A program made the position numbers and the translations under genes. From positions 62,001-126,000 of the forward strand of contig JAXHNP010000003.1 in NCBI GenBank assembly GCA_034520365.1: DNA of 64,000 nucleotides, given 5' to 3'. This document shows positions 1-64,000 of the stretch, piece after piece. Positions within the stretch are counted from its first letter, which is position 1. Every line of letters begins with the position of its first letter. Source of the DNA: Desulfobacterales bacterium. Its GTDB lineage: Bacteria; Desulfobacterota; Desulfobacteria; Desulfobacterales; Desulfosalsimonadaceae. The notes beneath the pieces are model-generated. The model saw only the letters and a list, made by a program, of their open reading frames with translations. It was not told the DNA's origin and did no database searches.

Positions 1-93
1 AATCGACGGAAGAACCTCACGCAATCAGAAATGCTGGCCTTTTTCCGCATGCCCGGCACCATCCGCCATTTGCCGGCCTATGATGGGAATTGA
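1..93 (+). CDS. 3' end of an unidentified gene (partial)
   Basis: The reading frame beginning at base 1 stays open for 30 codons and ends in TGA at 91-93. It is cut by the left edge of the window. The visible tail is basic and contains a short aromatic stretch (AFFRMPG). I do not recognise the family. The only support is an open frame followed by a clear intergenic region with a strong hairpin 40 bases downstream, so this is a tentative call. Confidence 0.35.
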   Translation, partial: NRRKNLTQSEMLAFFRMPGTIRHLPAYDGN

Positions 94-132
94 CAAACCC
101 CGTGCCAATGGATTAAAAATTTATCATCTTTT

Positions 133-183
133 ACCTAAATTGAGCGTTTCAGATTGCTAAAATCTGAAACGCTCAATTTAGGT
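133..183. terminator. Perfect 23-bp hairpin, CCTAAATT-family repeat
   Basis: Bases 133-155 and 161-183 are exact inverted copies with a 5-base loop (GCTAA). Each arm begins ACCTAAATTGAGCG. Single arms of a similar repeat occur at 18010-18033 and 34872-34895. The hairpin lies just after the truncated gene at the left edge and before the crotonase gene, so it may act as a bidirectional terminator. It has no long T run, so it may equally be a pair of repeat units in head-to-head orientation. Confidence 0.55.
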
Positions 184-264
184 TTTAGCTGTTTGGCCAT
201 GCCGGCACCGAAACCGGCGGACATACGTATATTTTAATTTTCAACCATTTCAGGGAGGCCCTAT

Positions 265-1056
265 ATGTCCTACAACACGATCATTTATGAAGAACAAAAC
301 GGTGTCGCCACCATTACCATCAACCGGCCGAAATCCTTAAACGCCCTTAACTCGGAAGTTTTACATGAGCTCACGCCTTTGCTGGAGAGCATCGCCCAAA
401 AGGAAGAAATCCGGGTGTTAATTATCACCGGGGCCGGCGAGAAGGCATTTGTAGCAGGTGCGGACATTTCAGAACTGGCTGAGTTAAACGCCCTTCAGGG
501 GAAATATTTTGTTAAAACCGGCCATGAATGCATGGCCAAACTGCAGAACCTGCCAATCCCTGTGATTGCAGCGGTAAACGGGTTTGCGCTGGGCGGCGGG
601 CTTGAACTGGCAATTGCCTGCGATTTTATCTATGCCTCGGAAAACGCCAAATTCGGGCTTCCGGAAATCACCCTGGGCCTCATTCCCGGCTTCGGCGGCA
701 CCCAGCGACTGGCCAGGATTGTGGGCAAAAATATCGCCAAAGAGATGATCTTTACCGGAAAACCCATTTCTGCCAAAGAGGCCCGGGATCTGGGCATTGT
801 AAACAAAATTCTCGCCCATGAAGATCTGATGACGGAAACCCGAAAAACCGCGGAAAGCATATCCGCCAAAGGCAGGGTCTCGCTCAATGCCGCCAAGGAA
901 GCAGTTAATCGCGGGGTGGAAGTGGATCTGCTCACCGGCTGCAGCATCGAAATCGACGCGTTCGGGCTTTGCATGGCCAGCGAGGATGCCCGGGAGGGCA
1001 CGAGCGCGTTTCTTGAAAAGCGAAAACCCAATTTTAAAGGAAATTTGAAGGGATAA
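265..1056 (+). CDS. Enoyl-CoA hydratase (crotonase family)
   Basis: A 263-residue cytoplasmic crotonase. It should add water across the double bond of a short-chain enoyl-CoA such as crotonyl-CoA, as in beta-oxidation or butyrate-type metabolism. The two oxyanion-hole regions are visible (AGADIS near 64-69 and ALGGGLE at 108-114). Both glutamates used by hydratases are present, E114 in GGGLELA and E134 in LPEITLG, which favours hydratase over isomerase activity. GGTQR at 144-148 is also typical. The ATG at 265 follows AGGGAGG at a good distance. The gene stands alone between a hairpin and a terminator, so its substrate cannot be set from context. Confidence 0.9.
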   Translation: MSYNTIIYEEQNGVATITINRPKSLNALNSEVLHELTPLLESIAQKEEIRVLIITGAGEKAFVAGADISELAELNALQGKYFVKTGHECMAKLQNLPIPVIAAVNGFALGGGLELAIACDFIYASENAKFGLPEITLGLIPGFGGTQRLARIVGKNIAKEMIFTGKPISAKEARDLGIVNKILAHEDLMTETRKTAESISAKGRVSLNAAKEAVNRGVEVDLLTGCSIEIDAFGLCMASEDAREGTSAFLEKRKPNFKGNLKG

Positions 1057-1457
1057 GCGTTTTTTTGCTTGACAGCGGTATTCGCATTGGCTAAAAAATA
1101 CAAGATTTTTCAATAATTTCCATCACAAAAGGAAAACAGCGGAAAAATGCATCGACATTGCGGACCTTTTGCTGGGTTTGGGAACTATTTCTTTTTTCAC
1201 TAGTCTTCCCATGGACCAGCAATCAAGCCATTAAGCAGACCGGATTTGCATAAAGACCATGGGGAGACGCCGCAAGGATCCCCATGGGTTTATTTTCAAG
1301 GCTGTGGGGGTAAAAAAACTCCGCGGCCTTTTTTATTTTAAGCCCGGCATACCGGATGGCCCGTATCCGGCGGCCCCGGCCGACACTGGATTGAACTTGC
1401 CGGCATTCGCATCATGCGTCAACTTGTCAATGCTGTAACACAACAGGAGGGTTCAGG
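1057..1457. other. Intergenic region between crotonase and paaK
   Basis: No gene is seen in these 400 bases. There is an inverted repeat CCATGGGGA / TCCCCATGG near 1258-1288 and a terminator-like hairpin at 1300-1334. The remaining sequence before the AGGAGGG ribosome-binding site of paaK (about 1445-1451) shows no convincing promoter. Confidence 0.5.
1300..1338 (+). terminator. Rho-independent terminator
   Basis: GGCTGTGGGG (1300-1309) pairs with CTCCGCGGCC (1319-1328) using some G-U pairs, with an A-rich loop. It is followed directly by a T-rich run (TTTTTTATTTT). It lies downstream of the crotonase gene and upstream of paaK and would separate the two units. Confidence 0.6.
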
Positions 1458-2758
1458 ATGATTTTCGACATCGAATATGAAACCATGCCCCGGGAGGCAC
1501 TTGAGTCCATCCAGCTCAGACGGCTTCAGACCACCTTATCCAGGGTTTATGCCACCGTTCCGTTTTATCGGAAAAAGTTTGACGAAGCCGGCGTACTGCC
1601 CGGTGATATGAAATCCCTGGACGATCTTAAACGACTGCCGTTTACGGTCAAGCAGGACCTTCGCGATAATTATCCCTTTGGCATGTTTGCCGTGCCCATG
1701 GAAAATGTGGTCCGGATCCATGCCTCCTCCGGCACCACCGGAAAACCCACGGTGGTGGGCTACACCGCCCGCGACATTAATACCTGGGCAGAACTCATTG
1801 CCCGCTCCCTCGCCTCCGCCGGTGCCTCCCGGGGGATATCATTCACAACGCTTATGGATACGGGCTTTTCACCGGCGGGCTGGGCTTTCACTACGGCGCG
1901 GAAAAACTGGGCGCCTCCGTGATACCGGTGTCCGGCGGCAACACCAAACGCCAGGTTATTATCATGAAAGATTTCGGTCCCACCATCCTTACCGCCACCC
2001 CGTCCTATGCCCTGCACCTGGCCGAAGCCGCTGAAGAAGAAGGGGTTTCCTTTCGGGATCTTAAATTTAAAAGCGGCATTTTCGGCGCTGAGCCCTGGTC
2101 CGAGGATATGCGCCATGAAATTGAAAACAAGCTGGGGCTAAAGGCCATTGATGTCTATGGATTAAGTGAAATCATCGGCCCCGGGGTCTCCATTGAGTGC
2201 CGGGAAGCCCAGAACGGTTTGCACCTTTTCGAAGATCATTTTATCCCTGAAATCATCGACCCCGAAACCGGGGAGGTGCTCCCCTATGGGGAAACCGGAG
2301 AGCTGGTGATCACATCCCTTACCAAAGAAGCCTTTCCGGTAATCCGCTACCGTACCCGCGATATTACCTCCCTTAATCCGGAACCCTGCATCTGCGGCCG
2401 CACCCATATACGCATGAACAAGGTTTCCGGCCGAACCGACGATATGCTGATTATCCGGGGCGTAAACGTATTTCCGTCCCAGATCGAAAGCGTGCTCATG
2501 CAGATTGAAGGCGTAGAACCCCATTATCAGTTGATTGTGGATCGAAAGGACAATCTGGACATTCTCACGGTTCGGGTCGAAGTCAGCAAAGAGGCGTTTT
2601 CCGATGAAGTGAAAGGCCTCCAGCAGTTTGCCGAAAACATTGAAAAAGAGATCAAGGAATACTTGGGCATATCCGCCCAGATCCGGCTCGCAGAGCCCAA
2701 ATCCATTGAGCGCAGCCAGGGCAAAGCCGCCCGTGTCATCGACAACCGAAAATTATAG
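1458..2758 (+). pseudogene. paaK: Phenylacetate-CoA ligase, split by a -1 frameshift
   Basis: Encodes an aryl-acid:CoA ligase of the PaaK family (AMP-forming; phenylacetate or an indoleacetate-like acid to its CoA thioester). The N-terminal part (1458-about 1835) has the adenylation P-loop SSGTTGKPT at residues 90-98. The C-terminal part, read in another frame through 2758, holds the GRTDD hinge, [10 protein letters not shown] and the terminal SQGKAARV with the presumed catalytic lysine. Around 1831-1835 the run of five G should be six: adding one G restores the family sequence [11 protein letters not shown] between the halves. The gene is otherwise undamaged, so this is a recent mutation, a sequencing error at a homopolymer, or a frameshifting site. 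The start has a strong AGGAGGG ribosome-binding site. It leads the ACT/liv cluster. Confidence 0.85.
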
Positions 2759-2802
2759 CCATACCATGAACGTCCTTGAACGTCCTTAATAAGGAGGGAG
2801 CC

Positions 2803-3234
2803 ATGAAAGCCGAACAAATATCCATTTTTCTGGAAAACAAGGCCGGCCGCCTGTCCGAGGTCACGGAGACACTGGCTGAGGCCGGGGTCAACATCCGGGC
2901 CCTGTCCCTGGCGGACACCACGGATTTCGGGGTCTTGAGGCTGATTGTGGACGACAACCAAAAGGCGGAAGAGGCACTAAAATCCGCCGGTTTTACGGTC
3001 CGCATCACGCATGTGGCGGCCGTCGAAGTTGATGACCGGCCGGGCGGTCTCCATTTTATTCTCAATGTCCTGACTGAGGCCAATATCAATGTGGAATATA
3101 TGTATGCATTTGTAGCCCAAAGCGGAGACAAGGCCATCATGGTTTTCCGGTTTGACCAGCTGGAAGAGGCCATCTCCATGCTTGAAAAAAATAATGTCAC
3201 CGTCATCAGCGGCAGCAAGCTCTATACCCTGTAA
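2803..3234 (+). CDS. Tandem ACT-domain regulatory protein
   Basis: A small cytoplasmic protein of 143 residues made of two ACT folds, roughly residues 1-70 and 71-143. Each opens with a beta strand and a loop typical of amino-acid-binding ACT modules ([10 protein letters not shown] and [10 protein letters not shown]). No catalytic domain is attached, so it should sense an amino acid or related ligand and modulate a partner. It sits 44 bases after paaK and before the Liv transporter, a grouping that suggests control of aryl-acid or amino-acid uptake and activation. I chose the ATG at 2803 because AAGGAGGGAGCC lies just upstream. An upstream in-frame TTG at 2776 lacks such a site. A 10-base tandem duplication (GAACGTCCTT) precedes it. 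Confidence 0.8.
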
Positions 3235-3345
3235 ACGGCATGCCGGTATGATCCCTGACCGCAAATCTGCGGATCACGCCGGCAGGTTTTCAAAACAATG
3301 GATAAAGACCCGTCAATTAACTAAACTAAACAAGGAGGTTCCGTC

Positions 3346-4512
3346 ATGTTATCAAACAAGCCCCGCATTCTATCCCGGATTCCGGCTTTAATTGCCGTCA
3401 TATGTCTAATTCTGGCCGGCTCCGCATTTAATGCCGCTGCCGAAAAGGTTTACAAAATCGGCGGCATCTTCTCTGTCACCGGCCCGGCCTCTTTTTTGGG
3501 GGATCCGGAAAAAAAATCCATGGAGATGGCGGTTGAACAGATCAACCAAAACGGCGGCATTAACGGCCATAAGCTTGAAGCGGTGATCTATGACACGGAG
3601 GGGGACCCCTCAAAAACGGTCATGAGTGTCAGCAAACTGATCAACAAAGACCGGGTCATCGCCATTATCGGCCCCAGCCGCACCCCCACCACCCTGGCCG
3701 TGGTTCCGATGGTCCAGAAGTCCGAGCTTCCGCTGATCAGCTGTGCGGCGGGCAATAAAATTGTGGAACCGGTCAAACCATGGGTGTTTAAAACCGCCCA
3801 AAGCGACATCCTGGCGGTTGCGTCGATCTATCAGCACATGAAAAAACAGGGATACGAAACTTTAGGCATCATCACGGTTGACAATGCATTCGGCGAAAGC
3901 GGCAAGGAACAGCTCCTGGCCCAGGCACCGGAATTCGGAATGCAGGTGGTGCGTTCTGAGACATTCGGCGGCAAGGACTCGGACATGACCGCCCAGTTGA
4001 CCAAAATCCGAAAGGAAAAACCGGATGCCATCATATGCTGGGGCACCAACCCGGGACCGGCAGTGGTGGCCAAAAACCTTGAACAGCTTGACATTGATAT
4101 CCCCCTGTACCAGAGCCATGGCGTGGCCTCCCCCAAATTCATTGAACTGGCCGGCAGTGCGGCCGAAGATATTCTGCTGCCCACCGGTAAAATCCTGGTG
4201 GCTGACCTGCTGCCCGAAAGTGATCCCCAGAAAGAGGCGCTGAACCGGTATATCAATGCGTATGAAAGCCAATACAAGGGCTCGGTTTCCGGCTTCGGCG
4301 GCTATGCCTATGACGCCGTTCACCTTCTGGCCAAAGCACTTGACGGCACCGGCGGGGACCGGGACCAAATCCGGCAGAACCTGGAAAACATAGACGGCCA
4401 TGTCGGTGTGAGCGGGGTGTTTAATTTCAGCAAGACCGATCACAACGGCCTGTCCCCGGATGCCTTTGTCATGGTCCGGATCCAAAACGGCAAGTGGCAG
4501 CTGGTGAAATAG
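3346..4512 (+). CDS. livJ: Branched-chain amino acid ABC transporter, substrate-binding protein
   Basis: A periplasmic binding protein of 388 residues in the Leu/Ile/Val-binding (type I) family. An N-terminal hydrophobic signal segment (about residues 12-30, ending near AFNAAAE) targets it for export. The mature part begins with KIGGIFSVTGPASFLG and continues with the alternating fold of this family (VIYDTEGDP, AIIGPSRTPTT). It is preceded by AAGGAGG. It is the first gene of a complete liv set. Given the two PaaK-type ligases around it, the ligand may be an aromatic or amino-acid-derived acid rather than leucine. That is inference from context. Confidence 0.9.
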   Translation: MLSNKPRILSRIPALIAVICLILAGSAFNAAAEKVYKIGGIFSVTGPASFLGDPEKKSMEMAVEQINQNGGINGHKLEAVIYDTEGDPSKTVMSVSKLINKDRVIAIIGPSRTPTTLAVVPMVQKSELPLISCAAGNKIVEPVKPWVFKTAQSDILAVASIYQHMKKQGYETLGIITVDNAFGESGKEQLLAQAPEFGMQVVRSETFGGKDSDMTAQLTKIRKEKPDAIICWGTNPGPAVVAKNLEQLDIDIPLYQSHGVASPKFIELAGSAAEDILLPTGKILVADLLPESDPQKEALNRYINAYESQYKGSVSGFGGYAYDAVHLLAKALDGTGGDRDQIRQNLENIDGHVGVSGVFNFSKTDHNGLSPDAFVMVRIQNGKWQLVK

Positions 4513-4525
4513 AAACCCTTGACCC

Positions 4526-4556
4526 GGCCCGGAGGCTTACCTCCGGGCCTTTAATT
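4526..4556 (+). terminator. Intra-operon hairpin between livJ and livH
   Basis: GGCCCGGAGG (4526-4535) and CCTCCGGGCC (4540-4549) form a perfect 10-bp stem with the tetraloop CTTA, followed by TTTAATT. It lies 14 bases after the livJ stop and just before livH. Such a hairpin could terminate a fraction of transcripts or protect the livJ mRNA, giving more binding protein than permease. Confidence 0.65.
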
Positions 4557-4569
4557 GATAAGACTTCGC

Positions 4570-5445
4570 ATGCAGGAAATTCTCCAGTACTTATTTTCAG
4601 GCATTACCAGCGGCGCCATCTATGCGGTCATCGCCGTGGGATTTTCCATGCTTTACAATTCCACGGAACTGATCAATTTCGCCCACGGCGAATTCGTTAT
4701 GCTGGGGGCGCTCAGCATGGTCACCCTAAGCGGCCCGCTGCAGCTGCCGCTGATCCCGGCATTTCTGATTTCGGTTATCGGTGTAGCCTGTCTGGGCATG
4801 CTCTTTGAGCGGCTGGCCATCCGAACGGTTCGGCATCCCAACCCCATCGTGTTAATCATTATCACGGTGGGGGCATCCATATTTCTAAAGGGCGTAGGGA
4901 TGCTTATCTGGGGAAAAGATGCGCATACGATCCCTTCGTTTACGGATCATCCGCCGCTTGATATCGCGGGCGCCAAGCTGCTGTCCCAGAGCATATGGAT
5001 CGTGTTGATCGTACTCTTAATGGCCGCCGGCCTGCATCTGTTTTATAAAAAAACCTTGACCGGAAAAGCCATGGAAGCCTGCGCCATCAGCAAAAAAGCG
5101 GCCTGGCTGGTGGGGATTCCGTCCAAATTCATGACGCTTCTGGCTTTCGGCTTAAGCACGGGCATGGGGGCGGTCGCCGGGGTGATTATCGCGCCGATCA
5201 CCATGTCCAGCTATGACATGGGCACCCTGCTTGGTTTAAAAGGATTCTGTGCGGCCATGCTGGGCGGGCTCGGCAGCCTCTGGGGCTCGATCATCGGCGG
5301 GCTTCTGCTGGGCATTCTGGAATCTTTGGGGGTCGGCCTGGTCTCCTCCGGCCTAAAGGACGCCACCGCATTTCTGCTCCTTTTGCTGATCCTTTATGTC
5401 CGGCCGGGCGGCATTATCAGTTCGGCCAATGTGGAAAGATTTTAA
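4570..5445 (+). CDS. livH: Branched-chain amino acid ABC transporter permease LivH
   Basis: An inner-membrane permease of about 291 residues with multiple hydrophobic segments. It shows the family N-terminus (LFSGITSGAIYAVIAVGFSM), the conserved NFAHGEF motif, and the EAA-like region ending GLGSLWGSIIGGLLLG. It pairs with LivM to form the channel and is energised by LivG and LivF. I prefer ATG 4570. A TTG at 4555 would add five residues but overlaps the hairpin region. The ribosome-binding site is weak, in line with lower expression than livJ. Confidence 0.9.
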   Translation: MQEILQYLFSGITSGAIYAVIAVGFSMLYNSTELINFAHGEFVMLGALSMVTLSGPLQLPLIPAFLISVIGVACLGMLFERLAIRTVRHPNPIVLIIITVGASIFLKGVGMLIWGKDAHTIPSFTDHPPLDIAGAKLLSQSIWIVLIVLLMAAGLHLFYKKTLTGKAMEACAISKKAAWLVGIPSKFMTLLAFGLSTGMGAVAGVIIAPITMSSYDMGTLLGLKGFCAAMLGGLGSLWGSIIGGLLLGILESLGVGLVSSGLKDATAFLLLLLILYVRPGGIISSANVERF

Positions 5446-5482
5446 CTTATGACATCCGTGACACCCATGAGCCCGAATTGCC

Positions 5483-6439
5483 ATGAATAATCGCGCCGCC
5501 TGGTTCCGAATTGCTTACACGGCCATGGCCGGTATCGTGATCCTGACCGGCATGCTGGTCAGCAATGCCTATCATCTGCAGCTGTTAACCTTCATCGGCA
5601 TTAACACCCTGCTGGCTTTGGGGCTGAATATGCTGATGGGCTATGCCGGCCAGATTTCTCTGGGCCATGCCGCCTTCTATGGGATTGGCGCCTATACCAC
5701 GGCTATATTGACCGTCCACTACAGCCTCTCCCCCTGGCTGGCGCTGCCTGCGGCCATTCTCATCGCCATGGCGGTGGCCTGTATCGTGGGCGTGCCCACC
5801 CTCAAGCTCTCCGGCTATTATTTGGGGATGGGCACCCTTGGCTTTGGCATGATTGTGCACATCCTGTTCCGGGAATGGAGCAGCATGACCGGCGGGGCTT
5901 CCGGCTTTATCGGCATTCCGCCGCTTGAACTGGGCCCAATCTCCTTTTCTTCCGGACGGAATTATTTTTACCTGGTCTGGGCGCTGGTGCTGCTTAGCAT
6001 CATTATCTGTCAGCGGATTATCGACTCCCGTATCGGCAGGGGTTTGCGGGCGATTCACGACGGGGAAAAGGCCGCCCTGGCCGTGGGGGTCAATACCAGC
6101 AGCCTAAAACTTCAGGTATTCGTATTAAGCGCGGCACTAAGCGCGCTTGCCGGCTTTTTGTACGCCCACCTGGTCTACTTTATCAGCCCGGGCACCTTTG
6201 ATTTCATCACTTCAATCCGGATGGTGACCATGGTGGTAATCGGCGGCATGGCCAGCATCTGGGGCGCTTTGCTGGGGGCCTCGCTGCTTACGCTTTTGCC
6301 TGAATGGCTGCATTCCTTTTCCGAATTTGAAATGGTGGTCTATGGGCTGGTACTGATGACGGTGATGATTTTTCTGCCCCAGGGCTTGACCCGTGGTTTA
6401 ATGGATCTCTATGAGCGATCAAAACGAAAACAAACCTGA
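5483..6439 (+). CDS. livM: Branched-chain amino acid ABC transporter permease LivM
   Basis: A polytopic inner-membrane protein of 318 residues, the second permease of the Liv transporter. It has the LivM signature NTLLALGLNMLMGYAGQISLGHAAFYGIGAY near residues 34-64 and the cytoplasmic coupling region with RIGRGLRAIHDGEKAA. The C-terminal GGMASIWGALLGA repeats the permease motif seen in LivH. It starts 37 bases after livH and overlaps livG by 29 bases, so translation is probably coupled. Confidence 0.9.
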   Translation: MNNRAAWFRIAYTAMAGIVILTGMLVSNAYHLQLLTFIGINTLLALGLNMLMGYAGQISLGHAAFYGIGAYTTAILTVHYSLSPWLALPAAILIAMAVACIVGVPTLKLSGYYLGMGTLGFGMIVHILFREWSSMTGGASGFIGIPPLELGPISFSSGRNYFYLVWALVLLSIIICQRIIDSRIGRGLRAIHDGEKAALAVGVNTSSLKLQVFVLSAALSALAGFLYAHLVYFISPGTFDFITSIRMVTMVVIGGMASIWGALLGASLLTLLPEWLHSFSEFEMVVYGLVLMTVMIFLPQGLTRGLMDLYERSKRKQT

Positions 6440-7208
6440 TAATCCGCCGCTGCTTTCGGTAGAAGGGGTGTCCAAGGCTTTCGGCGGCGTGCAGGCGGTC
6501 CGGAATGTCAGTTTTTCCCTTGCCCCCGGCACCATCACCGGTCTGATCGGCCCGAACGGGGCCGGCAAGACCACGCTGTTTAATCTGATCACCAGCGTTT
6601 TTCCGGCAAACAGCGGAAAAATTGCCTTTGACGGCACAGCCGTTCATAAACTGCGGATAAATGATCTGGTCCGCCGGGGCATTGCCCGGACCTTTCAGAA
6701 TGTGGAACTTTTTGAAAGCATGACCGTCCTTGAAAATATCCTCGTCGGCCAGCATACCCGGATGCGCTGCGGTATGTGGGGAAGCATTTTCCGCTTTCCC
6801 CGGGTGCGCCGGGAGGAGCGGCAGGCCCGCGAAAATGCCATGGCGCTGCTATCGTTTGTGGGCATTGATGCATACGCAAATCAGAAAAGCAGCGATCTGC
6901 CTTTCGGCTGGCAGCGGCTGCTCGAACTGGCCCGCGCCCTTGCGGCTCAGCCCAAACTGTTGCTGCTCGATGAGCCGGCGGCCGGCTTAAACATCACGGA
7001 GACCGCCCAGCTTGGGAAACTCATCCAAAAAATTCGGGAACAAGGCATCACCATCCTGCTGGTGGAGCATGATATGAGCCTGACCATGTCGGTTTCGGAT
7101 AAAATCATCGTGCTTGACCAGGGAGAAAAGATCGCCGAGGGGCTTCCCCGGGAGGTACAGGATAATGAGGCCGTCATCAAAGCCTATCTGGGCACAACAA
7201 AAAACTGA
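6411..7208 (+). CDS. livG: Branched-chain amino acid ABC transporter ATP-binding protein LivG
   Basis: A cytoplasmic ATPase of 265 residues. It has Walker A GPNGAGKTT (near 46-54), Walker B LLLLDEPAAGLN and the switch histidine in VEHDM. The signature motif is unusual, DLPFGWQRLLELARAL instead of the common LSYGQQR form, but the aligned glycine and the ELARAL tail remain. The gene starts inside the end of livM and would be translationally coupled to it. Confidence 0.9.
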   Translation: MSDQNENKPDNPPLLSVEGVSKAFGGVQAVRNVSFSLAPGTITGLIGPNGAGKTTLFNLITSVFPANSGKIAFDGTAVHKLRINDLVRRGIARTFQNVELFESMTVLENILVGQHTRMRCGMWGSIFRFPRVRREERQARENAMALLSFVGIDAYANQKSSDLPFGWQRLLELARALAAQPKLLLLDEPAAGLNITETAQLGKLIQKIREQGITILLVEHDMSLTMSVSDKIIVLDQGEKIAEGLPREVQDNEAVIKAYLGTTKN

Positions 7209-7238
7209 TTTAGATATGAATCGGATGAAGTAGCTCTT

Positions 7239-7982
7239 ATGCTGCGCATACGAAACCTGAAATGCTACTACGGCCGAATTATGGCGATTAAGGGCGTAAG
7301 CCTGTCGGTTGCCAAAGGCCGCATCATTACCCTGATCGGCGCCAACGGGGCGGGCAAAAGCACCATCCTGTCAGCGATCTGCGGCCTGCTAAACACCTGG
7401 GAGGGGGAAATCTATTTTGAAGATACGCCATTGAAAGGGCTGGACCCGCCGCGTGTGGTCAAACTGGGGATCAGCCTGGTGCCGGAGGGCCGGCTCATCT
7501 TCCCGCCGCTTTCGGTGATGGACAATCTGAAGCTGGGCGCCTATACCCTGTACCGCAAAAACCAGGGACAGGCCGCCGCAGACACCCTTGAGCATGTCAT
7601 GTCCCTCTTCCCCATTCTAAGCGAGAGGGCCAGGCAGCCGGCCGGCACCCTATCCGGCGGGGAGCAGCAGATGCTCGCCATTGGCCGCGCCCTTATGGCA
7701 AGGCCCCGGCTGCTTCTGCTGGATGAGCCTTCCATGGGACTGGCCCCGCAGATTGTGGAAAAAATTTTTCAAATCCTGGAACTTCTGCGAAGCGAGGGCT
7801 ACACGATTCTTCTCGTCGAGCAGAATGCCCGGGCCGCCCTTCAGGTGGCGGACCGGGGCTATGTCTTTGAGACCGGCGCGGTGGTGCTTCAGGGCAAGGC
7901 TTCGGAACTTTTGGAAGACCAGGATGTCAAGCGCGCTTTTCTGGGAAAAGATTATGGAGACTTTTATGAAGAACGCCAATGA
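7239..7982 (+). CDS. livF: Branched-chain amino acid ABC transporter ATP-binding protein LivF
   Basis: The second ATPase of the Liv complex, 247 residues. Walker A is GANGAGKST, the signature is LSGGEQQMLAIGRAL, and Walker B is LLLLDEPSMGLAP. It starts 30 bases after livG. Its last 17 bases overlap the next ligase-like gene, so the ligase homologue belongs to the same transcript. Confidence 0.92.
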   Translation: MLRIRNLKCYYGRIMAIKGVSLSVAKGRIITLIGANGAGKSTILSAICGLLNTWEGEIYFEDTPLKGLDPPRVVKLGISLVPEGRLIFPPLSVMDNLKLGAYTLYRKNQGQAAADTLEHVMSLFPILSERARQPAGTLSGGEQQMLAIGRALMARPRLLLLDEPSMGLAPQIVEKIFQILELLRSEGYTILLVEQNARAALQVADRGYVFETGAVVLQGKASELLEDQDVKRAFLGKDYGDFYEERQ

Positions 7983-9216
7983 TATCGACCTTATGACGGT
8001 GGATGAAAAGAACCAGCTACAGCTTGAACGCCTGCAAAGTACAATCAATCGGGCCTTTCGCCATGTCAACTTCCACCGGAAGCGGTTTGCCGAAGCCGGG
8101 ACAGAACCTTCTAAAATTCAATCCATCCAGGATATTGCCCGGCTGCCGTTTATGCGGCGAAAACATTTGAGCGAACATTACCCCTATGATCTTTTTGCCG
8201 TCCCCCTTCGCGATATCGTCCGCATCCATACCGCCCCCGGCACCACCCACAATCCCACGGTGAGCGGCTATACCCTCCAGGATCTCCATACCTGGCAGGA
8301 GATTCTTGCCCGCGGTTTAAAAGCGGCCGGGGTAACGCCCCATGATATTCTGCAGATCACCCTCACCCCGGGGCTTGCCAACTGGGGCCGGGACTACAAA
8401 AGCGGGGCCGAGGCAATAGAAGCCAGCGTCATCCCGAACATCCCGCTGTCCATTGAAAAAAAGGTCATGGTGCTGAGGGACTATAAAACCTCGGTGCTGG
8501 TCACCACACCCGCACTGGCCATGGAACTGGCCGCCTATATCCAGCAGCAGCATATCAACACCAACGCTTTCGAACTGACCACTCTGATTCTGGCCGGTGA
8601 CCTGATTTCCCCGGAACACCGCCGCTTTATTGAAGAAACCCTTCACGCCGAGACCTGGCTCCATTACGGATTAAGCGAGGTGCCGGGCCCGGCCATCGCG
8701 TTTGAATGTGAGGTCCATGACGGCCTTCACGTAAATGAGGACCATTTTCTGGCAGAGATCGTTGATCCGGATACCGGCGCGCCCCTGCCTGAAGGGGAAA
8801 CGGGGGAACTGGTGCTCACGACCCTGACCACCCGCGCTTTTCCGTTGATCCGCTTTCGCACCGGCGATAAAGCGAGCTTCTACCAGACCGCCTGCGCCTG
8901 CGGGCGCTCGCTTAAACGCATCAACTGGCACCCGGGCCGTACCGATGAGATTATGAATATCGACGGCGTAAATGTGCACGGCCAGCTAGTGCTCGCCAAT
9001 CTGGAAAAAACCATCGGCCCCATGCCCGCCGCTGTTCGCTTTTTTGTGCAGCAGGCAGAAGAAAAAAAATATCTTGAAATCTGGATGCCGGTATCCGCGG
9101 AGATCTTCTCGGATGAAATCAAGGAGCTTGAAAAACTGATACATCGCGCAGAAAACAAGCTTCGGGAGAATTTAGGAGTGCCCGTACATATCCGGCTTAA
9201 GGAAAAAGCGGAATAA
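7966..9216 (+). CDS. PaaK-like protein with degenerate active site
   Basis: A 416-residue member of the phenylacetate-CoA ligase family, co-transcribed with the liv genes. The fold is kept along its length (LPFMRRKHLSEHYPYDLFAV, YGLSEVPGP, GRTDEIMNIDGVNVHG). However, the P-loop SSGTTGKPT of active members reads APGTTHNPT, losing the lysine. The protein also ends at HIRLKEKAE, about 18 residues before the family C-terminus that carries the SQGKAARV catalytic lysine in the upstream paralogue. It may therefore be a regulatory or substrate-binding pseudo-enzyme, or a decaying duplicate. I chose ATG 7966 because GGAG lies at 7957-7960; ATG 7954 is an alternative. It ends directly against the convergent gene at 9217. 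Confidence 0.8.
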   Translation: MKNANDIDLMTVDEKNQLQLERLQSTINRAFRHVNFHRKRFAEAGTEPSKIQSIQDIARLPFMRRKHLSEHYPYDLFAVPLRDIVRIHTAPGTTHNPTVSGYTLQDLHTWQEILARGLKAAGVTPHDILQITLTPGLANWGRDYKSGAEAIEASVIPNIPLSIEKKVMVLRDYKTSVLVTTPALAMELAAYIQQQHINTNAFELTTLILAGDLISPEHRRFIEETLHAETWLHYGLSEVPGPAIAFECEVHDGLHVNEDHFLAEIVDPDTGAPLPEGETGELVLTTLTTRAFPLIRFRTGDKASFYQTACACGRSLKRINWHPGRTDEIMNIDGVNVHGQLVLANLEKTIGPMPAAVRFFVQQAEEKKYLEIWMPVSAEIFSDEIKELEKLIHRAENKLRENLGVPVHIRLKEKAE

Positions 9217-9666
9217 TTACTGCTTCACGGTTTCAAAGGAAACCACCTCAACCTCCAACCCATCAGGCAGTTTCTGCGGCTCTTTCCCGCTTTGATCCAT
9301 CAAAAAGGTGATCCCGCGGAAACTGAAATCCTCTTCATCGCCCACCGCCAGATAGCTGATGGTATCTTTCTGCTCGGCTGTTTTCTCGTAATCGGAGACA
9401 AACCATTTGCCATTTACGAGGACTTCGCCGCAGGACTTGCAGAATCCGGTAACCACAACCTTCTTGACATCCACATCCCCGACGTTCTCCACCGTCCCCT
9501 TGGCATCAATAACCCACGAATGATCCGTATCCTGACGAATATTGAACTCTTCCTCGGTGACAATGACTTTCCCCTGTTTTTTCTCACCGCAGGATACAAT
9601 CATCAGACTTGCCATCAGCAGACAAAGCCCAAAGATTGACAGGCGGGCAAAAGTCCTCATATACAT
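9217..9666 (-). CDS. Putative lipoprotein
   Basis: A 149-residue exported protein. The N-terminus is a lipoprotein signal peptide with the lipobox IVSC followed by GEKK, so it should be lipid-anchored. The mature part contains GTVENVGDVDVKKVVVTG, which resembles the FxLYD-type beta-sandwich of secreted bacterial proteins. Two further cysteines in FCKSCGE could form a disulfide or bind a metal. No function can be assigned. It is monocistronic, convergent with the ligase-like gene with no spacing, and has a candidate promoter at 9733-9761. Confidence 0.75.
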   Translation of the reverse strand: MYMRTFARLSIFGLCLLMASLMIVSCGEKKQGKVIVTEEEFNIRQDTDHSWVIDAKGTVENVGDVDVKKVVVTGFCKSCGEVLVNGKWFVSDYEKTAEQKDTISYLAVGDEEDFSFRGITFLMDQSGKEPQKLPDGLEVEVVSFETVKQ

Positions 9667-9732
9667 CTCCTCTCCTTTCGTCGGGTTAGCTATATGCAGA
9701 TAGTGAATTGGATAGCAGAATTTGGTAAATTA

Positions 9733-9761
9733 ATCAAACATGATAACTCAAAAGGTGTCAA
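9733..9761 (-). promoter_or_regulatory. Candidate sigma-70 promoter for the lipoprotein gene
   Basis: On the minus strand TTGACA (9761-9756) is separated by 17 bases from TTTGAT (9738-9733), a 4/6 match to the -10 consensus. It lies about 70 bases upstream of the lipoprotein start codon. The divergent region up to 10005 is AT-rich and holds no gene. Confidence 0.4.
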
Positions 9762-10005
9762 TAAAAATTTATATGTCCCGAAGGCTATGATTGCTGTATT
9801 CAAATCCGACCTTAAAAGATTATTCCTTTCATGGTGGCCCCTCCCCGCCAGATAAAATTTTTACTCATTGATAATAAGGCAGATTATTCAGGCGCTGTTT
9901 AGATTTTTTCTTGCTTCCCTGGCGACATTCAGATAGGAATAAGATTATTAGCAAAAGACCTTGATCGAAAATGAGATATGGACGCATGCCTTAAAGGGGG
10001 AGCCC

Positions 10006-10578
10006 ATGAAAAAACCCATCACCCTTCTTCTCTTCGCACTGAGCTTTATTTTATGTGCATTTACCAGCGCTTTCTGCCAGACGGAAAACCTGGTACTTAA
10101 CCCGGGATTTGAGCAAAGGGGTGATGACACCCTTGCGGCCGGATGGCAGACCAAGGTCTACCGGGGCACGAACGTCGAATTTGCGCTGGATGAAAAAACC
10201 CGTCACAGCGGCGATCTGGCTTTCAAGACGCAGTTTACTGGAAAAGGCGGCAGCGCCATGCTCTATCCCAAAGATAAAATTGACCGGGTCACACCCGGAC
10301 AGACATACAAAATCACCCTGTGGATGAAAGCCCAGGACCTTGGCTACAGCCCCAATTTCATTGCACCGGCGGTGCGCTTTAATTTCCGGCCCACCCGGAT
10401 CAGGCCGGTGCCCACCATCGATTTGATGGCTGAAATGAAAGGGGCGACGGAATGGCAGGAGCTTTCCCTGACCAGCCAGGCCCCTGCGGATGCGGAAGAA
10501 ATTTTAATGCAGATCCTGCTGACCAAAGGCACCATATGGATTGATGATGTCGCGATTACCCCGGTTGCCGGTGAGTAA
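10006..10578 (+). CDS. Secreted carbohydrate-binding-like protein
   Basis: A 190-residue exported protein. The signal peptide runs from KKPITLLLF to about SAFCQ. The mature part starts NLVLNPGFEQ, the usual opening of family 4/9 carbohydrate-binding beta-jelly-roll modules. It continues with SGDLAFKTQF, GQTYKITLWMKAQD and the terminal WIDDVAI strand. No catalytic domain is attached, so a role in binding glycans or stabilising an extracellular partner is only inference. ATG 10006 is chosen because GGGGAG precedes it; an upstream in-frame ATG at 9961 would spoil the signal peptide. Confidence 0.75.
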   Translation: MKKPITLLLFALSFILCAFTSAFCQTENLVLNPGFEQRGDDTLAAGWQTKVYRGTNVEFALDEKTRHSGDLAFKTQFTGKGGSAMLYPKDKIDRVTPGQTYKITLWMKAQDLGYSPNFIAPAVRFNFRPTRIRPVPTIDLMAEMKGATEWQELSLTSQAPADAEEILMQILLTKGTIWIDDVAITPVAGE

Positions 10579-10593
10579 TCCAACTGCCGGCGG

Positions 10594-11622
10594 TTACGGA
10601 CATTCCGGCTCCAGGAGGTTGTCCCGCAGTTGATCCAGGGTTTCCGGTGAAAGCCCGCCTTTCTTCTGCAGATAGGCGGCTGCCGAACCGAATTGGGCGT
10701 GCAAAGCATCCAGAAAAAGCGTGATGCCCTCGCGCGGCGCGGTCAAATAGGGCAGCAGTATTTCCGGATCAACCCCGTGGGCCGCCAGCATCTGATTGAT
10801 TTTGGGCAGCCAATCGGCGAGGTAATGATTGGATAGCTGGTGATCCCGAATCACCGTTTCCTCAGACACGCCCAAAGCCAGCAATATCAGAGCGGTACAT
10901 ACCCCGGTCCGGTCCTTTCCGCCGGTACAGTGGAACACGGTGGCCCCGTCGGAAGTCTCCGCGATATGCCGGATCACCCGGCCCCAGGTTTCGCCGTGCA
11001 AAGAAAGACTCCCCAGATACCCATTTCTCATGTAATCCGGGGTAAGCCACGAAGTATCCCCGGCTTTAAGGCGCTTAACCGCCTGCACAAAATCGAATTT
11101 GCCATGGCTCACCGGCAGATTTCGGTATGCCGCCGGCGGCTCGGCGGGCAGCCGGCTTGGAGCATCTGCGGCCTCTGCAGCCGTGCGGAAATCAAATACA
11201 TGGCCGATCCCCAGGCGACCCAGAACGGCCAAATCCGCTTCCGTTAAGCGGGATAGCCCGTCGGAGCGGAACACCCGGCCCCACCGAACCATCCGGCCGT
11301 CTGCGGTCTCGTAGCCGCCGATATCCCTGAAATTCACCGCCCCTTCTAAGGGAATCCGCCGCTCGGCCAAAATCGCGCAGCTTTCATCCCTGGCCACGAT
11401 TTTAAAAAAGGGGCGGATGATGGTATCCGGCAAAACAAAGACATGCCGGGACGCCGAAATCTGCTCCGGATCTCCTGCATTCTGCCACTGATCATCCGGA
11501 TCAGCCCCGTCCCGGACATAAACCGCCGGCGGCGGCGTATTGCCTTCGGGCCAAAGGATTTCAACGGTTTGGGCATCGCGTCGATGAATTACGGCTTCGG
11601 TAAATCTCAGGGCTTGGGTCAT
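10594..11622 (-). CDS. Tyrosine-protein phosphatase (Tyr_phosphatase3 family)
   Basis: A 342-residue protein with a cysteine-dependent phosphatase active site, HCTGGKDRTG (HCx5R), near residues 230-239. An N-terminal beta-rich part precedes the phosphatase domain, which starts around NFRDIGGY, a motif shared by bacterial tyrosine/serine phosphatases of this group. It probably dephosphorylates a protein or a phosphoinositide-like substrate. It has no signal peptide. It is convergent with the preceding secreted-protein gene, with 15 bases between the stops. Confidence 0.85.
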   Translation of the reverse strand: MTQALRFTEAVIHRRDAQTVEILWPEGNTPPPAVYVRDGADPDDQWQNAGDPEQISASRHVFVLPDTIIRPFFKIVARDESCAILAERRIPLEGAVNFRDIGGYETADGRMVRWGRVFRSDGLSRLTEADLAVLGRLGIGHVFDFRTAAEAADAPSRLPAEPPAAYRNLPVSHGKFDFVQAVKRLKAGDTSWLTPDYMRNGYLGSLSLHGETWGRVIRHIAETSDGATVFHCTGGKDRTGVCTALILLALGVSEETVIRDHQLSNHYLADWLPKINQMLAAHGVDPEILLPYLTAPREGITLFLDALHAQFGSAAAYLQKKGGLSPETLDQLRDNLLEPECP

Positions 11623-11877
11623 GGGCTTCTCATCTGATCTGCTTGCGATTTAACCCGCAGTGCGGGCGATTTGCCTCAAACCCTATCACCGTGGTAAATT
11701 TATAGACAAGTATTTTCGGTATGCTTATAAAATAAGATAGCATCCGCCGTAGAAATGAAAAAAACCTTAAATTGAGGCTTGAAATTGAGAAACCGCCGAT
11801 TCGGATCTGCTTCGCACCCCTGGGATGTGAGCCCGGCCCGGGCCGTTGAAATTCAGCACGAACTGCGGGATTAGGCC

Positions 11878-13080
11878 ATGGCTGAGACCCCGCAATCCAA
11901 AACCAGTGGCTTTTATACCCCCGCCCGGCTCGGCCCCATCCTGTTTCTGGCCCTGCTGTTTTTTCTATCCTTTATCGCCCGGGTGGTTTTATCTCCGCTT
12001 ATGCCCGCCATTGAAACGGAGCTGCATATCTCCCACAGCCAGGCCGGTGCCCTGTTTCTTTTCATGTCCGTGGGCTATTTCATCGCCCTGCTTGGCTCAG
12101 GGTTTCTATCTGCCCGGATTACCCACAAATATTCAATCGTCGTATCCACGACCGTTGTCGGGGTGGCGCTATTGGTGATTGCCGCCAGCCGGGATCTGCT
12201 GGCCCTTCGGGCGGCCATATTTTTTCTCGGCATGGCCGCGGGGCTGTATCTGCCCTCGGGCATGACCACGCTTACGGATATGGTGGATTCCAGGGACTGG
12301 GGAAAAGCGGTCTCAATCCATGAAATTGCCCCCAATCTGGGATTTGTTGCCGCCCCGATTGTCGCCGAAATTCTCATGCTGTGGTTTTCATGGCGGGTGG
12401 TGCCCACGGTGATCGGATTTGCCGCCATCTGCATCGGCCTCTTGTTCGCCCGTATCGGCAGGTGGGGAAATTTTCCCGGTCAACCGCCGAGTCTCTCCGC
12501 AGTAAAATGTGTTTTCGCCAAAAAATCCTTCTGGATTATGGTAGTGCTTTTCGGCCTGGCCATCAGCAGCACCATGGGGGTCTATACCATGCTTCCGCTT
12601 TATCTGATAAAAGAAATCGGCATGAGCGGCGGACTCGCCAACTCCCTTATCTCCCTTTCCCGATTGGCCGGCATGGGAACGGCCCTTATCAGCGGCTGGG
12701 CGACTGACCGGTTCGGCGCGGCCCGAACCATCATGTGGGGCTTTCTATTAACCGGTATCACAACCATTCTGCTGGGCCTGGCCGCATCCAAAAGTACGGC
12801 CGCTGTCATGGTGTGTCTCCAGGCCGTACTGGCCACCATCTATTTCCCGGCCGGTTTTACGGCGCTTTCCAGCCTTTTTTCCGCAGACATCCGGAACGTG
12901 GCCATCTCCTTTACCATCCCGTTTGCCTTTGTCTTCGGAAGCGGCATTATTCCCTCAATGATCGGTTATACAGGGGATATGGGCGCTTTTTCCATCGGGT
13001 TTGCGATCACCGGTGCGCTGGTCCTTGCCGGCGCTGTGCTGCCCCTGTTTTTAAAATTAAAGCCCCAGCTCGTATGTTAA
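11878..13080 (+). CDS. MFS transporter
   Basis: A 400-residue inner-membrane carrier with about twelve hydrophobic segments and the two-half arrangement of the major facilitator superfamily. The motif after helix 2 is degenerate (SARITHKYS). The matching loop in the second half, GWATDRFGA, is clear. The substrate cannot be told from sequence. The stop overlaps the start of the next gene, so the two are probably co-translated. Confidence 0.85.
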   Translation: MAETPQSKTSGFYTPARLGPILFLALLFFLSFIARVVLSPLMPAIETELHISHSQAGALFLFMSVGYFIALLGSGFLSARITHKYSIVVSTTVVGVALLVIAASRDLLALRAAIFFLGMAAGLYLPSGMTTLTDMVDSRDWGKAVSIHEIAPNLGFVAAPIVAEILMLWFSWRVVPTVIGFAAICIGLLFARIGRWGNFPGQPPSLSAVKCVFAKKSFWIMVVLFGLAISSTMGVYTMLPLYLIKEIGMSGGLANSLISLSRLAGMGTALISGWATDRFGAARTIMWGFLLTGITTILLGLAASKSTAAVMVCLQAVLATIYFPAGFTALSSLFSADIRNVAISFTIPFAFVFGSGIIPSMIGYTGDMGAFSIGFAITGALVLAGAVLPLFLKLKPQLVC

Positions 13081-14180
13081 AAATGACTCAATTGACTAAC
13101 CGGTTCATCAAATTATCGCTTTGGCTGGCGGGGGGCATCGCCCTCATTCTGGCGGTCCTGGCAGTTGCGGTCTGGACCCTTACCTTTCACCCCGAAGCCG
13201 TCCAGCCAGCGCCTGTTGTCTGCACCGGCCACCCCCAACCCCTTACCCCCGCTCAAACCGTTAAAATCCTTTCCTGGAACGTGCAATATATGGCGGGCAA
13301 AGGCTACTGGTTCTTCTACGAGGGCGGCACTGACACGGCACCGACCAAAGCCCATATCCGCCAGACCCTGGACCAAGCAGCCCGGGTAATTAAGGCGGAG
13401 GATCCGGATATCGTGCTTCTTCAGGAAATTGACGAGGCCGCCCGGCGCACCCATTATACCGACCAGCTGAAGCTGCTGCAAAAACACCTGCACCAACGCT
13501 ACCCCTGCCGGACCGAGGCGTTTTACTGGAAATCCGGTTTCGTGCCGCATCCGGATATCTGGGGGCCGGTGGGGATGAAGCTGGTCATTTTGTCAAAATA
13601 CCGAATTTCGAAAGCCACGCGGCATCAACTCCCGCTGATCCCGGAAAACTGGGTATCCCGTCAATTCAATCTCAAACGGACGCTGCTGGCGGCCCGGATT
13701 CCGTACAAGGACACCGAATTCGTCGTCATGAACACCCACCTATCTGCTTTTGCCCAGGGCACAGATACCATGGAGCGTCAGGTAGCCGAGGTCAAGTCGA
13801 TCCTGGCCGGCCATACGAAGGCCGGCCGCCCCTGGGTCTCCGGCGGCGATTTCAACCTTTTGCCGCCGGGAAACGCCTACAGCGAGTTGACAGAACAACA
13901 AAAATCTGCCTACCGGCCGCAAACCGAAATCAAACCGCTTATTGAGGCATTTCATGTGATTCCGGACCCAAAAGATCTGAGTGGCCCCAACCGCCGCAAT
14001 TGGTTTACCCATTTTCCCAATGATCCGGATATCAAGGCCCCGAATAAAACCATTGACTACATATTTTACGCGGATTCGCTAAAAAGAAAATCCGCCCATG
14101 TCCGGCAGGCGAATACCTGGACCATTTCCGACCATCTGCCGGTAGTGGCGGAATTTACGCTGCCGCGGGGTTCTAAGTAA
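13074..14180 (+). CDS. Endonuclease/exonuclease/phosphatase-family hydrolase
   Basis: A 368-residue membrane-anchored member of the EEP metal-dependent phosphodiesterase fold. One hydrophobic helix (residues about 15-37) is followed by the catalytic domain, with ILSWNVQYM, the metal-binding glutamate in LLQEID, GGDFNLLP, DYIFYAD and the terminal SDHLPVVAEF. Members hydrolyse nucleic acids, sphingomyelin or inositol phosphates; the external location suggests a phospholipid or extracellular substrate. The ATG at 13074 overlaps the MFS stop, and ATG 13083 is possible. The last codons lie inside a dispersed repeat (14171-14405). Confidence 0.8.
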   Translation: MLKMTQLTNRFIKLSLWLAGGIALILAVLAVAVWTLTFHPEAVQPAPVVCTGHPQPLTPAQTVKILSWNVQYMAGKGYWFFYEGGTDTAPTKAHIRQTLDQAARVIKAEDPDIVLLQEIDEAARRTHYTDQLKLLQKHLHQRYPCRTEAFYWKSGFVPHPDIWGPVGMKLVILSKYRISKATRHQLPLIPENWVSRQFNLKRTLLAARIPYKDTEFVVMNTHLSAFAQGTDTMERQVAEVKSILAGHTKAGRPWVSGGDFNLLPPGNAYSELTEQQKSAYRPQTEIKPLIEAFHVIPDPKDLSGPNRRNWFTHFPNDPDIKAPNKTIDYIFYADSLKRKSAHVRQANTWTISDHLPVVAEFTLPRGSK

Positions 14181-14405
14181 CTTCACGGTTTAAGGTCTTG
14201 GGTATTAGGTATTAGGTTAATTAAATCAATAATTTATGGTCGGCACGGTGGCCGACCCTACGATGGATCGGGTTTTTCCCCATTCGTAGGGCGGGCCACC
14301 GTGCCCGCCTGAAAAATAGATAGAACAAATTTATCGTGCCTTAGTGCCTTTAAAGTTATTTATACGCTCGGTCCCGGGCGCACGGCCCGGGGGGAATACT
14401 TCCAA
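14171..14405. repeat. ~235-bp composite repeat, copy 1
   Basis: The left arm (14171-14217) contains TTCTAAGTAACTTCACGG and GGGTATTAGGTATTAGG. The right arm (14345-14405) contains GCCTTTAAAGTTA, a hairpin CCCGGGCgcacGGCCCGGG and AATACTTCCAA. Both arms recur at 56534-56760 with a different centre. AAGTAACTT and its inverse near the right arm form short terminal inverted repeats. In this copy the centre is occupied by a one-ended relative of the 152-bp element. The left arm overlaps the stop codon of the EEP gene. Confidence 0.75.
14238..14338 (-). mobile_element. One-ended relative of the 152-bp inverted-repeat element
   Basis: The right end AGAACAAATTTATCGTG (14322-14338) matches, in reverse, 16 of 17 bases of the terminal repeat of the elements at 36274 and 39850. 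The adjoining TTTTTCAGGCGGGCACGGTGG (inverted) and GGTCGGCACGGTGGCCGACC blocks are also shared. The other terminus is missing and no 10-base target duplication is visible. It lies inside the composite repeat at 14171-14405, so it probably inserted there and later lost one end. Confidence 0.7.
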
Positions 14406-14417
14406 GGAGATGCCCAG

Positions 14418-15748
14418 ATGACAGACGAAAAAGTCTTAACCCATGCCGTGCAGCCGGCTGAGCTGCTCCAGCAGCTGATCCGTTTTGATACCACCAATCC
14501 GCCCGGAAATGAAAAGCCCTGCATCGAATTTATCGATCATCTGCTTCAGCAGGCAGGGATTGAAACGCAGATTCTGGCGCTTGATCCCGACCGGCCCAAC
14601 CTGATCGCCCGCTACCCGGGTGAAGGCCATGCCCCGCCGCTTCTCATGTATGGACATGTGGATGTGGTCACAACCGAGAATCAGGAGTGGCAGCATCCGC
14701 CGTTTGAGGGGCGGCTCATTGACGGCTACCTATGGGGCCGGGGTGCCCTGGATATGAAGGGAGCGGTGGCCATGATGGTGGCAGCCCTTATTCGAACGGC
14801 ATCGGCCAATATAAAACCGGCCGGGGATATTATCCTGGCGGTATTAAGCGATGAGGAGGCCGGCGGCAGGTACGGCGCCAAATTTTTAATTGAAGAGCAC
14901 CCGGACGCCTTCGCCAATGTCAAATATGCCATCGGCGAGTTCGGCGGCGTGTCCATGTATATCGGCAAAAAGGCCTTCTACCCCATTCAGGTGGCGGAAA
15001 AACAGGCCTGCTGGATGACCGCCACCCTCAAAGGGCCGGCCGGACATGCCTCTATGCCCATCAGCGGCGGGGCCATGGCAAAGCTTGGGCGTCTTTTAAC
15101 CCAACTGGACAGTATATCCATGCCCCCGCATATCACCCCCGTCACCCGCCAGATGATCCAGGCGATGGCCGCCCACCTGTCGCCACCGGCGAGTATGCTT
15201 CTAAAGCAGCTGTTAAACCCCGTGCTCACCGGCGGTATCCTCAAAATCCTGGGGGAAAGGGGGCGGCAGTTCAAGCCGCTTCTCTATAATACGGTCACCC
15301 CCACGGTGGTACGCGGTGGCAGTAAAATCAATGTCATCCCGGCTGAAATCGAACTCCAGCTCGACGGCCGACTGCTGCCCGGTTACACGCCGGCGGATAT
15401 GCTGCGCGAACTCCGGCAGACCATTGATCCGCAAATCCCCATTGACATCCTGACCTATGATCCCACGGTTTCAGAGCCGGATATGACGTTTTTCCCGCGC
15501 TTAAAAAAAATCCTTAAGGAAATGGATCCGGCCGGCCATCCGATCCCATGATCCTGCCCGGCGTGACAGACGCCCGGTTTTTTGCGCGCCTGGGCATTCA
15601 AACCTACGGGTTTACCCCGATGAAACTCCCGCCGGACTTCAGTTTTTTCAGTACAGTCCATTCCGGAGATGAACGAATTCCGGCAGATGCGGTTGAATTC
15701 GGCACAAATGCGATATTAAGGCTGATTCAGACATATAATTACCCGTAA
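14418..15748 (+). pseudogene. M20-family metallopeptidase, split by a frameshift
   Basis: Encodes an M20 peptidase/deacylase of the ArgE/DapE/carboxypeptidase type. The first frame (14418-15551) has the metal ligands in MYGHVDV, GRGALDMKG, DEEAGG and AIGEFGG plus the dimerisation domain. It stops at TGA 15549-15551 after GHPIP. The conserved C-terminus, ILPGVTDARFFARLGI and the last metal ligand in FSTVHSGDERIP, continues in another frame from ATG 15548 to 15748. One missing base near 15547 explains the split. The halves overlap as ATGA, so translational coupling into a two-part enzyme is conceivable, but a simple mutation or sequencing error is likelier. The start follows AAGGAGATG. Confidence 0.85.
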
Positions 15749-15796
15749 ATGCGTGCTTTATAAGCTATTGACCATGGGGAGCGCCCAAATTTTTCC

Positions 15797-15824
15797 TTGA
15801 CTAATTTGAGAATGCGCTTATTAT
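15797..15824 (+). promoter_or_regulatory. Candidate sigma-70 promoter for the lipid methyltransferase gene
   Basis: TTGACT (15797-15802) and TATTAT (15819-15824) are separated by 16 bases, 68 bases upstream of the ATG at 15892. Both boxes match five of six consensus bases. No other gene could use it on this strand. Confidence 0.5.
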
Positions 15825-15891
15825 TGTGTAAGTTTTTGTTTTTGTTAATTAAAATCTAACGTTCGCGAAAATTTTAGAATAGGAATAACAA

Positions 15892-17010
15892 ATGAGTGCC
15901 AAATCCAGACAGTTTATCGAAGAATTGTTAAACAGCGCCGGTGTCACAATTAACGGAAACAAGCCTTACGATGTCCAGGTCAATAACGAAAAGGTTTATG
16001 ACCGTATCCTTACCGGCGGCACCCTTGCGGCCGGCGAATCCTATATGGACGGCTGGTGGGACTGCGAGGCCCTGGACCAGTTTTTTGACCGGATTTTCCG
16101 GGCCAGGCTGAACCAAAAGATTAAGTCCCGGCACGAAACCTTGTGGTACCTTCTGAAAGCGCGACTGTTTAATCTCCAGAAAAACCAGCGGGCCTACCAG
16201 GTAGGCGAGGAGCACTATGATGTGGGCAACGAGCTCTACAAAGCCATGCTGGACAAAGATATGACCTATACCTGCGGATACTGGAAAGACGCAGGCGACC
16301 TGGATGCGGCCCAGGAAGCCAAACTGGATCTGGTCTGCCGCAAAATCAATCTCAAGCCCGGCATGACTGTACTTGATATCGGCTGCGGATGGGGCTCATT
16401 CGCTAAATATGCCGCGGAAAACTACGGGGCAAAAGTCACCGGTGTCACGGTTTCAAAAGAGCAGGTGGAACTGGGCAACCGAATGTGCAAGGATTTGCCG
16501 GTGGACATCCAATACGAGGACTACCGAAACGTGAAGGGCCAATATGACCGGGTCATTTCCATCGGGATCATGGAGCATGTGGGCCGCAAGAATTACCGGA
16601 CCTACATGGAAACCGCCCATGACCGGCTAAAAGACGACGGCATCGCGTTTATCCATACCATCGGCAACAATATCAGCACCGAGGCGGCCAACCCCTGGAC
16701 CACCAAATACATTTTCCCCAACAGCATGCTGCCCTCCATTGCCCAGCTGGCCAGTGCCATGGAGGGCCTGTTTGTAATGGAGGACTGGCACAACTTCGGC
16801 CCGGACTATGATAAAACCCTGATGGTATGGTATGACAATTTTGAAAGGCACTGGCCGCAATTTAAGGACCAATACGGAGAGCGCTTCCGTCGCATGTGGC
16901 ATTTCTATCTATTGTCTTCCGCCAGCGCCTTCCGTTCCCGAACTATCCAGCTCTGGCAGATAGTCATGACCAAGCCCGGCACCCCGCAGCCGGAATGCCG
17001 GCTTGTTTAA
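15892..17010 (+). CDS. cfa: Cyclopropane-fatty-acyl-phospholipid synthase family methyltransferase
   Basis: A 372-residue SAM-dependent enzyme of the CFA/mycolic-acid methyltransferase family. It transfers a methyl(ene) group to the double bond of phospholipid acyl chains at the membrane surface. Visible are the N-terminal lipid-binding domain, YDVGNELYKAMLDKDMTYTCGYW near 105-126, the SAM site VLDIGCGWGSFAKYAAENYG, and IGIMEHVG with the glutamate and histidine of the active site. The C-terminus is somewhat short. The following gene, 29 bases away, encodes a C=C-reducing type flavoprotein, so the product may be a methyl-branched rather than a cyclopropane acid. That is inference. Confidence 0.88.
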   Translation: MSAKSRQFIEELLNSAGVTINGNKPYDVQVNNEKVYDRILTGGTLAAGESYMDGWWDCEALDQFFDRIFRARLNQKIKSRHETLWYLLKARLFNLQKNQRAYQVGEEHYDVGNELYKAMLDKDMTYTCGYWKDAGDLDAAQEAKLDLVCRKINLKPGMTVLDIGCGWGSFAKYAAENYGAKVTGVTVSKEQVELGNRMCKDLPVDIQYEDYRNVKGQYDRVISIGIMEHVGRKNYRTYMETAHDRLKDDGIAFIHTIGNNISTEAANPWTTKYIFPNSMLPSIAQLASAMEGLFVMEDWHNFGPDYDKTLMVWYDNFERHWPQFKDQYGERFRRMWHFYLLSSASAFRSRTIQLWQIVMTKPGTPQPECRLV

Positions 17011-17039
17011 GCGCCTGGCGTGTCCGTGGAGCTGCGGAA

Positions 17040-18014
17040 ATGATTGATAAAACAGCAATTATTGTCGGCGGCGGACCCGCCGGCGCATCCTGCGCCCGGC
17101 AATTGAAAGCCGCCGGCTTGGATGTTCTGATTCTGGATAAAAAACAATTTCCGCGGTTAAAATTGTGTGCCGGCTGGGTCACCCCCAAGGTGTTTCAGCT
17201 TTTGGGAACCCATCCAAGCGCCTACCCCTATGGCCTCATTCCTTTCAAACGCCTGATCTGCTATTTCCGGGGGATTCGCGTTCCTGTCAGAACCCGGCAG
17301 TACTCCATCCGGCGCTATGAATTCGATAAATGGCTTTTGGAACGATCTGGTGCGCCTATGGAGCAGCATGCGGTGCAAACCATCCGTAAAAAAGATCAAT
17401 ATTATATAATTGACGAGCGGTATCGCTGCCAATACCTGGTGGGCGCCGGCGGTACGGGGTGCCCGGTCTATCGGCAGCTTTTCAGCCGGATTTCGCCCCA
17501 TCCGGAGGCATCCCGTATTGCCACGGTGGAAGAAGAGTTCCAATATGATTATACTGATTCTAACTGCTACCTCTGGTTTTTTGAAAACGGGCTCCCCGGG
17601 TATGCCTGGTATGTGCCGAAAGGCCGGGGGTGGCTAAATATCGGCATCGGCGGCAAATATGCGTCCATGAAAAAACAGGGGAAAACCATTAACGACTACT
17701 GGCGGCTGTTTCAGCAAAAACTGATCGCGAGCGGACTGGTTAAGCCCCGGCGGTTTAATCCCAAAGGCCATGTTTACTACATCAGGCATCAAACACCTGC
17801 GCTTCGGATGGACAACGCCTTTCTAACCGGCGATGCCGCGGGCCTGGCAACGGTTGATATGGGCGAAGGGATTGCCCCGGCCATTGAAAGCGGCCTTCGC
17901 GCCGCAAATGCCATCATTCATGGCAGGACTTATCAAATGCCGATTAGCGCCGGATACTCCTGGCCCGGCATTATCACGGCCGGGTTCACCGCCCTATTTG
18001 ACGGCAAAACCTAA
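17040..18014 (+). CDS. Geranylgeranyl-reductase-like FAD flavoprotein
   Basis: A 324-residue FAD-dependent oxidoreductase. The N-terminal dinucleotide-binding motif is IVGGGPAGASCARQL. The motif KLCAGWVTP corresponds to the K-P-C-G-G-x-x-P segment of geranylgeranyl reductases and related lipid double-bond reductases. The second FAD-binding motif is LTGDAAGLATVDMGEGI. It is shorter than archaeal digeranylgeranyl reductases, having little C-terminal domain. ATG 17040 is the natural start because the dinucleotide fold begins six residues later. Clustering with the lipid methyltransferase suggests reduction of a lipid methylene or alkene. Its stop lies in a CCTAAATT repeat. Confidence 0.8.
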   Translation: MIDKTAIIVGGGPAGASCARQLKAAGLDVLILDKKQFPRLKLCAGWVTPKVFQLLGTHPSAYPYGLIPFKRLICYFRGIRVPVRTRQYSIRRYEFDKWLLERSGAPMEQHAVQTIRKKDQYYIIDERYRCQYLVGAGGTGCPVYRQLFSRISPHPEASRIATVEEEFQYDYTDSNCYLWFFENGLPGYAWYVPKGRGWLNIGIGGKYASMKKQGKTINDYWRLFQQKLIASGLVKPRRFNPKGHVYYIRHQTPALRMDNAFLTGDAAGLATVDMGEGIAPAIESGLRAANAIIHGRTYQMPISAGYSWPGIITAGFTALFDGKT

Positions 18015-18033
18015 ATTGGGTGTTCCAAATTTT
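18010..18033 (+). repeat. CCTAAATT-family repeat unit
   Basis: The 24 bases match the inverse of 34872-34895 at 21 positions, and the hairpin arms at 133-183 closely in the first 12. The unit begins inside the stop codon of the flavoprotein gene. It may be a small dispersed element or part of a transcription end. Confidence 0.5.
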
Positions 18034-18066
18034 AAAAAGATAAATAATGTAAAAAGGAGATTCGAG

Positions 18067-18615
18067 ATGACAAGTTTTGTGCAACGGATGATCGGAGCGG
18101 CCAAACTGGATGTAAAAATCTACGAAGAAGTCGAGGCGGACAAGAATGCATTGGGGCAAGCCATGGGCGTAGTGCTGATCGCAAGCCTGGCCGCGGGCAT
18201 CGGGACCCTGTCCAGGGCGGGTATGAGCGGCCTGGTGATCGGGCTGATCGCCGCGTTAGTCGGCTGGTTTATCTGGGCATTTCTCACCTACCTGATCGGC
18301 ACCAAGCTCCTGCCCGAGCCGCAGACCAAGTCGGATATGGGGGAACTCCTCCGGACCATCGGATTTTCCAGTTCCCCCGGGGTGATTCGGGTCCTGGGCA
18401 TTATCCCGGCCCTGGAGATGATTGCATTTCTCGTTGCCGGCATCTGGATGCTGGCAGCCATGGTTATCGCCGTCAGGCAGGCGCTGGATTACTCAAGTAC
18501 CTGGCGGGCCGTCGGCGTTTGCGTGATCGGCTGGATCATTCAGGTCATCATCATGGGGCTTATTTTTGCTGTTATTGCCGGCCCCCAGGGGACGGGGTCC
18601 ATGCCCCAGCCTTAA
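18067..18615 (+). CDS. Yip1-domain membrane protein
   Basis: A 182-residue integral membrane protein with a short cytoplasmic N-terminus (FVQRMIGAAKLDVKIYEEVEAD) and about five hydrophobic helices. The pattern, including YLIGTKLLPEP between helices and the ...GELLRTIGFSSSPGVI segment, is that of bacterial Yip1/YIP1 family proteins, whose role is unknown. ATG 18067 follows AAAAGGAGATTCGAG. An open frame extends upstream to 17833 but only as a shadow of the flavoprotein gene. Confidence 0.75.
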   Translation: MTSFVQRMIGAAKLDVKIYEEVEADKNALGQAMGVVLIASLAAGIGTLSRAGMSGLVIGLIAALVGWFIWAFLTYLIGTKLLPEPQTKSDMGELLRTIGFSSSPGVIRVLGIIPALEMIAFLVAGIWMLAAMVIAVRQALDYSSTWRAVGVCVIGWIIQVIIMGLIFAVIAGPQGTGSMPQP

Positions 18616-18693
18616 TATGAGGCATACCGGGACCTAAATTTAAGCGGGAGTTAGGTGTTGGGTAAAATAGGGGGAAGGAAAAGGCTTTTTCAC

Positions 18694-20193
18694 ATGAACA
18701 GAATTTCATGGATGGCATTGACTGCCATCGCGCTGATCCTGGCGGGCTGCGGCAGCACCCCGAGATATACGGCATCAAAAATCCGTTCGGAATACCGGCA
18801 AATTTCAGAGGCCCCCGCAAAGCAGGCCCGGACAGAAAGCCAGGCCCGGCCTGAACAGCGGGGGGCATCTGATACGGATGCGCCTGATACAGATCCGGCT
18901 TTCCCCCTGACCCTGCCGCAAGTGATTGACATCGCCCTGTCAAACAACCCGAACCTGCAGCAGGCCGCCTATCGCGTGGCCAAGGCCAGAGCCATGAAGG
19001 ATCTGGCGGATACGGCATTCTGGCCGATGGTGGGGGTTTATACCGAGTACACCCAGGGGGATGCTCCGTCCGCCTATCTCTTTAAAACCATTGACCAGCG
19101 AAAGCTCCCCCGCAATGTCAATTTCAATGATCCCGGCTGGTTTGAAAACTATGAGACCGGCATCCAGGCCCGCATGAACCTGTTTAACGGCGGCAAAGAC
19201 TACCTGGGGCTGCAAATGGCCGAACAGGGATTAGACATTTCGGAACTGGACCGGCAATCCGTGGCAAATGACCTCACGGCCCAGGTCATCACCGCCTTCT
19301 ACGATGTGCTGGCGGCAGAAGACTTTGTTGCCATTGCCGAAACTTCGGTTGATAAGGTCTCGGAGCAGCTCCGGATCATCCGGGTGCAGTATGAGGGCGG
19401 CAGTGCGCTTAAATCGGATGTGCTATCCCTTAAGGTCCGCCTGGCCCGGGCCAAAGAAAGGTTGGTACAAAGCCGGAACCGATATAAACTGGCCAGGGCC
19501 GCGCTTGCCAACCTCATGGGCATGGATCCGGCCGAATTTCCGGGAAGAAAAGATTGGCTCGCCAAAACCCAGGCGCCGCCCATCCAGGTGCCGGATACAT
19601 ATGCGGATGGCATCGTACATGCCCTCTCCCACCGACCGGAGCTGGAAAAAGTGAGAAAACAGCTGATTAAATCCCGAATGGGGCTTGACGCCGCAAAAAC
19701 CGATTATCTGCCGAGCATTGACCTCATGGGCAAATATTACGTAGACGATCCATCCATGGATTATAACCGGGACCGGGAAAACTGGACCGCCGGCGTGATG
19801 TTTAACTGGGACCTGTTCACCGGCTTTTCCACAAACGCCCGGATCAACAAGGCGGATGCCATGGTAAAGGAAATGCTGGCCGCCGACCGAGAGGCTGCGC
19901 TGGGCATCAAACTGGATGTCAAAAACGCGTATCTCAACCGCGAAGCCGCGCAGGCCCGCTACAAAGTGGCGAAAAGCAGCGTTAAAAGCGCCGAAGAATC
20001 CTATCGCCTGGTCGCCGAGCACTACAAAGGCGGATCAGTGACCATTACCCGCTACCTGGAAGCCGAACTGGACCGAAACCGGGCGCGCATCCGCGCCACG
20101 GCCGCTTTTTACGACAAAATAAAAGCCAATGCCGACCTGGCCCGCGCGATCGGCAAATGGGCCGGCCCCAACCCGCAACCCTTTGAAAGATAG
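18694..20193 (+). CDS. TolC-family outer-membrane efflux lipoprotein
   Basis: A 499-residue outer-membrane factor of a tripartite efflux pump. The signal peptide ends in a lipobox (LILAGCGST), so it should be lipid-anchored, like OprM-type proteins. Two outer-membrane-efflux repeats follow: one begins at LTLPQVIDIALSNNPNLQQA and the second at DGIVHALSHRPELEKVRKQL. Each contains long coiled-coil helices. I take ATG 18694 (MNRISW). The in-frame TTG 18655 would put charged residues ahead of the signal peptide. It heads an operon with the adaptor and the RND pump. Confidence 0.88.
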   Translation: MNRISWMALTAIALILAGCGSTPRYTASKIRSEYRQISEAPAKQARTESQARPEQRGASDTDAPDTDPAFPLTLPQVIDIALSNNPNLQQAAYRVAKARAMKDLADTAFWPMVGVYTEYTQGDAPSAYLFKTIDQRKLPRNVNFNDPGWFENYETGIQARMNLFNGGKDYLGLQMAEQGLDISELDRQSVANDLTAQVITAFYDVLAAEDFVAIAETSVDKVSEQLRIIRVQYEGGSALKSDVLSLKVRLARAKERLVQSRNRYKLARAALANLMGMDPAEFPGRKDWLAKTQAPPIQVPDTYADGIVHALSHRPELEKVRKQLIKSRMGLDAAKTDYLPSIDLMGKYYVDDPSMDYNRDRENWTAGVMFNWDLFTGFSTNARINKADAMVKEMLAADREAALGIKLDVKNAYLNREAAQARYKVAKSSVKSAEESYRLVAEHYKGGSVTITRYLEAELDRNRARIRATAAFYDKIKANADLARAIGKWAGPNPQPFER

Positions 20194-20201
20194 CGATCCA
20201 T

Positions 20202-21359
20202 ATGAAAAACAAAAAATGGATTCTTATTCCGCTGATTGTTTGCCTGGTGATTGCCGCCGGGATTCTCTTGTTCTGGTTTTTCTCAAAAAACGATATCCCT
20301 CCCGGCATGACCGGACCGGACAAGGCCCCGCCTGTAGAAGCAGCAAGCACTGTGCCGGCAAAGATTGAAACGGTAACCGAATGGTATGATGCGGTGGGTA
20401 CGGTGCAACCGCGCACCCAGGCGCGGATCGAGGCGCAGGTATCCGGCCAGGTGACCGATGTTCGCGTAAATGCCGGGGATATGGTGGAAGCCGGGGAGCT
20501 GCTGGTCACCCTGGATGACCGGCAGATGCAGGCCAGGCTCGGGCAGGCCATGCAGTCTTTACAATCGGCCATGGCCCGGAAAGAGCAGGCCAGACAGGCG
20601 GTTAACGCTGCTCAAGCCGCCTTTGCCGAAGCAGAATCCGCCTACAACCGCATCAAAAGTTTTTACGCGTCAGAGGCTGCCACCGAACAGGATCTGGAAC
20701 AGGTACGTTCCAGGTATCTTCAGGCCAAAGCCGCATTGAAACGGGCCCAAGACGGACTGTCCGGTGCATCTGCCGGGGTGCGGATGGCCGAGGAAATGGT
20801 CCGGGAGGCAAAAATCGGCCTGGGATATACGAAAATCACCGCGCCCACCGAGGGTAAGGTCCTCAAACGGCTGGTCGATCCCGGGGATCTGGCCATGCCC
20901 GGAAAACCGCTGCTGCTGCTCAAAACCGCCGGCGGCCTGCGGCTGGAAGCCTATGTGCGGGAAAGCCTGATCCAACAAATTCAGCCCGGTTCCAAACTTC
21001 GCGTGGCGCTTCCCACCCTGCAGCAAACAGTTGAGTCCGAGGTCGAGGAGTTGATCCCCTATGCAGACCCGCAGACGCGGACGTTTCTGGTCAAGAGCCG
21101 GCTTCCGGACATTGCCGGCCTCTACCCCGGCATGTACGGCAAACTGCAGATCCCTTACAAGCAGGTCGAGCTTGTCCTGATCCCCCGGAATACGGTTGAT
21201 AAAGTGGGGCAGCTCGAACTTGTCGAGGTTAAAACTGAAGACGGATGGGCACGTCGCTATATCAAAACCGGCAACATATACGGGGAACAGGTGGAGGTGA
21301 TTGCCGGGCTTTCCGGGGATGAAATATTGAAAATTAAGGAGCCGGGAAATGACGAATAA
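20202..21359 (+). CDS. RND efflux periplasmic adaptor (membrane fusion protein)
   Basis: A 385-residue HlyD/AcrA-type adaptor. One N-terminal membrane helix (residues 4-27) is followed by a split biotinyl-lipoyl domain (VQPRTQARIEAQVSGQVTDV and KITAPTEGKVLKRLVDPGD). Between these halves is an alanine/glutamine-rich coiled-coil hairpin of about 90 residues. It then has the beta-barrel and membrane-proximal domains. It should link the pump to the TolC-type channel. It starts 8 bases after the outer-membrane gene and its end overlaps the pump gene by 11 bases. Confidence 0.9.
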   Translation: MKNKKWILIPLIVCLVIAAGILLFWFFSKNDIPPGMTGPDKAPPVEAASTVPAKIETVTEWYDAVGTVQPRTQARIEAQVSGQVTDVRVNAGDMVEAGELLVTLDDRQMQARLGQAMQSLQSAMARKEQARQAVNAAQAAFAEAESAYNRIKSFYASEAATEQDLEQVRSRYLQAKAALKRAQDGLSGASAGVRMAEEMVREAKIGLGYTKITAPTEGKVLKRLVDPGDLAMPGKPLLLLKTAGGLRLEAYVRESLIQQIQPGSKLRVALPTLQQTVESEVEELIPYADPQTRTFLVKSRLPDIAGLYPGMYGKLQIPYKQVELVLIPRNTVDKVGQLELVEVKTEDGWARRYIKTGNIYGEQVEVIAGLSGDEILKIKEPGNDE

Positions 21360-24300
21360 CGGCGACACGCCAGGCGGTTTTATTCCCGGCATTGTCCGGC
21401 CCTTTCTTTACGGCCGGCCCGCGATCATCTTTCTGATTGTCGCCCTCTGCCTGGGGGTTGCCGCCGTTATGGTCACGCCCCGGGAGGAGGACCCCCAGAT
21501 CGTTGTGCCCCTGGCCGATATTCACGTTCAGGCGCCCGGCGCCACACCAAAAGAGGTTGAAAAACTGGTGGCAACCCCCCTGGAGCGGCTCTTGTGGCAG
21601 GTCGACGGGGTGGAATACGTCTATTCCATGTCGCATAAGGGCCGGGCCATCGTCACGGTTCGGTTTTACGTGGGCGAAGACCGGGAGGAGTCCCTGGTCA
21701 AACTGCACAACCAGATCACCATGCACATCGACCAGGTCCCGCCTCTTGTCAAGGGATGGGTGATCAAACCCGTGGAAATTGATGACGTCCCCATCGTCAA
21801 CCTCACCCTGTACTCAGAGCGCTACAATGACCACGAGCTGCGGCGGGTTAGCGAAGAAGTCTGCTGGCGGCTGTCCCAGCTTGAAGACATATCCCGGAGT
21901 TTTATAACCGGTGGCCGGCAGCGGGAAGTTCGCGTTGAACTCCTGCCCGAGCGGATGAACGGGTATAACGTCTCCCTGCTGCAGGTCCGAAAAGCCCTGC
22001 AGGGGGCGGATGCAGCTGTGACCGCCGGCCATATCGACCGATTCAACCGGAACTTCATGGTCAACACCAATTCATTTCTCCAGTCGGTAGGTGCGGTGGA
22101 AGAACTGGTGGTGGGCGTGCACAAGGGCCGGCCGGTCTATCTGCGTGATCTGGCGAAAATCACGGACGGCCCGGCCCAGGCTGAAAGCTATACCCGCCTC
22201 GGCCATTCTCACAGATACCGCCGCACCCATCAAATCCAGGATGCGCCCCTGGAATATCCGTCCGTCACCCTTGCCCTTGCCAAAAAGCCCGGTACGAATG
22301 CGGTGGATGTATCCAATAACATTTTAGCGGAGCTGGATGAACTCAGGCAGAGTATCATCCCGGCGGATATAGAAGTGGCTGTCACGCGCAATTACGGCTA
22401 TACCGCCCAGGAAAAGGTAAACAACCTGCTCGTCTCCCTTGGCTTTGCCGTGTTCACCGTGGTGGTGCTGCTTGCCTTTACCCTGGGGTGGCGCGAGGCG
22501 CTGGTGGTGGCTGTGGCTGTGCCGGTCTCCTTCAGCCTGGCGCTTTTCATGAACTATCTGTTAGGCTACACCATCAACCGGGTAACGCTGTTCGCCCTGA
22601 TCCTATCCTTAGGCCTGGTGGTGGATGATCCCATCACCAATGTGGACAACATCCAGCGGCACATCTTCATGGGCCGCAGAAAACCCTTTTTTGCCACGCT
22701 CTTTGCGGTCCACGAGGTCCTGCCGCCGGTCATCATCTCAACCATTGCCATTATCATCTCCTTTGCCCCGCTTTTTTTCATCACCGGCATGATGGGGCCA
22801 TACATGGCACCCATGTCGGCGAATGTGCCGCTGACCGTAACATTTTCGACGCTCTGCGCCCTGACTATTGTGCCGTGGATGACCTATGCGCTGCTCAAAA
22901 ACCGTCCCATCTCAGCCTCTCCATCCTCAGCGGACGAGCAAAAAGGCACGCCGCAATGGATTTTTACCACCTACCGAAAGATCGTCACCCCGTTTCTGGA
23001 ATCCCGGGCTAAACGCTACCTGCTTTTAATTGCCATTCTCGTGCTCCTGGGATTCTCCGCCTCCCTGGTGCTTCTGCGGCTGGTACCCTTAAAAATGCTC
23101 CCCTTTGACAACAAAAACGAGTTCCAGGTGGTCATTGACATGCCTGAAGGCACGCCCCTTGAAGCCACTGATGCGGTGGTACGCGATTTTGAAAACTATC
23201 TGCGGCAGGTCAAAGAAGTTGAAAACTTTACCTCATACGTGGGCACCCCATCGCCCATGGATTTTAACGGCATGGTGCGGCATTACTATCTCCGCAAAGG
23301 CCCTCATCTGGCCGATATCCGGGTGAATCTGGCGCTCAAGGCGGAGCGGGCCCAGCAGAGCCATGCCATCGTGCTCCGACTGCGGAACGACCTGACGGAA
23401 ATCGCCGAGAAAAACAATGCCAAGATTCAGGTTGTAGAAGTTCCGCCCGGCCCGCCGGTTCTGGCAACCATTGTCACGGAACTCTACGGCACACCGGATA
23501 AATCCTATGATGAGCTGATCCGGGCCGCGGATCATATCAAGGGGATCATGGCACAGGAGCCCAATGTGGTGGATATAGATGATATGACCGAGATGCCGCA
23601 CGAGCAGATCGATTTTGTGGTGGATCGGGAGAAAGCCGCACTCCATGGCATTTCCACCCGGGCCATTATCAATGCACTTAAAATCGCTGTGGGCGGAGAC
23701 ACCCCGGCCACGGTGCATGTGCCGGATGAACGGCAGCCCCTGCATGTCAAACTGATCCTGCCCAGAAAAAGCCGGAGCAATATGTCAAGCCTTACCCAGA
23801 TCCCCATGGCCACGGCAGACGGACAAATGGTGCCCCTGGCGGAGCTGGTTGACATCGACCGCACCCCCAATGCCCAGACCATCTATCATAAGAATCTGGA
23901 GCGGGTAGTTTATGTGCTGGCCGAGGTCGCGGGCCGGGCCCCGGCCGAGGCCATCCTGGGCATGCAGGCCAAGCTCTCTGAAAATCCCCTGCCCTCCGGG
24001 ATCCGGGCGGAATGGGCCGGTGAAGGGGAATGGAAAATTACGCTCCGGGTATTCCGGGATATGGGTATCGCCTTTGCGGCCGCCCTCATCGGCATATACA
24101 TCCTGATGACCCTGCAGACCAACTCCTTTTTCATGCCGGTTCTCATTATGATGGCGATCCCCCTAACACTTATCGGCATCATGCCGGGCTTCTGGCTGCT
24201 AAATATTATCTCCGGCGGCGTGGTCGGCGGCTACCCGGATCTGGTCTTTTTTACGGCCACGAGTATGATCGGAATGATTGCCCTGGGCGGCATCGTGATC

Positions 24301-24576
24301 CGCAATGCCGTGGTGCTCATAGAATTTATCCAGGATGCGCTGAAAAACGAACTTCCCCTCAAGGAAGCTATTCTGCAGAGCGGCGCCATCCGTATGCGGC
24401 CTATTGTCCTAACCGCCCTCACCACCGCTTTAGGCGCCTGGCCCATCACCCTGGACCCGATTTTCTCGGGGCTTGCCTGGGCACTTATTTTCGGGCTGAT
24501 CGCCTCCACACTGTTTACCCTGCTGGTGGTGCCGGTCACCTATTACGCCCTGTACGGCCAATCTAAAACAACCTAA
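21349..24576 (+). CDS. RND multidrug efflux transporter (HAE1, AcrB-type)
   Basis: A 1075-residue inner-membrane proton antiporter with twelve predicted helices and two large periplasmic loops. The tandem aspartates of the proton relay are present in LGLVVDDPITNVDN. The helix-10 lysine of AcrB is replaced by arginine (GIVIRNAVVLIEF), as in several RND subgroups. The N-terminus has the usual TPREEDPQI and the porter-domain segment TPKEVEKLVATPLE. The substrate range cannot be told. No regulator is adjacent. The stop overlaps a CCTAAATT motif. Confidence 0.92.
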   Translation: MTNNGDTPGGFIPGIVRPFLYGRPAIIFLIVALCLGVAAVMVTPREEDPQIVVPLADIHVQAPGATPKEVEKLVATPLERLLWQVDGVEYVYSMSHKGRAIVTVRFYVGEDREESLVKLHNQITMHIDQVPPLVKGWVIKPVEIDDVPIVNLTLYSERYNDHELRRVSEEVCWRLSQLEDISRSFITGGRQREVRVELLPERMNGYNVSLLQVRKALQGADAAVTAGHIDRFNRNFMVNTNSFLQSVGAVEELVVGVHKGRPVYLRDLAKITDGPAQAESYTRLGHSHRYRRTHQIQDAPLEYPSVTLALAKKPGTNAVDVSNNILAELDELRQSIIPADIEVAVTRNYGYTAQEKVNNLLVSLGFAVFTVVVLLAFTLGWREALVVAVAVPVSFSLALFMNYLLGYTINRVTLFALILSLGLVVDDPITNVDNIQRHIFMGRRKPFFATLFAVHEVLPPVIISTIAIIISFAPLFFITGMMGPYMAPMSANVPLTVTFSTLCALTIVPWMTYALLKNRPISASPSSADEQKGTPQWIFTTYRKIVTPFLESRAKRYLLLIAILVLLGFSASLVLLRLVPLKMLPFDNKNEFQVVIDMPEGTPLEATDAVVRDFENYLRQVKEVENFTSYVGTPSPMDFNGMVRHYYLRKGPHLADIRVNLALKAERAQQSHAIVLRLRNDLTEIAEKNNAKIQVVEVPPGPPVLATIVTELYGTPDKSYDELIRAADHIKGIMAQEPNVVDIDDMTEMPHEQIDFVVDREKAALHGISTRAIINALKIAVGGDTPATVHVPDERQPLHVKLILPRKSRSNMSSLTQIPMATADGQMVPLAELVDIDRTPNAQTIYHKNLERVVYVLAEVAGRAPAEAILGMQAKLSENPLPSGIRAEWAGEGEWKITLRVFRDMGIAFAAALIGIYILMTLQTNSFFMPVLIMMAIPLTLIGIMPGFWLLNIISGGVVGGYPDLVFFTATSMIGMIALGGIVIRNAVVLIEFIQDALKNELPLKEAILQSGAIRMRPIVLTALTTALGAWPITLDPIFSGLAWALIFGLIASTLFTLLVVPVTYYALYGQSKTT

Positions 24577-25122
24577 ATTTCCAGCTTCACCCTATCTACT
24601 GCAGCCATGGCAATGACCCCTGATCCAATTTTTTGTAAACGCCCTGGTAATGCCGGGTATAAAAAGCACGAACAGAGTAATCATGCCAGGCGGAGGAAAG
24701 CAGGGGGATATCCCCCTCCGCCATTTCCGGCTCAATTTAACACGACCCTCTACACGCCACATATGGACGCCCACAACATATAGTGGATTGCTAAAAAACT
24801 GGAAAATCAGGACTCTGTTTGAGAGTGCTTAGCGGTCCTAAAATTCGCATAGCTGAAGTTTATAGCCGCATGGTGCATTTTCTGAAATTTGATTACCCGG
24901 AAAAATCCAGTGCCTATTATTTCGATCCCTATTTCGATCGGGATAGACCAAGATTAATCTGTATATAACCGGCATTCGCCGCCTACTATAGCAAACCGGC
25001 CAACCAAATTCTGAAAATTAAAGAAACAAACTGGAGTTGTGACCATCTCGCTTTAAAACAGATAACGCACTTTGCTTTCCGGGGCGGGTACGGCAGGCGA
25101 GATTATCAAACGTTTCAGAACG
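24577..25122. other. AT-rich intergenic region before the toxin-antitoxin islet
   Basis: I see no credible gene in these 546 bases. A strong hairpin at 24689-24722 (GGCGGAGG ... CCTCCGCC with an inner GGGGGATATCCCCC) may end the efflux operon transcript. Short TTCGATCCC/TTCGATCGGG units at 24921-24943 recall the hexamer repeats of the element at 49986 but no ends of that element are present. Confidence 0.5.
24689..24722 (+). terminator. Strong hairpin downstream of the RND operon
   Basis: GGCGGAGG (24689-24696) can pair with CCTCCGCC (24715-24722). An inner palindrome, GGGGGATATCCCCC, occupies 24703-24716. There is no clear T run, so termination is a guess; it could also protect the mRNA end or act as a repeat. 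Confidence 0.35.
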
Positions 25123-25440
25123 TCAGAAGCCGGTGAGTAAAAAATCAAGTGCTGCAATTATCTCATCGCGCCGATCTTTAAGGGTGCCCGCCTTTTGCCC
25201 CATTGATTGGACCGAAATACCGGCTAACTCGGAGGTAGACATAATAACCAGGGTTTCATTGACCGTGAATTCGGGATTGAGATGCCGGAGAGGTTTTCCC
25301 GCAGCCGAGGCATTTATAAGAGGCACAACCACTCGTGTTGCCAGCGTATCGAGCAAGTCGGCCTGAACATCGAGCAAATAAGGAATTTCTTGATTTGTTT
25401 CCGGGTTGGAATTTCCATACACATCGAATTGAGCCATCAA
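25123..25440 (-). CDS. ccdB: CcdB-type toxin
   Basis: A 105-residue protein of the CcdB family, which poisons DNA gyrase. The N-terminus FDVYGNSNPETNQEIPYLLDVQAD and the central TRVVVPLI are characteristic. The C-terminal residues that contact gyrase in the F-plasmid protein (ending WGI) read TGF here, a change in an important position. The start overlaps the antitoxin stop by four bases (ATGA), so the pair is translationally coupled. A chromosomal copy on an AT-rich islet suggests horizontal acquisition. Confidence 0.88.
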   Translation of the reverse strand: MMAQFDVYGNSNPETNQEIPYLLDVQADLLDTLATRVVVPLINASAAGKPLRHLNPEFTVNETLVIMSTSELAGISVQSMGQKAGTLKDRRDEIIAALDFLLTGF

Positions 25441-25688
25441 AATTTCCTCAAGCCTTCACTGAAAACACCTTTTGTCTGGATGCGATGATTGTAGGCCTCA
25501 ATTGCATCTCGATTCTCTTTCTTCCATTCATGCTGTTTTGCCTCGGCCAGCATTTCTATAAGATGATTTTCCAGAACATTTGAAAGGTTTATATGGAGCT
25601 CTTTTGCCTTCATGAGAAGATCGCTGTTGATGCTGAGATTGGCAGCCTTTTTTGGCGCGTTGGTGTTATAAAAATTAACTACTTTCAT
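25437..25688 (-). CDS. ccdA: CcdA-type antitoxin
   Basis: An 83-residue CcdA-family antitoxin. The N-terminal ribbon-helix-helix part (KKAANLSINSDLLMKAKELHINLSNVLE) should bind the operator, and the C-terminal tail (EWKKENRDAIEAYNHRIQTKGVFSEGLR) should wrap the toxin. It precedes ccdB and overlaps it by four bases. AAGGAGG is placed just ahead of the ATG. A consensus promoter with TGCGCA operator-like repeats lies immediately upstream. Confidence 0.9.
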   Translation of the reverse strand: MKVVNFYNTNAPKKAANLSINSDLLMKAKELHINLSNVLENHLIEMLAEAKQHEWKKENRDAIEAYNHRIQTKGVFSEGLRKF

Positions 25689-25700
25689 GTGACCTCCTTG

Positions 25701-25749
25701 TGCGCAAAAATTATGCGCATATTATATCCATATAAATGTATTTTGTCAA
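25701..25749 (-). promoter_or_regulatory. Consensus promoter and likely operator of ccdAB
   Basis: On the minus strand TTGACA (25749-25744) and TATAAT (25726-25721) are perfect matches separated by exactly 17 bases. Two TGCGCA palindromes (25701-25706 and 25714-25719) lie between the -10 box and the ribosome-binding site. They are probable CcdA/CcdAB operator sites for autorepression. Confidence 0.75.
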
Positions 25750-26063
25750 GATCTTGCTGTGAAAGTGCTGGAGATTCTTGAGTAGGAATAGTTATATTGG
25801 AAGGCTGGATCTCTAAAATCTGGGTCGATCAGAATCTCAGCCTTCCTTGCTAATATATTCATCAGCGGAGCCAGCCTGATAAATCAACATTGTAAAAAGG
25901 CACTGTCAGCTATGCGGTTGTAATGAAAAGCACAACATGTGGTGGGTAGCCTCCAATGGATCAGAGTCCCGGTTTACTGCCTTCTCTATTTGAGATTCCT
26001 GAGCGTTGCAATTGCTTGTATAAAGAGTTTTTGGGATTTCACAAGGGCTTGATAAATCTTTTT
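25750..26063. other. Gap between the two toxin-antitoxin modules
   Basis: No gene is seen. A 9-bp inverted repeat (GGAAGGCTG at 25799-25807, CAGCCTTCC at 25838-25846) could form a hairpin with a 30-base loop. The rest is featureless AT-rich sequence. Confidence 0.45.
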
Positions 26064-26360
26064 TTAGGATTCAAGGGCATGCTTGATTCTTAAGGGATTA
26101 CGGCGCATATCTAAAATTCGATAAATTATAATTACGGATTCGGTTTCCATCCTGTAATATATGGCATAGGGGAATCTTTTGGACAGCATGCGGTGGTAAC
26201 CGAAAACCTTTGCGTGAACTCCGCCATAAAGCGTTAGGGAATCAATATCTGAGAATAGCGAATCAAAGAAATACTCTCCGAGTCCCTCTTTCTGACTTTC
26301 ATAAAACAAGCGCCCCTCATACAAATCCTCAATGGCTGAAGAGAGAAGCTTTATTTTCAT
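26064..26360 (-). CDS. RelE/ParE-family toxin
   Basis: A 98-residue toxin of the ParE/RelE fold. It has the N-terminal helix AIEDLYEGRLFYESQKEGLGEYF and the strand pattern KRFPYAIYYRMETESVIIIYRILDMRRNP near the end, both typical of plasmid-stabilisation toxins. Whether it acts on gyrase or on ribosome-bound mRNA cannot be told. It overlaps its antitoxin by four bases. Confidence 0.85.
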   Translation of the reverse strand: MKIKLLSSAIEDLYEGRLFYESQKEGLGEYFFDSLFSDIDSLTLYGGVHAKVFGYHRMLSKRFPYAIYYRMETESVIIIYRILDMRRNPLRIKHALES

Positions 26361-26575
26361 TCAAACCGTTTCCGAAGTTCAGTCTTAGCATCTTGCCAAT
26401 CCTTGATTGGCTCCTGACCCGCCTCTAAACGACGGCTTGTTTCCTCAAGCTTTTGTCGGTGCCACTCAGGAGATTCTATGAAATCCACTTCTTTTGTCAA
26501 ATCCTCCCAAATGGCCTCCATCAACCGCAACTTCTCTTCCTTGGAGAGGTGTGTTATTTCAATTGTATTTGGCAT
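26357..26575 (-). CDS. Addiction-module antitoxin (PF09720/TIGR02574 type)
   Basis: A 72-residue antitoxin of the putative addiction-module component family. It has the conserved N-terminus THLSKEEKLRLMEAIWEDL and the SPEWHRQKLEETSRRLEAG segment. It lies directly before the ParE/RelE-type toxin and overlaps it by four bases. This family is regularly found with such toxins. No clear consensus promoter is seen upstream. Confidence 0.88.
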   Translation of the reverse strand: MPNTIEITHLSKEEKLRLMEAIWEDLTKEVDFIESPEWHRQKLEETSRRLEAGQEPIKDWQDAKTELRKRFE

Positions 26576-26755
26576 TAGAAAAACCCCTTAATTTTATCTA
26601 TAAATTTGCATTTATTGTAATTTTTGTCAAATGTTTCTCCAACAATAAACGGAGGCTTTTTTATGAAATGCGAGGTTGCGGAATCAGTTATTGCAGGAAT
26701 GCACGGATCATTTATTCTGAAACGTAGCATATCCGAGCCTTGAATATCGCTCAAT

Positions 26756-27106
26756 TTAGAGGAAGTTGACCTGATGCACCAGATGCTTCTGCCGGATCAA
26801 AGCCTTGACCTTTTCCTGAAGCCGGGCATCGGCGATGGCGGCTACCCGGGAAACCGGCCGGCCGGCATCATCGGTGGTATATCGATATGACCGGATGATC
26901 CCCGGCACCATGGCATAGGCGCATCCCCCGAATCCGCAGCAGGAGGAGTCAAAAATCGCATTACCCAGCAGATACAGCGCCTCTTCCCCATTGATTGGGA
27001 GCCTCCCCTCCTTGATGAACAGGTAACTCCCGCCGATGGCCGTAATCTGCTGATTGAGCTCGGGGTGGGGAAAATCCGTTGTTTTTTCAGTCAAATCAAT
27101 GGCCAC
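26756..27106 (-). CDS. Conserved hypothetical protein with a CCGFGGC motif
   Basis: A 116-residue soluble protein of unknown function. A cysteine-rich centre, SSCCGFGGCAYAMVPG, could bind a metal or cluster. The C-terminus is a basic helix (LQEKVKALIRQKHLVHQVNFL). It lies 24 bases downstream of the dehydrogenase gene on the same strand, so the two probably form an operon. I do not recognise the family. Confidence 0.6.
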   Translation of the reverse strand: MAIDLTEKTTDFPHPELNQQITAIGGSYLFIKEGRLPINGEEALYLLGNAIFDSSCCGFGGCAYAMVPGIIRSYRYTTDDAGRPVSRVAAIADARLQEKVKALIRQKHLVHQVNFL

Positions 27107-27130
27107 AGGATTTTTTCCTTATCTGCCTGT

Positions 27131-28117
27131 TTATTCAAATGCCACCAGAATTTTTCGACTCCCCGGCTGCATGGCGTGCTCAAAAGCTTTCTCAAATTCG
27201 GCAAACGGATAAACGGTATCCACCAGCGGGGCCACATTCACCCACTGGTTCGCCAGGCTTTTGACCGCAAACCCGATGTCCCCGCACCTTGAGCCGATCA
27301 GGGTGATCTCATTGACAACCATTGCCGCCAGATTCATTTTTGAGGGCTGATGGGAGGTGGTTTTGACCACAACGGTTCCTTCCGGCCCTACCAGTTGAAC
27401 GGCCTGGTTAATCGCATCCGGATTCCCGGTCGCCTCCACCACCAGCTCAAAGAATCCCTTTAACCGCTGCGCTGCTGTTTCCGGATCCATTTCCGCGGTA
27501 TTTATAATGCTGATCCCCTGCGAGGCGGCCATATTAAGCTTATCCGCATGCCGGCCGAGAACGGTCAGGTTGGAGGTATAACGATTCAGGGCAAATGCGC
27601 ACAAAAGCCCCATTTTCCCATCCCCCATAACCGCCATCTTGGTGTCATGCCGGATATGGACCTGCTGGGCGATTTCAAGCGCGGCCGCCAAAGGTTCGGC
27701 AAATACCGCATCAATGGTTTCCAGCCTTTCGGGCAGTACGCTGAGGTTGGCGACCGGCAAGGCGCAGTACTCGGCAAACCCGCCATCCTTTCCCCGGATC
27801 CCAACGACCCGGCGCGAGGGGCAATGCCGGGTGTCCCCGGTGCGGCACTTCAGGCACTGGCCGCATCCGATATTGATATCCACGGCCACGCGTTTGCCGA
27901 CCAGCTCCGGCGCCTGGGGCGCTTTTTCCACCAGGCCGACGAATTCATGCCCGGGGATACCGTGGAAATCCTGATAGCCGTTTAACAATTCAACGTCTGT
28001 GGCACAAATACCGGCCATCAAAATTTTTACCAGCGCCTCATGCTCGGAAATATCCGGCAGAGGGGCATCAATCATGGAAATCGTCTGATTGTGAAACCGA
28101 ACGGCTTTCATCGGCAT
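27131..28117 (-). CDS. Zinc-dependent MDR alcohol dehydrogenase
   Basis: A 328-residue medium-chain dehydrogenase. The catalytic zinc cysteine is in GICATDVELL, with GHEFVG following. The structural zinc site is GCGQCLKCRTGDTRHCP (C-x2-C-x2-C-x7-C). The NAD(P)-binding fold starts around KMAVMGDGKMGLL, where the usual GxGxxG reads GDGKMG. It likely oxidises a polyol or secondary alcohol; sorbitol/threonine-type dehydrogenases are closest in layout. The substrate is unknown. Confidence 0.85.
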   Translation of the reverse strand: MPMKAVRFHNQTISMIDAPLPDISEHEALVKILMAGICATDVELLNGYQDFHGIPGHEFVGLVEKAPQAPELVGKRVAVDINIGCGQCLKCRTGDTRHCPSRRVVGIRGKDGGFAEYCALPVANLSVLPERLETIDAVFAEPLAAALEIAQQVHIRHDTKMAVMGDGKMGLLCAFALNRYTSNLTVLGRHADKLNMAASQGISIINTAEMDPETAAQRLKGFFELVVEATGNPDAINQAVQLVGPEGTVVVKTTSHQPSKMNLAAMVVNEITLIGSRCGDIGFAVKSLANQWVNVAPLVDTVYPFAEFEKAFEHAMQPGSRKILVAFE

Positions 28118-28340
28118 ATCCTATCGCTGCATCCAGGTTATTGAAGCATAAAAATATAAAAGCAGCCGGCAGATGCCAACAGTTTTTTACTGTCTTTCTG
28201 ATAAAATATACAATAAATCCATACAGGCACAAACATTTCTTAAAAGCAATGCACTTTCATGCCACATAAAAAAAGGCTTATGAAAACCCGCATCACAGAA
28301 CTCTTGGATATCCGCTACCCGATTCTCTTATATTGTCCGA

Positions 28341-28892
28341 TCAGGACGGCGTCCGGTAAAAATAGATGGGGTCATTCTGACGTGCCCCCGGGGGCCGCAG
28401 CACCTTGATGGGCGTAAAGGCCGGGATGGGAAAATTAAATGAGACGATCACAGCCCCGGGTTTTGCTTCGGCCCGAATCTTTTCCGCCAGTGCGGTCATA
28501 ACATCCGGAAACAGGTAGCAGAAAATGATATCCGCCGCATCAATGGCTTCATGCCAGAAGTTTCGGTACCGGATATCAATGCCCGCCCCCAACGAATAAA
28601 TCCGCGCCTTCACATAGGCCAATGGGTTGATTTCATAGCCGATGACGGAAATGTTGAAGCGCCGGCGGGCCGCCCGAAGCGCCCGGCCGTCCCCGCAGCC
28701 CAGGTCTATCAGCACCTGGCCGGGCTTTAAGTCGAGTTCATCCAATACCGCCCGGATGCGCGCCTGCGAGGTGGAGACATAGAGCGCCCCCTGGGTGTTT
28801 TTGATGGACAGGACCACGGCCGTCACATAGGCCAGCTTGATGACAAAAAGTCCCGCGGCCAGGCCGAGAATGATAAAAATCCATTGGCTCAT
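28341..28892 (-). CDS. Membrane-anchored class I SAM methyltransferase
   Basis: A 183-residue protein. The first 28 residues form a membrane helix. The rest is a compact Rossmann methyltransferase with the SAM motif VLIDLGCGDGRALRAA and, later, ADIIFCYLFPD. The catalytic part resembles the Dot1/histone-lysine-methyltransferase-like proteins that methylate lysines in bacteria, but this is uncertain. It overlaps the end of the LarA-like gene by four bases and should be translated with it. Confidence 0.75.
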   Translation of the reverse strand: MSQWIFIILGLAAGLFVIKLAYVTAVVLSIKNTQGALYVSTSQARIRAVLDELDLKPGQVLIDLGCGDGRALRAARRRFNISVIGYEINPLAYVKARIYSLGAGIDIRYRNFWHEAIDAADIIFCYLFPDVMTALAEKIRAEAKPGAVIVSFNFPIPAFTPIKVLRPPGARQNDPIYFYRTPS

Positions 28893-30217
28893 TTAAATTC
28901 CATTTTTGGAAACGTCGCGCCCCCATCGGGAAATACCGCCACCCGGGCAGTCTTTTTAAGCTTCCGCGCGCCGCTGTCAACAACCGCCTGCGGGGTTTCG
29001 CAGTTTTGAAAGAATCCGAGATGCCGGATCTCCTCGGCTGACAGGCTCGGTACGTAGCAGAAAAGCTGATATTCCCGGATCAGGCGCATGGAGTAATAGG
29101 TGAGAAACCGCTCCTCCACGTTCAAACCTTTTTTGACCACATTTAAAAACTTCATGACATTGGATTTGCCGATCAGGCGCAGGATGGTTTTTAGCGCAAA
29201 CAGCGGCGGGGGTTTGTCCGGCAGCGGTATGTCATCCAGGCCGCGCTCGGCCCGGAGAAACGCCATCACCACCCCGCCCGGTTTCAGGGCCGGAAGCGAG
29301 TTGCCCACGCACTTCATGCTCTGCTTGAAGTTGATCTCCATGGGGTAAGAATTAACGATTGCCCCATCCACCGGTTGATCCAGCCGAATGCCCGCATTTT
29401 TGACATTAAATGCGATGCCGGCCCGATGCGCTTCAATCGGGTCACCGGCAAACGCGGCCGTGATCTCCTGTTTTTCATCCAAGAGCACATTGAGGCAGAA
29501 AATATCTGCGGCAATGAAGTTGCGGATTTCCTCCAGGTCCTGCCGAAACAGATTCTCCTCCGGGGCAAGGCCCACCCGGTTAAACAGATACGGCGGTTCG
29601 GCGATCATGCCGTGATGGTGGCCAATCGCCTCGGCCGAAGCAAGACCGGGAAAAATGTTTTTCAGGCCCCCGCCGAACCCCGCCCACAAGTGCGGCTCGA
29701 TCATGCCCACCACAATGATGATATCGCTTTCGAAAAGCTCTTTATTCAACACCACCGGCGTGCCCCGCCGGGTGTTGCCGAACTGATGGTGGGAATCGGC
29801 ATCAAAGGCGTCGTGATTGGACCAGGAAACCCGCGCCAGGTTTTCGGGCCCGATTTTTTCCGCCATCTCGGCCTCGGTCATGGCCGTATGGATGCCGGGC
29901 GCCGGCATCACATGGATGGCTGCCGGATCCGCCCCCGCCCCTGTCAGCTGGTCCAGCAGCAAATGAAAGAACCGGCGGGCCGGCGTGGGCCGGGTATTGT
30001 CATCCACCACAATCAGAATCCGCCTGCCGGCAAGGGATTTTGAGGCAATCGGGCGGGCATTGATCGGATTGGCCAGAGCGTCCGCCACCAGGTCCGCCTC
30101 GCTTTTGCCCGTCGGCCGGGCCATATCCGCACGCTCCGGCAGAGTGACCTGCCAGCCGTCCGGAAGGGAAACCCCCAAAAAATCCTTTCCCCATGGCAAA
30201 TTGATATCCATATCCAA
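28889..30217 (-). CDS. LarA-like nickel-pincer-cofactor racemase/epimerase family protein
   Basis: A 442-residue protein of the LarA (DUF2088) superfamily. LarA enzymes racemise 2-hydroxyacids with a nickel-pincer nucleotide covalently held by a lysine. The region VGMIEPHLWAGFGGGLKNIFPG carries the expected lysine and a histidine, and GHHHGM follows. DDNTRPTPA near the N-terminus matches the family. The pincer-cofactor genes larB, larC and larE are not in the window. The substrate may be lactate or another hydroxyacid. Confidence 0.82.
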   Translation of the reverse strand: MDMDINLPWGKDFLGVSLPDGWQVTLPERADMARPTGKSEADLVADALANPINARPIASKSLAGRRILIVVDDNTRPTPARRFFHLLLDQLTGAGADPAAIHVMPAPGIHTAMTEAEMAEKIGPENLARVSWSNHDAFDADSHHQFGNTRRGTPVVLNKELFESDIIIVVGMIEPHLWAGFGGGLKNIFPGLASAEAIGHHHGMIAEPPYLFNRVGLAPEENLFRQDLEEIRNFIAADIFCLNVLLDEKQEITAAFAGDPIEAHRAGIAFNVKNAGIRLDQPVDGAIVNSYPMEINFKQSMKCVGNSLPALKPGGVVMAFLRAERGLDDIPLPDKPPPLFALKTILRLIGKSNVMKFLNVVKKGLNVEERFLTYYSMRLIREYQLFCYVPSLSAEEIRHLGFFQNCETPQAVVDSGARKLKKTARVAVFPDGGATFPKMEFK

Positions 30218-30244
30218 ACCTCCGAGAGAATTTAACTAGAAAAA

Positions 30245-30934
30245 TCAGGACTTCTTCTTCCGCACCCGCCGGAACGGATTTATCCAGGTGATAAAGCCGG
30301 GCAGCTGACGGGTCTGGATCCATACCCGGCCCTTGCCGGAAAACCAGCAGACCAGGCCTTCGCCCGAGAAAAACAGGGATTTGTAGCCGCCCACGGATTT
30401 TACCCGGTAGTCCAGGCCTTCGGTAAAGGCCACGATATAGCTGGTGTCTACCACGTACTCCCCATCCACGTCCACCGGGATCATGGCGCCGAACGTGTTA
30501 AACCAGAGATCCCCGGTCCCGCTGCAGCGGATTAAAAACAAGGACTCCCCGGAAAAAAAGCCTTTGACCATCCCCTGCCACTTCGTCTCAATCGATACAC
30601 CCATGCTGCTTGCCACGAATGCGGAGTTCTGCAGAAAAATGGTGTTGCCGTTCAAATACGCATGCGCCATATCACCGGCCGGCCCGGGCGCGATCCCGAT
30701 CTCTCCGCTGCCGCCTTCTGCCGTGAATTCGTTGATAAACAGGGACTCGCCGGTCACCATCCGGCCGAAACCGCCCTTCAGCCGGGTTTTCATGGTGATA
30801 TTCGTATCCATGGTGGCCATGGCCGAGGCCTCCACTTTCAGGGTCGTACCCTTGGCCATTTTAACCGTCAAAAAACTGAAATCCGGGCGTCCGTCAATGG
30901 TATAGGGAAATTCAGAATGTTCGCTTGCCATCAT
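30245..30934 (-). CDS. AIM24/TIGR00266 family protein, copy 1
   Basis: A 229-residue beta-rich protein of the AIM24 (TIGR00266) family, built from repeated short strands. Typical segments are LKVEASAMATMD, SLFINEFTAEGG and VDGEYVVDTSYIVAFTEGLDY. The C-terminus is basic. No enzymatic residues are known for the family; the mitochondrial relative affects inner-membrane organisation. It is the last of three tandem, diverged copies on this strand. Either of two adjacent ATGs may be the start. Confidence 0.82.
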   Translation of the reverse strand: MMASEHSEFPYTIDGRPDFSFLTVKMAKGTTLKVEASAMATMDTNITMKTRLKGGFGRMVTGESLFINEFTAEGGSGEIGIAPGPAGDMAHAYLNGNTIFLQNSAFVASSMGVSIETKWQGMVKGFFSGESLFLIRCSGTGDLWFNTFGAMIPVDVDGEYVVDTSYIVAFTEGLDYRVKSVGGYKSLFFSGEGLVCWFSGKGRVWIQTRQLPGFITWINPFRRVRKKKS

Positions 30935-30995
30935 ATCCTCCAGAGAAAAATTGAATTATGGTTCCTTGACAGTCTCGTAAAAAGTCGATTTAGAA

Positions 30996-31117
30996 ATGGC
31001 AAAGCAAAATGTTCAAGATCGCGGCGCGCAAATCCCGCGGAATGCAGCGTACTTAATCGTACGTGAAATTCCGAGGGATGCAGCGCAACAAAGATATTGG
31101 ACATTTTGCGAAGCCAT
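30996..31117. repeat. 122-bp inverted-repeat element between two AIM24 genes
   Basis: The outer 25 bases (30996-31020 and 31093-31117) are inverted copies matching at 20 positions, around a core of ATGGC and GCAAAATGT. Inside, CGTAC and GTACG form a small hairpin. It touches the stop codon of AIM24 copy 2. The structure is that of a small non-autonomous element or REP-like repeat. No target duplication is evident. Confidence 0.6.
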
Positions 31118-31800
31118 CATGCTTTGCGCGGCCTTAGCATGGGCCCCAAAGCCTGGCCAAAACTGTATGGATTGTGCGACTGGCACCAGACCGTGCCCTT
31201 ACCGGAAAATTTGCAGACCAGCGCCTCGCCGCCGAGAAAGGAACCGACCCAGGATTTTCCCGCCTTGGTGATGGAAAAATCAAGCGTCTCATTAAATGCC
31301 ACAATATGGCCGGTATCCACAATATAGTCGCCATCCACCGAAACCGGATAAATCGCCCCGAATGCATTCAGTACGGCCTTGCCGCTGCCGGCCAGGTGTA
31401 TCCAGAACAGGGATTCACCGGAAAACAAAGATTTAAATCCCTCCCAGCCCAGATCAATATCCAACCCCGACTCGGCGGCCACAAACGAGCCGCCCTGGAC
31501 GATCATTTTTTCACTGGCCAACTCATAGGCCATCATATCCCCGGCAAGGGTGGGCGCCACCCAGACCTCCCCGCCGCCGGGGCCGGGCGTGAAATGATTC
31601 AGAAAAAAGGATTCCCCGGCAAACATGCGCTTGGCACCCTTTAATACCCCGCCGCTGCCCTTTTTATGGGTGGTGGTGTCAACCGACATATCATGGCTCA
31701 TGGAAATCATGGCGCCGGCCTCGGCCGTGCATGTTTCGTTGGGGGCCAGATCTATTTTGGCCGCGGCATTGCCCGGGCCGCTAAATATCTCAACCTGCAT
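31117..31800 (-). CDS. AIM24/TIGR00266 family protein, copy 2
   Basis: A 227-residue paralogue of the neighbouring genes with the same strand pattern: TCTAEAGAMISMSHDM, SFFLNHFTPGPGGGEVW, YIVDTGHIVAFNETLDF. It differs from copy 1 across most of its length, so the duplication is old. It is separated from copy 3 by 11 bases. A 122-bp inverted-repeat element lies at its 3' end. Confidence 0.85.
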   Translation of the reverse strand: MQVEIFSGPGNAAAKIDLAPNETCTAEAGAMISMSHDMSVDTTTHKKGSGGVLKGAKRMFAGESFFLNHFTPGPGGGEVWVAPTLAGDMMAYELASEKMIVQGGSFVAAESGLDIDLGWEGFKSLFSGESLFWIHLAGSGKAVLNAFGAIYPVSVDGDYIVDTGHIVAFNETLDFSITKAGKSWVGSFLGGEALVCKFSGKGTVWCQSHNPYSFGQALGPMLRPRKA

Positions 31801-31811
31801 ATGCGCTCCTT

Positions 31812-32474
31812 TTAGTAGAGTTTCGGATTCAACCAGTTCGTAAGGCCGGCAAGGCTCCGGGTCTGGATGGTAATGTTGCCGCTTCCCTCAACCCGGGTGA
31901 TCAGCCCCTCGCCGCTGAAAAAACTCGAAAACAGCCGGCCGGCAAGCTGCAGCTTCAGCTTGATGTCCGGGTCATAGGCCACCAGATGGCTGGTATCCAC
32001 TATCATCTCCCCATCCACCCGGCGGTCCAGAAGCTGGCCGTAGGCCCCGTACCAGAGTTTTCCCGTGCCCTTGACCTTAAGCCGGAACAAACCTTCGCGG
32101 GCCATCCAGGAGCCGAACCCCGCCCATTGAACGGAGAGATCAAGCTCGGGGCTGGAGCTGATATAGGCGCCGGGCTGTAAGCAGATGGCTTCCCCGTTTA
32201 AACTGACCTCCCGGATGTCGCCCGGGGTGCGCTGGGTGAGCGTCACCCGGCGGGGTTGATCGGTGTTATTGATAAATTCATTGATGAAAAACGACTCTTT
32301 GCCAAAGAGCTTTTTCCCAAGGGCCGAAAAAAAATTGCCGTTTATTCGGGGCTTCATGTCCATATCCGCGGCCATGCTGCTCATGGCGTCGGACTCGGCC
32401 AGGATGGATTCCCCGGGGTCCAAATCCACATGGAGGTAGGCAAATGACGGGGCGCCATTTAGAGTCACATTCAT
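31812..32474 (-). CDS. AIM24/TIGR00266 family protein, copy 3
   Basis: A 220-residue AIM24-type protein and the first of the three copies in transcription order. Characteristic segments are ILAESDAMSSMAADMDM, SFFINEFINNTDQPRRV and MIVDTSHLVAYDPDIKL. It follows the M48 protease gene by 33 bases, so the protease and the three copies probably share a transcript. Confidence 0.83.
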   Translation of the reverse strand: MNVTLNGAPSFAYLHVDLDPGESILAESDAMSSMAADMDMKPRINGNFFSALGKKLFGKESFFINEFINNTDQPRRVTLTQRTPGDIREVSLNGEAICLQPGAYISSSPELDLSVQWAGFGSWMAREGLFRLKVKGTGKLWYGAYGQLLDRRVDGEMIVDTSHLVAYDPDIKLKLQLAGRLFSSFFSGEGLITRVEGSGNITIQTRSLAGLTNWLNPKLY

Positions 32475-32507
32475 AAGCGTTCTTTCCTTTCTTTCAGCAC
32501 GGTTTGG

Positions 32508-33674
32508 TTAAGGTAAAAGCTCTGCTGCTGAGCCGCCGTTATCCGGCAGGCACTGCTTGAGCTGGTCAACATCTATCTCAAACCGCCTGAAATGCGTTTT
32601 TCCTGAAAGTTCGGCTGCTTTTTGCTTCAGGCGGGCGATCCGCTCATCCGTTGTCGGATGGGTGCTTAAAAATTCAAGGCGCTTCTTTAGCCCGACCGGC
32701 AGATCCCGGTCGGGCTGCCGGGCGTTTAATTTTTCAAAAAACGTGATCATGCCGCGGGGATCGATATCGGCTGCCATCAGATACTGCCAACCGGTATCAT
32801 CCGCCTCCCGCTCATAGTCCCGGGAGTATTTAAGGTTAATCAGCCATTCGCTGTTTTCCACAATCACCGCCAAAAGCCCGGAGACATCGCCGAAAAATGC
32901 CTGAACCAGAATAAATACGCCGGCAGATCCGATTAACTGGCGCATGCTGTGCTGCTGGGTCACATGGGCGGCCTCATGGGCAAGCACGCCCAGAAGTTCC
33001 TCAATGGAATCCGCTGAGTGAATCAAACCGGTGTAGAGCACGATATCACCGCCCGGCAGGGCAAACGCGTTAATAGAGGGGTTTTTCACCACATGGAGCG
33101 CAAATCCGTATCCGGCATCCGGAATATTTTGGGAAAGCGGGGCAAAAAACGATTCAAGCAGGTCAAGGGGCTTTTCATCTTCGATAAACGGCTGCTGCTT
33201 TTTAAACTGGGCAATCATCATATCGCCCAGATTCTCTTCCCATTCGGCCGGTACCCGGGCGGCCACAGCCCGGGTGAGCGGGACTTTGAGTTTAAAAACC
33301 CCATAAGCGGAAGCCAAAATGGCGATAAAAACCATCATAGCAGCGGCGGCGGAGCAAAGCCTAAAACGGCGCCGCTCCCGGCGAATCTGCTGAACCCCCG
33401 GCAGATGGGCCAGTTGAAAATCCGTTAGAATAGACCGATCCGGCGTATACACCGTCCATCCGGGAACCTCCGGATGGTTGAAAAAAATCAAGCGCTTGCC
33501 CGCCCCGCCCGGCTTGACGGTTATACCGGAAAGCGGCAGGCGAATCGAGGCGGCCTGGCTTTCAAACAGCAAATAGCCGCCGGCCGCGCTTAGCGTGCCC
33601 GACGCCCGGCCGCCCGGCAGCTCCTCATTAAACGCGCCGGCGGCGTAACGCCCGTGCTGGCTGGATGGATGCAT
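32508..33674 (-). CDS. M48-family zinc metalloprotease, membrane-anchored
   Basis: A 388-residue protein. Residues 1-100 form a beta-rich, PH-like domain; a membrane helix follows (about 110-130), then the peptidase. The zinc site is HEAAH in LGVLAHEAAHVTQQHS, and the third ligand is the glutamate in YEREADDTG. M48 proteases act in envelope or outer-membrane quality control. The cysteine and signal needed for a lipoprotein are absent. Its position ahead of three AIM24 genes suggests a shared membrane function. Confidence 0.88.
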   Translation of the reverse strand: MHPSSQHGRYAAGAFNEELPGGRASGTLSAAGGYLLFESQAASIRLPLSGITVKPGGAGKRLIFFNHPEVPGWTVYTPDRSILTDFQLAHLPGVQQIRRERRRFRLCSAAAAMMVFIAILASAYGVFKLKVPLTRAVAARVPAEWEENLGDMMIAQFKKQQPFIEDEKPLDLLESFFAPLSQNIPDAGYGFALHVVKNPSINAFALPGGDIVLYTGLIHSADSIEELLGVLAHEAAHVTQQHSMRQLIGSAGVFILVQAFFGDVSGLLAVIVENSEWLINLKYSRDYEREADDTGWQYLMAADIDPRGMITFFEKLNARQPDRDLPVGLKKRLEFLSTHPTTDERIARLKQKAAELSGKTHFRRFEIDVDQLKQCLPDNGGSAAELLP

Positions 33675-33687
33675 AAGCAGTTCCTGC

Positions 33688-34557
33688 CTACCCGGCCTTT
33701 AAAAGGATCAGCGCGGTGCCCAGAAACATTAAGAAAGCCCCCGCAAATCGAATAACGATATTATCCTCGCGAAAAACCATTCCCCCGTAAATGACCCCGA
33801 ACAGGATGCTCAGGCGCTTGACGGAGATCATATACGCCGCTTTGGCAAGGGAGATGGCATATCCGTGAAATAATATGTGAAAATAAAGCAAAATACCGGC
33901 GATTGCCCCTTTTACCGGCATACGGAGAATCTTTTTCACGGAAACCACCCGAATGCCGGTAAACAGTATGATCAACACCAGACTCAGCGCGCTAAAAAAA
34001 CTCATCTGGAAAAACATCACCGATGAATGAAGAATCGCCAGTTTGCCGATGACGGCTGAAAAACTGAAGATAAAGGCGACCAGCAGCATAATCCGGGAGC
34101 CGGCTTCCCGGCCCATGGCGCGGAACGGGTCCCATACGGAGCGCTGACCGCTCTGGATATTTAACACGTAGCTGCCGATACACACCGCGGCAATCCCTAA
34201 AATTCCCCAATGATCCGGCATCTCGCCCAGAAAGAGGTAGCCTGTGGCGATCATGAAAACCGGCGTAAAGGCGAGGTATGGCAGGGTCAAGGACAAGGGT
34301 GACTCCTTGATGGCTTTCATGTAAAGCACAAACGGAACGGCATTTAACGGGATGCTGGCCCAAAAACTGAGCCAGAAAACCCGATCCAGATCCGGGATCG
34401 GCACGAACACCAGAGTTACGGAGGTCAGCGGCAGCGCATAGGCCAGCGGATAGACAAACATTTCATAGGCGGTGAGATGGGAGAACCACTTCTTTACCCA
34501 GGCGTCCTGGGATGCCGCCGCCAAGGCCGTCAAGAGGGCAAAAATAAACCAGGTCAT
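33688..34557 (-). CDS. EamA-type (DMT) transporter
   Basis: A 289-residue inner-membrane protein with about ten hydrophobic helices in two repeated halves, each ending in the EamA pattern (ESPLSLTLPYLAFTPVFMIATGYLFLGE and VKRLSILFGVIYGGMVFRED). The substrate is unknown. Its ATG overlaps the stop of the short GGDEF remnant upstream. Confidence 0.82.
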   Translation of the reverse strand: MTWFIFALLTALAAASQDAWVKKWFSHLTAYEMFVYPLAYALPLTSVTLVFVPIPDLDRVFWLSFWASIPLNAVPFVLYMKAIKESPLSLTLPYLAFTPVFMIATGYLFLGEMPDHWGILGIAAVCIGSYVLNIQSGQRSVWDPFRAMGREAGSRIMLLVAFIFSFSAVIGKLAILHSSVMFFQMSFFSALSLVLIILFTGIRVVSVKKILRMPVKGAIAGILLYFHILFHGYAISLAKAAYMISVKRLSILFGVIYGGMVFREDNIVIRFAGAFLMFLGTALILLKAG

Positions 34558-34712
34558 TGGGCTGTTTCCGGAGAAATCCTGGCGGCATCGGCATAGGCAA
34601 AGACCTGATCCGGCCGGCGCTTGGCATCATACATGGCCATGTCCGCCTTTTGGATATGATCCGCCGGCCGGCTCCAAAAGCCTTTATCGGAAGTTTTTAA
34701 TATATCAGCCAT
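34554..34712 (-). pseudogene. Remnant of a GGDEF (diguanylate cyclase) C-terminus
   Basis: A 52-codon frame starting with ATG at 34712 reads ...HIQKADMAMYDAKRRPDQVFAYADAA..., which is the end of a GGDEF domain (usual form ADxALYxAKxxGRNxV). The rest of the domain is missing upstream, where there is only AT-rich sequence. Its TGA overlaps the ATG of the EamA gene. It is most likely a decayed diguanylate cyclase rather than a functional peptide. Confidence 0.6.
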
Positions 34713-34826
34713 GATACGCTTTTATTGTCCATAACTTTAGATCTAAACGATCGGTTAGAATCTATTTTCTAATCGAATTTGAAACACTTATCTATCAAAA
34801 TTTTGGCGGACAAGAAATAAAAAAAA

Positions 34827-34854
34827 TTGACAAATCCCTAATTTATTTTATTAT
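34827..34854 (+). promoter_or_regulatory. Candidate sigma-70 promoter for the PilZ gene
   Basis: TTGACA (34827-34832) and TATTAT (34849-34854) with a 16-base spacer lie 75 bases before the PilZ start codon. A CCTAAATT repeat unit (34872-34895) falls between this promoter and the gene, in the likely 5' leader. Confidence 0.5.
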
Positions 34855-34871
34855 ATGATTATAAATGACCA

Positions 34872-34895
34872 AAAATTTGGAATGCTCAATTTAGG
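34872..34895 (-). repeat. CCTAAATT-family repeat unit
   Basis: Read in reverse, these 24 bases match 18010-18033 at 21 positions and start with the same 12 bases as the arms of the hairpin at 133-183. It lies in the presumed leader of the PilZ gene. Confidence 0.5.
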
Positions 34896-34929
34896 TTAAT
34901 CCCAAAAAACCCTGACAAGGTCCCCGCTG

Positions 34930-35349
34930 ATGAGCCAAAAAATAGACAGTGATCTGGCCCTGGTCACTTCAAAAATTTACGGCATCATTAACAAAATGCC
35001 GCTTGAAGAACGGCGCAACCTCTTGACGGAACTGGAACGTCATGAAAACGGGGAAAAAAGTTCCATCCGGCGGAAGCACCCCCGAAAAGATTATCTGATC
35101 AATGTGGATTACGCAGTCGGGGACAGACTCTACAACGGCCTGGCCATTAACTTCAGCGCCGGCGGTATGTATATTGAAACCGCTAAAAGCCAGTTACCCA
35201 AATTTCATCGGGGTAATCAATTAATCCTGACCTTTTCGCATCCGGAGACCAAAGACAATCTGAAAGTCACCGGTGAAATCGCCCGAATTGACGATAAAGG
35301 CATCGGCGTTAAATTTGATCAATCCATTATCGACTGGTGGTCGCCATAA
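34930..35349 (+). CDS. PilZ-domain protein (cyclic-di-GMP receptor)
   Basis: A 139-residue protein. A short helical N-terminus (about 45 residues) precedes a PilZ domain with both c-di-GMP-binding motifs: RRKHPRKDY (RxxxR type) and NFSAGGMYIET (D/NxSxxG). It probably controls motility, polysaccharide export or another envelope process in response to c-di-GMP. The next gene is 127 bases away, so it may be monocistronic. Confidence 0.88.
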   Translation: MSQKIDSDLALVTSKIYGIINKMPLEERRNLLTELERHENGEKSSIRRKHPRKDYLINVDYAVGDRLYNGLAINFSAGGMYIETAKSQLPKFHRGNQLILTFSHPETKDNLKVTGEIARIDDKGIGVKFDQSIIDWWSP

Positions 35350-35476
35350 ACCGAAAAATCCATCCCCAACGCCCTGCCCGTATAAAACTTCTCTTTTAAA
35401 CCCGTATCTCATGCGATAGTTTTTTTGAGCGGTTTTTTTTCAAACCGGATTCACAGACTCAAGGAGTTCAAGCACT

Positions 35477-35899
35477 TTGGATAAGGAGATTGAAAAATTC
35501 TTAAACGCCTGGCGAAGCGGCGAGATCTCTCCGTCGCCGTCGGCGGCTTTGATCGGCACAAAGATTCTAAACTTTGAGAACGGATCGGCTGACATCAACC
35601 TTACTTTGTCGGAACCGCATCTGAATTCATCCGGAACAGTTCAGGGCGGCATCCTTTGCTCTTTGGCCGATGTGGCCATGGGCACTGCGGTTTATACAAA
35701 GATTGAGAAAGGGGATCGATTTACCACCACCAACTTAAACGCCATGTTCTACCAACCGGCTACTTCCGGTAAGCTGCTGGCTGCCGCCCGCGTGGTGTAT
35801 CCGGGAAAAACGCTGATGCATACCGAATGCGACATTACGGCCGATGGCCGGATGGTTGCAAAAATGAGCGCCACATTTGCCATAAAAAAGTATTCTTGA
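35477..35899 (+). CDS. PaaI-type hotdog thioesterase
   Basis: A 140-residue hotdog-fold acyl-CoA thioesterase of the PaaI/YdiI group. Visible are the HLNSSGTVQGGILCSLADVAMGTA helix region with the catalytic aspartate and the TTNLNAMFYQPA strand. The histidine of the common HGG motif is replaced (VQGG), a known variant in this group. It would hydrolyse aromatic or medium-chain acyl-CoA. The start is a TTG at 35477 preceded by AAGGAG. Confidence 0.8.
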   Translation: MDKEIEKFLNAWRSGEISPSPSAALIGTKILNFENGSADINLTLSEPHLNSSGTVQGGILCSLADVAMGTAVYTKIEKGDRFTTTNLNAMFYQPATSGKLLAAARVVYPGKTLMHTECDITADGRMVAKMSATFAIKKYS

Positions 35900-35927
35900 T
35901 TTAACACCCAAATCGGTTAAAAAGAAA

Positions 35928-36194
35928 ATGATTGACGTCAACGAAGCATCCCAAAAAGCCATTGACCATCTGACCAAACTCTACCCGGATGACAACCTGG
36001 GAAAAATCCTTTTTGAAGAAGCTGAATTAACTGACGATGACAAGTTCTGGCTGATAACAGTCAGCTACAAAAGCCCGGTGGCAGCCGGCGGCGTCGGCCA
36101 GTCCGTCTTTGTCGGGGACCGAAGCTACAAGGTTTTTAAAATTCTGGCGGAAACCGGCGAAATCCGATCCATTAAAAACCGACCCCTTAAATAA
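35928..36194 (+). CDS. Conserved hypothetical protein
   Basis: An 88-residue acidic soluble protein starting 28 bases after the thioesterase gene, so it is probably in the same operon. It has an N-terminal helix (EASQKAIDHLTKLYPDD) followed by a beta-meander (FWLITVSYKSP, SYKVFKILAETGEIRSIKNR), a layout seen in small PepSY-like or inhibitor-like domains. I do not recognise a family with confidence. Confidence 0.65.
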   Translation: MIDVNEASQKAIDHLTKLYPDDNLGKILFEEAELTDDDKFWLITVSYKSPVAAGGVGQSVFVGDRSYKVFKILAETGEIRSIKNRPLK

Positions 36195-36263
36195 TTTCCT
36201 TCCCGCTTAATCACCCCCGGCCGTGGCCGAGGTGACGGTAGTGGGCCAGCCGGATAATCCTTT

Positions 36264-36435
36264 GAGAACATTTCACGGTAAATTTGTTCTATCTATTTTT
36301 CAGGCGGGCACGGTGGCCCGCCCTACGCGACAATGCCGACATTTTGTAGGGTCGGCCACCGTGCCGACCTTACATGCGAACAACCCCATGGTTATGGGGT
36401 TGTTCGCCAGAACAAATTCACCGTGGAGAACATTT
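36264..36435 (+). mobile_element. 152-bp MITE-like element, copy 1, with 10-bp target duplication
   Basis: The element spans 36274-36425. Its ends, CACGGTAAATTTGTTCT and AGAACAAATTCACCGTG, are inverted repeats with one mismatch in 17. It is flanked immediately by the perfect direct repeat GAGAACATTT (36264-36273 and 36426-36435), a 10-bp target-site duplication. Inside are two GC-rich inverted blocks (GGCGGGCACGGTGGCCCGCC and GGTCGGC...-type) and a perfect 14-bp hairpin at 36376-36407 with loop GGTT. It has no coding capacity. It sits between the hypothetical gene and femAB, in a gap otherwise empty. Confidence 0.92.
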
Positions 36436-36516
36436 TGCATAGTTTGACATTTGGTCAATTTTTTAATAAAGGAGGCGTTTTAAATTTTTTTAGACTCGAT
36501 CGAGACGGATAGATCT

Positions 36517-37668
36517 ATGCAAATAAGCGTTCACCCCAAACCGACCAAATATATTGAACCCGGCATCCATCTTCAGCAGTCCGCCTTCTGGGGACGGCTC
36601 AAAAAACAGCAGGGCCGTCAGGCCCGGGCCTTTGCCATAACCCCGACGGATTTACCGACCGAAGAGCTGCCGGTGACAGAGACGCTGCACGGCGCGGCCC
36701 AGTGGGAAAAAGCCCGGGCAAGCCATGACATGCTGGTGGTAATTCGCTCACTTGGTGCGGCGGGCAGCATGGCCTATGTCCCCTTCGGCCCGGAGCGGCT
36801 TCCTGATGCGGATCGCCGGGGCCGCTGGCTTGAACAACTGTCTGAACGTATTCGGCCGCATCTGCCGGCGAACTGTTTTTTCATCCGGTATGATCTGCCC
36901 TGGGAATCCCCATGGGCGTCGGATGGAAGCCGGTATGCCGAAAATGACATATGGATGGGCAAACCCCGGACAGGGATTCGTGAGATGCGCATGAACTTTG
37001 ACACCAAACGCTGGAACCTCCGCAAAGCGCCCACGGATCTTTTGCCCACGGATACGGTGATTCTGGATGTAACCACTGACCGGGACCGGCTGTTGAAACG
37101 GATGAAGCCCAAGACCCGCTATAACATCCGGCTTTCCGGCCGAAAAGGGGTGCGGGTGCGCGAAGCCGGTATCCAGGATCTGGCCGCCTGGTATGATATC
37201 TACTGTCAGACAGCGGCTCGGCACGGCATGATGCTAAACAGCCTGGACTATTTTAAAGCCGGGCTTGAAGTAAAAGCGGCAGACACCAGCTCTCCGGCAA
37301 GCATGCACCTGCTCTTGGCGGAAGTGGAGGGAAAACCTGTGGCCGGCATCCTCCTGGCGATCGCAGGCAGCCGGGCCACCTACCTTTACGGCGCCTCATC
37401 TTTAAGAAAAAGCCATCTGATGCCCTCCTATGCCCTTCAATGGGCGGCCATATGCAAGGCCAAGACTGTCGGCTGCTACGATTACGACCTCTTCGGCACA
37501 GCGCCCTATCCGGACCCCTATCATCCCATGTACGGCTTGTACCGGTTCAAAACCGGATTCGGCGGGGAGATGATTCACCGGCAAGGGTGCTGGGATTACC
37601 CCTATGATGAATCCCGCTATGACCTCTACCGGGCCCAGGAGATGGCAGGGCCCGCATTTGTTTCCTGA
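36517..37668 (+). CDS. FemAB-family (lipid II:amino acid transferase-like) protein
   Basis: A 383-residue member of the FemABX family, which contains two GNAT-like domains. Members transfer amino acids from tRNA to lipid II or act in exopolysaccharide/peptidoglycan modification. Matching segments are HLQQSAFWGRLKKQQG, RWNLRKAPTDLLPTDTVILDV, the RMKPKTRYNIRLSGRKGV motif and YLYGASSLRKSHLMPSYALQW. The C-terminal GLYRFKTGFGGE is also family-specific. It is monocistronic. Its stop is 5 bases from the convergent STAS gene. Confidence 0.85.
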   Translation: MQISVHPKPTKYIEPGIHLQQSAFWGRLKKQQGRQARAFAITPTDLPTEELPVTETLHGAAQWEKARASHDMLVVIRSLGAAGSMAYVPFGPERLPDADRRGRWLEQLSERIRPHLPANCFFIRYDLPWESPWASDGSRYAENDIWMGKPRTGIREMRMNFDTKRWNLRKAPTDLLPTDTVILDVTTDRDRLLKRMKPKTRYNIRLSGRKGVRVREAGIQDLAAWYDIYCQTAARHGMMLNSLDYFKAGLEVKAADTSSPASMHLLLAEVEGKPVAGILLAIAGSRATYLYGASSLRKSHLMPSYALQWAAICKAKTVGCYDYDLFGTAPYPDPYHPMYGLYRFKTGFGGEMIHRQGCWDYPYDESRYDLYRAQEMAGPAFVS

Positions 37669-37673
37669 AAATT

Positions 37674-38012
37674 TTAAAACCCCTTCAGCGCCTCCTCTTT
37701 GGATGGATAGATATCGATGATCCGGTTCATCCGCACCAGTTCAAAGAGCCGCTCGACATTTTTCTGTACGCTGCACAGTTTCAATTCCCCGCCCCGGTCG
37801 CCCAGCTGCCGCAGGCAGGACAAAAGCGCGCCGCACCCCGAGCTGTCCACAAACTCCACCCGGGTCAAATCAATTACCACCTTGTCATGCGATTGCAGGG
37901 TCTCGGCCATACTTTTTTTAAATTGCTCGCTGTTGCTTGCATCCAGGGCTTTTTCCCGCAGGTCCACAACCGTCACGCCCATATAGGTGTTAACTTTCAT
38001 TTTAACTGTCAT
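37674..38012 (-). CDS. STAS-domain anti-sigma factor antagonist (RsbV/SpoIIAA-like)
   Basis: A 112-residue cytoplasmic STAS protein. The phosphorylatable serine lies in LTRVEFVDSSGCGALLSCL, the D-S-S-G motif. It should be toggled between phosphorylated and free forms by the HATPase kinase part and PP2C phosphatase part of the gene immediately upstream in transcription, 65 bases away. No sigma factor is nearby, so the output may be another partner. Confidence 0.9.
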   Translation of the reverse strand: MTVKMKVNTYMGVTVVDLREKALDASNSEQFKKSMAETLQSHDKVVIDLTRVEFVDSSGCGALLSCLRQLGDRGGELKLCSVQKNVERLFELVRMNRIIDIYPSKEEALKGF

Positions 38013-38077
38013 TTGCCTGACTCCGTAGAATATATTGGATTGGATTATAGCATCTCATAAGTCATAAAAAAAACCGG

Positions 38078-39727
38078 CTAACACCAGCGGACCAGCATCC
38101 GGGCGCAGTTTTCCCCGTATTCGTTTCTGGAATAGGTAATATCATCCACCGACTGTTCAACAATATAGACCCCCATCCCTCCCTCTTTGGACCCGTCAAG
38201 CACCGGCGCGGGAACCTTGTCCGGGTCAAAGGGGTTGCCCCGGTCATAGAAAGAAAGCGTCATTTCCCGGGGATAGGCGATCGCCTCCAGGCGGACGGGG
38301 TGCCCCGGCTGGCTGTCATAGGCGTGGCGGATGATATTTGTGGTCAGCTCCACGGCGGCCAGCTCAATGCCCGCGATCCGGGGCTCATCAGAGGCCCGGC
38401 GCATGTATTTCTTCCCGAATATCCGAATAAACCGCCGAACCTTCTGCAATTCCTCCATGCGGCTGTCAAATACCATCGCCTGGCGGCCCAGAAGCTCAAG
38501 GGGCACGGCATTGGCCTCGATCTTGACCGGGATGCAGGTGAAATCATCCGCAAATTCCGATGAACCGGAAAAATCCCTTATCTCCCGGCGGATGGTTTGG
38601 ACCAGGCCCTCCGGCGTATCCGCCGCGTGCGCCTCTAACAATGCGATCAAGCGCTTTTCGCCGAACATTTCGCCGTCCGGGCGGCTGGCTTCCGTGAGCC
38701 CGTCCGAGTAAAACAAAAACAGATCTTCAGCCTCAAAGGAGACATTAAACTGCCGGAACGGCTTCTTCTCCGGAAACCCCAGGGGCATGTTTTCGCCTTT
38801 GAGCAGGCTGACCGAGCGTGTTCTATGATGAAAATGGAGGGGACGCACGTGACCGCAGTCAACGAATGTCAGGCGGTTTTGCTTGGGATAGAATCTGGCG
38901 TAAAAAAGCGTGACAAAGGATTCCAGTTCCTGGAGCTGGGCGATCATGTGGCTGTATACGGAATCCACGATCTCTTCGGGCGCGATGTTGACCCGGCCCT
39001 CAGAGGACAGCCGGGCTTCATTGACCACGCGGAGAAAATAGCTCTTCAGGGCGGCCCCGATAAATGCGGCCCGAATCCCTTTTCCCATGACATCAGCCAC
39101 CACCAGATCCATGGATTCCGAATCCAGGCGGATAAAATCATAAAAATCCCCGTCAATTGCCTGGGATGGAATGGTTAAGTGGGCGATTTCAAGCCCCGGA
39201 AAGTCCGCGGGCGGACGGCCCAGCAGCAGAGACTGCTGAATCCGGGAGGCCACATAGATCTCATTTTCCCGGGCTTCTTTAAGGCTTTCCTCCGTCTGCC
39301 GCAGGCGGATGGTCTGCTCAAAAGAGCGGACCGCATGGGTCACAAGCGCGGTGATCTGCGGGGCATGAAACGGCTTTACGATATAATCAAAGGCGCCATG
39401 CTTCATGGCATAGACCGCATCCGAAACCTCATCGCTGGCGGTCAGCATGATGGGCGACAAATCCGGGTAGGCCCGGTTGATGTAGTTCAAGCATTCAAGC
39501 CCGCTCATGCCCGGCATCTGGATGTCTAAAATCACCGCACAGATCTCATCTGACAGGTTTTCCACCGCTTCCGTGCCGCTTGCGACCGATATTGGCAGAA
39601 AGCCCGCCTTTTCAAGGGTCCGCTCCAGTATCCGGCGCGTGGTGGGATCGTCATCTGCAATGAGCACCCGGGGCGGGGATTCATCGGGCCTATCCGCTTC
39701 TCTGGTAAATGATTCAGATACCGTCAT
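38078..39727 (-). CDS. Response regulator with PP2C (SpoIIE/RsbU) and HATPase (RsbW-like) domains
   Basis: A 549-residue three-part signalling protein. A receiver domain spans about 20-135 (acidic patch ADDD, phospho-acceptor in AVILDIQMPG, lysine in YIVKPF). A PP2C-type SpoIIE phosphatase spans about 165-390 (DGDFYDF, VADVMGKG, DCGH, SDGLTEA, ADDFT). A GHKL ATPase spans about 410-545 (AVELTTNIIRHAY and GGMGVYIVEQ). It thus joins the phosphatase and anti-sigma kinase activities that usually sit on separate proteins, gated by a histidine kinase not seen here. The STAS protein downstream is the likely substrate. Confidence 0.92.
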   Translation of the reverse strand: MTVSESFTREADRPDESPPRVLIADDDPTTRRILERTLEKAGFLPISVASGTEAVENLSDEICAVILDIQMPGMSGLECLNYINRAYPDLSPIMLTASDEVSDAVYAMKHGAFDYIVKPFHAPQITALVTHAVRSFEQTIRLRQTEESLKEARENEIYVASRIQQSLLLGRPPADFPGLEIAHLTIPSQAIDGDFYDFIRLDSESMDLVVADVMGKGIRAAFIGAALKSYFLRVVNEARLSSEGRVNIAPEEIVDSVYSHMIAQLQELESFVTLFYARFYPKQNRLTFVDCGHVRPLHFHHRTRSVSLLKGENMPLGFPEKKPFRQFNVSFEAEDLFLFYSDGLTEASRPDGEMFGEKRLIALLEAHAADTPEGLVQTIRREIRDFSGSSEFADDFTCIPVKIEANAVPLELLGRQAMVFDSRMEELQKVRRFIRIFGKKYMRRASDEPRIAGIELAAVELTTNIIRHAYDSQPGHPVRLEAIAYPREMTLSFYDRGNPFDPDKVPAPVLDGSKEGGMGVYIVEQSVDDITYSRNEYGENCARMLVRWC

Positions 39728-39839
39728 ATTCGCAAAATTTTTTTCACATGGCGGCTGCGCTTTTATTTAAAACCATATCAACTATTTGCCAAATGCCCTA
39801 CTTTTACCCGACTCCACCTAAGGGGTCAATCGATTTTCA

Positions 39840-40011
39840 ATTCCGCCACCACGGTAAATTTGTTCTATCTATTTTTCAGGCGGGCACGGTGGCCCGCCCT
39901 ACGCGACAATGCCGACATTTTGTAGGGTCGGCCACCGTGCCGACCTCACATGCGAGAAACCCCATGGTAATGGGGTTTCTCGCCAGAACAAATTCACCGT
40001 GATTCCGCCAC
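39840..40011 (+). mobile_element. 152-bp MITE-like element, copy 2, with 10-bp target duplication
   Basis: The element spans 39850-40001, the same length as copy 1, with identical 17-bp ends. It is flanked by the perfect direct repeat ATTCCGCCAC (39840-39849 and 40002-40011). The internal 14-bp hairpin (39952-39983) differs from copy 1 at two stem positions on each side, and both changes keep pairing: AC/GT in copy 1 becomes GA/TC here. It lies between the divergent SpoIIE-type and DUF1207 genes and may affect their promoters. Confidence 0.93.
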
Positions 40012-40151
40012 AGCTCGTATTGACAGTTTAACAAATATTTCGTATCCAGATTTTGAGCATATAACCAATACCGGCGGCCAACAAACCCTGAATTCCTTGA
40101 CCTGTGAATATAAAGCCCCCGGCTGAACTCAAAACCATTTTGGAGGCTGAG

Positions 40152-41036
40152 GTGAACAAAACCAGATACATCAAACATTTAATCCTGGGAATTGCCATTC
40201 TTGGATTATCCCTGGGGATGACGGCATCGCCCGGTCCGGCCCTTGCCGAGCAGTCGCCCCGATCGCAATGGGAGATCTTTCCAAGCGGGGACGTATTCTC
40301 CCCCCTGGTGGCAGACCCTAAAGAGCCCCGGTTTTTTCTCAGCATCAATAATTACGACAATGAATTCAGAAGCGACTTCACCGGTGCATCCGTCGGATTC
40401 GGCGAAAACTTCGGTCTGATCAGAAAACATCTTGGGGATCAGCATGCCTGGCAGTTAAGTTTAAAAGGCGGACTTTTCTCCCAGTTTGATCTGAACTCCG
40501 ACTCCGACGATCTCCTTAATTCGGATTATAATATCGGTGTGACCTGGAATTACCGGATTGACGCCCTGTCCACCCGTCTTCGCGTCTATCACCAAAGCTC
40601 TCACCTGGGGGATGAATACCTTCTCAAGCATCCGCGGCTGGCAGATACCCGGACCAACTTTGACAATGAAGCCATTGACTTTCTGGCGGCGTTTACCTGG
40701 CAGCAGATCCGGACCTATGGCGGCCTCCATTTCCTGATAGAGCGCGATCCGGGAAATTTAGACCGCTGGGGCTATCAGGGCGGTATCGAATACCAGGGCA
40801 CAGGAGAGCTTCTACCCTGGGGGGCATTGGTCGCAGGCCTTGACATCAAAGGATTCCAGGAGCTTCACTGGACCCCCGGCTACAGCGTAAAGACCGGGAT
40901 CGCCTTCAAAGAGTTGGATCATCAGAGCCGCTATATTCAAGTCATGCTCGAATATTACAACGGATTCATCCCCTATGGCCAGTTCTATGACTATGACATG
41001 GAATCTTACGGGGCAGGCATCTATTTCGGCTTCTGA
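40152..41036 (+). CDS. DUF1207-family exported protein
   Basis: A 294-residue exported protein with a signal peptide (hydrophobic core LILGIAILGLSLGM, cleavage near PALA-EQ). The mature part is an outer-membrane-barrel-like beta protein matching DUF1207: WEIFPSGDVFSPLVADPKEPRF, SVGFGENFGLIR, STRLRVYHQSSHLGDEYLL and the terminal aromatic GAGIYFGF. I choose GTG 40152, five bases after GGAGG. The in-frame ATG at 40104 has no ribosome-binding site. Its 3' end overlaps the convergent dinB end by 16 bases. Confidence 0.82.
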   Translation: MNKTRYIKHLILGIAILGLSLGMTASPGPALAEQSPRSQWEIFPSGDVFSPLVADPKEPRFFLSINNYDNEFRSDFTGASVGFGENFGLIRKHLGDQHAWQLSLKGGLFSQFDLNSDSDDLLNSDYNIGVTWNYRIDALSTRLRVYHQSSHLGDEYLLKHPRLADTRTNFDNEAIDFLAAFTWQQIRTYGGLHFLIERDPGNLDRWGYQGGIEYQGTGELLPWGALVAGLDIKGFQELHWTPGYSVKTGIAFKELDHQSRYIQVMLEYYNGFIPYGQFYDYDMESYGAGIYFGF

Positions 41037-42193
41037 TCCTTTTCAAACAGCTCGGCTTTTTTCACCACATCCCGGCCAAAGCGCCGGGTAACGGCGTCAA
41101 CCGCACGGCCCAGCGCCTCCCATTTTAAATCCCCGGACGCCGGATCATCAAATAATGACATCTGAACGGGCGCGGTGTGATCAGATAAATCCGATGCGCC
41201 CATACCGATGAGCCGGACCGGCTGGGTGATTTTATACTCGGCCAGCAGCCGGCAGGCCGCCTTAAAAAGGGTTTCAGATGAGCGGGTCTGCCCGGCAAGC
41301 CCCATCTGCCGGGTAATCTGGGTGAAATCCGCGTGCTTTACTTTGAGCGTAACCGTCCGGGCTAAAAGTTCCTCCTTTCTCAGCTGCCGGCCCACGTCCT
41401 CGGCCTGCTTCAGCAGATAACGCCGCAAAAGCGCCATATCCCGCGTATCCGCCGGCAGGGTCTCCTCGCTGCTGACAGATTTTACCGGGCGAATCGTCCG
41501 GACCTCTGAATCATCAATACCTGCCGCCAGATCAGCCAGCCGCTTCCCGTATTTTCCAAACCGCCGGGTCAGCTGCTCTATCGAATACTTTTGAATATCC
41601 CCGAGCGTAGTTATGCCCAGCCGCTCCAGATGCTCCCGGGTATGGCGGCCTACCCCCGGGACCTTATTGACCGGAAGGCGGGCAATAAAATCAGGGACTG
41701 CCGGCTCGGCAATCACCGTCAGGCCATCGGGCTTATCCATGTCAGAGGCGATCTTTGCGAGAAATTTAAGCGGCGCAATACCCACCGTGCAGGTCAGCCC
41801 GGTTTCATCCCGAATACTTTCCTTAATCGCGCAACCGATCGCCTCCGGGGAGCCATGAAGTGTGCCGCATCCGGTGATATCCACATATGCCTCGTCAATT
41901 GAGACCGGCTCCACCAGCGGCGAAAAGCGGTCCAGGATGGTCATTACCATTTGGGATAACGCCTTGTACCGTTGACGCCGCGGAGGGCGGAAAACCCCGT
42001 GCGGGCACCGCTGTCTGGCCTGATACATGGGCATGGCTGAATGCACGCCGTACTTGCGGGCCTCATAGCTTGCCGCAGACACCACCCCCCGGCCGGACAT
42101 GCCCCCCACAATCACACATTTGCCGGCCAGCCCGGGGTTGTCCAGGACCTCGACCGAGGCAAAAAAAGCGTCCATGTCCACGTGTAGGATCAT
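41021..42193 (-). CDS. dinB: DNA polymerase IV (Y-family)
   Basis: A 390-residue error-prone translesion polymerase. Metal-binding residues are in ILHVDMDAFFASVE at the N-terminus and SIDEAYVDIT. The helix-hairpin-helix region KVPGVGRHTREHLERLGI and the little-finger domain follow. The C-terminus is polar and lacks an obvious beta-clamp motif, apart from VQMSLFDD near residue 345, which fits a QxxLF-type clamp-binding peptide. It converges with the DUF1207 gene. No LexA box was identified. Confidence 0.93.
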   Translation of the reverse strand: MILHVDMDAFFASVEVLDNPGLAGKCVIVGGMSGRGVVSAASYEARKYGVHSAMPMYQARQRCPHGVFRPPRRQRYKALSQMVMTILDRFSPLVEPVSIDEAYVDITGCGTLHGSPEAIGCAIKESIRDETGLTCTVGIAPLKFLAKIASDMDKPDGLTVIAEPAVPDFIARLPVNKVPGVGRHTREHLERLGITTLGDIQKYSIEQLTRRFGKYGKRLADLAAGIDDSEVRTIRPVKSVSSEETLPADTRDMALLRRYLLKQAEDVGRQLRKEELLARTVTLKVKHADFTQITRQMGLAGQTRSSETLFKAACRLLAEYKITQPVRLIGMGASDLSDHTAPVQMSLFDDPASGDLKWEALGRAVDAVTRRFGRDVVKKAELFEKDQKPK

Positions 42194-42261
42194 TGGGTAT
42201 TAGGTAAACAATCAATAAAGCCGATACATCCTTTGACTTCACCCTTTGAACTAAACTCCCG

Positions 42262-43581
42262 TCAGTCTGTCTGCCAGATCCGGCGGCCGAGCGCTGCCGC
42301 CGCCTGCATCGTTTCATCGGCATCCAGGCCGATGACTTCCCCGTTTCTGACCCGCGCTTCACCCCCGATAAACACATATTTCACATCCGCGCCCCGCACC
42401 GCATATACCAGATGGGATTCCGGGTGATACATAGGCGTCAGGTGGGGTTTTCGAATGTCCACAACAATCAAATCCGCCTCTTTGCCGCATTCAATGGAGC
42501 CGATCCGATCATCCAGCCCGATGGCCCGGGCCCCTTCGATGGCGGCCATGCGCAAAACGGTTTTGGCATCCATGACCGTGGGGTCATTGGCCATCACCTT
42601 ATGGAGTTTGGCGGCGGTATCCATTTCCATAAACATATCCAGGTTATTGTTGCTGGCGCACCCGTCCGTGCCCAGGCCCACCAAAATCCCGGCGCTCAGA
42701 AAATCCGGCACCGGGGCCACCCCCGAGGCAAGCTTCATATTGCTCTCCGGATTATGCGAAACATTGACTTTTTTGGCGGCCAGGATGGCTGTATCTGCTT
42801 CATCCACCCATACGGCGTGGGAGATCAGGGTCTGTTCATCCAGAATGCCCAGGCGATCCAGATATTTCACTGGTGACAGGCCGTCTGCCCCCGCAATCTG
42901 ATCCGCCTCGCCGCGGGTTTCCGCCACATGGATCTGGAATCGCACCCCGGCTTTGGCGGCCGCCGCCTTGGCCCGGACTAATGTTTCTGCCGAGCAGGTA
43001 TACGGGGAATGGCAGAAAATCGATGGGGTGAGGCGATCCGACGCGCCCTGCCATCTTGATACATAGTCGGCGGCGGTTTCCACATTCCGTGCCGGATCGG
43101 GCGACCCGGGCGCCGGAAAATCAATGACCCCCTGGGCAAGCACGCCCCGCATGCCGGTCTCAAGCAGGGCTTCAGCGACGAAGTCCTCCATAAAATAACC
43201 ATCGCAGCAGGTGGTGGTGCCGGACAAAAGCATTTCCAGGCAGGAAAGCCGGGTCCCGATCTTTATGGCGGCCTCGTTAATGTAGCGGAACTCCGCGGGG
43301 AAAATATGGTCATTCAGCCACTCGGAGAGCGGCAGGTCATCGGCCAGTCCCCTAAATAGCGACATGGGCAGATGCACATGGGTATTTACCAGTCCCGGCA
43401 GAATCAGACCGCCGGCCGCATCCACCCAATCATCCGCCGCATATGCATCAAAATTACGGGGCTTTTTTTCGACCCGGGTAATCCGTCCGTCCCGGATCGC
43501 CACCATCCCGTCATAAATAATGTCGAAGGCCGGATTGACGGTGATCACGCAGCCGTTGTAGATGATGCGATCATACGTCAT
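42262..43581 (-). CDS. Amidohydrolase, MTA/SAH deaminase type, copy 1
   Basis: A 439-residue TIM-barrel amidohydrolase close to 5-methylthioadenosine/S-adenosylhomocysteine deaminases (MtaD group). Metal ligands are in NTHVHLPMS, in QIHVAETRGE, in the SHAVW histidine and in GLGTDGCASNN. SHNPESNMKLASG is the substrate-loop signature. A paralogue lies at 47775. The duplicated enzymes flank an RND-MlaC-MlaA block, and a nucleoside phosphorylase follows, so deamination of methylthioadenosine or SAH is the best guess. Confidence 0.85.
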   Translation of the reverse strand: MTYDRIIYNGCVITVNPAFDIIYDGMVAIRDGRITRVEKKPRNFDAYAADDWVDAAGGLILPGLVNTHVHLPMSLFRGLADDLPLSEWLNDHIFPAEFRYINEAAIKIGTRLSCLEMLLSGTTTCCDGYFMEDFVAEALLETGMRGVLAQGVIDFPAPGSPDPARNVETAADYVSRWQGASDRLTPSIFCHSPYTCSAETLVRAKAAAAKAGVRFQIHVAETRGEADQIAGADGLSPVKYLDRLGILDEQTLISHAVWVDEADTAILAAKKVNVSHNPESNMKLASGVAPVPDFLSAGILVGLGTDGCASNNNLDMFMEMDTAAKLHKVMANDPTVMDAKTVLRMAAIEGARAIGLDDRIGSIECGKEADLIVVDIRKPHLTPMYHPESHLVYAVRGADVKYVFIGGEARVRNGEVIGLDADETMQAAAALGRRIWQTD

Positions 43582-43606
43582 AGAAAAACTCCAAGCCTAC
43601 TTCCGG

Positions 43607-46132
43607 CTATCCCTTCCCGGGTTTTCGGACCGGCTGCCAGGGCTTGAATATAATAATCAGCCGGGGCAGAAGGGTCAGTGACGCCAAAAGGGCAATCAGC
43701 ATGGCCACCCCGGTCATCAAACCGAAAATAATCGTGGGAATAAAGTTTGACAGGGTCAGAATGGAAAACCCCAGAACAATGACAATGGTGGTATAATACA
43801 TGGCATAGCCGATGCTGCCGTGGCAGCGATGCATGGCCGCAATATAGTCCCTGTCCACACGGATCTCCTTTTTGAACCGATGGATGTAATGGATGGTGTT
43901 ATCCACGGCGATACCGACACTGATAGCGGCGATGGTGATGGTCATGATATCCAATGGAATGCCGGCCCAGCCCATGACGCCTAAAACTACAGAGACCGCT
44001 ATTAAATTTGGAAAAACGGCAATAAGGGCTAACTTAAGCGATTTGAAAAGCATGAAAAACATCAGCATCAAGGCCAGGAGCACAACCCCCAGGGTCAAAA
44101 TCTGAGTTTCAAAAAGGGTTTGGAGCACATTGTTATAAAGCACCAAAAGACCGGTCAGCCGCACATCCTTCGAATCATAGCCAAACCCGTGGGTCAGTTC
44201 ATGCTGGATATCGTTGATCAGCTCATTTCTGCGAAGCGTTGGGTTGGTGTCCTGAACCCTGGCCATAAACCGGATCTGGTTGTGCTCGATGGAGACAAAA
44301 GGCCTGACCAGATCTTTCCGGAACTTCTCCGGAATTTCGTTATACACCAGGGACAGCTCGAAACTGTCCAGACTTCTGCCATTATTGAGATCCCGGGCCA
44401 CTTTCATCAGGGTGCCCAGGGAAAGCACCTTGCCGGTCTCAGGCAGACTGTCCAGATAATTATGAATCTCCAGAATCTTCTGCATCTTATAGGGAGTAAA
44501 CCAATACTGATTGCCGCTATCCGCGGCATTGAACTCGGAGAACATATCAAACTCGCCGCCAGTATCATCGGCTTCGGGGCTGTTTGCCTCACCTTCTGTC
44601 TGCCCGGCACCTCCCAGATCGATCACCACATCCATGGGCGTGGTGCCGCCCAGCTTCTGGTCGATCACCTTCATGCCCTTGTATATTTCGGTGGATTCCT
44701 TGAAGTAATTCACAAATGAGTTCTCCACTTCGAGCCTGGAGATGCCGATGCCGCTTATCAGGAGCGCCAGAAGACTTAGAATCAAAATGAACCGGCCCCA
44801 CTTTTCAGTAAACCTGCTCAAAAAAGTGGTTAAAAGAATGCTTCCCCCGCACACCGGCGGCGGATCGGTCTTTTTGAGCAGCACCAGCACCGCCGGCAAA
44901 AATGTGACGGTAATCAACAGAGATACCACAATCCCGCCGACCATCATCCAGCCAAAGGTAATCACCGGTTTTATATCTGCGAGCATTAGGGAGGCAAACC
45001 CGGCCCCGGAGGTAAGCGCCGCAAAGAAAATGGGGGTGAGCTTGAACCGCATGGTCTCCAGTACCAGTTTGCGGTGGTCTTCCTCCGGATGGTCGCATAA
45101 CAGCTCACGGTAGCGGACAATCAGATGAACCGAAATCGCCATGGTGATAATCAGCTGCAGAGAGATAAAATTTGATGAGATCACCGTCACCTGCCATCCG
45201 AAAAGGCCCAGAAGCCCGACCATGGCAATGGCTGAAAGCCCGCAGCAGAGCATGGGCAGAATCACCCATCGGGGCCGCCGGAAAATGATGCCCAGAACGA
45301 TGACCAGCAGGCAGACCACCCCCAGACCAAAGACCTTGAGGTCGTTTTTGATAAACCGGATCAGGTCATGGGCGATCATGCTCACCCCGCCCAGAAAGAG
45401 CTCGGCATCATCCTCGTATTTTTTCATGATCTCGCGGATCTGTTTAATATCCGCATCCCGCTGGGCGTTAAATTGATCGCGAAGATGCCGGATTTCCTCT
45501 ATAATCCGGCTGTACTCCGCCTGCTCTGCGGCGGACAGGCCCTGCTCTTCAGCCTTTTTCTCCATTTCAACCCGCCGGACTATCAGATCCCGATAATGGG
45601 TGTCTTCTTCAAACGTGACCTGAATCCCGGTAGTCTTAAGATCCGGGCTGACCAGAAGATTCTGGTATATCGGACTGGTCTTAAGTTCCCTTCGGGCCAT
45701 CTCCTTATTGACCCGATCCGACCGCAGAGTGGGAAGGTCCCCCGTCATCTCGCTTATCGCAACGGGCGGGCTCTTCAACAGGGGGGCATCCAAAAGGGTG
45801 ACCACGGATACCACCCGCTTTATCCGGCTGATCTTCTCTTTAAGTTCGGCAATATCCTCTAACACCGCATCCGACAGGAGATCCGCGTTTTTCGGGGTAT
45901 AGGCGATAAAGAGGAAATCCTGCACCCCATAGCGGTTGTAGATTTTCCAGGCGAACTGGATATCTTCACTGGTTTCATTGACCAGCGTATCCGCGGAGGC
46001 ATCAATCTGAAAATCTTTGGCAAAAAACCCGAGGATCGCGATGATGATTAACAGACAGGCAATAATCTTGCGCGGATGGGAAAGGACAACCCTGTCATAG
46101 AAGCGGTTTATCAGCGATGACCGTCTCGGCAT
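43607..46132 (-). CDS. RND/MMPL-family lipid exporter (HAE3/HpnN-like)
   Basis: An 841-residue membrane protein with twelve predicted helices and two periplasmic domains. The first helix is KIIACLLIIIAILGFFA. There is an acidic-rich insertion (EGEANSPEADDTGGEFD) in the second periplasmic domain. The helix-4-type motif LMLADIKPVITFGWMMVGG and the later ISVGIAVDNTIHYIHRFKKE place it in the sterol-sensing-domain/MMPL part of the RND superfamily, as in hopanoid exporter HpnN. It is 54 bases downstream of mlaC, so it probably works with MlaC and MlaA in moving lipids between the membranes. Confidence 0.85.
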   Translation of the reverse strand: MPRRSSLINRFYDRVVLSHPRKIIACLLIIIAILGFFAKDFQIDASADTLVNETSEDIQFAWKIYNRYGVQDFLFIAYTPKNADLLSDAVLEDIAELKEKISRIKRVVSVVTLLDAPLLKSPPVAISEMTGDLPTLRSDRVNKEMARRELKTSPIYQNLLVSPDLKTTGIQVTFEEDTHYRDLIVRRVEMEKKAEEQGLSAAEQAEYSRIIEEIRHLRDQFNAQRDADIKQIREIMKKYEDDAELFLGGVSMIAHDLIRFIKNDLKVFGLGVVCLLVIVLGIIFRRPRWVILPMLCCGLSAIAMVGLLGLFGWQVTVISSNFISLQLIITMAISVHLIVRYRELLCDHPEEDHRKLVLETMRFKLTPIFFAALTSGAGFASLMLADIKPVITFGWMMVGGIVVSLLITVTFLPAVLVLLKKTDPPPVCGGSILLTTFLSRFTEKWGRFILILSLLALLISGIGISRLEVENSFVNYFKESTEIYKGMKVIDQKLGGTTPMDVVIDLGGAGQTEGEANSPEADDTGGEFDMFSEFNAADSGNQYWFTPYKMQKILEIHNYLDSLPETGKVLSLGTLMKVARDLNNGRSLDSFELSLVYNEIPEKFRKDLVRPFVSIEHNQIRFMARVQDTNPTLRRNELINDIQHELTHGFGYDSKDVRLTGLLVLYNNVLQTLFETQILTLGVVLLALMLMFFMLFKSLKLALIAVFPNLIAVSVVLGVMGWAGIPLDIMTITIAAISVGIAVDNTIHYIHRFKKEIRVDRDYIAAMHRCHGSIGYAMYYTTIVIVLGFSILTLSNFIPTIIFGLMTGVAMLIALLASLTLLPRLIIIFKPWQPVRKPGKG

Positions 46133-46186
46133 AAAACAACCCGTTTTAATTGGTTAGATAGAAAATGACGAATAATCTGCCGCGGA

Positions 46187-46780
46187 TTACTCTGCCGCAG
46201 ACGATTTCAGTTCCTCAAAAAGATCCCCGACCGTCCCGCTTCGCAGAATCTCATCGAATTGGGAGCGGTAGCTCTTGATCAGGCTGACGCCATTGATTTC
46301 AACATCATATACCTTCCACTGACTGCCGGCCGAATAAAACTTATACAGGACATTGGCGGTCGTATCCTCGGTTTCCACATCCATGGGGACATAAATTTTG
46401 CTCCCCTTTTTGTAAGCGGAATGATAAACAACCTCCTGATCCGCATACAGCGTGGTTTTATCAAGATAAGAGGCTTTTAAGCGCTCCACAAAGAGATCAA
46501 TGAATTTCTCCTGCTCCGATTCAGACAGGCGCGCCCAGTTGGTTTTACCCAGCGTCAGCTTGGCCATCAACTCAAAATCAATGACCGGCTCCACAATGGC
46601 CATGATCTTGTCTTTTTTCCCCGCCTCGGCCATGTCCGCTTTTTCGAGCACTGTCAGCACCGCGTCAATTTTATTCTTCATCAACTGAGAAACATCCTCG
46701 GCGTCCTCAGCCATGACCGGGGCAGCCGCCGCACATGCCAGCAGCATAAAAACTGTCCATAAACAAATAAATTTTCGCAT
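46187..46780 (-). CDS. mlaC: MlaC/Ttg2D-type periplasmic phospholipid-binding protein
   Basis: A 197-residue exported protein. The signal peptide (KFICLWTVFMLLACAAAAPVMA) is followed by the MlaC fold, with FELMAKLTLGKTNWARLSESEQ and the C-terminal KVYDVEINGVSLIKSYRSQF, both conserved in this family. It should ferry phospholipid or hopanoid-like lipid across the periplasm. I place the start at ATG 46780, one base after the mlaA stop. The longer frame to 46879 merely overlaps mlaA. It lies between mlaA and the RND gene. Confidence 0.9.
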   Translation of the reverse strand: MRKFICLWTVFMLLACAAAAPVMAEDAEDVSQLMKNKIDAVLTVLEKADMAEAGKKDKIMAIVEPVIDFELMAKLTLGKTNWARLSESEQEKFIDLFVERLKASYLDKTTLYADQEVVYHSAYKKGSKIYVPMDVETEDTTANVLYKFYSAGSQWKVYDVEINGVSLIKSYRSQFDEILRSGTVGDLFEELKSSAAE

Positions 46781-46781
46781 C

Positions 46782-47642
46782 TTATTCCTCGACCTCTCTT
46801 TTACGATTTTGTTCATACGCGTTACGAAATAAAATATACATATCCATGGCGTCCTTGCTAAAGCTTTCGTACTGACCAAGACTTAGCGACGTTTGGTTCA
46901 CGATCCGAAAGACCGGGGCGCCTGCGGAAATATAAATATCCGGAACGTAATAGACCGGGTCCAGATAATCATCCGGCACCGCACCCAGGGTATCTCTGAA
47001 ATTCGAAGGCCCCAGTAAGGGCAGAACCAAATGAAATCCCCCGCTTAGCCCGTAATGGCCCAATGTCTGACCGAAATCCTCTTCCTTCGGCGTTAAATTG
47101 AAGCCCTCTTTTGCCGGATCCATAAATCCGGCAATCCCCAGCGTTGAATTTACCGAAAACCTGGCTGTTTCAATACCGGCTGCCGCCAATTTTAACTGCA
47201 GCAGATTGTTGGCAAACCGGACCGGAAACCCTAAATTGTCGAAAAACCGGCGGATGCACTGTCTGGCAAACTTTGGCATCACAGCCCCATAGGCCCGGGC
47301 ACTGGGTTTTAACACCCAGAAATAAAGCCGGTCATTTACCCGGGTCATGATCCGGTTATACCCGATCAAAGGATCAAACACCCCTGGTTCGTCTTCAGAC
47401 TCAAACTCCTCGAATTCGTCAAACCCGCCGAATTCAGAATCTTTTTCGCCGCTGATCGCCGGCTCGGCTTGACTAAGGGGATCTCCTGACACTGTTTTCC
47501 AATGCCTGGGCGTCTCTTCCGCCACTGCGGGAAAGCCCCCCATGATAATGCTCCAGAGTGCTGCAAGCAGAACGAGTTTAGCGCCTATAGAGATAAACAG
47601 CTGCCATCTGCATTCGTATTCTTCTCGTATCCGCTGCCCCAT
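46782..47642 (-). CDS. mlaA: MlaA/VacJ outer-membrane lipid-asymmetry protein
   Basis: A 286-residue protein of the MlaA (VacJ) family. The mature part shows DPLIGYNRIMTRVNDRLYFW, FFDNLGFPVRFANNLLQLK, RFSVNSTLGIAGFMDPA and GQTLGHYGLSGGFHLVLPLLGPS, all hallmarks. Unlike E. coli MlaA it has no lipobox cysteine: the N-terminus is a plain signal peptide ending near PAVAEE, followed by an acidic linker. I choose ATG 47642 (MGQRIREE). The upstream extension to 47762 lacks support. It would extract mislocalised outer-leaflet phospholipid and pass it to MlaC. Confidence 0.88.
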   Translation of the reverse strand: MGQRIREEYECRWQLFISIGAKLVLLAALWSIIMGGFPAVAEETPRHWKTVSGDPLSQAEPAISGEKDSEFGGFDEFEEFESEDEPGVFDPLIGYNRIMTRVNDRLYFWVLKPSARAYGAVMPKFARQCIRRFFDNLGFPVRFANNLLQLKLAAAGIETARFSVNSTLGIAGFMDPAKEGFNLTPKEEDFGQTLGHYGLSGGFHLVLPLLGPSNFRDTLGAVPDDYLDPVYYVPDIYISAGAPVFRIVNQTSLSLGQYESFSKDAMDMYILFRNAYEQNRKREVEE

Positions 47643-47774
47643 GGATAACCCTGTTATTCGGTTTTCATCGATCCGTTTGGTATGATTATCATAATCATGT
47701 AAATCCCCGCGGTCCATTAATTTTTCGCTTCGCATGAGCCGGGGTTTTGAAACTCCCCGCACAGGCTTTGGGCA

Positions 47775-49085
47775 TCAGCTGTTCCGCAGCTCATCGGCAA
47801 TCTGATTCACATCCGCCATTGTTTTTTCAACATCCATTGCCAAAAGCTGCCGATCCTTCATAACCAGCCGGCCGTTAATCATTGTCGCAGCCACGTCGCT
47901 GCCGCCTGCGGCATACACCAGGTGCGAATAGATATTATACATGGGCGTTAAATGCGGTTTTTGGGTGTCAATCACAATCAAATCGGCTTTTTTGCCTGTT
48001 TCCAGCGATCCCGTGACCTGATCCAGCCCCAGCACCCGGGCCGCATCAATGGTCGCCATCCGGACCACCGTTTTGGCATCCATCACCGTGGGATCCAGGC
48101 GGCTGACCTTGTGAATCTTGGCCGCCGTATCCATTTCCGCAAACATATCCATATCATTGTTGCTGGTGCAGCCATCCGTGCCCAGTCCCACGCATACCCC
48201 GGCATCCAGGAGTTTGGGCACCGGCGCGATCCCGGAGGCCAGTTTCATATTGCTCTCCGGGTTATGCGATACTTTCACATCATTGTCTTTCAGCAGCACG
48301 ATATCCGCATCCGACAACACCACACAGTGACAGGCCACCAGCCGGGGAGAGAGCACGCCGACATCGGAAAGATAGGCCACCGGGCTTTTGCCATACGCGG
48401 CGCGGATCTTCCCGGCTTCGCTTTCGGTTTCCGCCACATGGATAATGAGCGGCACATGATTTTCACGGGATATGGCCGCGGCCTTTTCCAGAAGATCGGG
48501 CGCACACAGATAGGTCGAATGCGGCTCCACAGCCACCGTGATCAGGGCATCATCCCGCCATTTGGAGATGAGATCTTCGGTATAGGCAAACCCGTTTTCA
48601 AGGACCCCGTAATTGGGCGACGGAAAATCATAGAGCACCTCGCCCACCACGGCCCGGACCCCTGCGGCTTTGGCCGCCTCGGCCACCGCATCCTCAAAAA
48701 GATACATATCGGAAAAACAGGTGGTACCGGAAAGTATCATCTCCGCGCAGGCAAGCAGCGCCCCGGCATAGACCTTGTCCGCATTCAAACGGGCTTCTGC
48801 CGGAAAAATATAATGGTTTAACCAGGTCATGAGATCCAGGTCATCGGCAAGCCCGCGGAAGCAGGTCATGGCCGCATGGGTGTGCGTATTGATCAGGCCC
48901 GGCATGATGATGCCGCCCCGGGCATCAATCCTTGTGCCTACTGCGGCATCCAAAAATTCAGAAGCCGGCCCGATATCGCAAATCGCGTCACCGGAAATGG
49001 CCACGGCGCCGTTTTCGATGACCGTATCCTGACCATCCACAGTCAAAACGGTGCCGTTTGTGACAAGGGTATCAATCGGTTTCAT
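47775..49085 (-). CDS. Amidohydrolase, MTA/SAH deaminase type, copy 2
   Basis: A 436-residue paralogue of the enzyme at 42262, with NTHTHAAMTCFRG, IIHVAETESEAGK, CHCVVLSDADI and GLGTDGCTSNNDMD marking the metal centre, and the same SHNPESNMKLASG loop. I take ATG 49085 (MKPIDTL), overlapping the upstream phosphorylase gene by 14 bases, which indicates translational coupling. The pair would convert 5-methylthioadenosine (or SAH) to the inosine analogue and then cleave it. Confidence 0.87.
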   Translation of the reverse strand: MKPIDTLVTNGTVLTVDGQDTVIENGAVAISGDAICDIGPASEFLDAAVGTRIDARGGIIMPGLINTHTHAAMTCFRGLADDLDLMTWLNHYIFPAEARLNADKVYAGALLACAEMILSGTTCFSDMYLFEDAVAEAAKAAGVRAVVGEVLYDFPSPNYGVLENGFAYTEDLISKWRDDALITVAVEPHSTYLCAPDLLEKAAAISRENHVPLIIHVAETESEAGKIRAAYGKSPVAYLSDVGVLSPRLVACHCVVLSDADIVLLKDNDVKVSHNPESNMKLASGIAPVPKLLDAGVCVGLGTDGCTSNNDMDMFAEMDTAAKIHKVSRLDPTVMDAKTVVRMATIDAARVLGLDQVTGSLETGKKADLIVIDTQKPHLTPMYNIYSHLVYAAGGSDVAATMINGRLVMKDRQLLAMDVEKTMADVNQIADELRNS

Positions 49086-49908
49086 GGACTGAAAGCTCGC
49101 TTGCGATGGCTTGGATGATTTGCGCATGCCGGGGGGCGGCATTTCTGGCCACCTCGATGATCGCCGCTACAGTTGCCGGCTCCGGCTGGTCCGGATCATT
49201 GACATTGGTGATGGTGGAAAGGCCGATGATCCGCATACCGGCATGAACCCCGGCGATTGCCTCCATAACAGTGGAAAAACCGACCGCATCCCCGCCGATA
49301 CGCCTTAAAAAGCGCGTTTCCGAAAGCGTTTCCAAAGACGGCCCCTTAAGGCCGATATAGACACCCTTTTGCAAAGAAAAGCCCTTTTCTTTAGCCGTTT
49401 TCTCGGCAATTTGCATGAGAGCCGGATCATAGACCCTTATCATATCCGGAAACCGGATTCCCCACTGGTCGACATTCGGTCCAATCAGTGGGTTTTCCCC
49501 GGTCATATTGATATGATCCGTTATCAGCATAATGTCTCCGTCCGAAAAATCCAGATTGATCCCGCCGGCTGCATTGGAGAGTACCAGGGTATGAACCCCC
49601 ATGGCCTGCATCACCCGAATGGGAAAAGTAACAGAGGCGGGGGAATAGCCCTCATAGAGATGAAACCGTCCCTGCATGGCCAGAATCCTCTGGCCGTAGA
49701 GTTCGCCGGCCACGAGCTTGCCGTAATGGCTCTCGACGGTTGATACCGGAAAGTTGGGTATATCCCGGTAATCAACGGCGACAACCCCCTCCAGGTCCCG
49801 GATGCTTTCCCCGAGACCGGTTCCGGTCATGATCCCGATTTCCGCGCCTGATATGAATGATCGCAAATATCGGGCGGCTTCTTCAACCTGTGCTTGATAG
49901 GCGGACAT
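49072..49908 (-). CDS. Purine nucleoside phosphorylase (trimeric PNP/MTA-phosphorylase family)
   Basis: A 278-residue phosphorylase. Phosphate and base contacts are visible in MTGTGLGE, GRFHLYEGYSP, VLSNAAGGINL, HINMTGENPLIGPN and GFSTVMEAIAGVHAGM, with GLSTITN carrying the base-binding asparagine, as in guanosine/inosine phosphorylases. The adjacent deaminase suggests that the physiological substrate may be inosine or methylthioinosine. It is the first gene of this minus-strand pair. Confidence 0.88.
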   Translation of the reverse strand: MSAYQAQVEEAARYLRSFISGAEIGIMTGTGLGESIRDLEGVVAVDYRDIPNFPVSTVESHYGKLVAGELYGQRILAMQGRFHLYEGYSPASVTFPIRVMQAMGVHTLVLSNAAGGINLDFSDGDIMLITDHINMTGENPLIGPNVDQWGIRFPDMIRVYDPALMQIAEKTAKEKGFSLQKGVYIGLKGPSLETLSETRFLRRIGGDAVGFSTVMEAIAGVHAGMRIIGLSTITNVNDPDQPEPATVAAIIEVARNAAPRHAQIIQAIASELSVHETD

Positions 49909-49975
49909 ACTTTATCTCCAGGAATCTAAAAATATTTATTTTAATTCGGGCATCCGGTTTCGTCAAGCAGTGTTT

Positions 49976-50570
49976 GTGTACGTTCCACGGCTAATTTGTT
50001 CTGTATCCAAATCGAAATCGAAATCGCTATCGGGATCGGGATCGAAATCGAAAAAATATGACCCTTAAACACGAAAAACTGGATGTCTATCGCCTTTCAA
50101 TAGGCTACGTTGCATGGGTTTACGAGAAGGCCGACAGCCTGAACGGAGTCCATCGGCCCACCCGGGATCAATGGCTTCGGGCCAGCCAGTCGATACCGCT
50201 CAATATCGCCGAAGGTAATGGCAAGACCGCGGAAGCCAACCGAAGGCGTTATTTCGAAATCGCTCGTGGCTCCGCGCTTGAGTGCGCGGCGATTTAAGAT
50301 GTGCTGGTTGTCGGCAAGGCGCTGGACAAGATGGAAAGCCGGAACCGCAAGGATGAACTCGACCGTATGGCCGCGATGCTCAGCCGTCTCGGCGGAAGAG
50401 GATACCAAGTTCGAGAGGATCAGGAAGTCTACAGTGTCGATTTCGATCCCGATAGCGATTTCGATCCCGATTTCGATCCCGATAGCGAAGAAAACGAATC
50501 CCAACCTTAGCGTTAACAGGACCGGGGGTATGGATTTGGCGTTAGAACAAATTAGCCGTGGTTTGCGTTC
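49976..50570 (+). mobile_element. 575-bp inverted-repeat element carrying a four-helix-bundle gene
   Basis: The element spans 49986-50560. The ends, CACGGCTAATTTGTTCT and AGAACAAATTAGCCGTG, are perfect 17-bp inverted repeats that match those of the 152-bp elements at 15 of 17 bases. The flanks GTGTACGTTC (49976-49985) and GTTTGCGTTC (50561-50570) agree at 8 of 10 bases, a degraded 10-bp target duplication. Inside the ends, hexamer arrays of the type ATCGAA/ATCGGG (about 50011-50054) and their inverse (about 50437-50488) bound the gene, so a transcript could fold back on itself. The element has no transposase. Confidence 0.88.
50058..50510 (+). pseudogene. Four-helix-bundle (23S rRNA intervening-sequence-protein type) gene with in-frame stop
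   Basis: The reading frame encodes a member of the S23/IVP four-helix-bundle family: KLDVYRLSIGYVAWVYE, RASQSIPLNIAEGNGK, RYFEIARGSALECAAI. Codon 80 is TAA (50295-50297) where the family has a glutamine (AAIQDVLVV). The same frame then continues with DVLVVGKALDKM to 50510. The C-terminal tail, about 20 residues of alternating Asp with Phe/Pro/Ser, is the translation of the hexamer repeat. A single C-to-T change explains the stop. It could be a nonsense mutation or a suppressed codon. No ribosome-binding site is visible. Confidence 0.82.
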
Positions 50571-50799
50571 AAGTGCATAGACGAAGCCGGAACAAGGCGG
50601 AAACCGGAACTCTATTGACAACACCGGGGGATTATGGAAGAGGTATTAAACATATGAATATCGAAATATCAGTGGACATCTGTCAGGCGGCATGATAATT
50701 TTTGTACCTTTTAAATTTTATTTTCTCTTCAGCAACGGCCGTTTTGGATTCACCGTTTGCTGATAAGTTTTTTTCCAATATTGATGCGGGAGTGAGCCA
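50561..50799. other. Leader region of rnfB
   Basis: These 239 bases hold no credible gene. The sequence is AT-rich after 50690. The presumed ribosome-binding site GGGAGTGAGCC lies just before the rnfB ATG at 50800. I see no convincing promoter. Confidence 0.4.
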
Positions 50800-52881
50800 A
50801 TGTTTGAAGCGATTTTGATGATGGGCGGACTGGGGATAATCATCGGCTCCTGTCTGGCACTGGCGTCGAAAGTTTTTTACGTCTATGTTGATCCAAAGGT
50901 TGTTGAAATCGATGAACTCCTGCCCGGGGCCAATTGCGGGGGATGCGGCTATCCCGGCTGCGGCGCCAACGCGGAGGCCGTTGTGGCGGGCGAATCACCG
51001 CCGACTTCCTGTGTGGCCGGAAGTGCTGAACTGGCTGAACAGATCGCAGCGGTGCTCGGCCTGAGTATCGAGGCTAAAGAGCCGGATATTGCCCGGCCCG
51101 GCTGCACCTACGGAGTAGATGAGGCGGCACTCAAATACCGCTACCAGGGCCTTAGCAAATGCCAGGCAGCTGCCATGCTTTATGGGGGGATGAAGGAATG
51201 CCATATCGGGTGTCTGGGGTTGGGCTCCTGCATGACCGCCTGCCCGTTCGACGCCATTACCATGGGCGAGGATCACCTGCCGAAAGTGGACGAGAATAAA
51301 TGCACCGGCTGCGGCACGTGCGAACGGGTATGCCCCAAAAATATTATCAAACTTTCCTCGGTGACGCGCCGGATTTTAAAGGAATACACCACGGAATACT
51401 GCACCACGCCCTGCCAGCGCGCCTGTCCGGCGGGCATCAACATCTGTGAATACATCCGCCAGATCACCCTTGGCGACTATCATAAATCCGTTCAGGTGAT
51501 CAAGGAGCGCAACCCCTTTCCCACGGTGATCGGCAGAATCTGCCCGCGGCCCTGTGAAACCGAATGCCGACGCAATTTAGCCGATGAACCCGTGGCCATT
51601 AACTACCTGAAGCGTTTTGTGGCCGATTATGAAAGAGAAACCGGCACGCGGGTCCAGCCCTACAAAGCCCCGGCAACTCACCGGTCCATCGCTGTGATCG
51701 GCGGCGGGGCGGCGGGCCTTTCCACCGCATTTTTTGCCGCCCGACTGGGCCATGCGCCCACGGTTTTTGAGGCCACCGACCAGGCGGGCGGGCTTCTCAG
51801 AACCGCCATTGCCCAGTATCGCCTGCCGCCGGAAATACTTGACTGGGATATTGACGGGATTTTGGAAATGGGCGTCACCATGCAGACCAACCGGGTGCTG
51901 GGCCGGGATTATACCCTAGCCGGACTTTTGCGCAAGGGCTACGAAGCTGTCTATCTGGCTGCCGGCGGCTGGGACAGCCGTATTGAGCGGATCAAGGACG
52001 CGCCCATGGAAGAGGCGATTCCCGGCACCTATCTCTTGATTGATCTGATGAAAACAGGGCTTGATAATAAAAGCCGCCTTAAGATTAAATCCGATATGGT
52101 GCTGACAGATACCGGCCCGCTTACCGAAGAGGCCATCAATATCTGCCGCCATCTCGGGGCTGAAAATATCACCATCCTTTGCCAGGCCTCCCGGGATAAG
52201 GCCGGTATAGCGGAGGCGGCCATTGACTCGCTGGAAGCGGAAGGCGTTCATTTTGTTTTTAATTCAGCGGTGGCATCGCTTGTTGGCGAGGAAGACCGCC
52301 TGACGGGGATTGAATCAATTGCCCTCACCAGCAGGGAAACCCGGATAATCCCTGCTGAGACCCTGATCCTTGAATCAGGACGCCTGCCGGAACTGATATT
52401 TACCGTCCCGCAGCCGGAAACCGATGGGGAAACGCCGGCCGAAACACCCGAAGCTGAGGCTAAAACCGCCGGGCCGCTCAAATGGATCGGCATTCCGCCG
52501 ACTAAAAATCCGATAGACGGCAAGCGCTCCATCGGCCTGCTCTCAAGCGCGGATGCGGTGACCGACTTTAGTGCAGCCATCCGGGCGATTGCCGCCGGGC
52601 GGCGGGCGGCGGCCGCCATTCACAAACGGATGTACGGGATTGAATTGGACCTGCCGGCGCATGTGATCAGCTGCGATACGATGCTGCAAACTGTCAGCCG
52701 GCTTGACGAAGAGATATCCCCGGCGGCCCGGCAAATTATGCCCATGTGCCGGGTCACTGACGTACCGGCCTATTGCCGGGAAATCGAAAAAGGATTTACG
52801 GAAGAAATGGCCCGGGAAGAAGCCAACCGCTGCCTTCAGTGCGGCGTCATCTGCTACTCCGGCGCCGAAGCCGCCGGATAA
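50800..52881 (+). CDS. rnfB: RnfB fused to a glutamate-synthase-small-subunit-like oxidoreductase
   Basis: A 693-residue protein. Residues 1-25 are a membrane helix. The RnfB cluster domain follows with cysteines in GANCGGCGYPGC (46, 49, 54) and C71. A two-cluster ferredoxin region is at about 135-187 (CLGLGSCMTACPFDA, CTGCGTCERVCPKN). From about 195 it is GltD-like: CTTPCQRACPAGIN, CPRPCETECRR, FAD motif IAVIGGGAAGLSTAFFA, and C-terminal RCLQCGVIC. The second nucleotide-binding site, usually GGGNxAxD, reads TDTGPLTEE, so NAD(P)H binding there is doubtful. The rnfC, D, G, E and A genes are not adjacent. Only rseC follows. Confidence 0.88.
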   Translation: MFEAILMMGGLGIIIGSCLALASKVFYVYVDPKVVEIDELLPGANCGGCGYPGCGANAEAVVAGESPPTSCVAGSAELAEQIAAVLGLSIEAKEPDIARPGCTYGVDEAALKYRYQGLSKCQAAAMLYGGMKECHIGCLGLGSCMTACPFDAITMGEDHLPKVDENKCTGCGTCERVCPKNIIKLSSVTRRILKEYTTEYCTTPCQRACPAGINICEYIRQITLGDYHKSVQVIKERNPFPTVIGRICPRPCETECRRNLADEPVAINYLKRFVADYERETGTRVQPYKAPATHRSIAVIGGGAAGLSTAFFAARLGHAPTVFEATDQAGGLLRTAIAQYRLPPEILDWDIDGILEMGVTMQTNRVLGRDYTLAGLLRKGYEAVYLAAGGWDSRIERIKDAPMEEAIPGTYLLIDLMKTGLDNKSRLKIKSDMVLTDTGPLTEEAINICRHLGAENITILCQASRDKAGIAEAAIDSLEAEGVHFVFNSAVASLVGEEDRLTGIESIALTSRETRIIPAETLILESGRLPELIFTVPQPETDGETPAETPEAEAKTAGPLKWIGIPPTKNPIDGKRSIGLLSSADAVTDFSAAIRAIAAGRRAAAAIHKRMYGIELDLPAHVISCDTMLQTVSRLDEEISPAARQIMPMCRVTDVPAYCREIEKGFTEEMAREEANRCLQCGVICYSGAEAAG

Positions 52882-52960
52882 ACAAACATCAATCCGAAAA
52901 ACAGGCTGGCGGCGTCTCGTTATCTTCCGCCCGCCTGAAATATAAGGCGGAAAGTTTTTC

Positions 52961-53449
52961 ATGGCTTTAGAAGAAGGCATTGTCACCCGGGCAAACGGGG
53001 AGACAGCCTTTATCACGACCCGACGAACCACTGCCTGCGAAGGCTGCTCCGAGCGCCATGTCTGCCACAGCACGGGCAATGTCAAGGAGATCGAAATCGA
53101 AGTGGCCAACCCGCTGGGGGCAAAACCGGGCGACACGGTATTGGTGGCATTCAAAACCAGCCAGCTCGTAACCCTCTCGTTTATGCTCTACGTCTTCCCC
53201 ATCATCGCCATGGTGATTGGTGCGCTTTTCGGCAATTCCGTGGCTGAAAACTTTAGCGGCGATCCCTCCATTTTTGCCGCGGTCTTCGGGTTCCTGTTCT
53301 TCGGCATAGCCATGTCCGTCATTAAATTAAAGGACAATCAGGCCAAAAAAACCGGTCAGTATCGTCCGGTAATTACGGAAATCAAAAAAAAAGGCCCGCC
53401 CAAAGAAACCGACCCGCTATCCGGATGCACGGTGTGCCGCCCGGACTAG
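52961..53449 (+). CDS. rseC: RseC/MucC-family (SoxR-reducing system) membrane protein
   Basis: A 162-residue protein with a cysteine-bearing N-terminal domain (C26, C29, C35 in TACEGCSERHVC) and two membrane helices (LSFMLYVFPIIAMVIGALFG and IFAAVFGFLFFGIAMSVI). This is the RseC/MucC layout. In E. coli RseC works with the Rsx (Rnf-type) complex in reducing SoxR. Co-occurrence here with RnfB supports a function with Rnf-type electron transfer. It starts 79 bases after rnfB, and its stop codon overlaps that of the convergent kamA-like gene. Confidence 0.85.
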   Translation: MALEEGIVTRANGETAFITTRRTTACEGCSERHVCHSTGNVKEIEIEVANPLGAKPGDTVLVAFKTSQLVTLSFMLYVFPIIAMVIGALFGNSVAENFSGDPSIFAAVFGFLFFGIAMSVIKLKDNQAKKTGQYRPVITEIKKKGPPKETDPLSGCTVCRPD

Positions 53450-54543
53450 TGCCCATCACCCGGCAGCGGATATTCAAACACCACCCCGTCGTAATTCTTA
53501 ACCAGTAGGCTGTCTTCGCGGATTTGCTTGATATACTCGGGCAGCAGCGGAATTTTGCCCCCGCCGCCGGGCAGGTCGATCATGTATTGGGGAACCCCCA
53601 TGCCGGAAATCCGGCCCCTTAGCTCCCGCATGATATGAAGGCCGTCTGCAATGCTTGTCCGAAAGTGCCGGGTGCCTTCCACCGGATCGGCATGATGCAG
53701 ATAATAGGGGCGGATGCGGTTTCTTAAAAGCATACGCATGAGCTGCATCATGGTTTCCGCATCGTCATTTACCCCTTTTAACAGCACAGTCTGACTGCCC
53801 AGAGGGATGCCGGCATCAGCGAGCCGCCGGCAGGCGGCCGCTGCCTCGGGGGTCATTTCTGACGGATGATTGAACTGGACATTTAAATAAAGCGGCGCAT
53901 ATTCAGCCAGAAGGCTGACCAGGGCGGGTGTGATCCGCTGCGGCAGGGTGCAGGGGGCGCGCGAGTGGATTCGTATAAGATCCACGTGCCCTATATGTTT
54001 TAAATCCGTTAAAATTTCCGCCAGCCATTCATCTGAAACAAGCAGCGGATCGCCGCCGGACAGGATCACTTCTTTGATGGCGGTCTGCTGCCGGATGTAG
54101 TCAAGCCCCTGCCCCACGGATTCCCGGGTGATCCGCTGATTTTTCCCCGTCCCGCGTTTGCGCATGCAGTGCCGGCAATACATGGCGCACTGATTCGATA
54201 TCATAAACACCACGCGATCCGGATACCGATGGATGAGATGCGGCACCGGCGACTGCGGCTCTTCCGCCAGCGGATCCGGTAAAAGCGCCGGATCTTCATC
54301 CAACTCGGCCAAATCCGGCACGGCCTGCCGCCATAAAGGAGCCCCGGCGGATTGAATGACGGATAAAAAATAGGGGTTGATGCGCATGGGATATTTCTGG
54401 ACCACCCGGCGCACCGCATCCGGATCAACGGACAGATGGCCGGCCAGGCGATCCGCAGAAGTAATGCTTTCCGCCAAAAGCGTCCGCCAATCAGAGGCAT
54501 TGTAAATAGCATTCCGGCCAGCGGTCAAACCACCCCCAACCAA
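53446..54543 (-). CDS. KamA-family radical-SAM aminomutase
   Basis: A 365-residue radical-SAM protein of the lysine 2,3-aminomutase family. The cluster cysteines are in SNQCAMYCRHCMRKR (CxxxCxxC). LSGGDPLLVSDE is the family glycine-rich motif. The pyridoxal-phosphate lysine is in DLPGGGGKIPLLPEY. It is shorter than clostridial KamA and near EpmB in size, so it may form beta-lysine for osmoprotection or modify elongation factor P. No epmA or efp is seen here. The predicted start is a TTG at 54543 with no good ribosome-binding site, so the N-terminus is uncertain. Confidence 0.85.
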   Translation of the reverse strand: MVGGGLTAGRNAIYNASDWRTLLAESITSADRLAGHLSVDPDAVRRVVQKYPMRINPYFLSVIQSAGAPLWRQAVPDLAELDEDPALLPDPLAEEPQSPVPHLIHRYPDRVVFMISNQCAMYCRHCMRKRGTGKNQRITRESVGQGLDYIRQQTAIKEVILSGGDPLLVSDEWLAEILTDLKHIGHVDLIRIHSRAPCTLPQRITPALVSLLAEYAPLYLNVQFNHPSEMTPEAAAACRRLADAGIPLGSQTVLLKGVNDDAETMMQLMRMLLRNRIRPYYLHHADPVEGTRHFRTSIADGLHIMRELRGRISGMGVPQYMIDLPGGGGKIPLLPEYIKQIREDSLLVKNYDGVVFEYPLPGDGH

Positions 54544-54598
54544 TTTTTGAAAGGCATCGATAAAAAGGCTGACAAACGGGCGGTTTCAGCAAAAGGAA

Positions 54599-55618
54599 TT
54601 ATCTGCATAAGCCCACGCCATGAATAATCGCACCGCATTCCGGGCACTGGTTTCTCTGGATGCGGTTTTCTGATACAAAAAATCCCCGCCGATCCATCAG
54701 TCGGCAGCCGCATTGATAACAATATGTGCATTCGCCGGCCTCGCCCGGGACATTGCCGGTATAGACATACTTAAGCCCCGCATCAATCCCGATCTGCCGG
54801 GCTTGGAGAAGAGTTTGAACCGGGGTGGGCGGCCGGTCGGTAAGCTGGTAGCAGGGATGGAAGCGGCTCACATGCCAAGGGGTCTCGCTGCCCAGATCAC
54901 TGGCAATAAATCCGGCCAGTTTTTCAAGCTCCGCCGGATCATCGTTTAGACCCGGGATGATAAGCGTTGTCACCTCGACAAAAATATCCAGGGTCTTCAT
55001 CTGGCGCAGTGTCTCCATAACCGGCAAAAGCCTTGCACTGCATATGGATTTATAAAAATCTTCGGAAAATGCCTTAAGATCCACATTGGCCGCATCCAGA
55101 TACGGACAGATCATCTCCAGCGCCTGTTCCGACATATACCCGTTAGTGACAAAAATGTTTTTAAGCCCGCGCTGATGGCCCAATTTGGCCGTATCCAGAG
55201 CGAGTTCAAAAAAGACGGTGGGTTCGGTATAGGTATAGGCAATGGATTTGCATCCCGCGGCCCGGGCCTCAGCCACCATCCCCTCAGGAGTGGCTCGGCT
55301 GCCGGCAATGCGGCCCTGATGGTCGCTGGCCATATGGGCAATATCTGCGTTCTGGCAGAACCGGCATCTGAAATTGCAGCCCGCCGTGCCGATGGAATAG
55401 GCCAAGGTGCCGGGGAAAAAATGAAACAGGGGTTTTTTTTCAATGGGATCCACGTGCCGGGCAATGATCCGGTCATAGACCCGCGTGCGTAATACCCCGC
55501 CCCGATTTTCCCGGACATTACAAATCCCCAGCCGGCCGTCCTTGATCACGCAATGGTGACGGCAGAGATAGCATTGAACCTTTTTGTCGTCTTGTTTTTC
55601 GTAGAGTTTGGCTTCCAT
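54599..55618 (-). CDS. amrS: AmmeMemoRadiSam-system radical-SAM enzyme
   Basis: A 339-residue radical-SAM protein of the AmrS/PflA-like group. An N-terminal cysteine-rich segment (VQCYLCRHHCVIKDGRLGICNVREN) precedes the cluster motif GCNFRCRFCQN. A further zinc-ribbon-like tail follows (CTYCYQCGCRLM ... CPECGAI). The usual partners AmrA (AMMECR1) and AmrB (Memo) are not in the window. The biological reaction is unknown. It lies just upstream of the KamA-like gene, 55 bases away on the same strand. Confidence 0.88.
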   Translation of the reverse strand: MEAKLYEKQDDKKVQCYLCRHHCVIKDGRLGICNVRENRGGVLRTRVYDRIIARHVDPIEKKPLFHFFPGTLAYSIGTAGCNFRCRFCQNADIAHMASDHQGRIAGSRATPEGMVAEARAAGCKSIAYTYTEPTVFFELALDTAKLGHQRGLKNIFVTNGYMSEQALEMICPYLDAANVDLKAFSEDFYKSICSARLLPVMETLRQMKTLDIFVEVTTLIIPGLNDDPAELEKLAGFIASDLGSETPWHVSRFHPCYQLTDRPPTPVQTLLQARQIGIDAGLKYVYTGNVPGEAGECTYCYQCGCRLMDRRGFFVSENRIQRNQCPECGAIIHGVGLCR

Positions 55619-55662
55619 CGGGGCTCCTCCGGGACAATAAGCCGGGACAGCACGCTCCCCGG

Positions 55663-56481
55663 TTATTCCGAAGACGCGGCCCTCTCCGTTTGGTTCGGCA
55701 GCCCATGGGTGCCGGTTGAATGGCCGGGACAGGAAACCACTTGCTTGGCGGGGTTGGCCCGGTTCGATACCACCTTCAGGGCAAGGGGGGTGGTTCTGAA
55801 TTTAGGAACCGGCAGGGCCATAATGCCGGCAAACGCCCCGAAAGGAATCTTCTGCACCATTTTCGAGGACTCCAGCCGGTAAACAAACGGATGGGTGCGC
55901 CCGGGCAGCAGGCAAACCGTGCGCCAGAACATGGGCACATCACCGATAAGCATTCGAAACAGATGTTTGACGTCCCCGATGCTCAAAAACCGGGCCTGAC
56001 TGTATACCGTCGGCCTGAATATGGACTTGATCCGCCGGTTGATCGATTTTAAGGCGTATTTGTTCAGCACCCCCACAAATACCCCGTCCTTTGCCACCCG
56101 GCAGGCCTCTGCCAACGCCTTCCTCGGATCATCGACGAATTCCAGGGTTAAGCACAAAACGGCATAATGAAAATAATTGTCGTCAAATGGCAGGTCTTCT
56201 GCATACGCCCGGTGGAGATCCACCCGATGGCCCAGCTTGGCGTGGGCAATATCGAGCATAGACGGGGAGGCATCCACGCCGGTTAAATAGGCGCCCTTGT
56301 CCATAAAAGGCAGCAGACTATGCCCGGTGCCGCATCCGATATCGATCAGCCGCTTGCCGCACAGGGGCTGAATCATCTCGAGCATCACCCGGTTTTCCAG
56401 CTCCAGGGTCACCTGGTTTTCCCGCTGGTTTAACCACTCATCGTAGGCCTGGGCCTCTTTATGATCAAAGACATATCCCAT
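55663..56481 (-). CDS. Class I SAM-dependent methyltransferase
   Basis: A 272-residue cytoplasmic methyltransferase. The SAM motif is LIDIGCGTGHSLLPFMDKG, followed by TGVDASPSMLDIAHAKLG, and motif II is YFHYAVLCLTLEFVDDP. It is of the ubiquinone/menaquinone-type (Methyltransf_11) group, but the substrate is unknown. The final 35 residues lack family similarity and are rich in Ser, Thr and Pro. It precedes amrS by 44 bases. Confidence 0.8.
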   Translation of the reverse strand: MGYVFDHKEAQAYDEWLNQRENQVTLELENRVMLEMIQPLCGKRLIDIGCGTGHSLLPFMDKGAYLTGVDASPSMLDIAHAKLGHRVDLHRAYAEDLPFDDNYFHYAVLCLTLEFVDDPRKALAEACRVAKDGVFVGVLNKYALKSINRRIKSIFRPTVYSQARFLSIGDVKHLFRMLIGDVPMFWRTVCLLPGRTHPFVYRLESSKMVQKIPFGAFAGIMALPVPKFRTTPLALKVVSNRANPAKQVVSCPGHSTGTHGLPNQTERAASSE

Positions 56482-56873
56482 AATAAATCTTTGTAATGAA
56501 AACCCACGGCTTTTTCAAGACCAAACCCCGGGCTTCTAAGTAACTTCACGGGTTTTAGGTTTTGGGTATTAGGTATTAGGTGTAAAATTAAAGTGTTCAG
56601 GTTTCAGTGTTCAGTGTTCAGGCATACAAGAATTTTGGCTCGCTCGCATAATATTTCCTGAAACCTGAAACCTGAAACCTATTATTCTTTTTTCCCTCAG
56701 CGCCTTTAAAGTTACTTTTACGCTCGGGTCCGGGCAAACGGCCCGGGGAAATACCTCCAAAGTCCCGCCGCATAGCCTGTTTTTACTTTTTGCGCTTGTT
56801 TCTCCCCGGTTCTGTTGTTAGATTTATGGCGTTTGAATGAACCTGCGCCGCTTCGGCAGAAAGTGGAAATTCC
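56482..56873. other. Divergent intergenic region with composite repeat
   Basis: This gap separates the minus-strand methyltransferase from the plus-strand dapF-like gene. It is mostly filled by copy 2 of the composite repeat (56534-56760). The following bases to 56873 show no clear promoter. Confidence 0.5.
56534..56760. repeat. ~227-bp composite repeat, copy 2
   Basis: The left arm begins TTCTAAGTAACTTCACGG and includes GGGTATTAGGTATTAGG. The right arm (56702-56760) has GCCTTTAAAGTTACTTT, a hairpin CCGGGCaaacGGCCCGGG and AATACCTCCAA. Both arms match copy 1 at 14171-14405. The centre is unrelated and contains tandem CTGAAACCTGAAACCTGAAACC and inverted GTTTCAGTGTTCAG stretches. Confidence 0.75.
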
Positions 56874-57746
56874 ATGCGATTTGATAAATACCACGGATTG
56901 GGAAATGACTACGTTGTAATGGATCCGGCGGAGTGCGGCCATGAAATGCCGGGCAGGCGGATTCGGCTTATCTGTCACCGGAACTACGGCCTCGGCGCAG
57001 ACGGCATCCTGCTCGGGCCGTTTATGGATGAAGCCGCGGATGCCGGGGTCCGGATTTTCAACCCGGACGGCAGTGAGGCGGAGAAAAGCGGAAACGGGCT
57101 CCGCATTTTTGCCAGATACCTCTGGGATCGCGGCATGGTCAAAAATCCTCATATCACCATTAAAACCGCCGGCGGCATTGTGCACAGCCGAAAGGATGCT
57201 TCCGGGTTGATCAGCGTGGACATGGGCAAAATCACCTTTCTAAGCGATGAAATCCCCGTTGCCGGGCCATCCCGGGAAGTCATTCAGGAAGAAATCCGGA
57301 TCGGGGAAACGCCCCTCACTATCTCCGCCGCCGGAATCGGCAATCCGCACTGCGTGATTTTAAAAACGGAAATCTCTGAAAAAGAAACACGGGCCCTGGG
57401 CCCTCAATTGGAAACCCATGCGCTGTTTCCCAATCGGACCAATGTGCAATTCGTAAAGCCCCTGGATCGCTCAAATATCCGGATCGAAATCTGGGAACGG
57501 GGGGCGGGCTATACGCTGGCTTCGGGCAGCAGCAGCGCAGCGGCCGCCGCCGTGGCCCACCGCCTGGGCGTCTGCGATCCGGATGTCACGGTCCATATGC
57601 CCGGCGGCAATCTAACGATCCACATAAATCCGGACCAGCAGGTCAGCCTGAAAGGGCCGGTCATCCGGGTCGCGGAAGGCGTCCTTCATGCGGAACTTTT
57701 TGACCAGCAGCTGCCGGAACAAACCGAAACCAGCCATATCGATTAA
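56874..57746 (+). CDS. dapF: Diaminopimelate-epimerase-like protein with both catalytic Cys replaced by Ser
   Basis: A 290-residue protein of the DapF fold. Substrate-binding residues of DapF are kept: N11 (GLGNDY), N64 (FNPDGS), N157 (GIGNPH), N190 (NRTNVQFV), E208-R209 (WERG). The two catalytic cysteines are not. The first site reads EKSGNG with Ser72 in place of the usual EQCGNG, and the second reads LASGSSSA with Ser217 in place of LACGTG. Enzymatic epimerisation by the usual two-thiol mechanism is therefore unlikely. It may use serines poorly, have another reaction, or be non-catalytic. It is four bases upstream of moeA in the same operon. Confidence 0.85.
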   Translation: MRFDKYHGLGNDYVVMDPAECGHEMPGRRIRLICHRNYGLGADGILLGPFMDEAADAGVRIFNPDGSEAEKSGNGLRIFARYLWDRGMVKNPHITIKTAGGIVHSRKDASGLISVDMGKITFLSDEIPVAGPSREVIQEEIRIGETPLTISAAGIGNPHCVILKTEISEKETRALGPQLETHALFPNRTNVQFVKPLDRSNIRIEIWERGAGYTLASGSSSAAAAAVAHRLGVCDPDVTVHMPGGNLTIHINPDQQVSLKGPVIRVAEGVLHAELFDQQLPEQTETSHID

Positions 57747-57749
57747 AAA

Positions 57750-58985
57750 ATGACGGAATTCTTTCAAGTCACCCCCATTGAAACGGTTTTTGAATACATG
57801 CCCCGGTTTTCCGGGATGGATACGGAAAAGGTCCCGCTGTTTTCCGCCAGCAGCCGAATCCTTGCGGAAAACATAATCCCGGCAACCGATTATCCGGATT
57901 TTAACCGCGCCACCATGGACGGCTACGCGGTGAAAGCCGAGGCAACATTCGGCGCCTCCGAAGCCAATCCGGTGTATCTTTCTCTTGCCGGCAGTATCGC
58001 CATGGGTGAGACGCCGTCAGCCGGTATCCGCCCGGAGGAGACCATGGCCATCTCCACCGGCGGCATGCTGCCAAACGGGGCGGACGGTGTGGTCATGCGC
58101 GAATATGTCACCCAGCTCGATCATGCCACCATAGAAATCGTGCGAAGCCTTGCCCCCTGGTCAAACGTGATCGCCGCGGGAGAAGATATGAAGGCGGGCG
58201 AAACCGTAATCCCGGCCGGGACCCGGCTTCGGCCCCAGGAATTGGGAACCCTGGCAGCCCTGGGAAGAAACCCCATCCCTGTTTTTAAAAAGCCCTTGAT
58301 CGGGATTATTTCCACCGGTGATGAGATACTTCCCATTGAAGCCATGCCAGCGTCCGGCCAGATCCGGGACATCAACACCTATACCCTGGCGGGCATGGTC
58401 GAAAACTGCGGCGGCCGCTTCCGATCTTACGGGATCATTGCCGATGATGCCCAAGCATTACACGACGTATGTCTCCGGGCAATGACGGAGGTGGATATGC
58501 TCCTGATCTCCGGCGGCAGCTCAGTGGGCACCCGGGATATAACCATCCAGGCCGTCTCTGACCTGCCGGATGCGGAGATACTCGTGCACGGCATTCCGTT
58601 AAGCCCCGGAAAACCGACAATTCTTGCCAGGTCCGGGCGGCTCCCGATCTGGGGCCTTCCCGGCCAGGTGACATCGGCCATGATCGTATTTGACCGGGTG
58701 GTCCGCCGGTTTATCGAATACGCATCCGGCCTGGACATGGCCCTGACAAACCCGGACATCCGGGTCCCGGCTACCCTGACCCGAAATCTCAATTCCACGC
58801 CGGGCCGCACGGATTATATACGGACCCGGCTTACGGCAAGTGATAACGGCTATATGGCCGAGCCCATCCTTGGCAAATCCGGACTCATCCATACCATGAT
58901 CAAGGCGGACGGCCTGATTGAAATCGACATGAATACCGAGGGGCTTGAAAAAGGCGCCCGGGTTAACGTCATACTATTCAGATAA
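57750..58985 (+). CDS. moeA: MoeA, molybdopterin molybdenumtransferase
   Basis: A 411-residue MoeA, which inserts molybdate (or tungstate) into adenylylated molybdopterin. Visible are DYPDFNRATMDGYAV at about 49-63, the central MoaB-like domain with ISTGDEIL and ISGGSSVGTRD, and GLPGQVTSAMIVF. The N-terminus has no signal peptide. It starts four bases after the dapF-like stop, and the second moeA follows 14 bases downstream. Two copies may serve molybdenum and tungsten separately. Confidence 0.92.
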   Translation: MTEFFQVTPIETVFEYMPRFSGMDTEKVPLFSASSRILAENIIPATDYPDFNRATMDGYAVKAEATFGASEANPVYLSLAGSIAMGETPSAGIRPEETMAISTGGMLPNGADGVVMREYVTQLDHATIEIVRSLAPWSNVIAAGEDMKAGETVIPAGTRLRPQELGTLAALGRNPIPVFKKPLIGIISTGDEILPIEAMPASGQIRDINTYTLAGMVENCGGRFRSYGIIADDAQALHDVCLRAMTEVDMLLISGGSSVGTRDITIQAVSDLPDAEILVHGIPLSPGKPTILARSGRLPIWGLPGQVTSAMIVFDRVVRRFIEYASGLDMALTNPDIRVPATLTRNLNSTPGRTDYIRTRLTASDNGYMAEPILGKSGLIHTMIKADGLIEIDMNTEGLEKGARVNVILFR

Positions 58986-58999
58986 GAGATGTACTGGTT

Positions 59000-60937
59000 A
59001 TGAGCAGCCACAAGCGAAACATTTATCTGCAGAAAAAACCCCTTGAAGACGCCAGAAAGACCATTCTGGACGCTTTTGCCGAAACATCCCCGGCCAGACA
59101 ATGGATTCCGGTAACAGAATCCGTGGGCCGGGTGCTTGCCGAACCCGTATTTGCGGCCGTTTCATCCCCCAATTTTCACGCGGCCGCCATGGACGGGGTG
59201 GCGGTGAAAGCGGCCGATACGTTCGGGGCCGCCGAAACCCGCCCCTTGAAGCTTCAGGCGGGCCGCACCGCATTTCCGGTCAACACCGGCCATATCATGC
59301 CCGAAGAAACGGATGGGGTGATCATGATCGAGCAGATCAACTGGCTGGAAAATGACTGGATAGAAATTGAAGCCCCGGTCTACCCGTGGCAGAATGTCCG
59401 TAAAATGGGTGAGGATATTGTGGCCACCGAACTGGTGTTTCCCCGCAATCACAAGATCACGCCCCATTGTCTGGGGGCGCTTATCACTGCCGGAATCTCA
59501 AGTGTCTATGTCTTTAAAAAACCAACCGCCCTTATCCTGCCTACAGGCTCCGAACTGGTTGACCTGGCGGCAGTTGACCCGCCAACTCTGGCGCCCGGCA
59601 AAATTCTGGAATCAAACTCCCACATGCTGGGCCGGATGGTGGAAGCCTGCGGCGGGAGCTACCGGCGGCATGATATCGTGGCGGATGATACCCAAACCAT
59701 CCGCGCGGCCATAGAGGATGCGGATAGCGCGGATATTGATCTCATCCTGATTCTGGGCGGATCATCGGCCGGCTCTGAGGATTATGCCCGGGCGGTGATT
59801 GAAGAGCTCGGATCTGTGCTGGTGCACGGGGTTACCATGATGCCCGGAAAACCCGTTATCGCCGGCAGCATCAACGGCAAGCCGGCATTCGGCATGCCCG
59901 GCTATCCGGTATCGGCCATTATTGCCTTTGAACAGCTGATCCGGCCCCTTATCCACCAGATGATCCGTCAGCCGGAACCCGAAACCCGGCGCATCCATGC
60001 GCTGTCCACCCGAAAGCTTGCTTCCAAGCTCGGCGTGGAGGAATTTATCCGGGTCAAACTCGGGCAGGTAGGGGACAATATCGTGGCCACCCCCCTGCCC
60101 CGGGGAGCGGGCTGCATTACAAGCTTTACAGAAGCCGACGGCATCATCAGAATTCCAAGCGCCGTTGAAGGCATAGACGCCAACACCCCGGTTCCCGCAG
60201 AACTCCTCCGGCCATTACCCAGCATCTACAACACCCTGGTCTGCGTGGGCAGCCATGACAACAGCCTGGATATTATTTCGGATATGATCCGGGAAAAAAG
60301 CAGCCAAACAAGCCTTTCCTCGAGTCACGTGGGCAGCATGGGCGGCCTCATGGCAATTAAAAAAGGACTTTGCCATATTGCCGGCACCCATCTGCTTGAT
60401 ACATCGGATGGAAGTTATAATATTTCATATATAAAACAGTATCTGCCAGAGCGATGCGTTCACCTGATCCACCTGGTAAAACGGGATCAGGGCCTGATCG
60501 TCCGGCCCGGGAATCCGAAAAAAATAAAGGATATCAAAGACCTTGCCCGCCCGGAGGTTCAGTTTATGAACCGCCAGGGGGGATCCGGCACACGGATTCT
60601 TCTGGATTACCGCTTAAATGAACTGGGGCTTAAGCCGGCGGATATCGCAGGCTATTTCAATGAAGAATATACCCATATGGCGGTGGCCGTGGCCGTTTTG
60701 AGCGGGGCCGCGGACGCGGGCTTAGGCATTTATGCCGCGGCCAAAGCCTTGAACCTTGAATTTATACCCGTGGTCACCGAATCCTATGAACTGGTGATAC
60801 CGGATGAATTCATCGAAAAGCCGGAAATCCGGCTTCTATTTGACATCATCAATTCTGCGGAATTTAAATCCCGGGTGGCGGCGCTCGGGGGATATCATTT
60901 GGAAAACACCGGCACATGGATATGGAAAAACAGATGA
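59000..60937 (+). CDS. MoeA fused to a periplasmic-binding-protein-like domain
   Basis: A 645-residue protein. Residues 1-405 are a complete MoeA (SSPNFHAAAMDGVAV, LPTGSELVD, LILGGSSAGSEDYA, FGMPGYPVSAIIAFEQL). From about 415 a C-terminal PBP-type-like domain follows: LVCVGSHDNSLDIISDMI, SSHVGSMGGLMAIKKGLCHIAGTH, and NRQGGSGTRILLDYRL. This fused layout is known in anaerobes and archaea, where the extra domain resembles a molybdate/LysR-type ligand-binding module and may sense molybdate, tungstate or cofactor. It is cytoplasmic, having no signal peptide. Confidence 0.9.
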   Translation: MSSHKRNIYLQKKPLEDARKTILDAFAETSPARQWIPVTESVGRVLAEPVFAAVSSPNFHAAAMDGVAVKAADTFGAAETRPLKLQAGRTAFPVNTGHIMPEETDGVIMIEQINWLENDWIEIEAPVYPWQNVRKMGEDIVATELVFPRNHKITPHCLGALITAGISSVYVFKKPTALILPTGSELVDLAAVDPPTLAPGKILESNSHMLGRMVEACGGSYRRHDIVADDTQTIRAAIEDADSADIDLILILGGSSAGSEDYARAVIEELGSVLVHGVTMMPGKPVIAGSINGKPAFGMPGYPVSAIIAFEQLIRPLIHQMIRQPEPETRRIHALSTRKLASKLGVEEFIRVKLGQVGDNIVATPLPRGAGCITSFTEADGIIRIPSAVEGIDANTPVPAELLRPLPSIYNTLVCVGSHDNSLDIISDMIREKSSQTSLSSSHVGSMGGLMAIKKGLCHIAGTHLLDTSDGSYNISYIKQYLPERCVHLIHLVKRDQGLIVRPGNPKKIKDIKDLARPEVQFMNRQGGSGTRILLDYRLNELGLKPADIAGYFNEEYTHMAVAVAVLSGAADAGLGIYAAAKALNLEFIPVVTESYELVIPDEFIEKPEIRLLFDIINSAEFKSRVAALGGYHLENTGTWIWKNR

Positions 60938-60938
60938 C

Positions 60939-61355
60939 ATGATGCACTACGAATTGCTGGATCATACGGCGGATTTAGGGCTTCGCATCACCGCGGAGGA
61001 TATCTACGAACTGTTTGAAGCCGCGGCGCACGCCATGTTTGACCAAATCGTGGACCGATCGGTATTAACCGGCGGAACAAAGGAGACCCTCACGGTATCC
61101 GGCATGGATAAACCGGATCTGCTGGTCAGTTGGCTGCGTGAGCTTCTGTATATCTGGAACGGCCGGGAGCGTCTGGTCAAGTGGGTCCATATTGAACAGA
61201 TGGACGAGAGCCATATCGCGGCCAGCATCTGGCATGATCCGTTTGATCCGGCAACACATGAAATTTTAGCAGACATCAAGGCGGTGACCTATCACGGTGT
61301 TAATGTGGAACAGACGCCCAAAGAGTGGGTGGCCACTGTTATATTTGATGTATAA
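60939..61355 (+). CDS. Archease (RtcB activator)
   Basis: A 138-residue archease. The N-terminus YELLDHTADLGLRITAEDIYELFEAAAHAMFD and the C-terminal ILADIKAVTYHGVNVEQ are characteristic, with metal-binding acidic residues in the first segment. It promotes guanylylation and turnover of RtcB. The start at ATG 60939 follows the moeA stop at 60937; ATG 60942 is equally possible. It is 47 bases upstream of rtcB. Confidence 0.9.
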   Translation: MMHYELLDHTADLGLRITAEDIYELFEAAAHAMFDQIVDRSVLTGGTKETLTVSGMDKPDLLVSWLRELLYIWNGRERLVKWVHIEQMDESHIAASIWHDPFDPATHEILADIKAVTYHGVNVEQTPKEWVATVIFDV

Positions 61356-61402
61356 TGTTATGGGTATTGGGGATTGGGTATTAGGTATTAGGTGGTAAAG
61401 AT

Positions 61403-62836
61403 ATGGAACTTATCCAAATTGATCCCTATCGCTGGGAGATAAAAAAAGCCGGCGCCATGCGGGTGCCCGCCCGGATTTATTCGAGCCGGAAGCTCATTGG
61501 GGCGGTTAAAAAGGATGAAACCTTCCGGCAGCTGGTCAACGTGGCCCAGCTGCCGGGAATTTTAAACGCAGCCCTGGCCATGCCGGATATCCATTGGGGC
61601 TATGGCTTCCCCATCGGCGGGGTGGCCGGATTTGACGTGGAAGAAGGGGTCATCTCCCCCGGCGGCGTGGGCTATGATATCAACTGCGGGGTGCGGCTGG
61701 CGGCCACACATATCACCCATGAGGAGATCAAGCCGCATCTGGAAACATTGATTTCCGCCCTTTACCAGAACATCCCCACCGGTGTGGGCGCCACCGGCCA
61801 GGTCAAGCTATCCAATACGGATCTGAAAAAAGTGTTGAAACAGGGCAGCCGATGGGCGGTTGCCCAGGGATTCGGCGAGGCGGCAGACATTGACCGCACA
61901 GAGGATCAGGGGTGCATGCCGGATGCGGATCCGGATGCGGTCACCCAAAAAGCCCTGGAGCGCGGCCGCAAACAGTTGGGCACCCTGGGATCCGGCAACC
62001 ATTTTCTGGAAATCGGCGTGGTGGAAAAAATCCATGATCCGGCGGCCGCCGACGTCTTCGGCCTGGCCGAAGGATTGGTCACGGTGCTCCTGCATACCGG
62101 CTCCCGGGGGTTTGGCCACCAAACCTGCGACGATTTCCTGGCCACCATGACGAAAAACCGAACAATTGACGGCATGGAGCTGCCGGACCGCCAGCTGGCC
62201 TGTGCCAGGATTCAATCCGCGGCCGGGCAAAGGTATTACCGGGCCATGGCCTGTGCCGCCAATTTCGCCTGGGCCAACCGGCAGATCCTGATCCACAATA
62301 CCCGGGAGACGTTTGAGCAGGTCCTGGGGATCGGCCCGCGGCAGTTGGGTATGCGACAGGTCTATGACATCTGCCATAATATCGCCAAATTTGAACAACA
62401 CACGGTGGACGGACAATCCCGGCGCATCTGCGTGCACCGAAAGGGGGCCACACGGGCCTTTCCCCCAAATCATCCGGATCTCTGCGCAGAATACCAAAAA
62501 ACCGGTCAGCCGATCCTGATTCCCGGGGATATGGGCACCGCATCCTATGTGCTTACCGGTACGCCAAATGCCATGGAAGAGACCTTCGGTTCCACCTGCC
62601 ATGGAGCGGGGCGCGTCATGAGCCGAAAGGCGGCGAAAAAATCCGCCAGGGGCCGTTCACTTGAAAAAGAGCTTGCCGAAAAAGGCGTGATTACCCGGTG
62701 GACCGGTAGATCCACACTGGCTGAGGAAATGCCTGAAGCCTACAAGAATGTCACCGAAGTTGTGGATGTGGTGGCGGGCTCCGGGATATCGAAAATTGTG
62801 GCCAAGCTTCGGCCCATTGCGGTCATTAAGGGCTAA
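61403..62836 (+). CDS. rtcB: RtcB, tRNA/RNA-splicing ligase
   Basis: A 477-residue GTP-dependent RNA ligase that joins 2',3'-cyclic phosphate or 3'-phosphate ends to 5'-hydroxyl. The metal-binding cysteine is in GYDINCGVRL. Further metal ligands are in GSGNHFLEIG and HTGSRGFGHQ. The guanylylated histidine is in CHGAGRVMSRKAA. With archease next to it, the pair forms an RNA-repair unit. A GGGTATTAGGTATTAGG repeat fragment lies in its leader at about 61375-61392. Confidence 0.93.
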   Translation: MELIQIDPYRWEIKKAGAMRVPARIYSSRKLIGAVKKDETFRQLVNVAQLPGILNAALAMPDIHWGYGFPIGGVAGFDVEEGVISPGGVGYDINCGVRLAATHITHEEIKPHLETLISALYQNIPTGVGATGQVKLSNTDLKKVLKQGSRWAVAQGFGEAADIDRTEDQGCMPDADPDAVTQKALERGRKQLGTLGSGNHFLEIGVVEKIHDPAAADVFGLAEGLVTVLLHTGSRGFGHQTCDDFLATMTKNRTIDGMELPDRQLACARIQSAAGQRYYRAMACAANFAWANRQILIHNTRETFEQVLGIGPRQLGMRQVYDICHNIAKFEQHTVDGQSRRICVHRKGATRAFPPNHPDLCAEYQKTGQPILIPGDMGTASYVLTGTPNAMEETFGSTCHGAGRVMSRKAAKKSARGRSLEKELAEKGVITRWTGRSTLAEEMPEAYKNVTEVVDVVAGSGISKIVAKLRPIAVIKG

Positions 62837-62872
62837 GGCGAAACAACCGAAAGACATACAAAGGAGGCATCA

Positions 62873-64000
62873 ATGACACCGGAAATTTTCAGGGAGTATG
62901 ATATCAGGGGCGTTGTGGACGAGCAGATCACGGATTCGGATGTTTTTCTGCTGGGCCGGGGCATTGGCACCTATCTGGCGGAACACGGCTGCCGGCATTT
63001 AACCCTGGGCCGGGACTGCCGGTTGAGTTCCGATCGATTCAATGAACAGATGATCAGAGGGCTTATTGCCAGCGGCTGCCACATCACTGATATCGGCGTC
63101 TGCCCCACACCGGTGCTCTATTTTTCAATCAGCCATTTCCAGCAGGAAGGCGGCGTGATGATCACGGCCAGCCATAATCCGCCGGAATACAACGGCTTCA
63201 AAGTATGCCTGGGCACAGACTCCGTGCACGGCCAGGAAATTCAGAAAATCCGGGAAATCATCGAAAAAGAAGCCTTTACAGACGGGGAAGGCAGCCGCAG
63301 CGAGGCGGATGCCATTACCCCCTATAAGCAGTATTTGACAGAGAACATCGAAGTGCCCAATACCATGCGCATCGGGGTGGATGCCGGCAACGGAACCGCC
63401 GGTGTTATAGCGGTCCCGATTTTAAAGGCGCTTAACTGTGAAGTGCATGACCTCTACTGTGAAATGGACGGCAATTTCCCCAACCATGAGGCCGATCCCA
63501 CCGTGGCCGCCAATCTGGAAGACTTGATTGCCCTTGTCAAAGAGAAAAAACTCGACATCGGCATCGGCTATGACGGCGACGGGGACCGGATCGGGGTCAT
63601 TGATGAAAACGGCGATATTATCTACGGCGATCAGCTAATGATTATCTTTTCGCGGGAAATCCTGACCCGCAAACCCGGCGCCACGTTTATCTCCGAGGTG
63701 AAATGCTCCAAAACCATGTATGATGATATTGAAAAAAACGGCGGCCGGGCGATTATGTGGAAAACCGGGCATTCGCTGATTAAAGAGAAGATGAAGGCTG
63801 AAAATGCCGAACTTGCCGGGGAAATGAGCGGCCATATGTTCTTTGCCGACCGGTATTTGGGGTATGATGACGCCATTTATGCCTCCGGCCGGCTCATCGA
63901 GATTCTCTCCCGCACCGGCCGGACCGTCTCCGACCTGCTCGCCGACGTGCCGCCGACTTTCAGCACCCCGGAAATCCGGGTGGAATGTCCGGACCATATC
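62873..64000 (+). CDS. Phosphomannomutase/phosphoglucomutase (partial, 3' end beyond window)
   Basis: The frame from ATG 62873 runs open for 376 codons to the edge of the window. It is an alpha-D-phosphohexomutase. The active serine is in MITASHNPPEYNGFK, the metal-binding loop is GYDGDGDRIG, and the sugar-binding loop is GEMSGHMFF. AAGGAGG precedes the start. The C-terminal phosphate-binding domain is missing here only because of the window edge. It follows rtcB by 36 bases, so may share its transcript. Confidence 0.92.
   Translation, partial: MTPEIFREYDIRGVVDEQITDSDVFLLGRGIGTYLAEHGCRHLTLGRDCRLSSDRFNEQMIRGLIASGCHITDIGVCPTPVLYFSISHFQQEGGVMITASHNPPEYNGFKVCLGTDSVHGQEIQKIREIIEKEAFTDGEGSRSEADAITPYKQYLTENIEVPNTMRIGVDAGNGTAGVIAVPILKALNCEVHDLYCEMDGNFPNHEADPTVAANLEDLIALVKEKKLDIGIGYDGDGDRIGVIDENGDIIYGDQLMIIFSREILTRKPGATFISEVKCSKTMYDDIEKNGGRAIMWKTGHSLIKEKMKAENAELAGEMSGHMFFADRYLGYDDAIYASGRLIEILSRTGRTVSDLLADVPPTFSTPEIRVECPDHI

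What the first reader, a model, noticed from the sequence alone, without database searches (positions are those of the whole stretch)
36264..40011. Two 152-bp elements with perfect 10-bp target duplications
Copies at 36274-36425 and 39850-40001 have equal length and the same ends, and each is flanked by its own perfect 10-bp direct repeat (GAGAACATTT and ATTCCGCCAC). Different duplications show two independent transposition events in the recent past. They lie only 3.4 kb apart in the same orientation. No transposase with matching ends is in the window.
Basis: seen in the sequence. Interest (0 to 1): 0.75.

Follow-up and report, generated by a model that had tools for sequence, protein, structure and literature searches.

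The report
Small jumping DNA with swappable cargo
The two 152-base repeats belong to a family of roughly a hundred tiny transposons in this bacterium that share their ends and 10-base target duplications with an unusual transposase gene joined to an anti-phage-type protein, and some of them have swapped their inner hairpin for a gene usually known from insertions in ribosomal RNA.

Summary
In detail: both 152-bp elements, their 17-bp inverted ends and their perfect 10-bp duplications are where stated. The interpretation (recent independent transposition) is supported and can be extended.

The genome holds at least 42 copies, plus two forms with the same ends: a 147-bp form (about 26) and a ~565-bp form (about 36). 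A third element in the window, 49986-50560, is of the latter kind. Of 69 copies with both ends located, 58 carry a 10-bp duplication matching at 8 or more positions. Three same-genus genomes show the empty site for one copy.

The missing insertion sequence was found. Contig C8 carries one damaged ISAs1-type transposase whose right end is identical. Relatives in other bacteria (1.9 kb, same ends, 10-bp duplications) encode a DruA domain joined to the transposase, which would be complete only after a -1 frameshift at A_AAA_AAG.

The ~565-bp form carries a 23S-rRNA-intervening-sequence-protein (IVP) gene where the small forms have their first hairpin.

So these are MITEs (miniature transposons) of a DruA-ISAs1 group: a new variant of a known kind. 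That the resident C8 copy moved them is inferred, not shown.

The parts
36264..36273 (.). 10-bp target duplication GAGAACATTT, left copy (right copy 36426-36435)
   Evidence: read directly
36274..36425 (+). 152-bp element, copy 1; ends 36274-36290 and 36409-36425; hairpin arm 1 36302-36326/36346-36370; hairpin arm 2 36376-36389/36394-36407
   Evidence: RNA fold -88.3 kcal/mol, z -11.2
36426..36435 (.). 10-bp target duplication, right copy
39840..39849 (.). 10-bp target duplication ATTCCGCCAC, left copy
39850..40001 (+). 152-bp element, copy 2; ends 39850-39866 and 39985-40001; arms 39878-39902/39922-39946 and 39952-39965/39970-39983
40002..40011 (.). 10-bp target duplication, right copy
49976..49985 (.). 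target duplication GTGTACGTTC (right copy 50561-50570 GTTTGCGTTC, 8 of 10 match)
49986..50560 (+). 575-bp element of the IVP-carrying form (F565): same end type, long inverted simple-repeat hairpin around the gene, right arm shared with the 147-bp form
50058..50297 (+). 23S_rRNA_IVP (PF05635) open frame of that element, ended by an in-frame TAA at 50295-50297; 14 of the 16 copies read run on to 144-150 aa

Best explanation
The 152-bp units are MITEs: non-coding transposons that move only when a transposase is supplied from elsewhere. The transposase belongs to a DruA-ISAs1 group. It recognises ends of the type CA(C/G)GG(T/C)(A/G/T)AATTTGTTCT, inserts what lies between two such ends, and makes a 10-bp staggered cut that becomes the duplication. 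In the full-length insertion sequences a DruA (DUF4338) domain and the first part of the transposase, with the first catalytic D, are read in one frame; a -1 slip at CAA AAA AAG is needed to add the part with the second D and the E. Between its ends a MITE can fold as an end stem with two hairpin arms. Arm 1 is exchangeable: in the 147- and 152-bp forms it is a REP-like palindrome; in the ~565-bp form it is a long hairpin holding an IVP gene, which was thereby amplified. SHOWN: ends, duplications, copy numbers (lower bounds), empty sites, matching ends and duplications of DruA-ISAs1 elements elsewhere, frame switch at a conserved A-run, shared right arm of the 147- and 565-bp forms. INFERRED: that the resident C8 transposase (or a lost intact copy) moved them, that the slip occurs in cells, the catalytic roles of D, D, E, and how arm 1 was exchanged.
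For: 10-bp duplications matching at 8 or more positions: 24 of 30 (152 bp), 18 of 22 (565 bp; 8 of 30 loci dropped because an end was not at the expected place), 16 of 17 (147 bp); mispaired flanks 2 of 1943, 0 of 1916, 16 of 1887. Seven of the 8 dropped loci lie in longer derivatives (726-741 and 1076-1106 bp) that have their own 10-bp duplications, 9 or 10 of 10 matching. Empty site in 3 of 3 same-genus genomes for one copy. On C8 the end CACGGCTAATTTGTTCT begins 15 bp after the transposase stop. The part after the slip scores 148.7 bits on ISAs1 model NF033564 (cut-off 70); the part before it 42.9; PF13808 and DruA PF14236 also match. Homologues: 23 of 33 loci examined; 20 of 23 have the end within 3 mismatches downstream of the transposase; 5 of 23 have both ends and a perfect 10-bp duplication (L144, L147, L149, L153, L158), four of them with both frames open. 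CAA AAA AAG in 17 of 17 loci where the motif was found, of 34 scanned. The D / D-E motifs lie before / after the slip in 6 of 6 loci looked at. Shared right arm (66 genome hits, 0 in control).
Against: The only DruA-ISAs1 copy found in this genome lacks a recognisable left end and has an in-frame stop in its DruA part, so it cannot move itself and may not make full protein. G034 and G013 have their own bursts (80 and 66 end-like sites) but no match to this transposase; they do have DruA hits, those looked at being of other kinds or fragments. Three homologues with both ends (L142, L146, L148) show no matching duplication, and 3 of 23 loci lack the end. L151 has six A's instead of seven at the slip position; 17 of 34 loci showed no motif, many being truncated; in L141 and L160 the zero frame does not stop within the 20 codons shown, and in L141 the -1 frame is closed. 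Six of 30 152-bp copies score below 8 of 10 at exactly 10 bp; four of these fit 9, 11 or 12 bp.
Confidence: 0.86

Rival explanations
1. The canonical ISAs1 element on contig C6 (1310 bp) moves the MITEs in trans.
For: It has a 383-aa open frame without stops, perfect ends and a 10-bp duplication GGCATCAGGA, and its ends start CAGGGTAA as many MITE ends do.
Against: After the first 8 bases its ends (CAGGGTAACCGCATTT) differ from the MITE ends, which match the DruA group over all 17. Its transposase is only 39% identical to the C8 one.
Confidence: 0.1
2. The resident C8 transposase is still active and the elements still move, its transposase part starting at an internal ATG behind a GGAGG site.
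For: The three D, D, E motifs and the slip site are kept; GGGAGG precedes an ATG at the start of the transposase part; the 565-bp form is young (median 0.9% from its consensus).
Against: The internal start is not conserved: a start codon at this place was found in 3 of 15 loci looked at, with GGAGG only in L108 (L145 has AGGAG somewhat further up). Loss of the left end suggests decay.
Confidence: 0.4
3. They are REP/BIME-type palindromic repeats or regulatory RNA elements kept for a cellular function rather than transposons.
For: Strong fold (z -11.2); arm 1 is REP-like and similar sequence without the ends occurs in relatives; insertions avoid long stop-free stretches (6 of 68 junctions against 110 of 135 flank midpoints); arm 2 shows compensating changes at two pairs.
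Against: Terminal repeats, 10-bp duplications and empty sites show insertion. In arm 2 the mismatched combination is also common (A with G at one of the two pairs in 9 of 30). No Rfam match at gathering threshold in the window. Gene avoidance is also what survival after random insertion would give.
Confidence: 0.08

Closest known systems
MITEs of ISAs1-family insertion sequences
   Same: Short, non-coding, inverted ends, fixed-length target duplication, many copies, ends shared with a full-length insertion sequence.
   Different: The parent is a DruA-ISAs1 fusion with a frame switch, and one form carries an IVP gene. Searches for ISAs1 with DUF4338, MITE or frameshifting gave 0, 6 and 6 papers; in the passages read no such element appears, and most of these papers were seen as listings only.
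ISAs1 family insertion sequences (ISAs1 of Aeromonas salmonicida, 1223 bp, table passage in PMC2556355)
   Same: Transposase matches the NCBIfam ISAs1 model; ends begin CAGGG/CACGG; the canonical C6 copy also has a 10-bp duplication.
   Different: 1.9 kb, extra DruA domain, two frames apparently joined by a -1 slip.
23S rRNA intervening sequences (IVS) with IVP gene
   Same: IVP open frame (PF05635) flanked by inverted repeats that form one long hairpin.
   Different: Here the hairpin sits inside transposon ends with 10-bp duplications that differ from copy to copy.
Druantia anti-phage systems (DruA)
   Same: DruA domain (PF14236).
   Different: Here DruA is part of a transposase frame; other Druantia genes were not looked for.

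Membership tests
MITE | Short, no complete gene, terminal inverted repeats | tested here: met
   152 bp, 17-bp ends 16/17 paired
MITE | Target duplications of constant length at many sites | tested here: met
   58 of 69 at 10 bp with 8 or more matches
MITE | Ends shared with an autonomous element | tested here: met
   C8 right end identical to an end of the 147/565-bp forms; L144 right end identical to the 152-bp left end. Full-length partners with both ends found only in other bacteria
MITE | Mobilised in trans by that element | not testable with these tools
   needs a transposition assay
ISAs1 family (the partner) | Transposase over the curated ISAs1 model cut-off | tested here: met
   NF033564 148.7 bits against 70 on the part after the slip; the part before it alone 42.9, below the cut-off
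ISAs1 family (the partner) | 8-10 bp duplications and ends starting CAGGG (recalled definition) | tested here: met
   10 bp in 5 of 23 homologue loci examined, no match in 3 more with both ends; C6 canonical copy 10 bp
ISAs1 family (the partner) | Single open frame in an element of about 1.2-1.3 kb (recalled; 1223 bp for ISAs1) | tested here: not met
   about 1.9 kb, DruA domain, two frames; so a divergent subgroup rather than a typical member
23S rRNA IVS (the 565-bp form) | IVP gene within a hairpin-forming inverted repeat | tested here: met
23S rRNA IVS (the 565-bp form) | Lies inside an rRNA gene | tested here: not met
   window copy: no rRNA (or other Rfam) match in the whole window. Other copies were not tested one by one, but their flanking duplications differ
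REP/BIME | Palindromic unit without target duplication, tied to a RAYT (Y1) transposase (recalled) | tested here: not met
   whole element has 10-bp duplications; only arm 1 is REP-like. A RAYT gene was not searched for

The most novel reading that the evidence does not exclude
A DDE transposase of a DruA-fused, frameshift-controlled ISAs1 group keeps a modular shell (end stem plus two hairpin arms) whose first arm can be exchanged. By taking up an IVP hairpin the shell turned a ribosomal-intervening-sequence type element into a spreading cargo transposon, giving IVP genes a general route of dispersal. DruA of the Druantia defence system would then derive from a transposase accessory domain, which also accompanies IS66, DDE_5 and Tn5-like transposases.
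Probability: 0.3. Interest if true: 0.75.

Novelty: new variant of a known kind. Interest (0 to 1): 0.57.

Why it matters
It links three things usually treated apart: MITEs, the anti-phage domain DruA, and the orphan IVP gene family. The full-length elements give a compact, testable transposition system with defined 17-bp ends. They also suggest that DruA works with transposases, which bears on its role in Druantia. The IVP-carrying form shows a gene family without a known mover apparently spreading by ordinary DDE transposition.

Tried and rejected
Decay of the C8 transposase by a random frameshift: I first read it so, but homologues switch frame at the same run of A's, so I take that frameshift as programmed; the in-frame stop in DruA and the missing left end remain as damage.

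PF01609 hits on C7 and C2 (L107, L109-L111) as partners: no MITE-like end within 4 mismatches in the loci.

Single unpaired ends as hints of a long element: those read mostly belong to another repeat family (F3) with an internal end-like stretch.

Purifying selection on IVP copies after insertion: not seen. 28 of 30 copies compared, 31 non-synonymous to 17 synonymous unique changes against 30.9 to 15.9 expected, p 0.88. Long-term selection is strong: dN/dS 0.03-0.06 against 3 stand-alone cassettes, with dS of 1.0-1.4.

Downstream stem-loop as slip stimulator: energies of the 70 bases after the site range from -2.9 to -17.8 kcal/mol over 9 loci, with no common shape that I could see.

Structure of the DruA part: AlphaFold model with mean pLDDT 48.1, too poor; no fold search made. 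A PDB sequence search for DruA gave one hit at E 0.43. The GNAT assignment of DUF4338 is from a passage of PMC10853773.

Plasmid search with the 152-bp element: no match. Rfam on the window: none.
Full report
Observation. Both elements, their ends and their duplications are as described. End-like sites in the window number 8 against 0.21 expected. The genome (4.33 Mb, 8 contigs) has 286 end-like sites within 2 mismatches against 1 in the reversed control. The two copies are 96% alike.

Families. One search lists 40 places covering at least 129 of 152 bases at 91-100% identity; only 40 of 252 first-look candidates were scored, so this is a lower bound, and one search lists two more (C7:369970, C2:511038). 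I call this form F152. Two further forms share the ends. F147 has CACGGCTAATTTGTTCT at one end and CAGGGCAAATTTGTTCT, CACGGTAAATTTGTTCT or a near variant at the other. F565 includes window 49986-50560; (again 40 scored) lists 40 places matching at least 546 of its 575 bases at 89-100%, some being halves of dimers. A pattern for the right arm common to F147 and F565 has 66 hits and 0 in the control. By my count of that listing 38 are of the F565 type (some two to a dimer) and 28 of the F147 type, of which one has 3 mismatches and is doubtful and one lies inside an F565 dimer. So there are about 36 F565, about 26 F147 and at least 42 F152 elements, roughly a hundred or more; not every one was checked for both ends. 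Median divergence from consensus is 2.6% (F152, 30 copies), 3.4% (F147, 17 copies) and 0.9% (F565, full-length copies among the 28 with the core). The F152 maximum of 38% in that script is probably a wrongly oriented copy, since alignment A1 shows none so different.

Transposition. At exactly 10 bp, 24 of 30 F152, 18 of 22 F565 and 16 of 17 F147 copies match at 8 or more positions; mispaired flanks do so in 2 of 1943, 0 of 1916 and 16 of 1887 draws. Eight of 30 F565 loci were dropped there because an end was not at the expected place. Seven of these lie in derivatives of 726, 740, 741, 1076, 1076 and 1106 bp with their own 10-bp duplications (9 or 10 of 10); for L074 none was found. So the moved length is flexible. 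For the L022 insertion, G001, G002 and G003 all have continuous flanks with the 10 bp once, diverged at one to two positions. At window copy 2, G002 and G003 have 28 and 74 bp between aligned parts of genes that are about 1.3 kb apart here, without end-like sequence; the extra DNA here also includes a gene. Of 68 insertions, 6 junctions lie in a long stop-free stretch against 110 of 135 flank midpoints: a rough measure of gene avoidance, which may be survival rather than targeting.

Relatives. G034 has a 150-bp and G013 a 160-bp version. In the distinct loci read, 6 of 10 (G034) and 8 of 12 (G013) have a duplication with 9-10 of 10 matches; one and three more fit if shifted by one base; four do not. 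End-like sites (pattern CASGGTAAATTTGTTCT, 1 mismatch): G000 194, G034 80, G013 66; 11 of 60 genomes, G000 included, have any. G001 has one 229-bp relative with a 9-bp duplication.

The partner. PF01609 gave 6 places in the genome. One, on C8, is followed by CACGGCTAATTTGTTCT beginning 15 bp after its stop. Its parts match DruA (PF14236), DDE_Tnp_1_assoc and DDE_Tnp_1; the NCBIfam ISAs1 model scores 148.7 bits on the part after the slip and 42.9 on the part before (cut-off 70). In some searches this transposase and DruA were each found once in the genome, apart from a 39% identical canonical ISAs1 on C6 (1310 bp, CAGGGTAACCGCATTT, duplication GGCATCAGGA). Public genomes gave 33 loci, 17 of them titled as Methylococcales relatives, others as Nitrospira, Desulfobacteria and various Proteobacteria. 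Of the 23 I examined, 20 have the MITE end within 3 mismatches behind the transposase. Five have both ends and a perfect 10-bp duplication: L144 (1927 bp, CTACGTTCTG), L147 (1911), L149 (1926), L153 (1916), L158 (1500, with broken frames). L142, L146 and L148 have both ends but no matching duplication. The L144 right end is identical to the left end of the window elements.

Frame switch. In L144, L147 and L153 DruA and the start of the transposase lie in one open frame, as they do by eye in L142, L146 and L148-L150. That frame runs through CAA AAA AAG and in 15 of 17 loci stops within the next codons shown; the rest of the transposase continues in the -1 frame. The slip sequence is the same in 17 of 17 loci where the peptide motif was found, of 34 scanned; L141 is broken in the -1 frame, and L151 has one A fewer. 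The first D motif lies before, the second D and the E motif after the slip in 6 of 6 loci, so only a slip product would be complete. A passage of PMC3281130 (2012) says such products had been reported only for IS1 and IS3. A plasmid of Candidatus Thiodictyon syntrophicum has a more distant DruA-ISAs1 element (2057 bp, ends 12 of 17 alike, duplication GATACCCTGG); it has no slip run at that place, and its frame changes further on, which may be damage. RefSeq names its first open frame an ISAs1 transposase.

State of the resident copy. No left end was found, the 10 bp next to the right end occur once in 7 kb, and the DruA part has one in-frame stop. The transposase part keeps the D, D, E motifs and the slip site and has GGAGG before an ATG. 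It may be a remnant or a still working helper in trans; this is not decided.

Modular cargo. F152 folds as an end stem with two arms (RNA -88.3 kcal/mol, z -11.2). The window F565 copy folds alike, with a long hairpin around the IVP gene in place of arm 1 (z -5.2). F147 and F565 share the left end and about 50 bp of right arm. IVP: PF05635 at 1.1e-18, PDB relative 2gsc at 2.4e-7. Of 28 comparable copies 25 have no stop in the compared 378 bases, and changes since amplification look neutral; yet dN/dS against three stand-alone cassettes is 0.03-0.06. So the gene was long under selection and has not visibly been since the burst.

Literature. Searches for ISAs1 with DUF4338 (0 papers), DruA with transposase and Druantia (9), DUF4338 (3; 2 with transposase), ISAs1 with MITE (6), ISAs1 with frameshifting (6), ISAs1 with target duplications (1) and IVP terms (1, 1 and 4 papers) did not show this system in what I read. 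I read passages of PMC8565338, PMC10853773, PMC12774648, PMC9208149, PMC11270868, PMC3281130 and PMC2556355; the rest I saw as listings. ISfinder and subscription papers could not be searched, so a prior description of DruA-ISAs1 elements is possible.

Verdict. A real, well-supported family of miniature transposons, whose parent and cargo are more interesting than the two repeats themselves. New variant of a known kind.

Noticed in passing
L173-L192, Pfam: DruA (PF14236) lies upstream of IS66 transposases (L178, L182, L183, L185) and is fused to DDE_5 (L177) and Tn5-like (L181) transposases as well as to ISAs1; it looks like a general transposase companion. In L173 the downstream frame matched no Pfam family.
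   Followed up: partly
window 14170-14400; 11 distinct sequences (17 hits) aligned: A further repeat family (F3) begins CTTCTAAGTAACTTCACGG or similar, contains the F152 left part ending in the 17-bp end, and mostly continues into CCTCAGTGCCTTTAAAGTTA; I saw no 10-bp duplication around the inner end. Ends of the whole unit not settled.
   Followed up: partly
window 36376-36407 and 39952-39983; 30 copies in A1: Arm 2 exists in matched states (AACAA/TTGTT, AGAAA/TTTCT, AAAAA/TTTTT) and a mismatched one (AGAAA with TTGTT); double changes that restore pairing suggest palindrome correction by template switching or exchange between copies.
   Followed up: partly
L204 (C1), L205 and L206 (C3): Three stand-alone IVP cassettes, 77-79% identical in DNA to the window element, with no transposon end seen beside them; flanks such as GCTGGGCGTTGGGGC and CCCAACCAAGCGTTCCAGGCGACGC look like integron attC sites (recalled, not tested).
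   Followed up: no
window 40211-41040: The gene beside copy 2 has a 91% identical second copy at C6:317451-318280 and is missing between the same neighbours in G002 and G003.
   Followed up: no
L207, L208, L209, L071, L072, L079: Dimeric (1076-1106 bp) and 726-741-bp derivatives of F565 with their own target duplications; the dimers share the inner junction GGATTTGTTCTGTATCC, so they probably formed and then moved as units.
   Followed up: yes
L131 (C6:938993-940302): Canonical ISAs1 element with open frame, 1310 bp, perfect ends CAGGGTAACCGCATTT, duplication GGCATCAGGA.
   Followed up: yes
G004, G012, G025: The REP-like arm 1 (about positions 30-96 of the 152-bp element) occurs at 76-80% identity in relatives without the rest of the element.
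   Followed up: no
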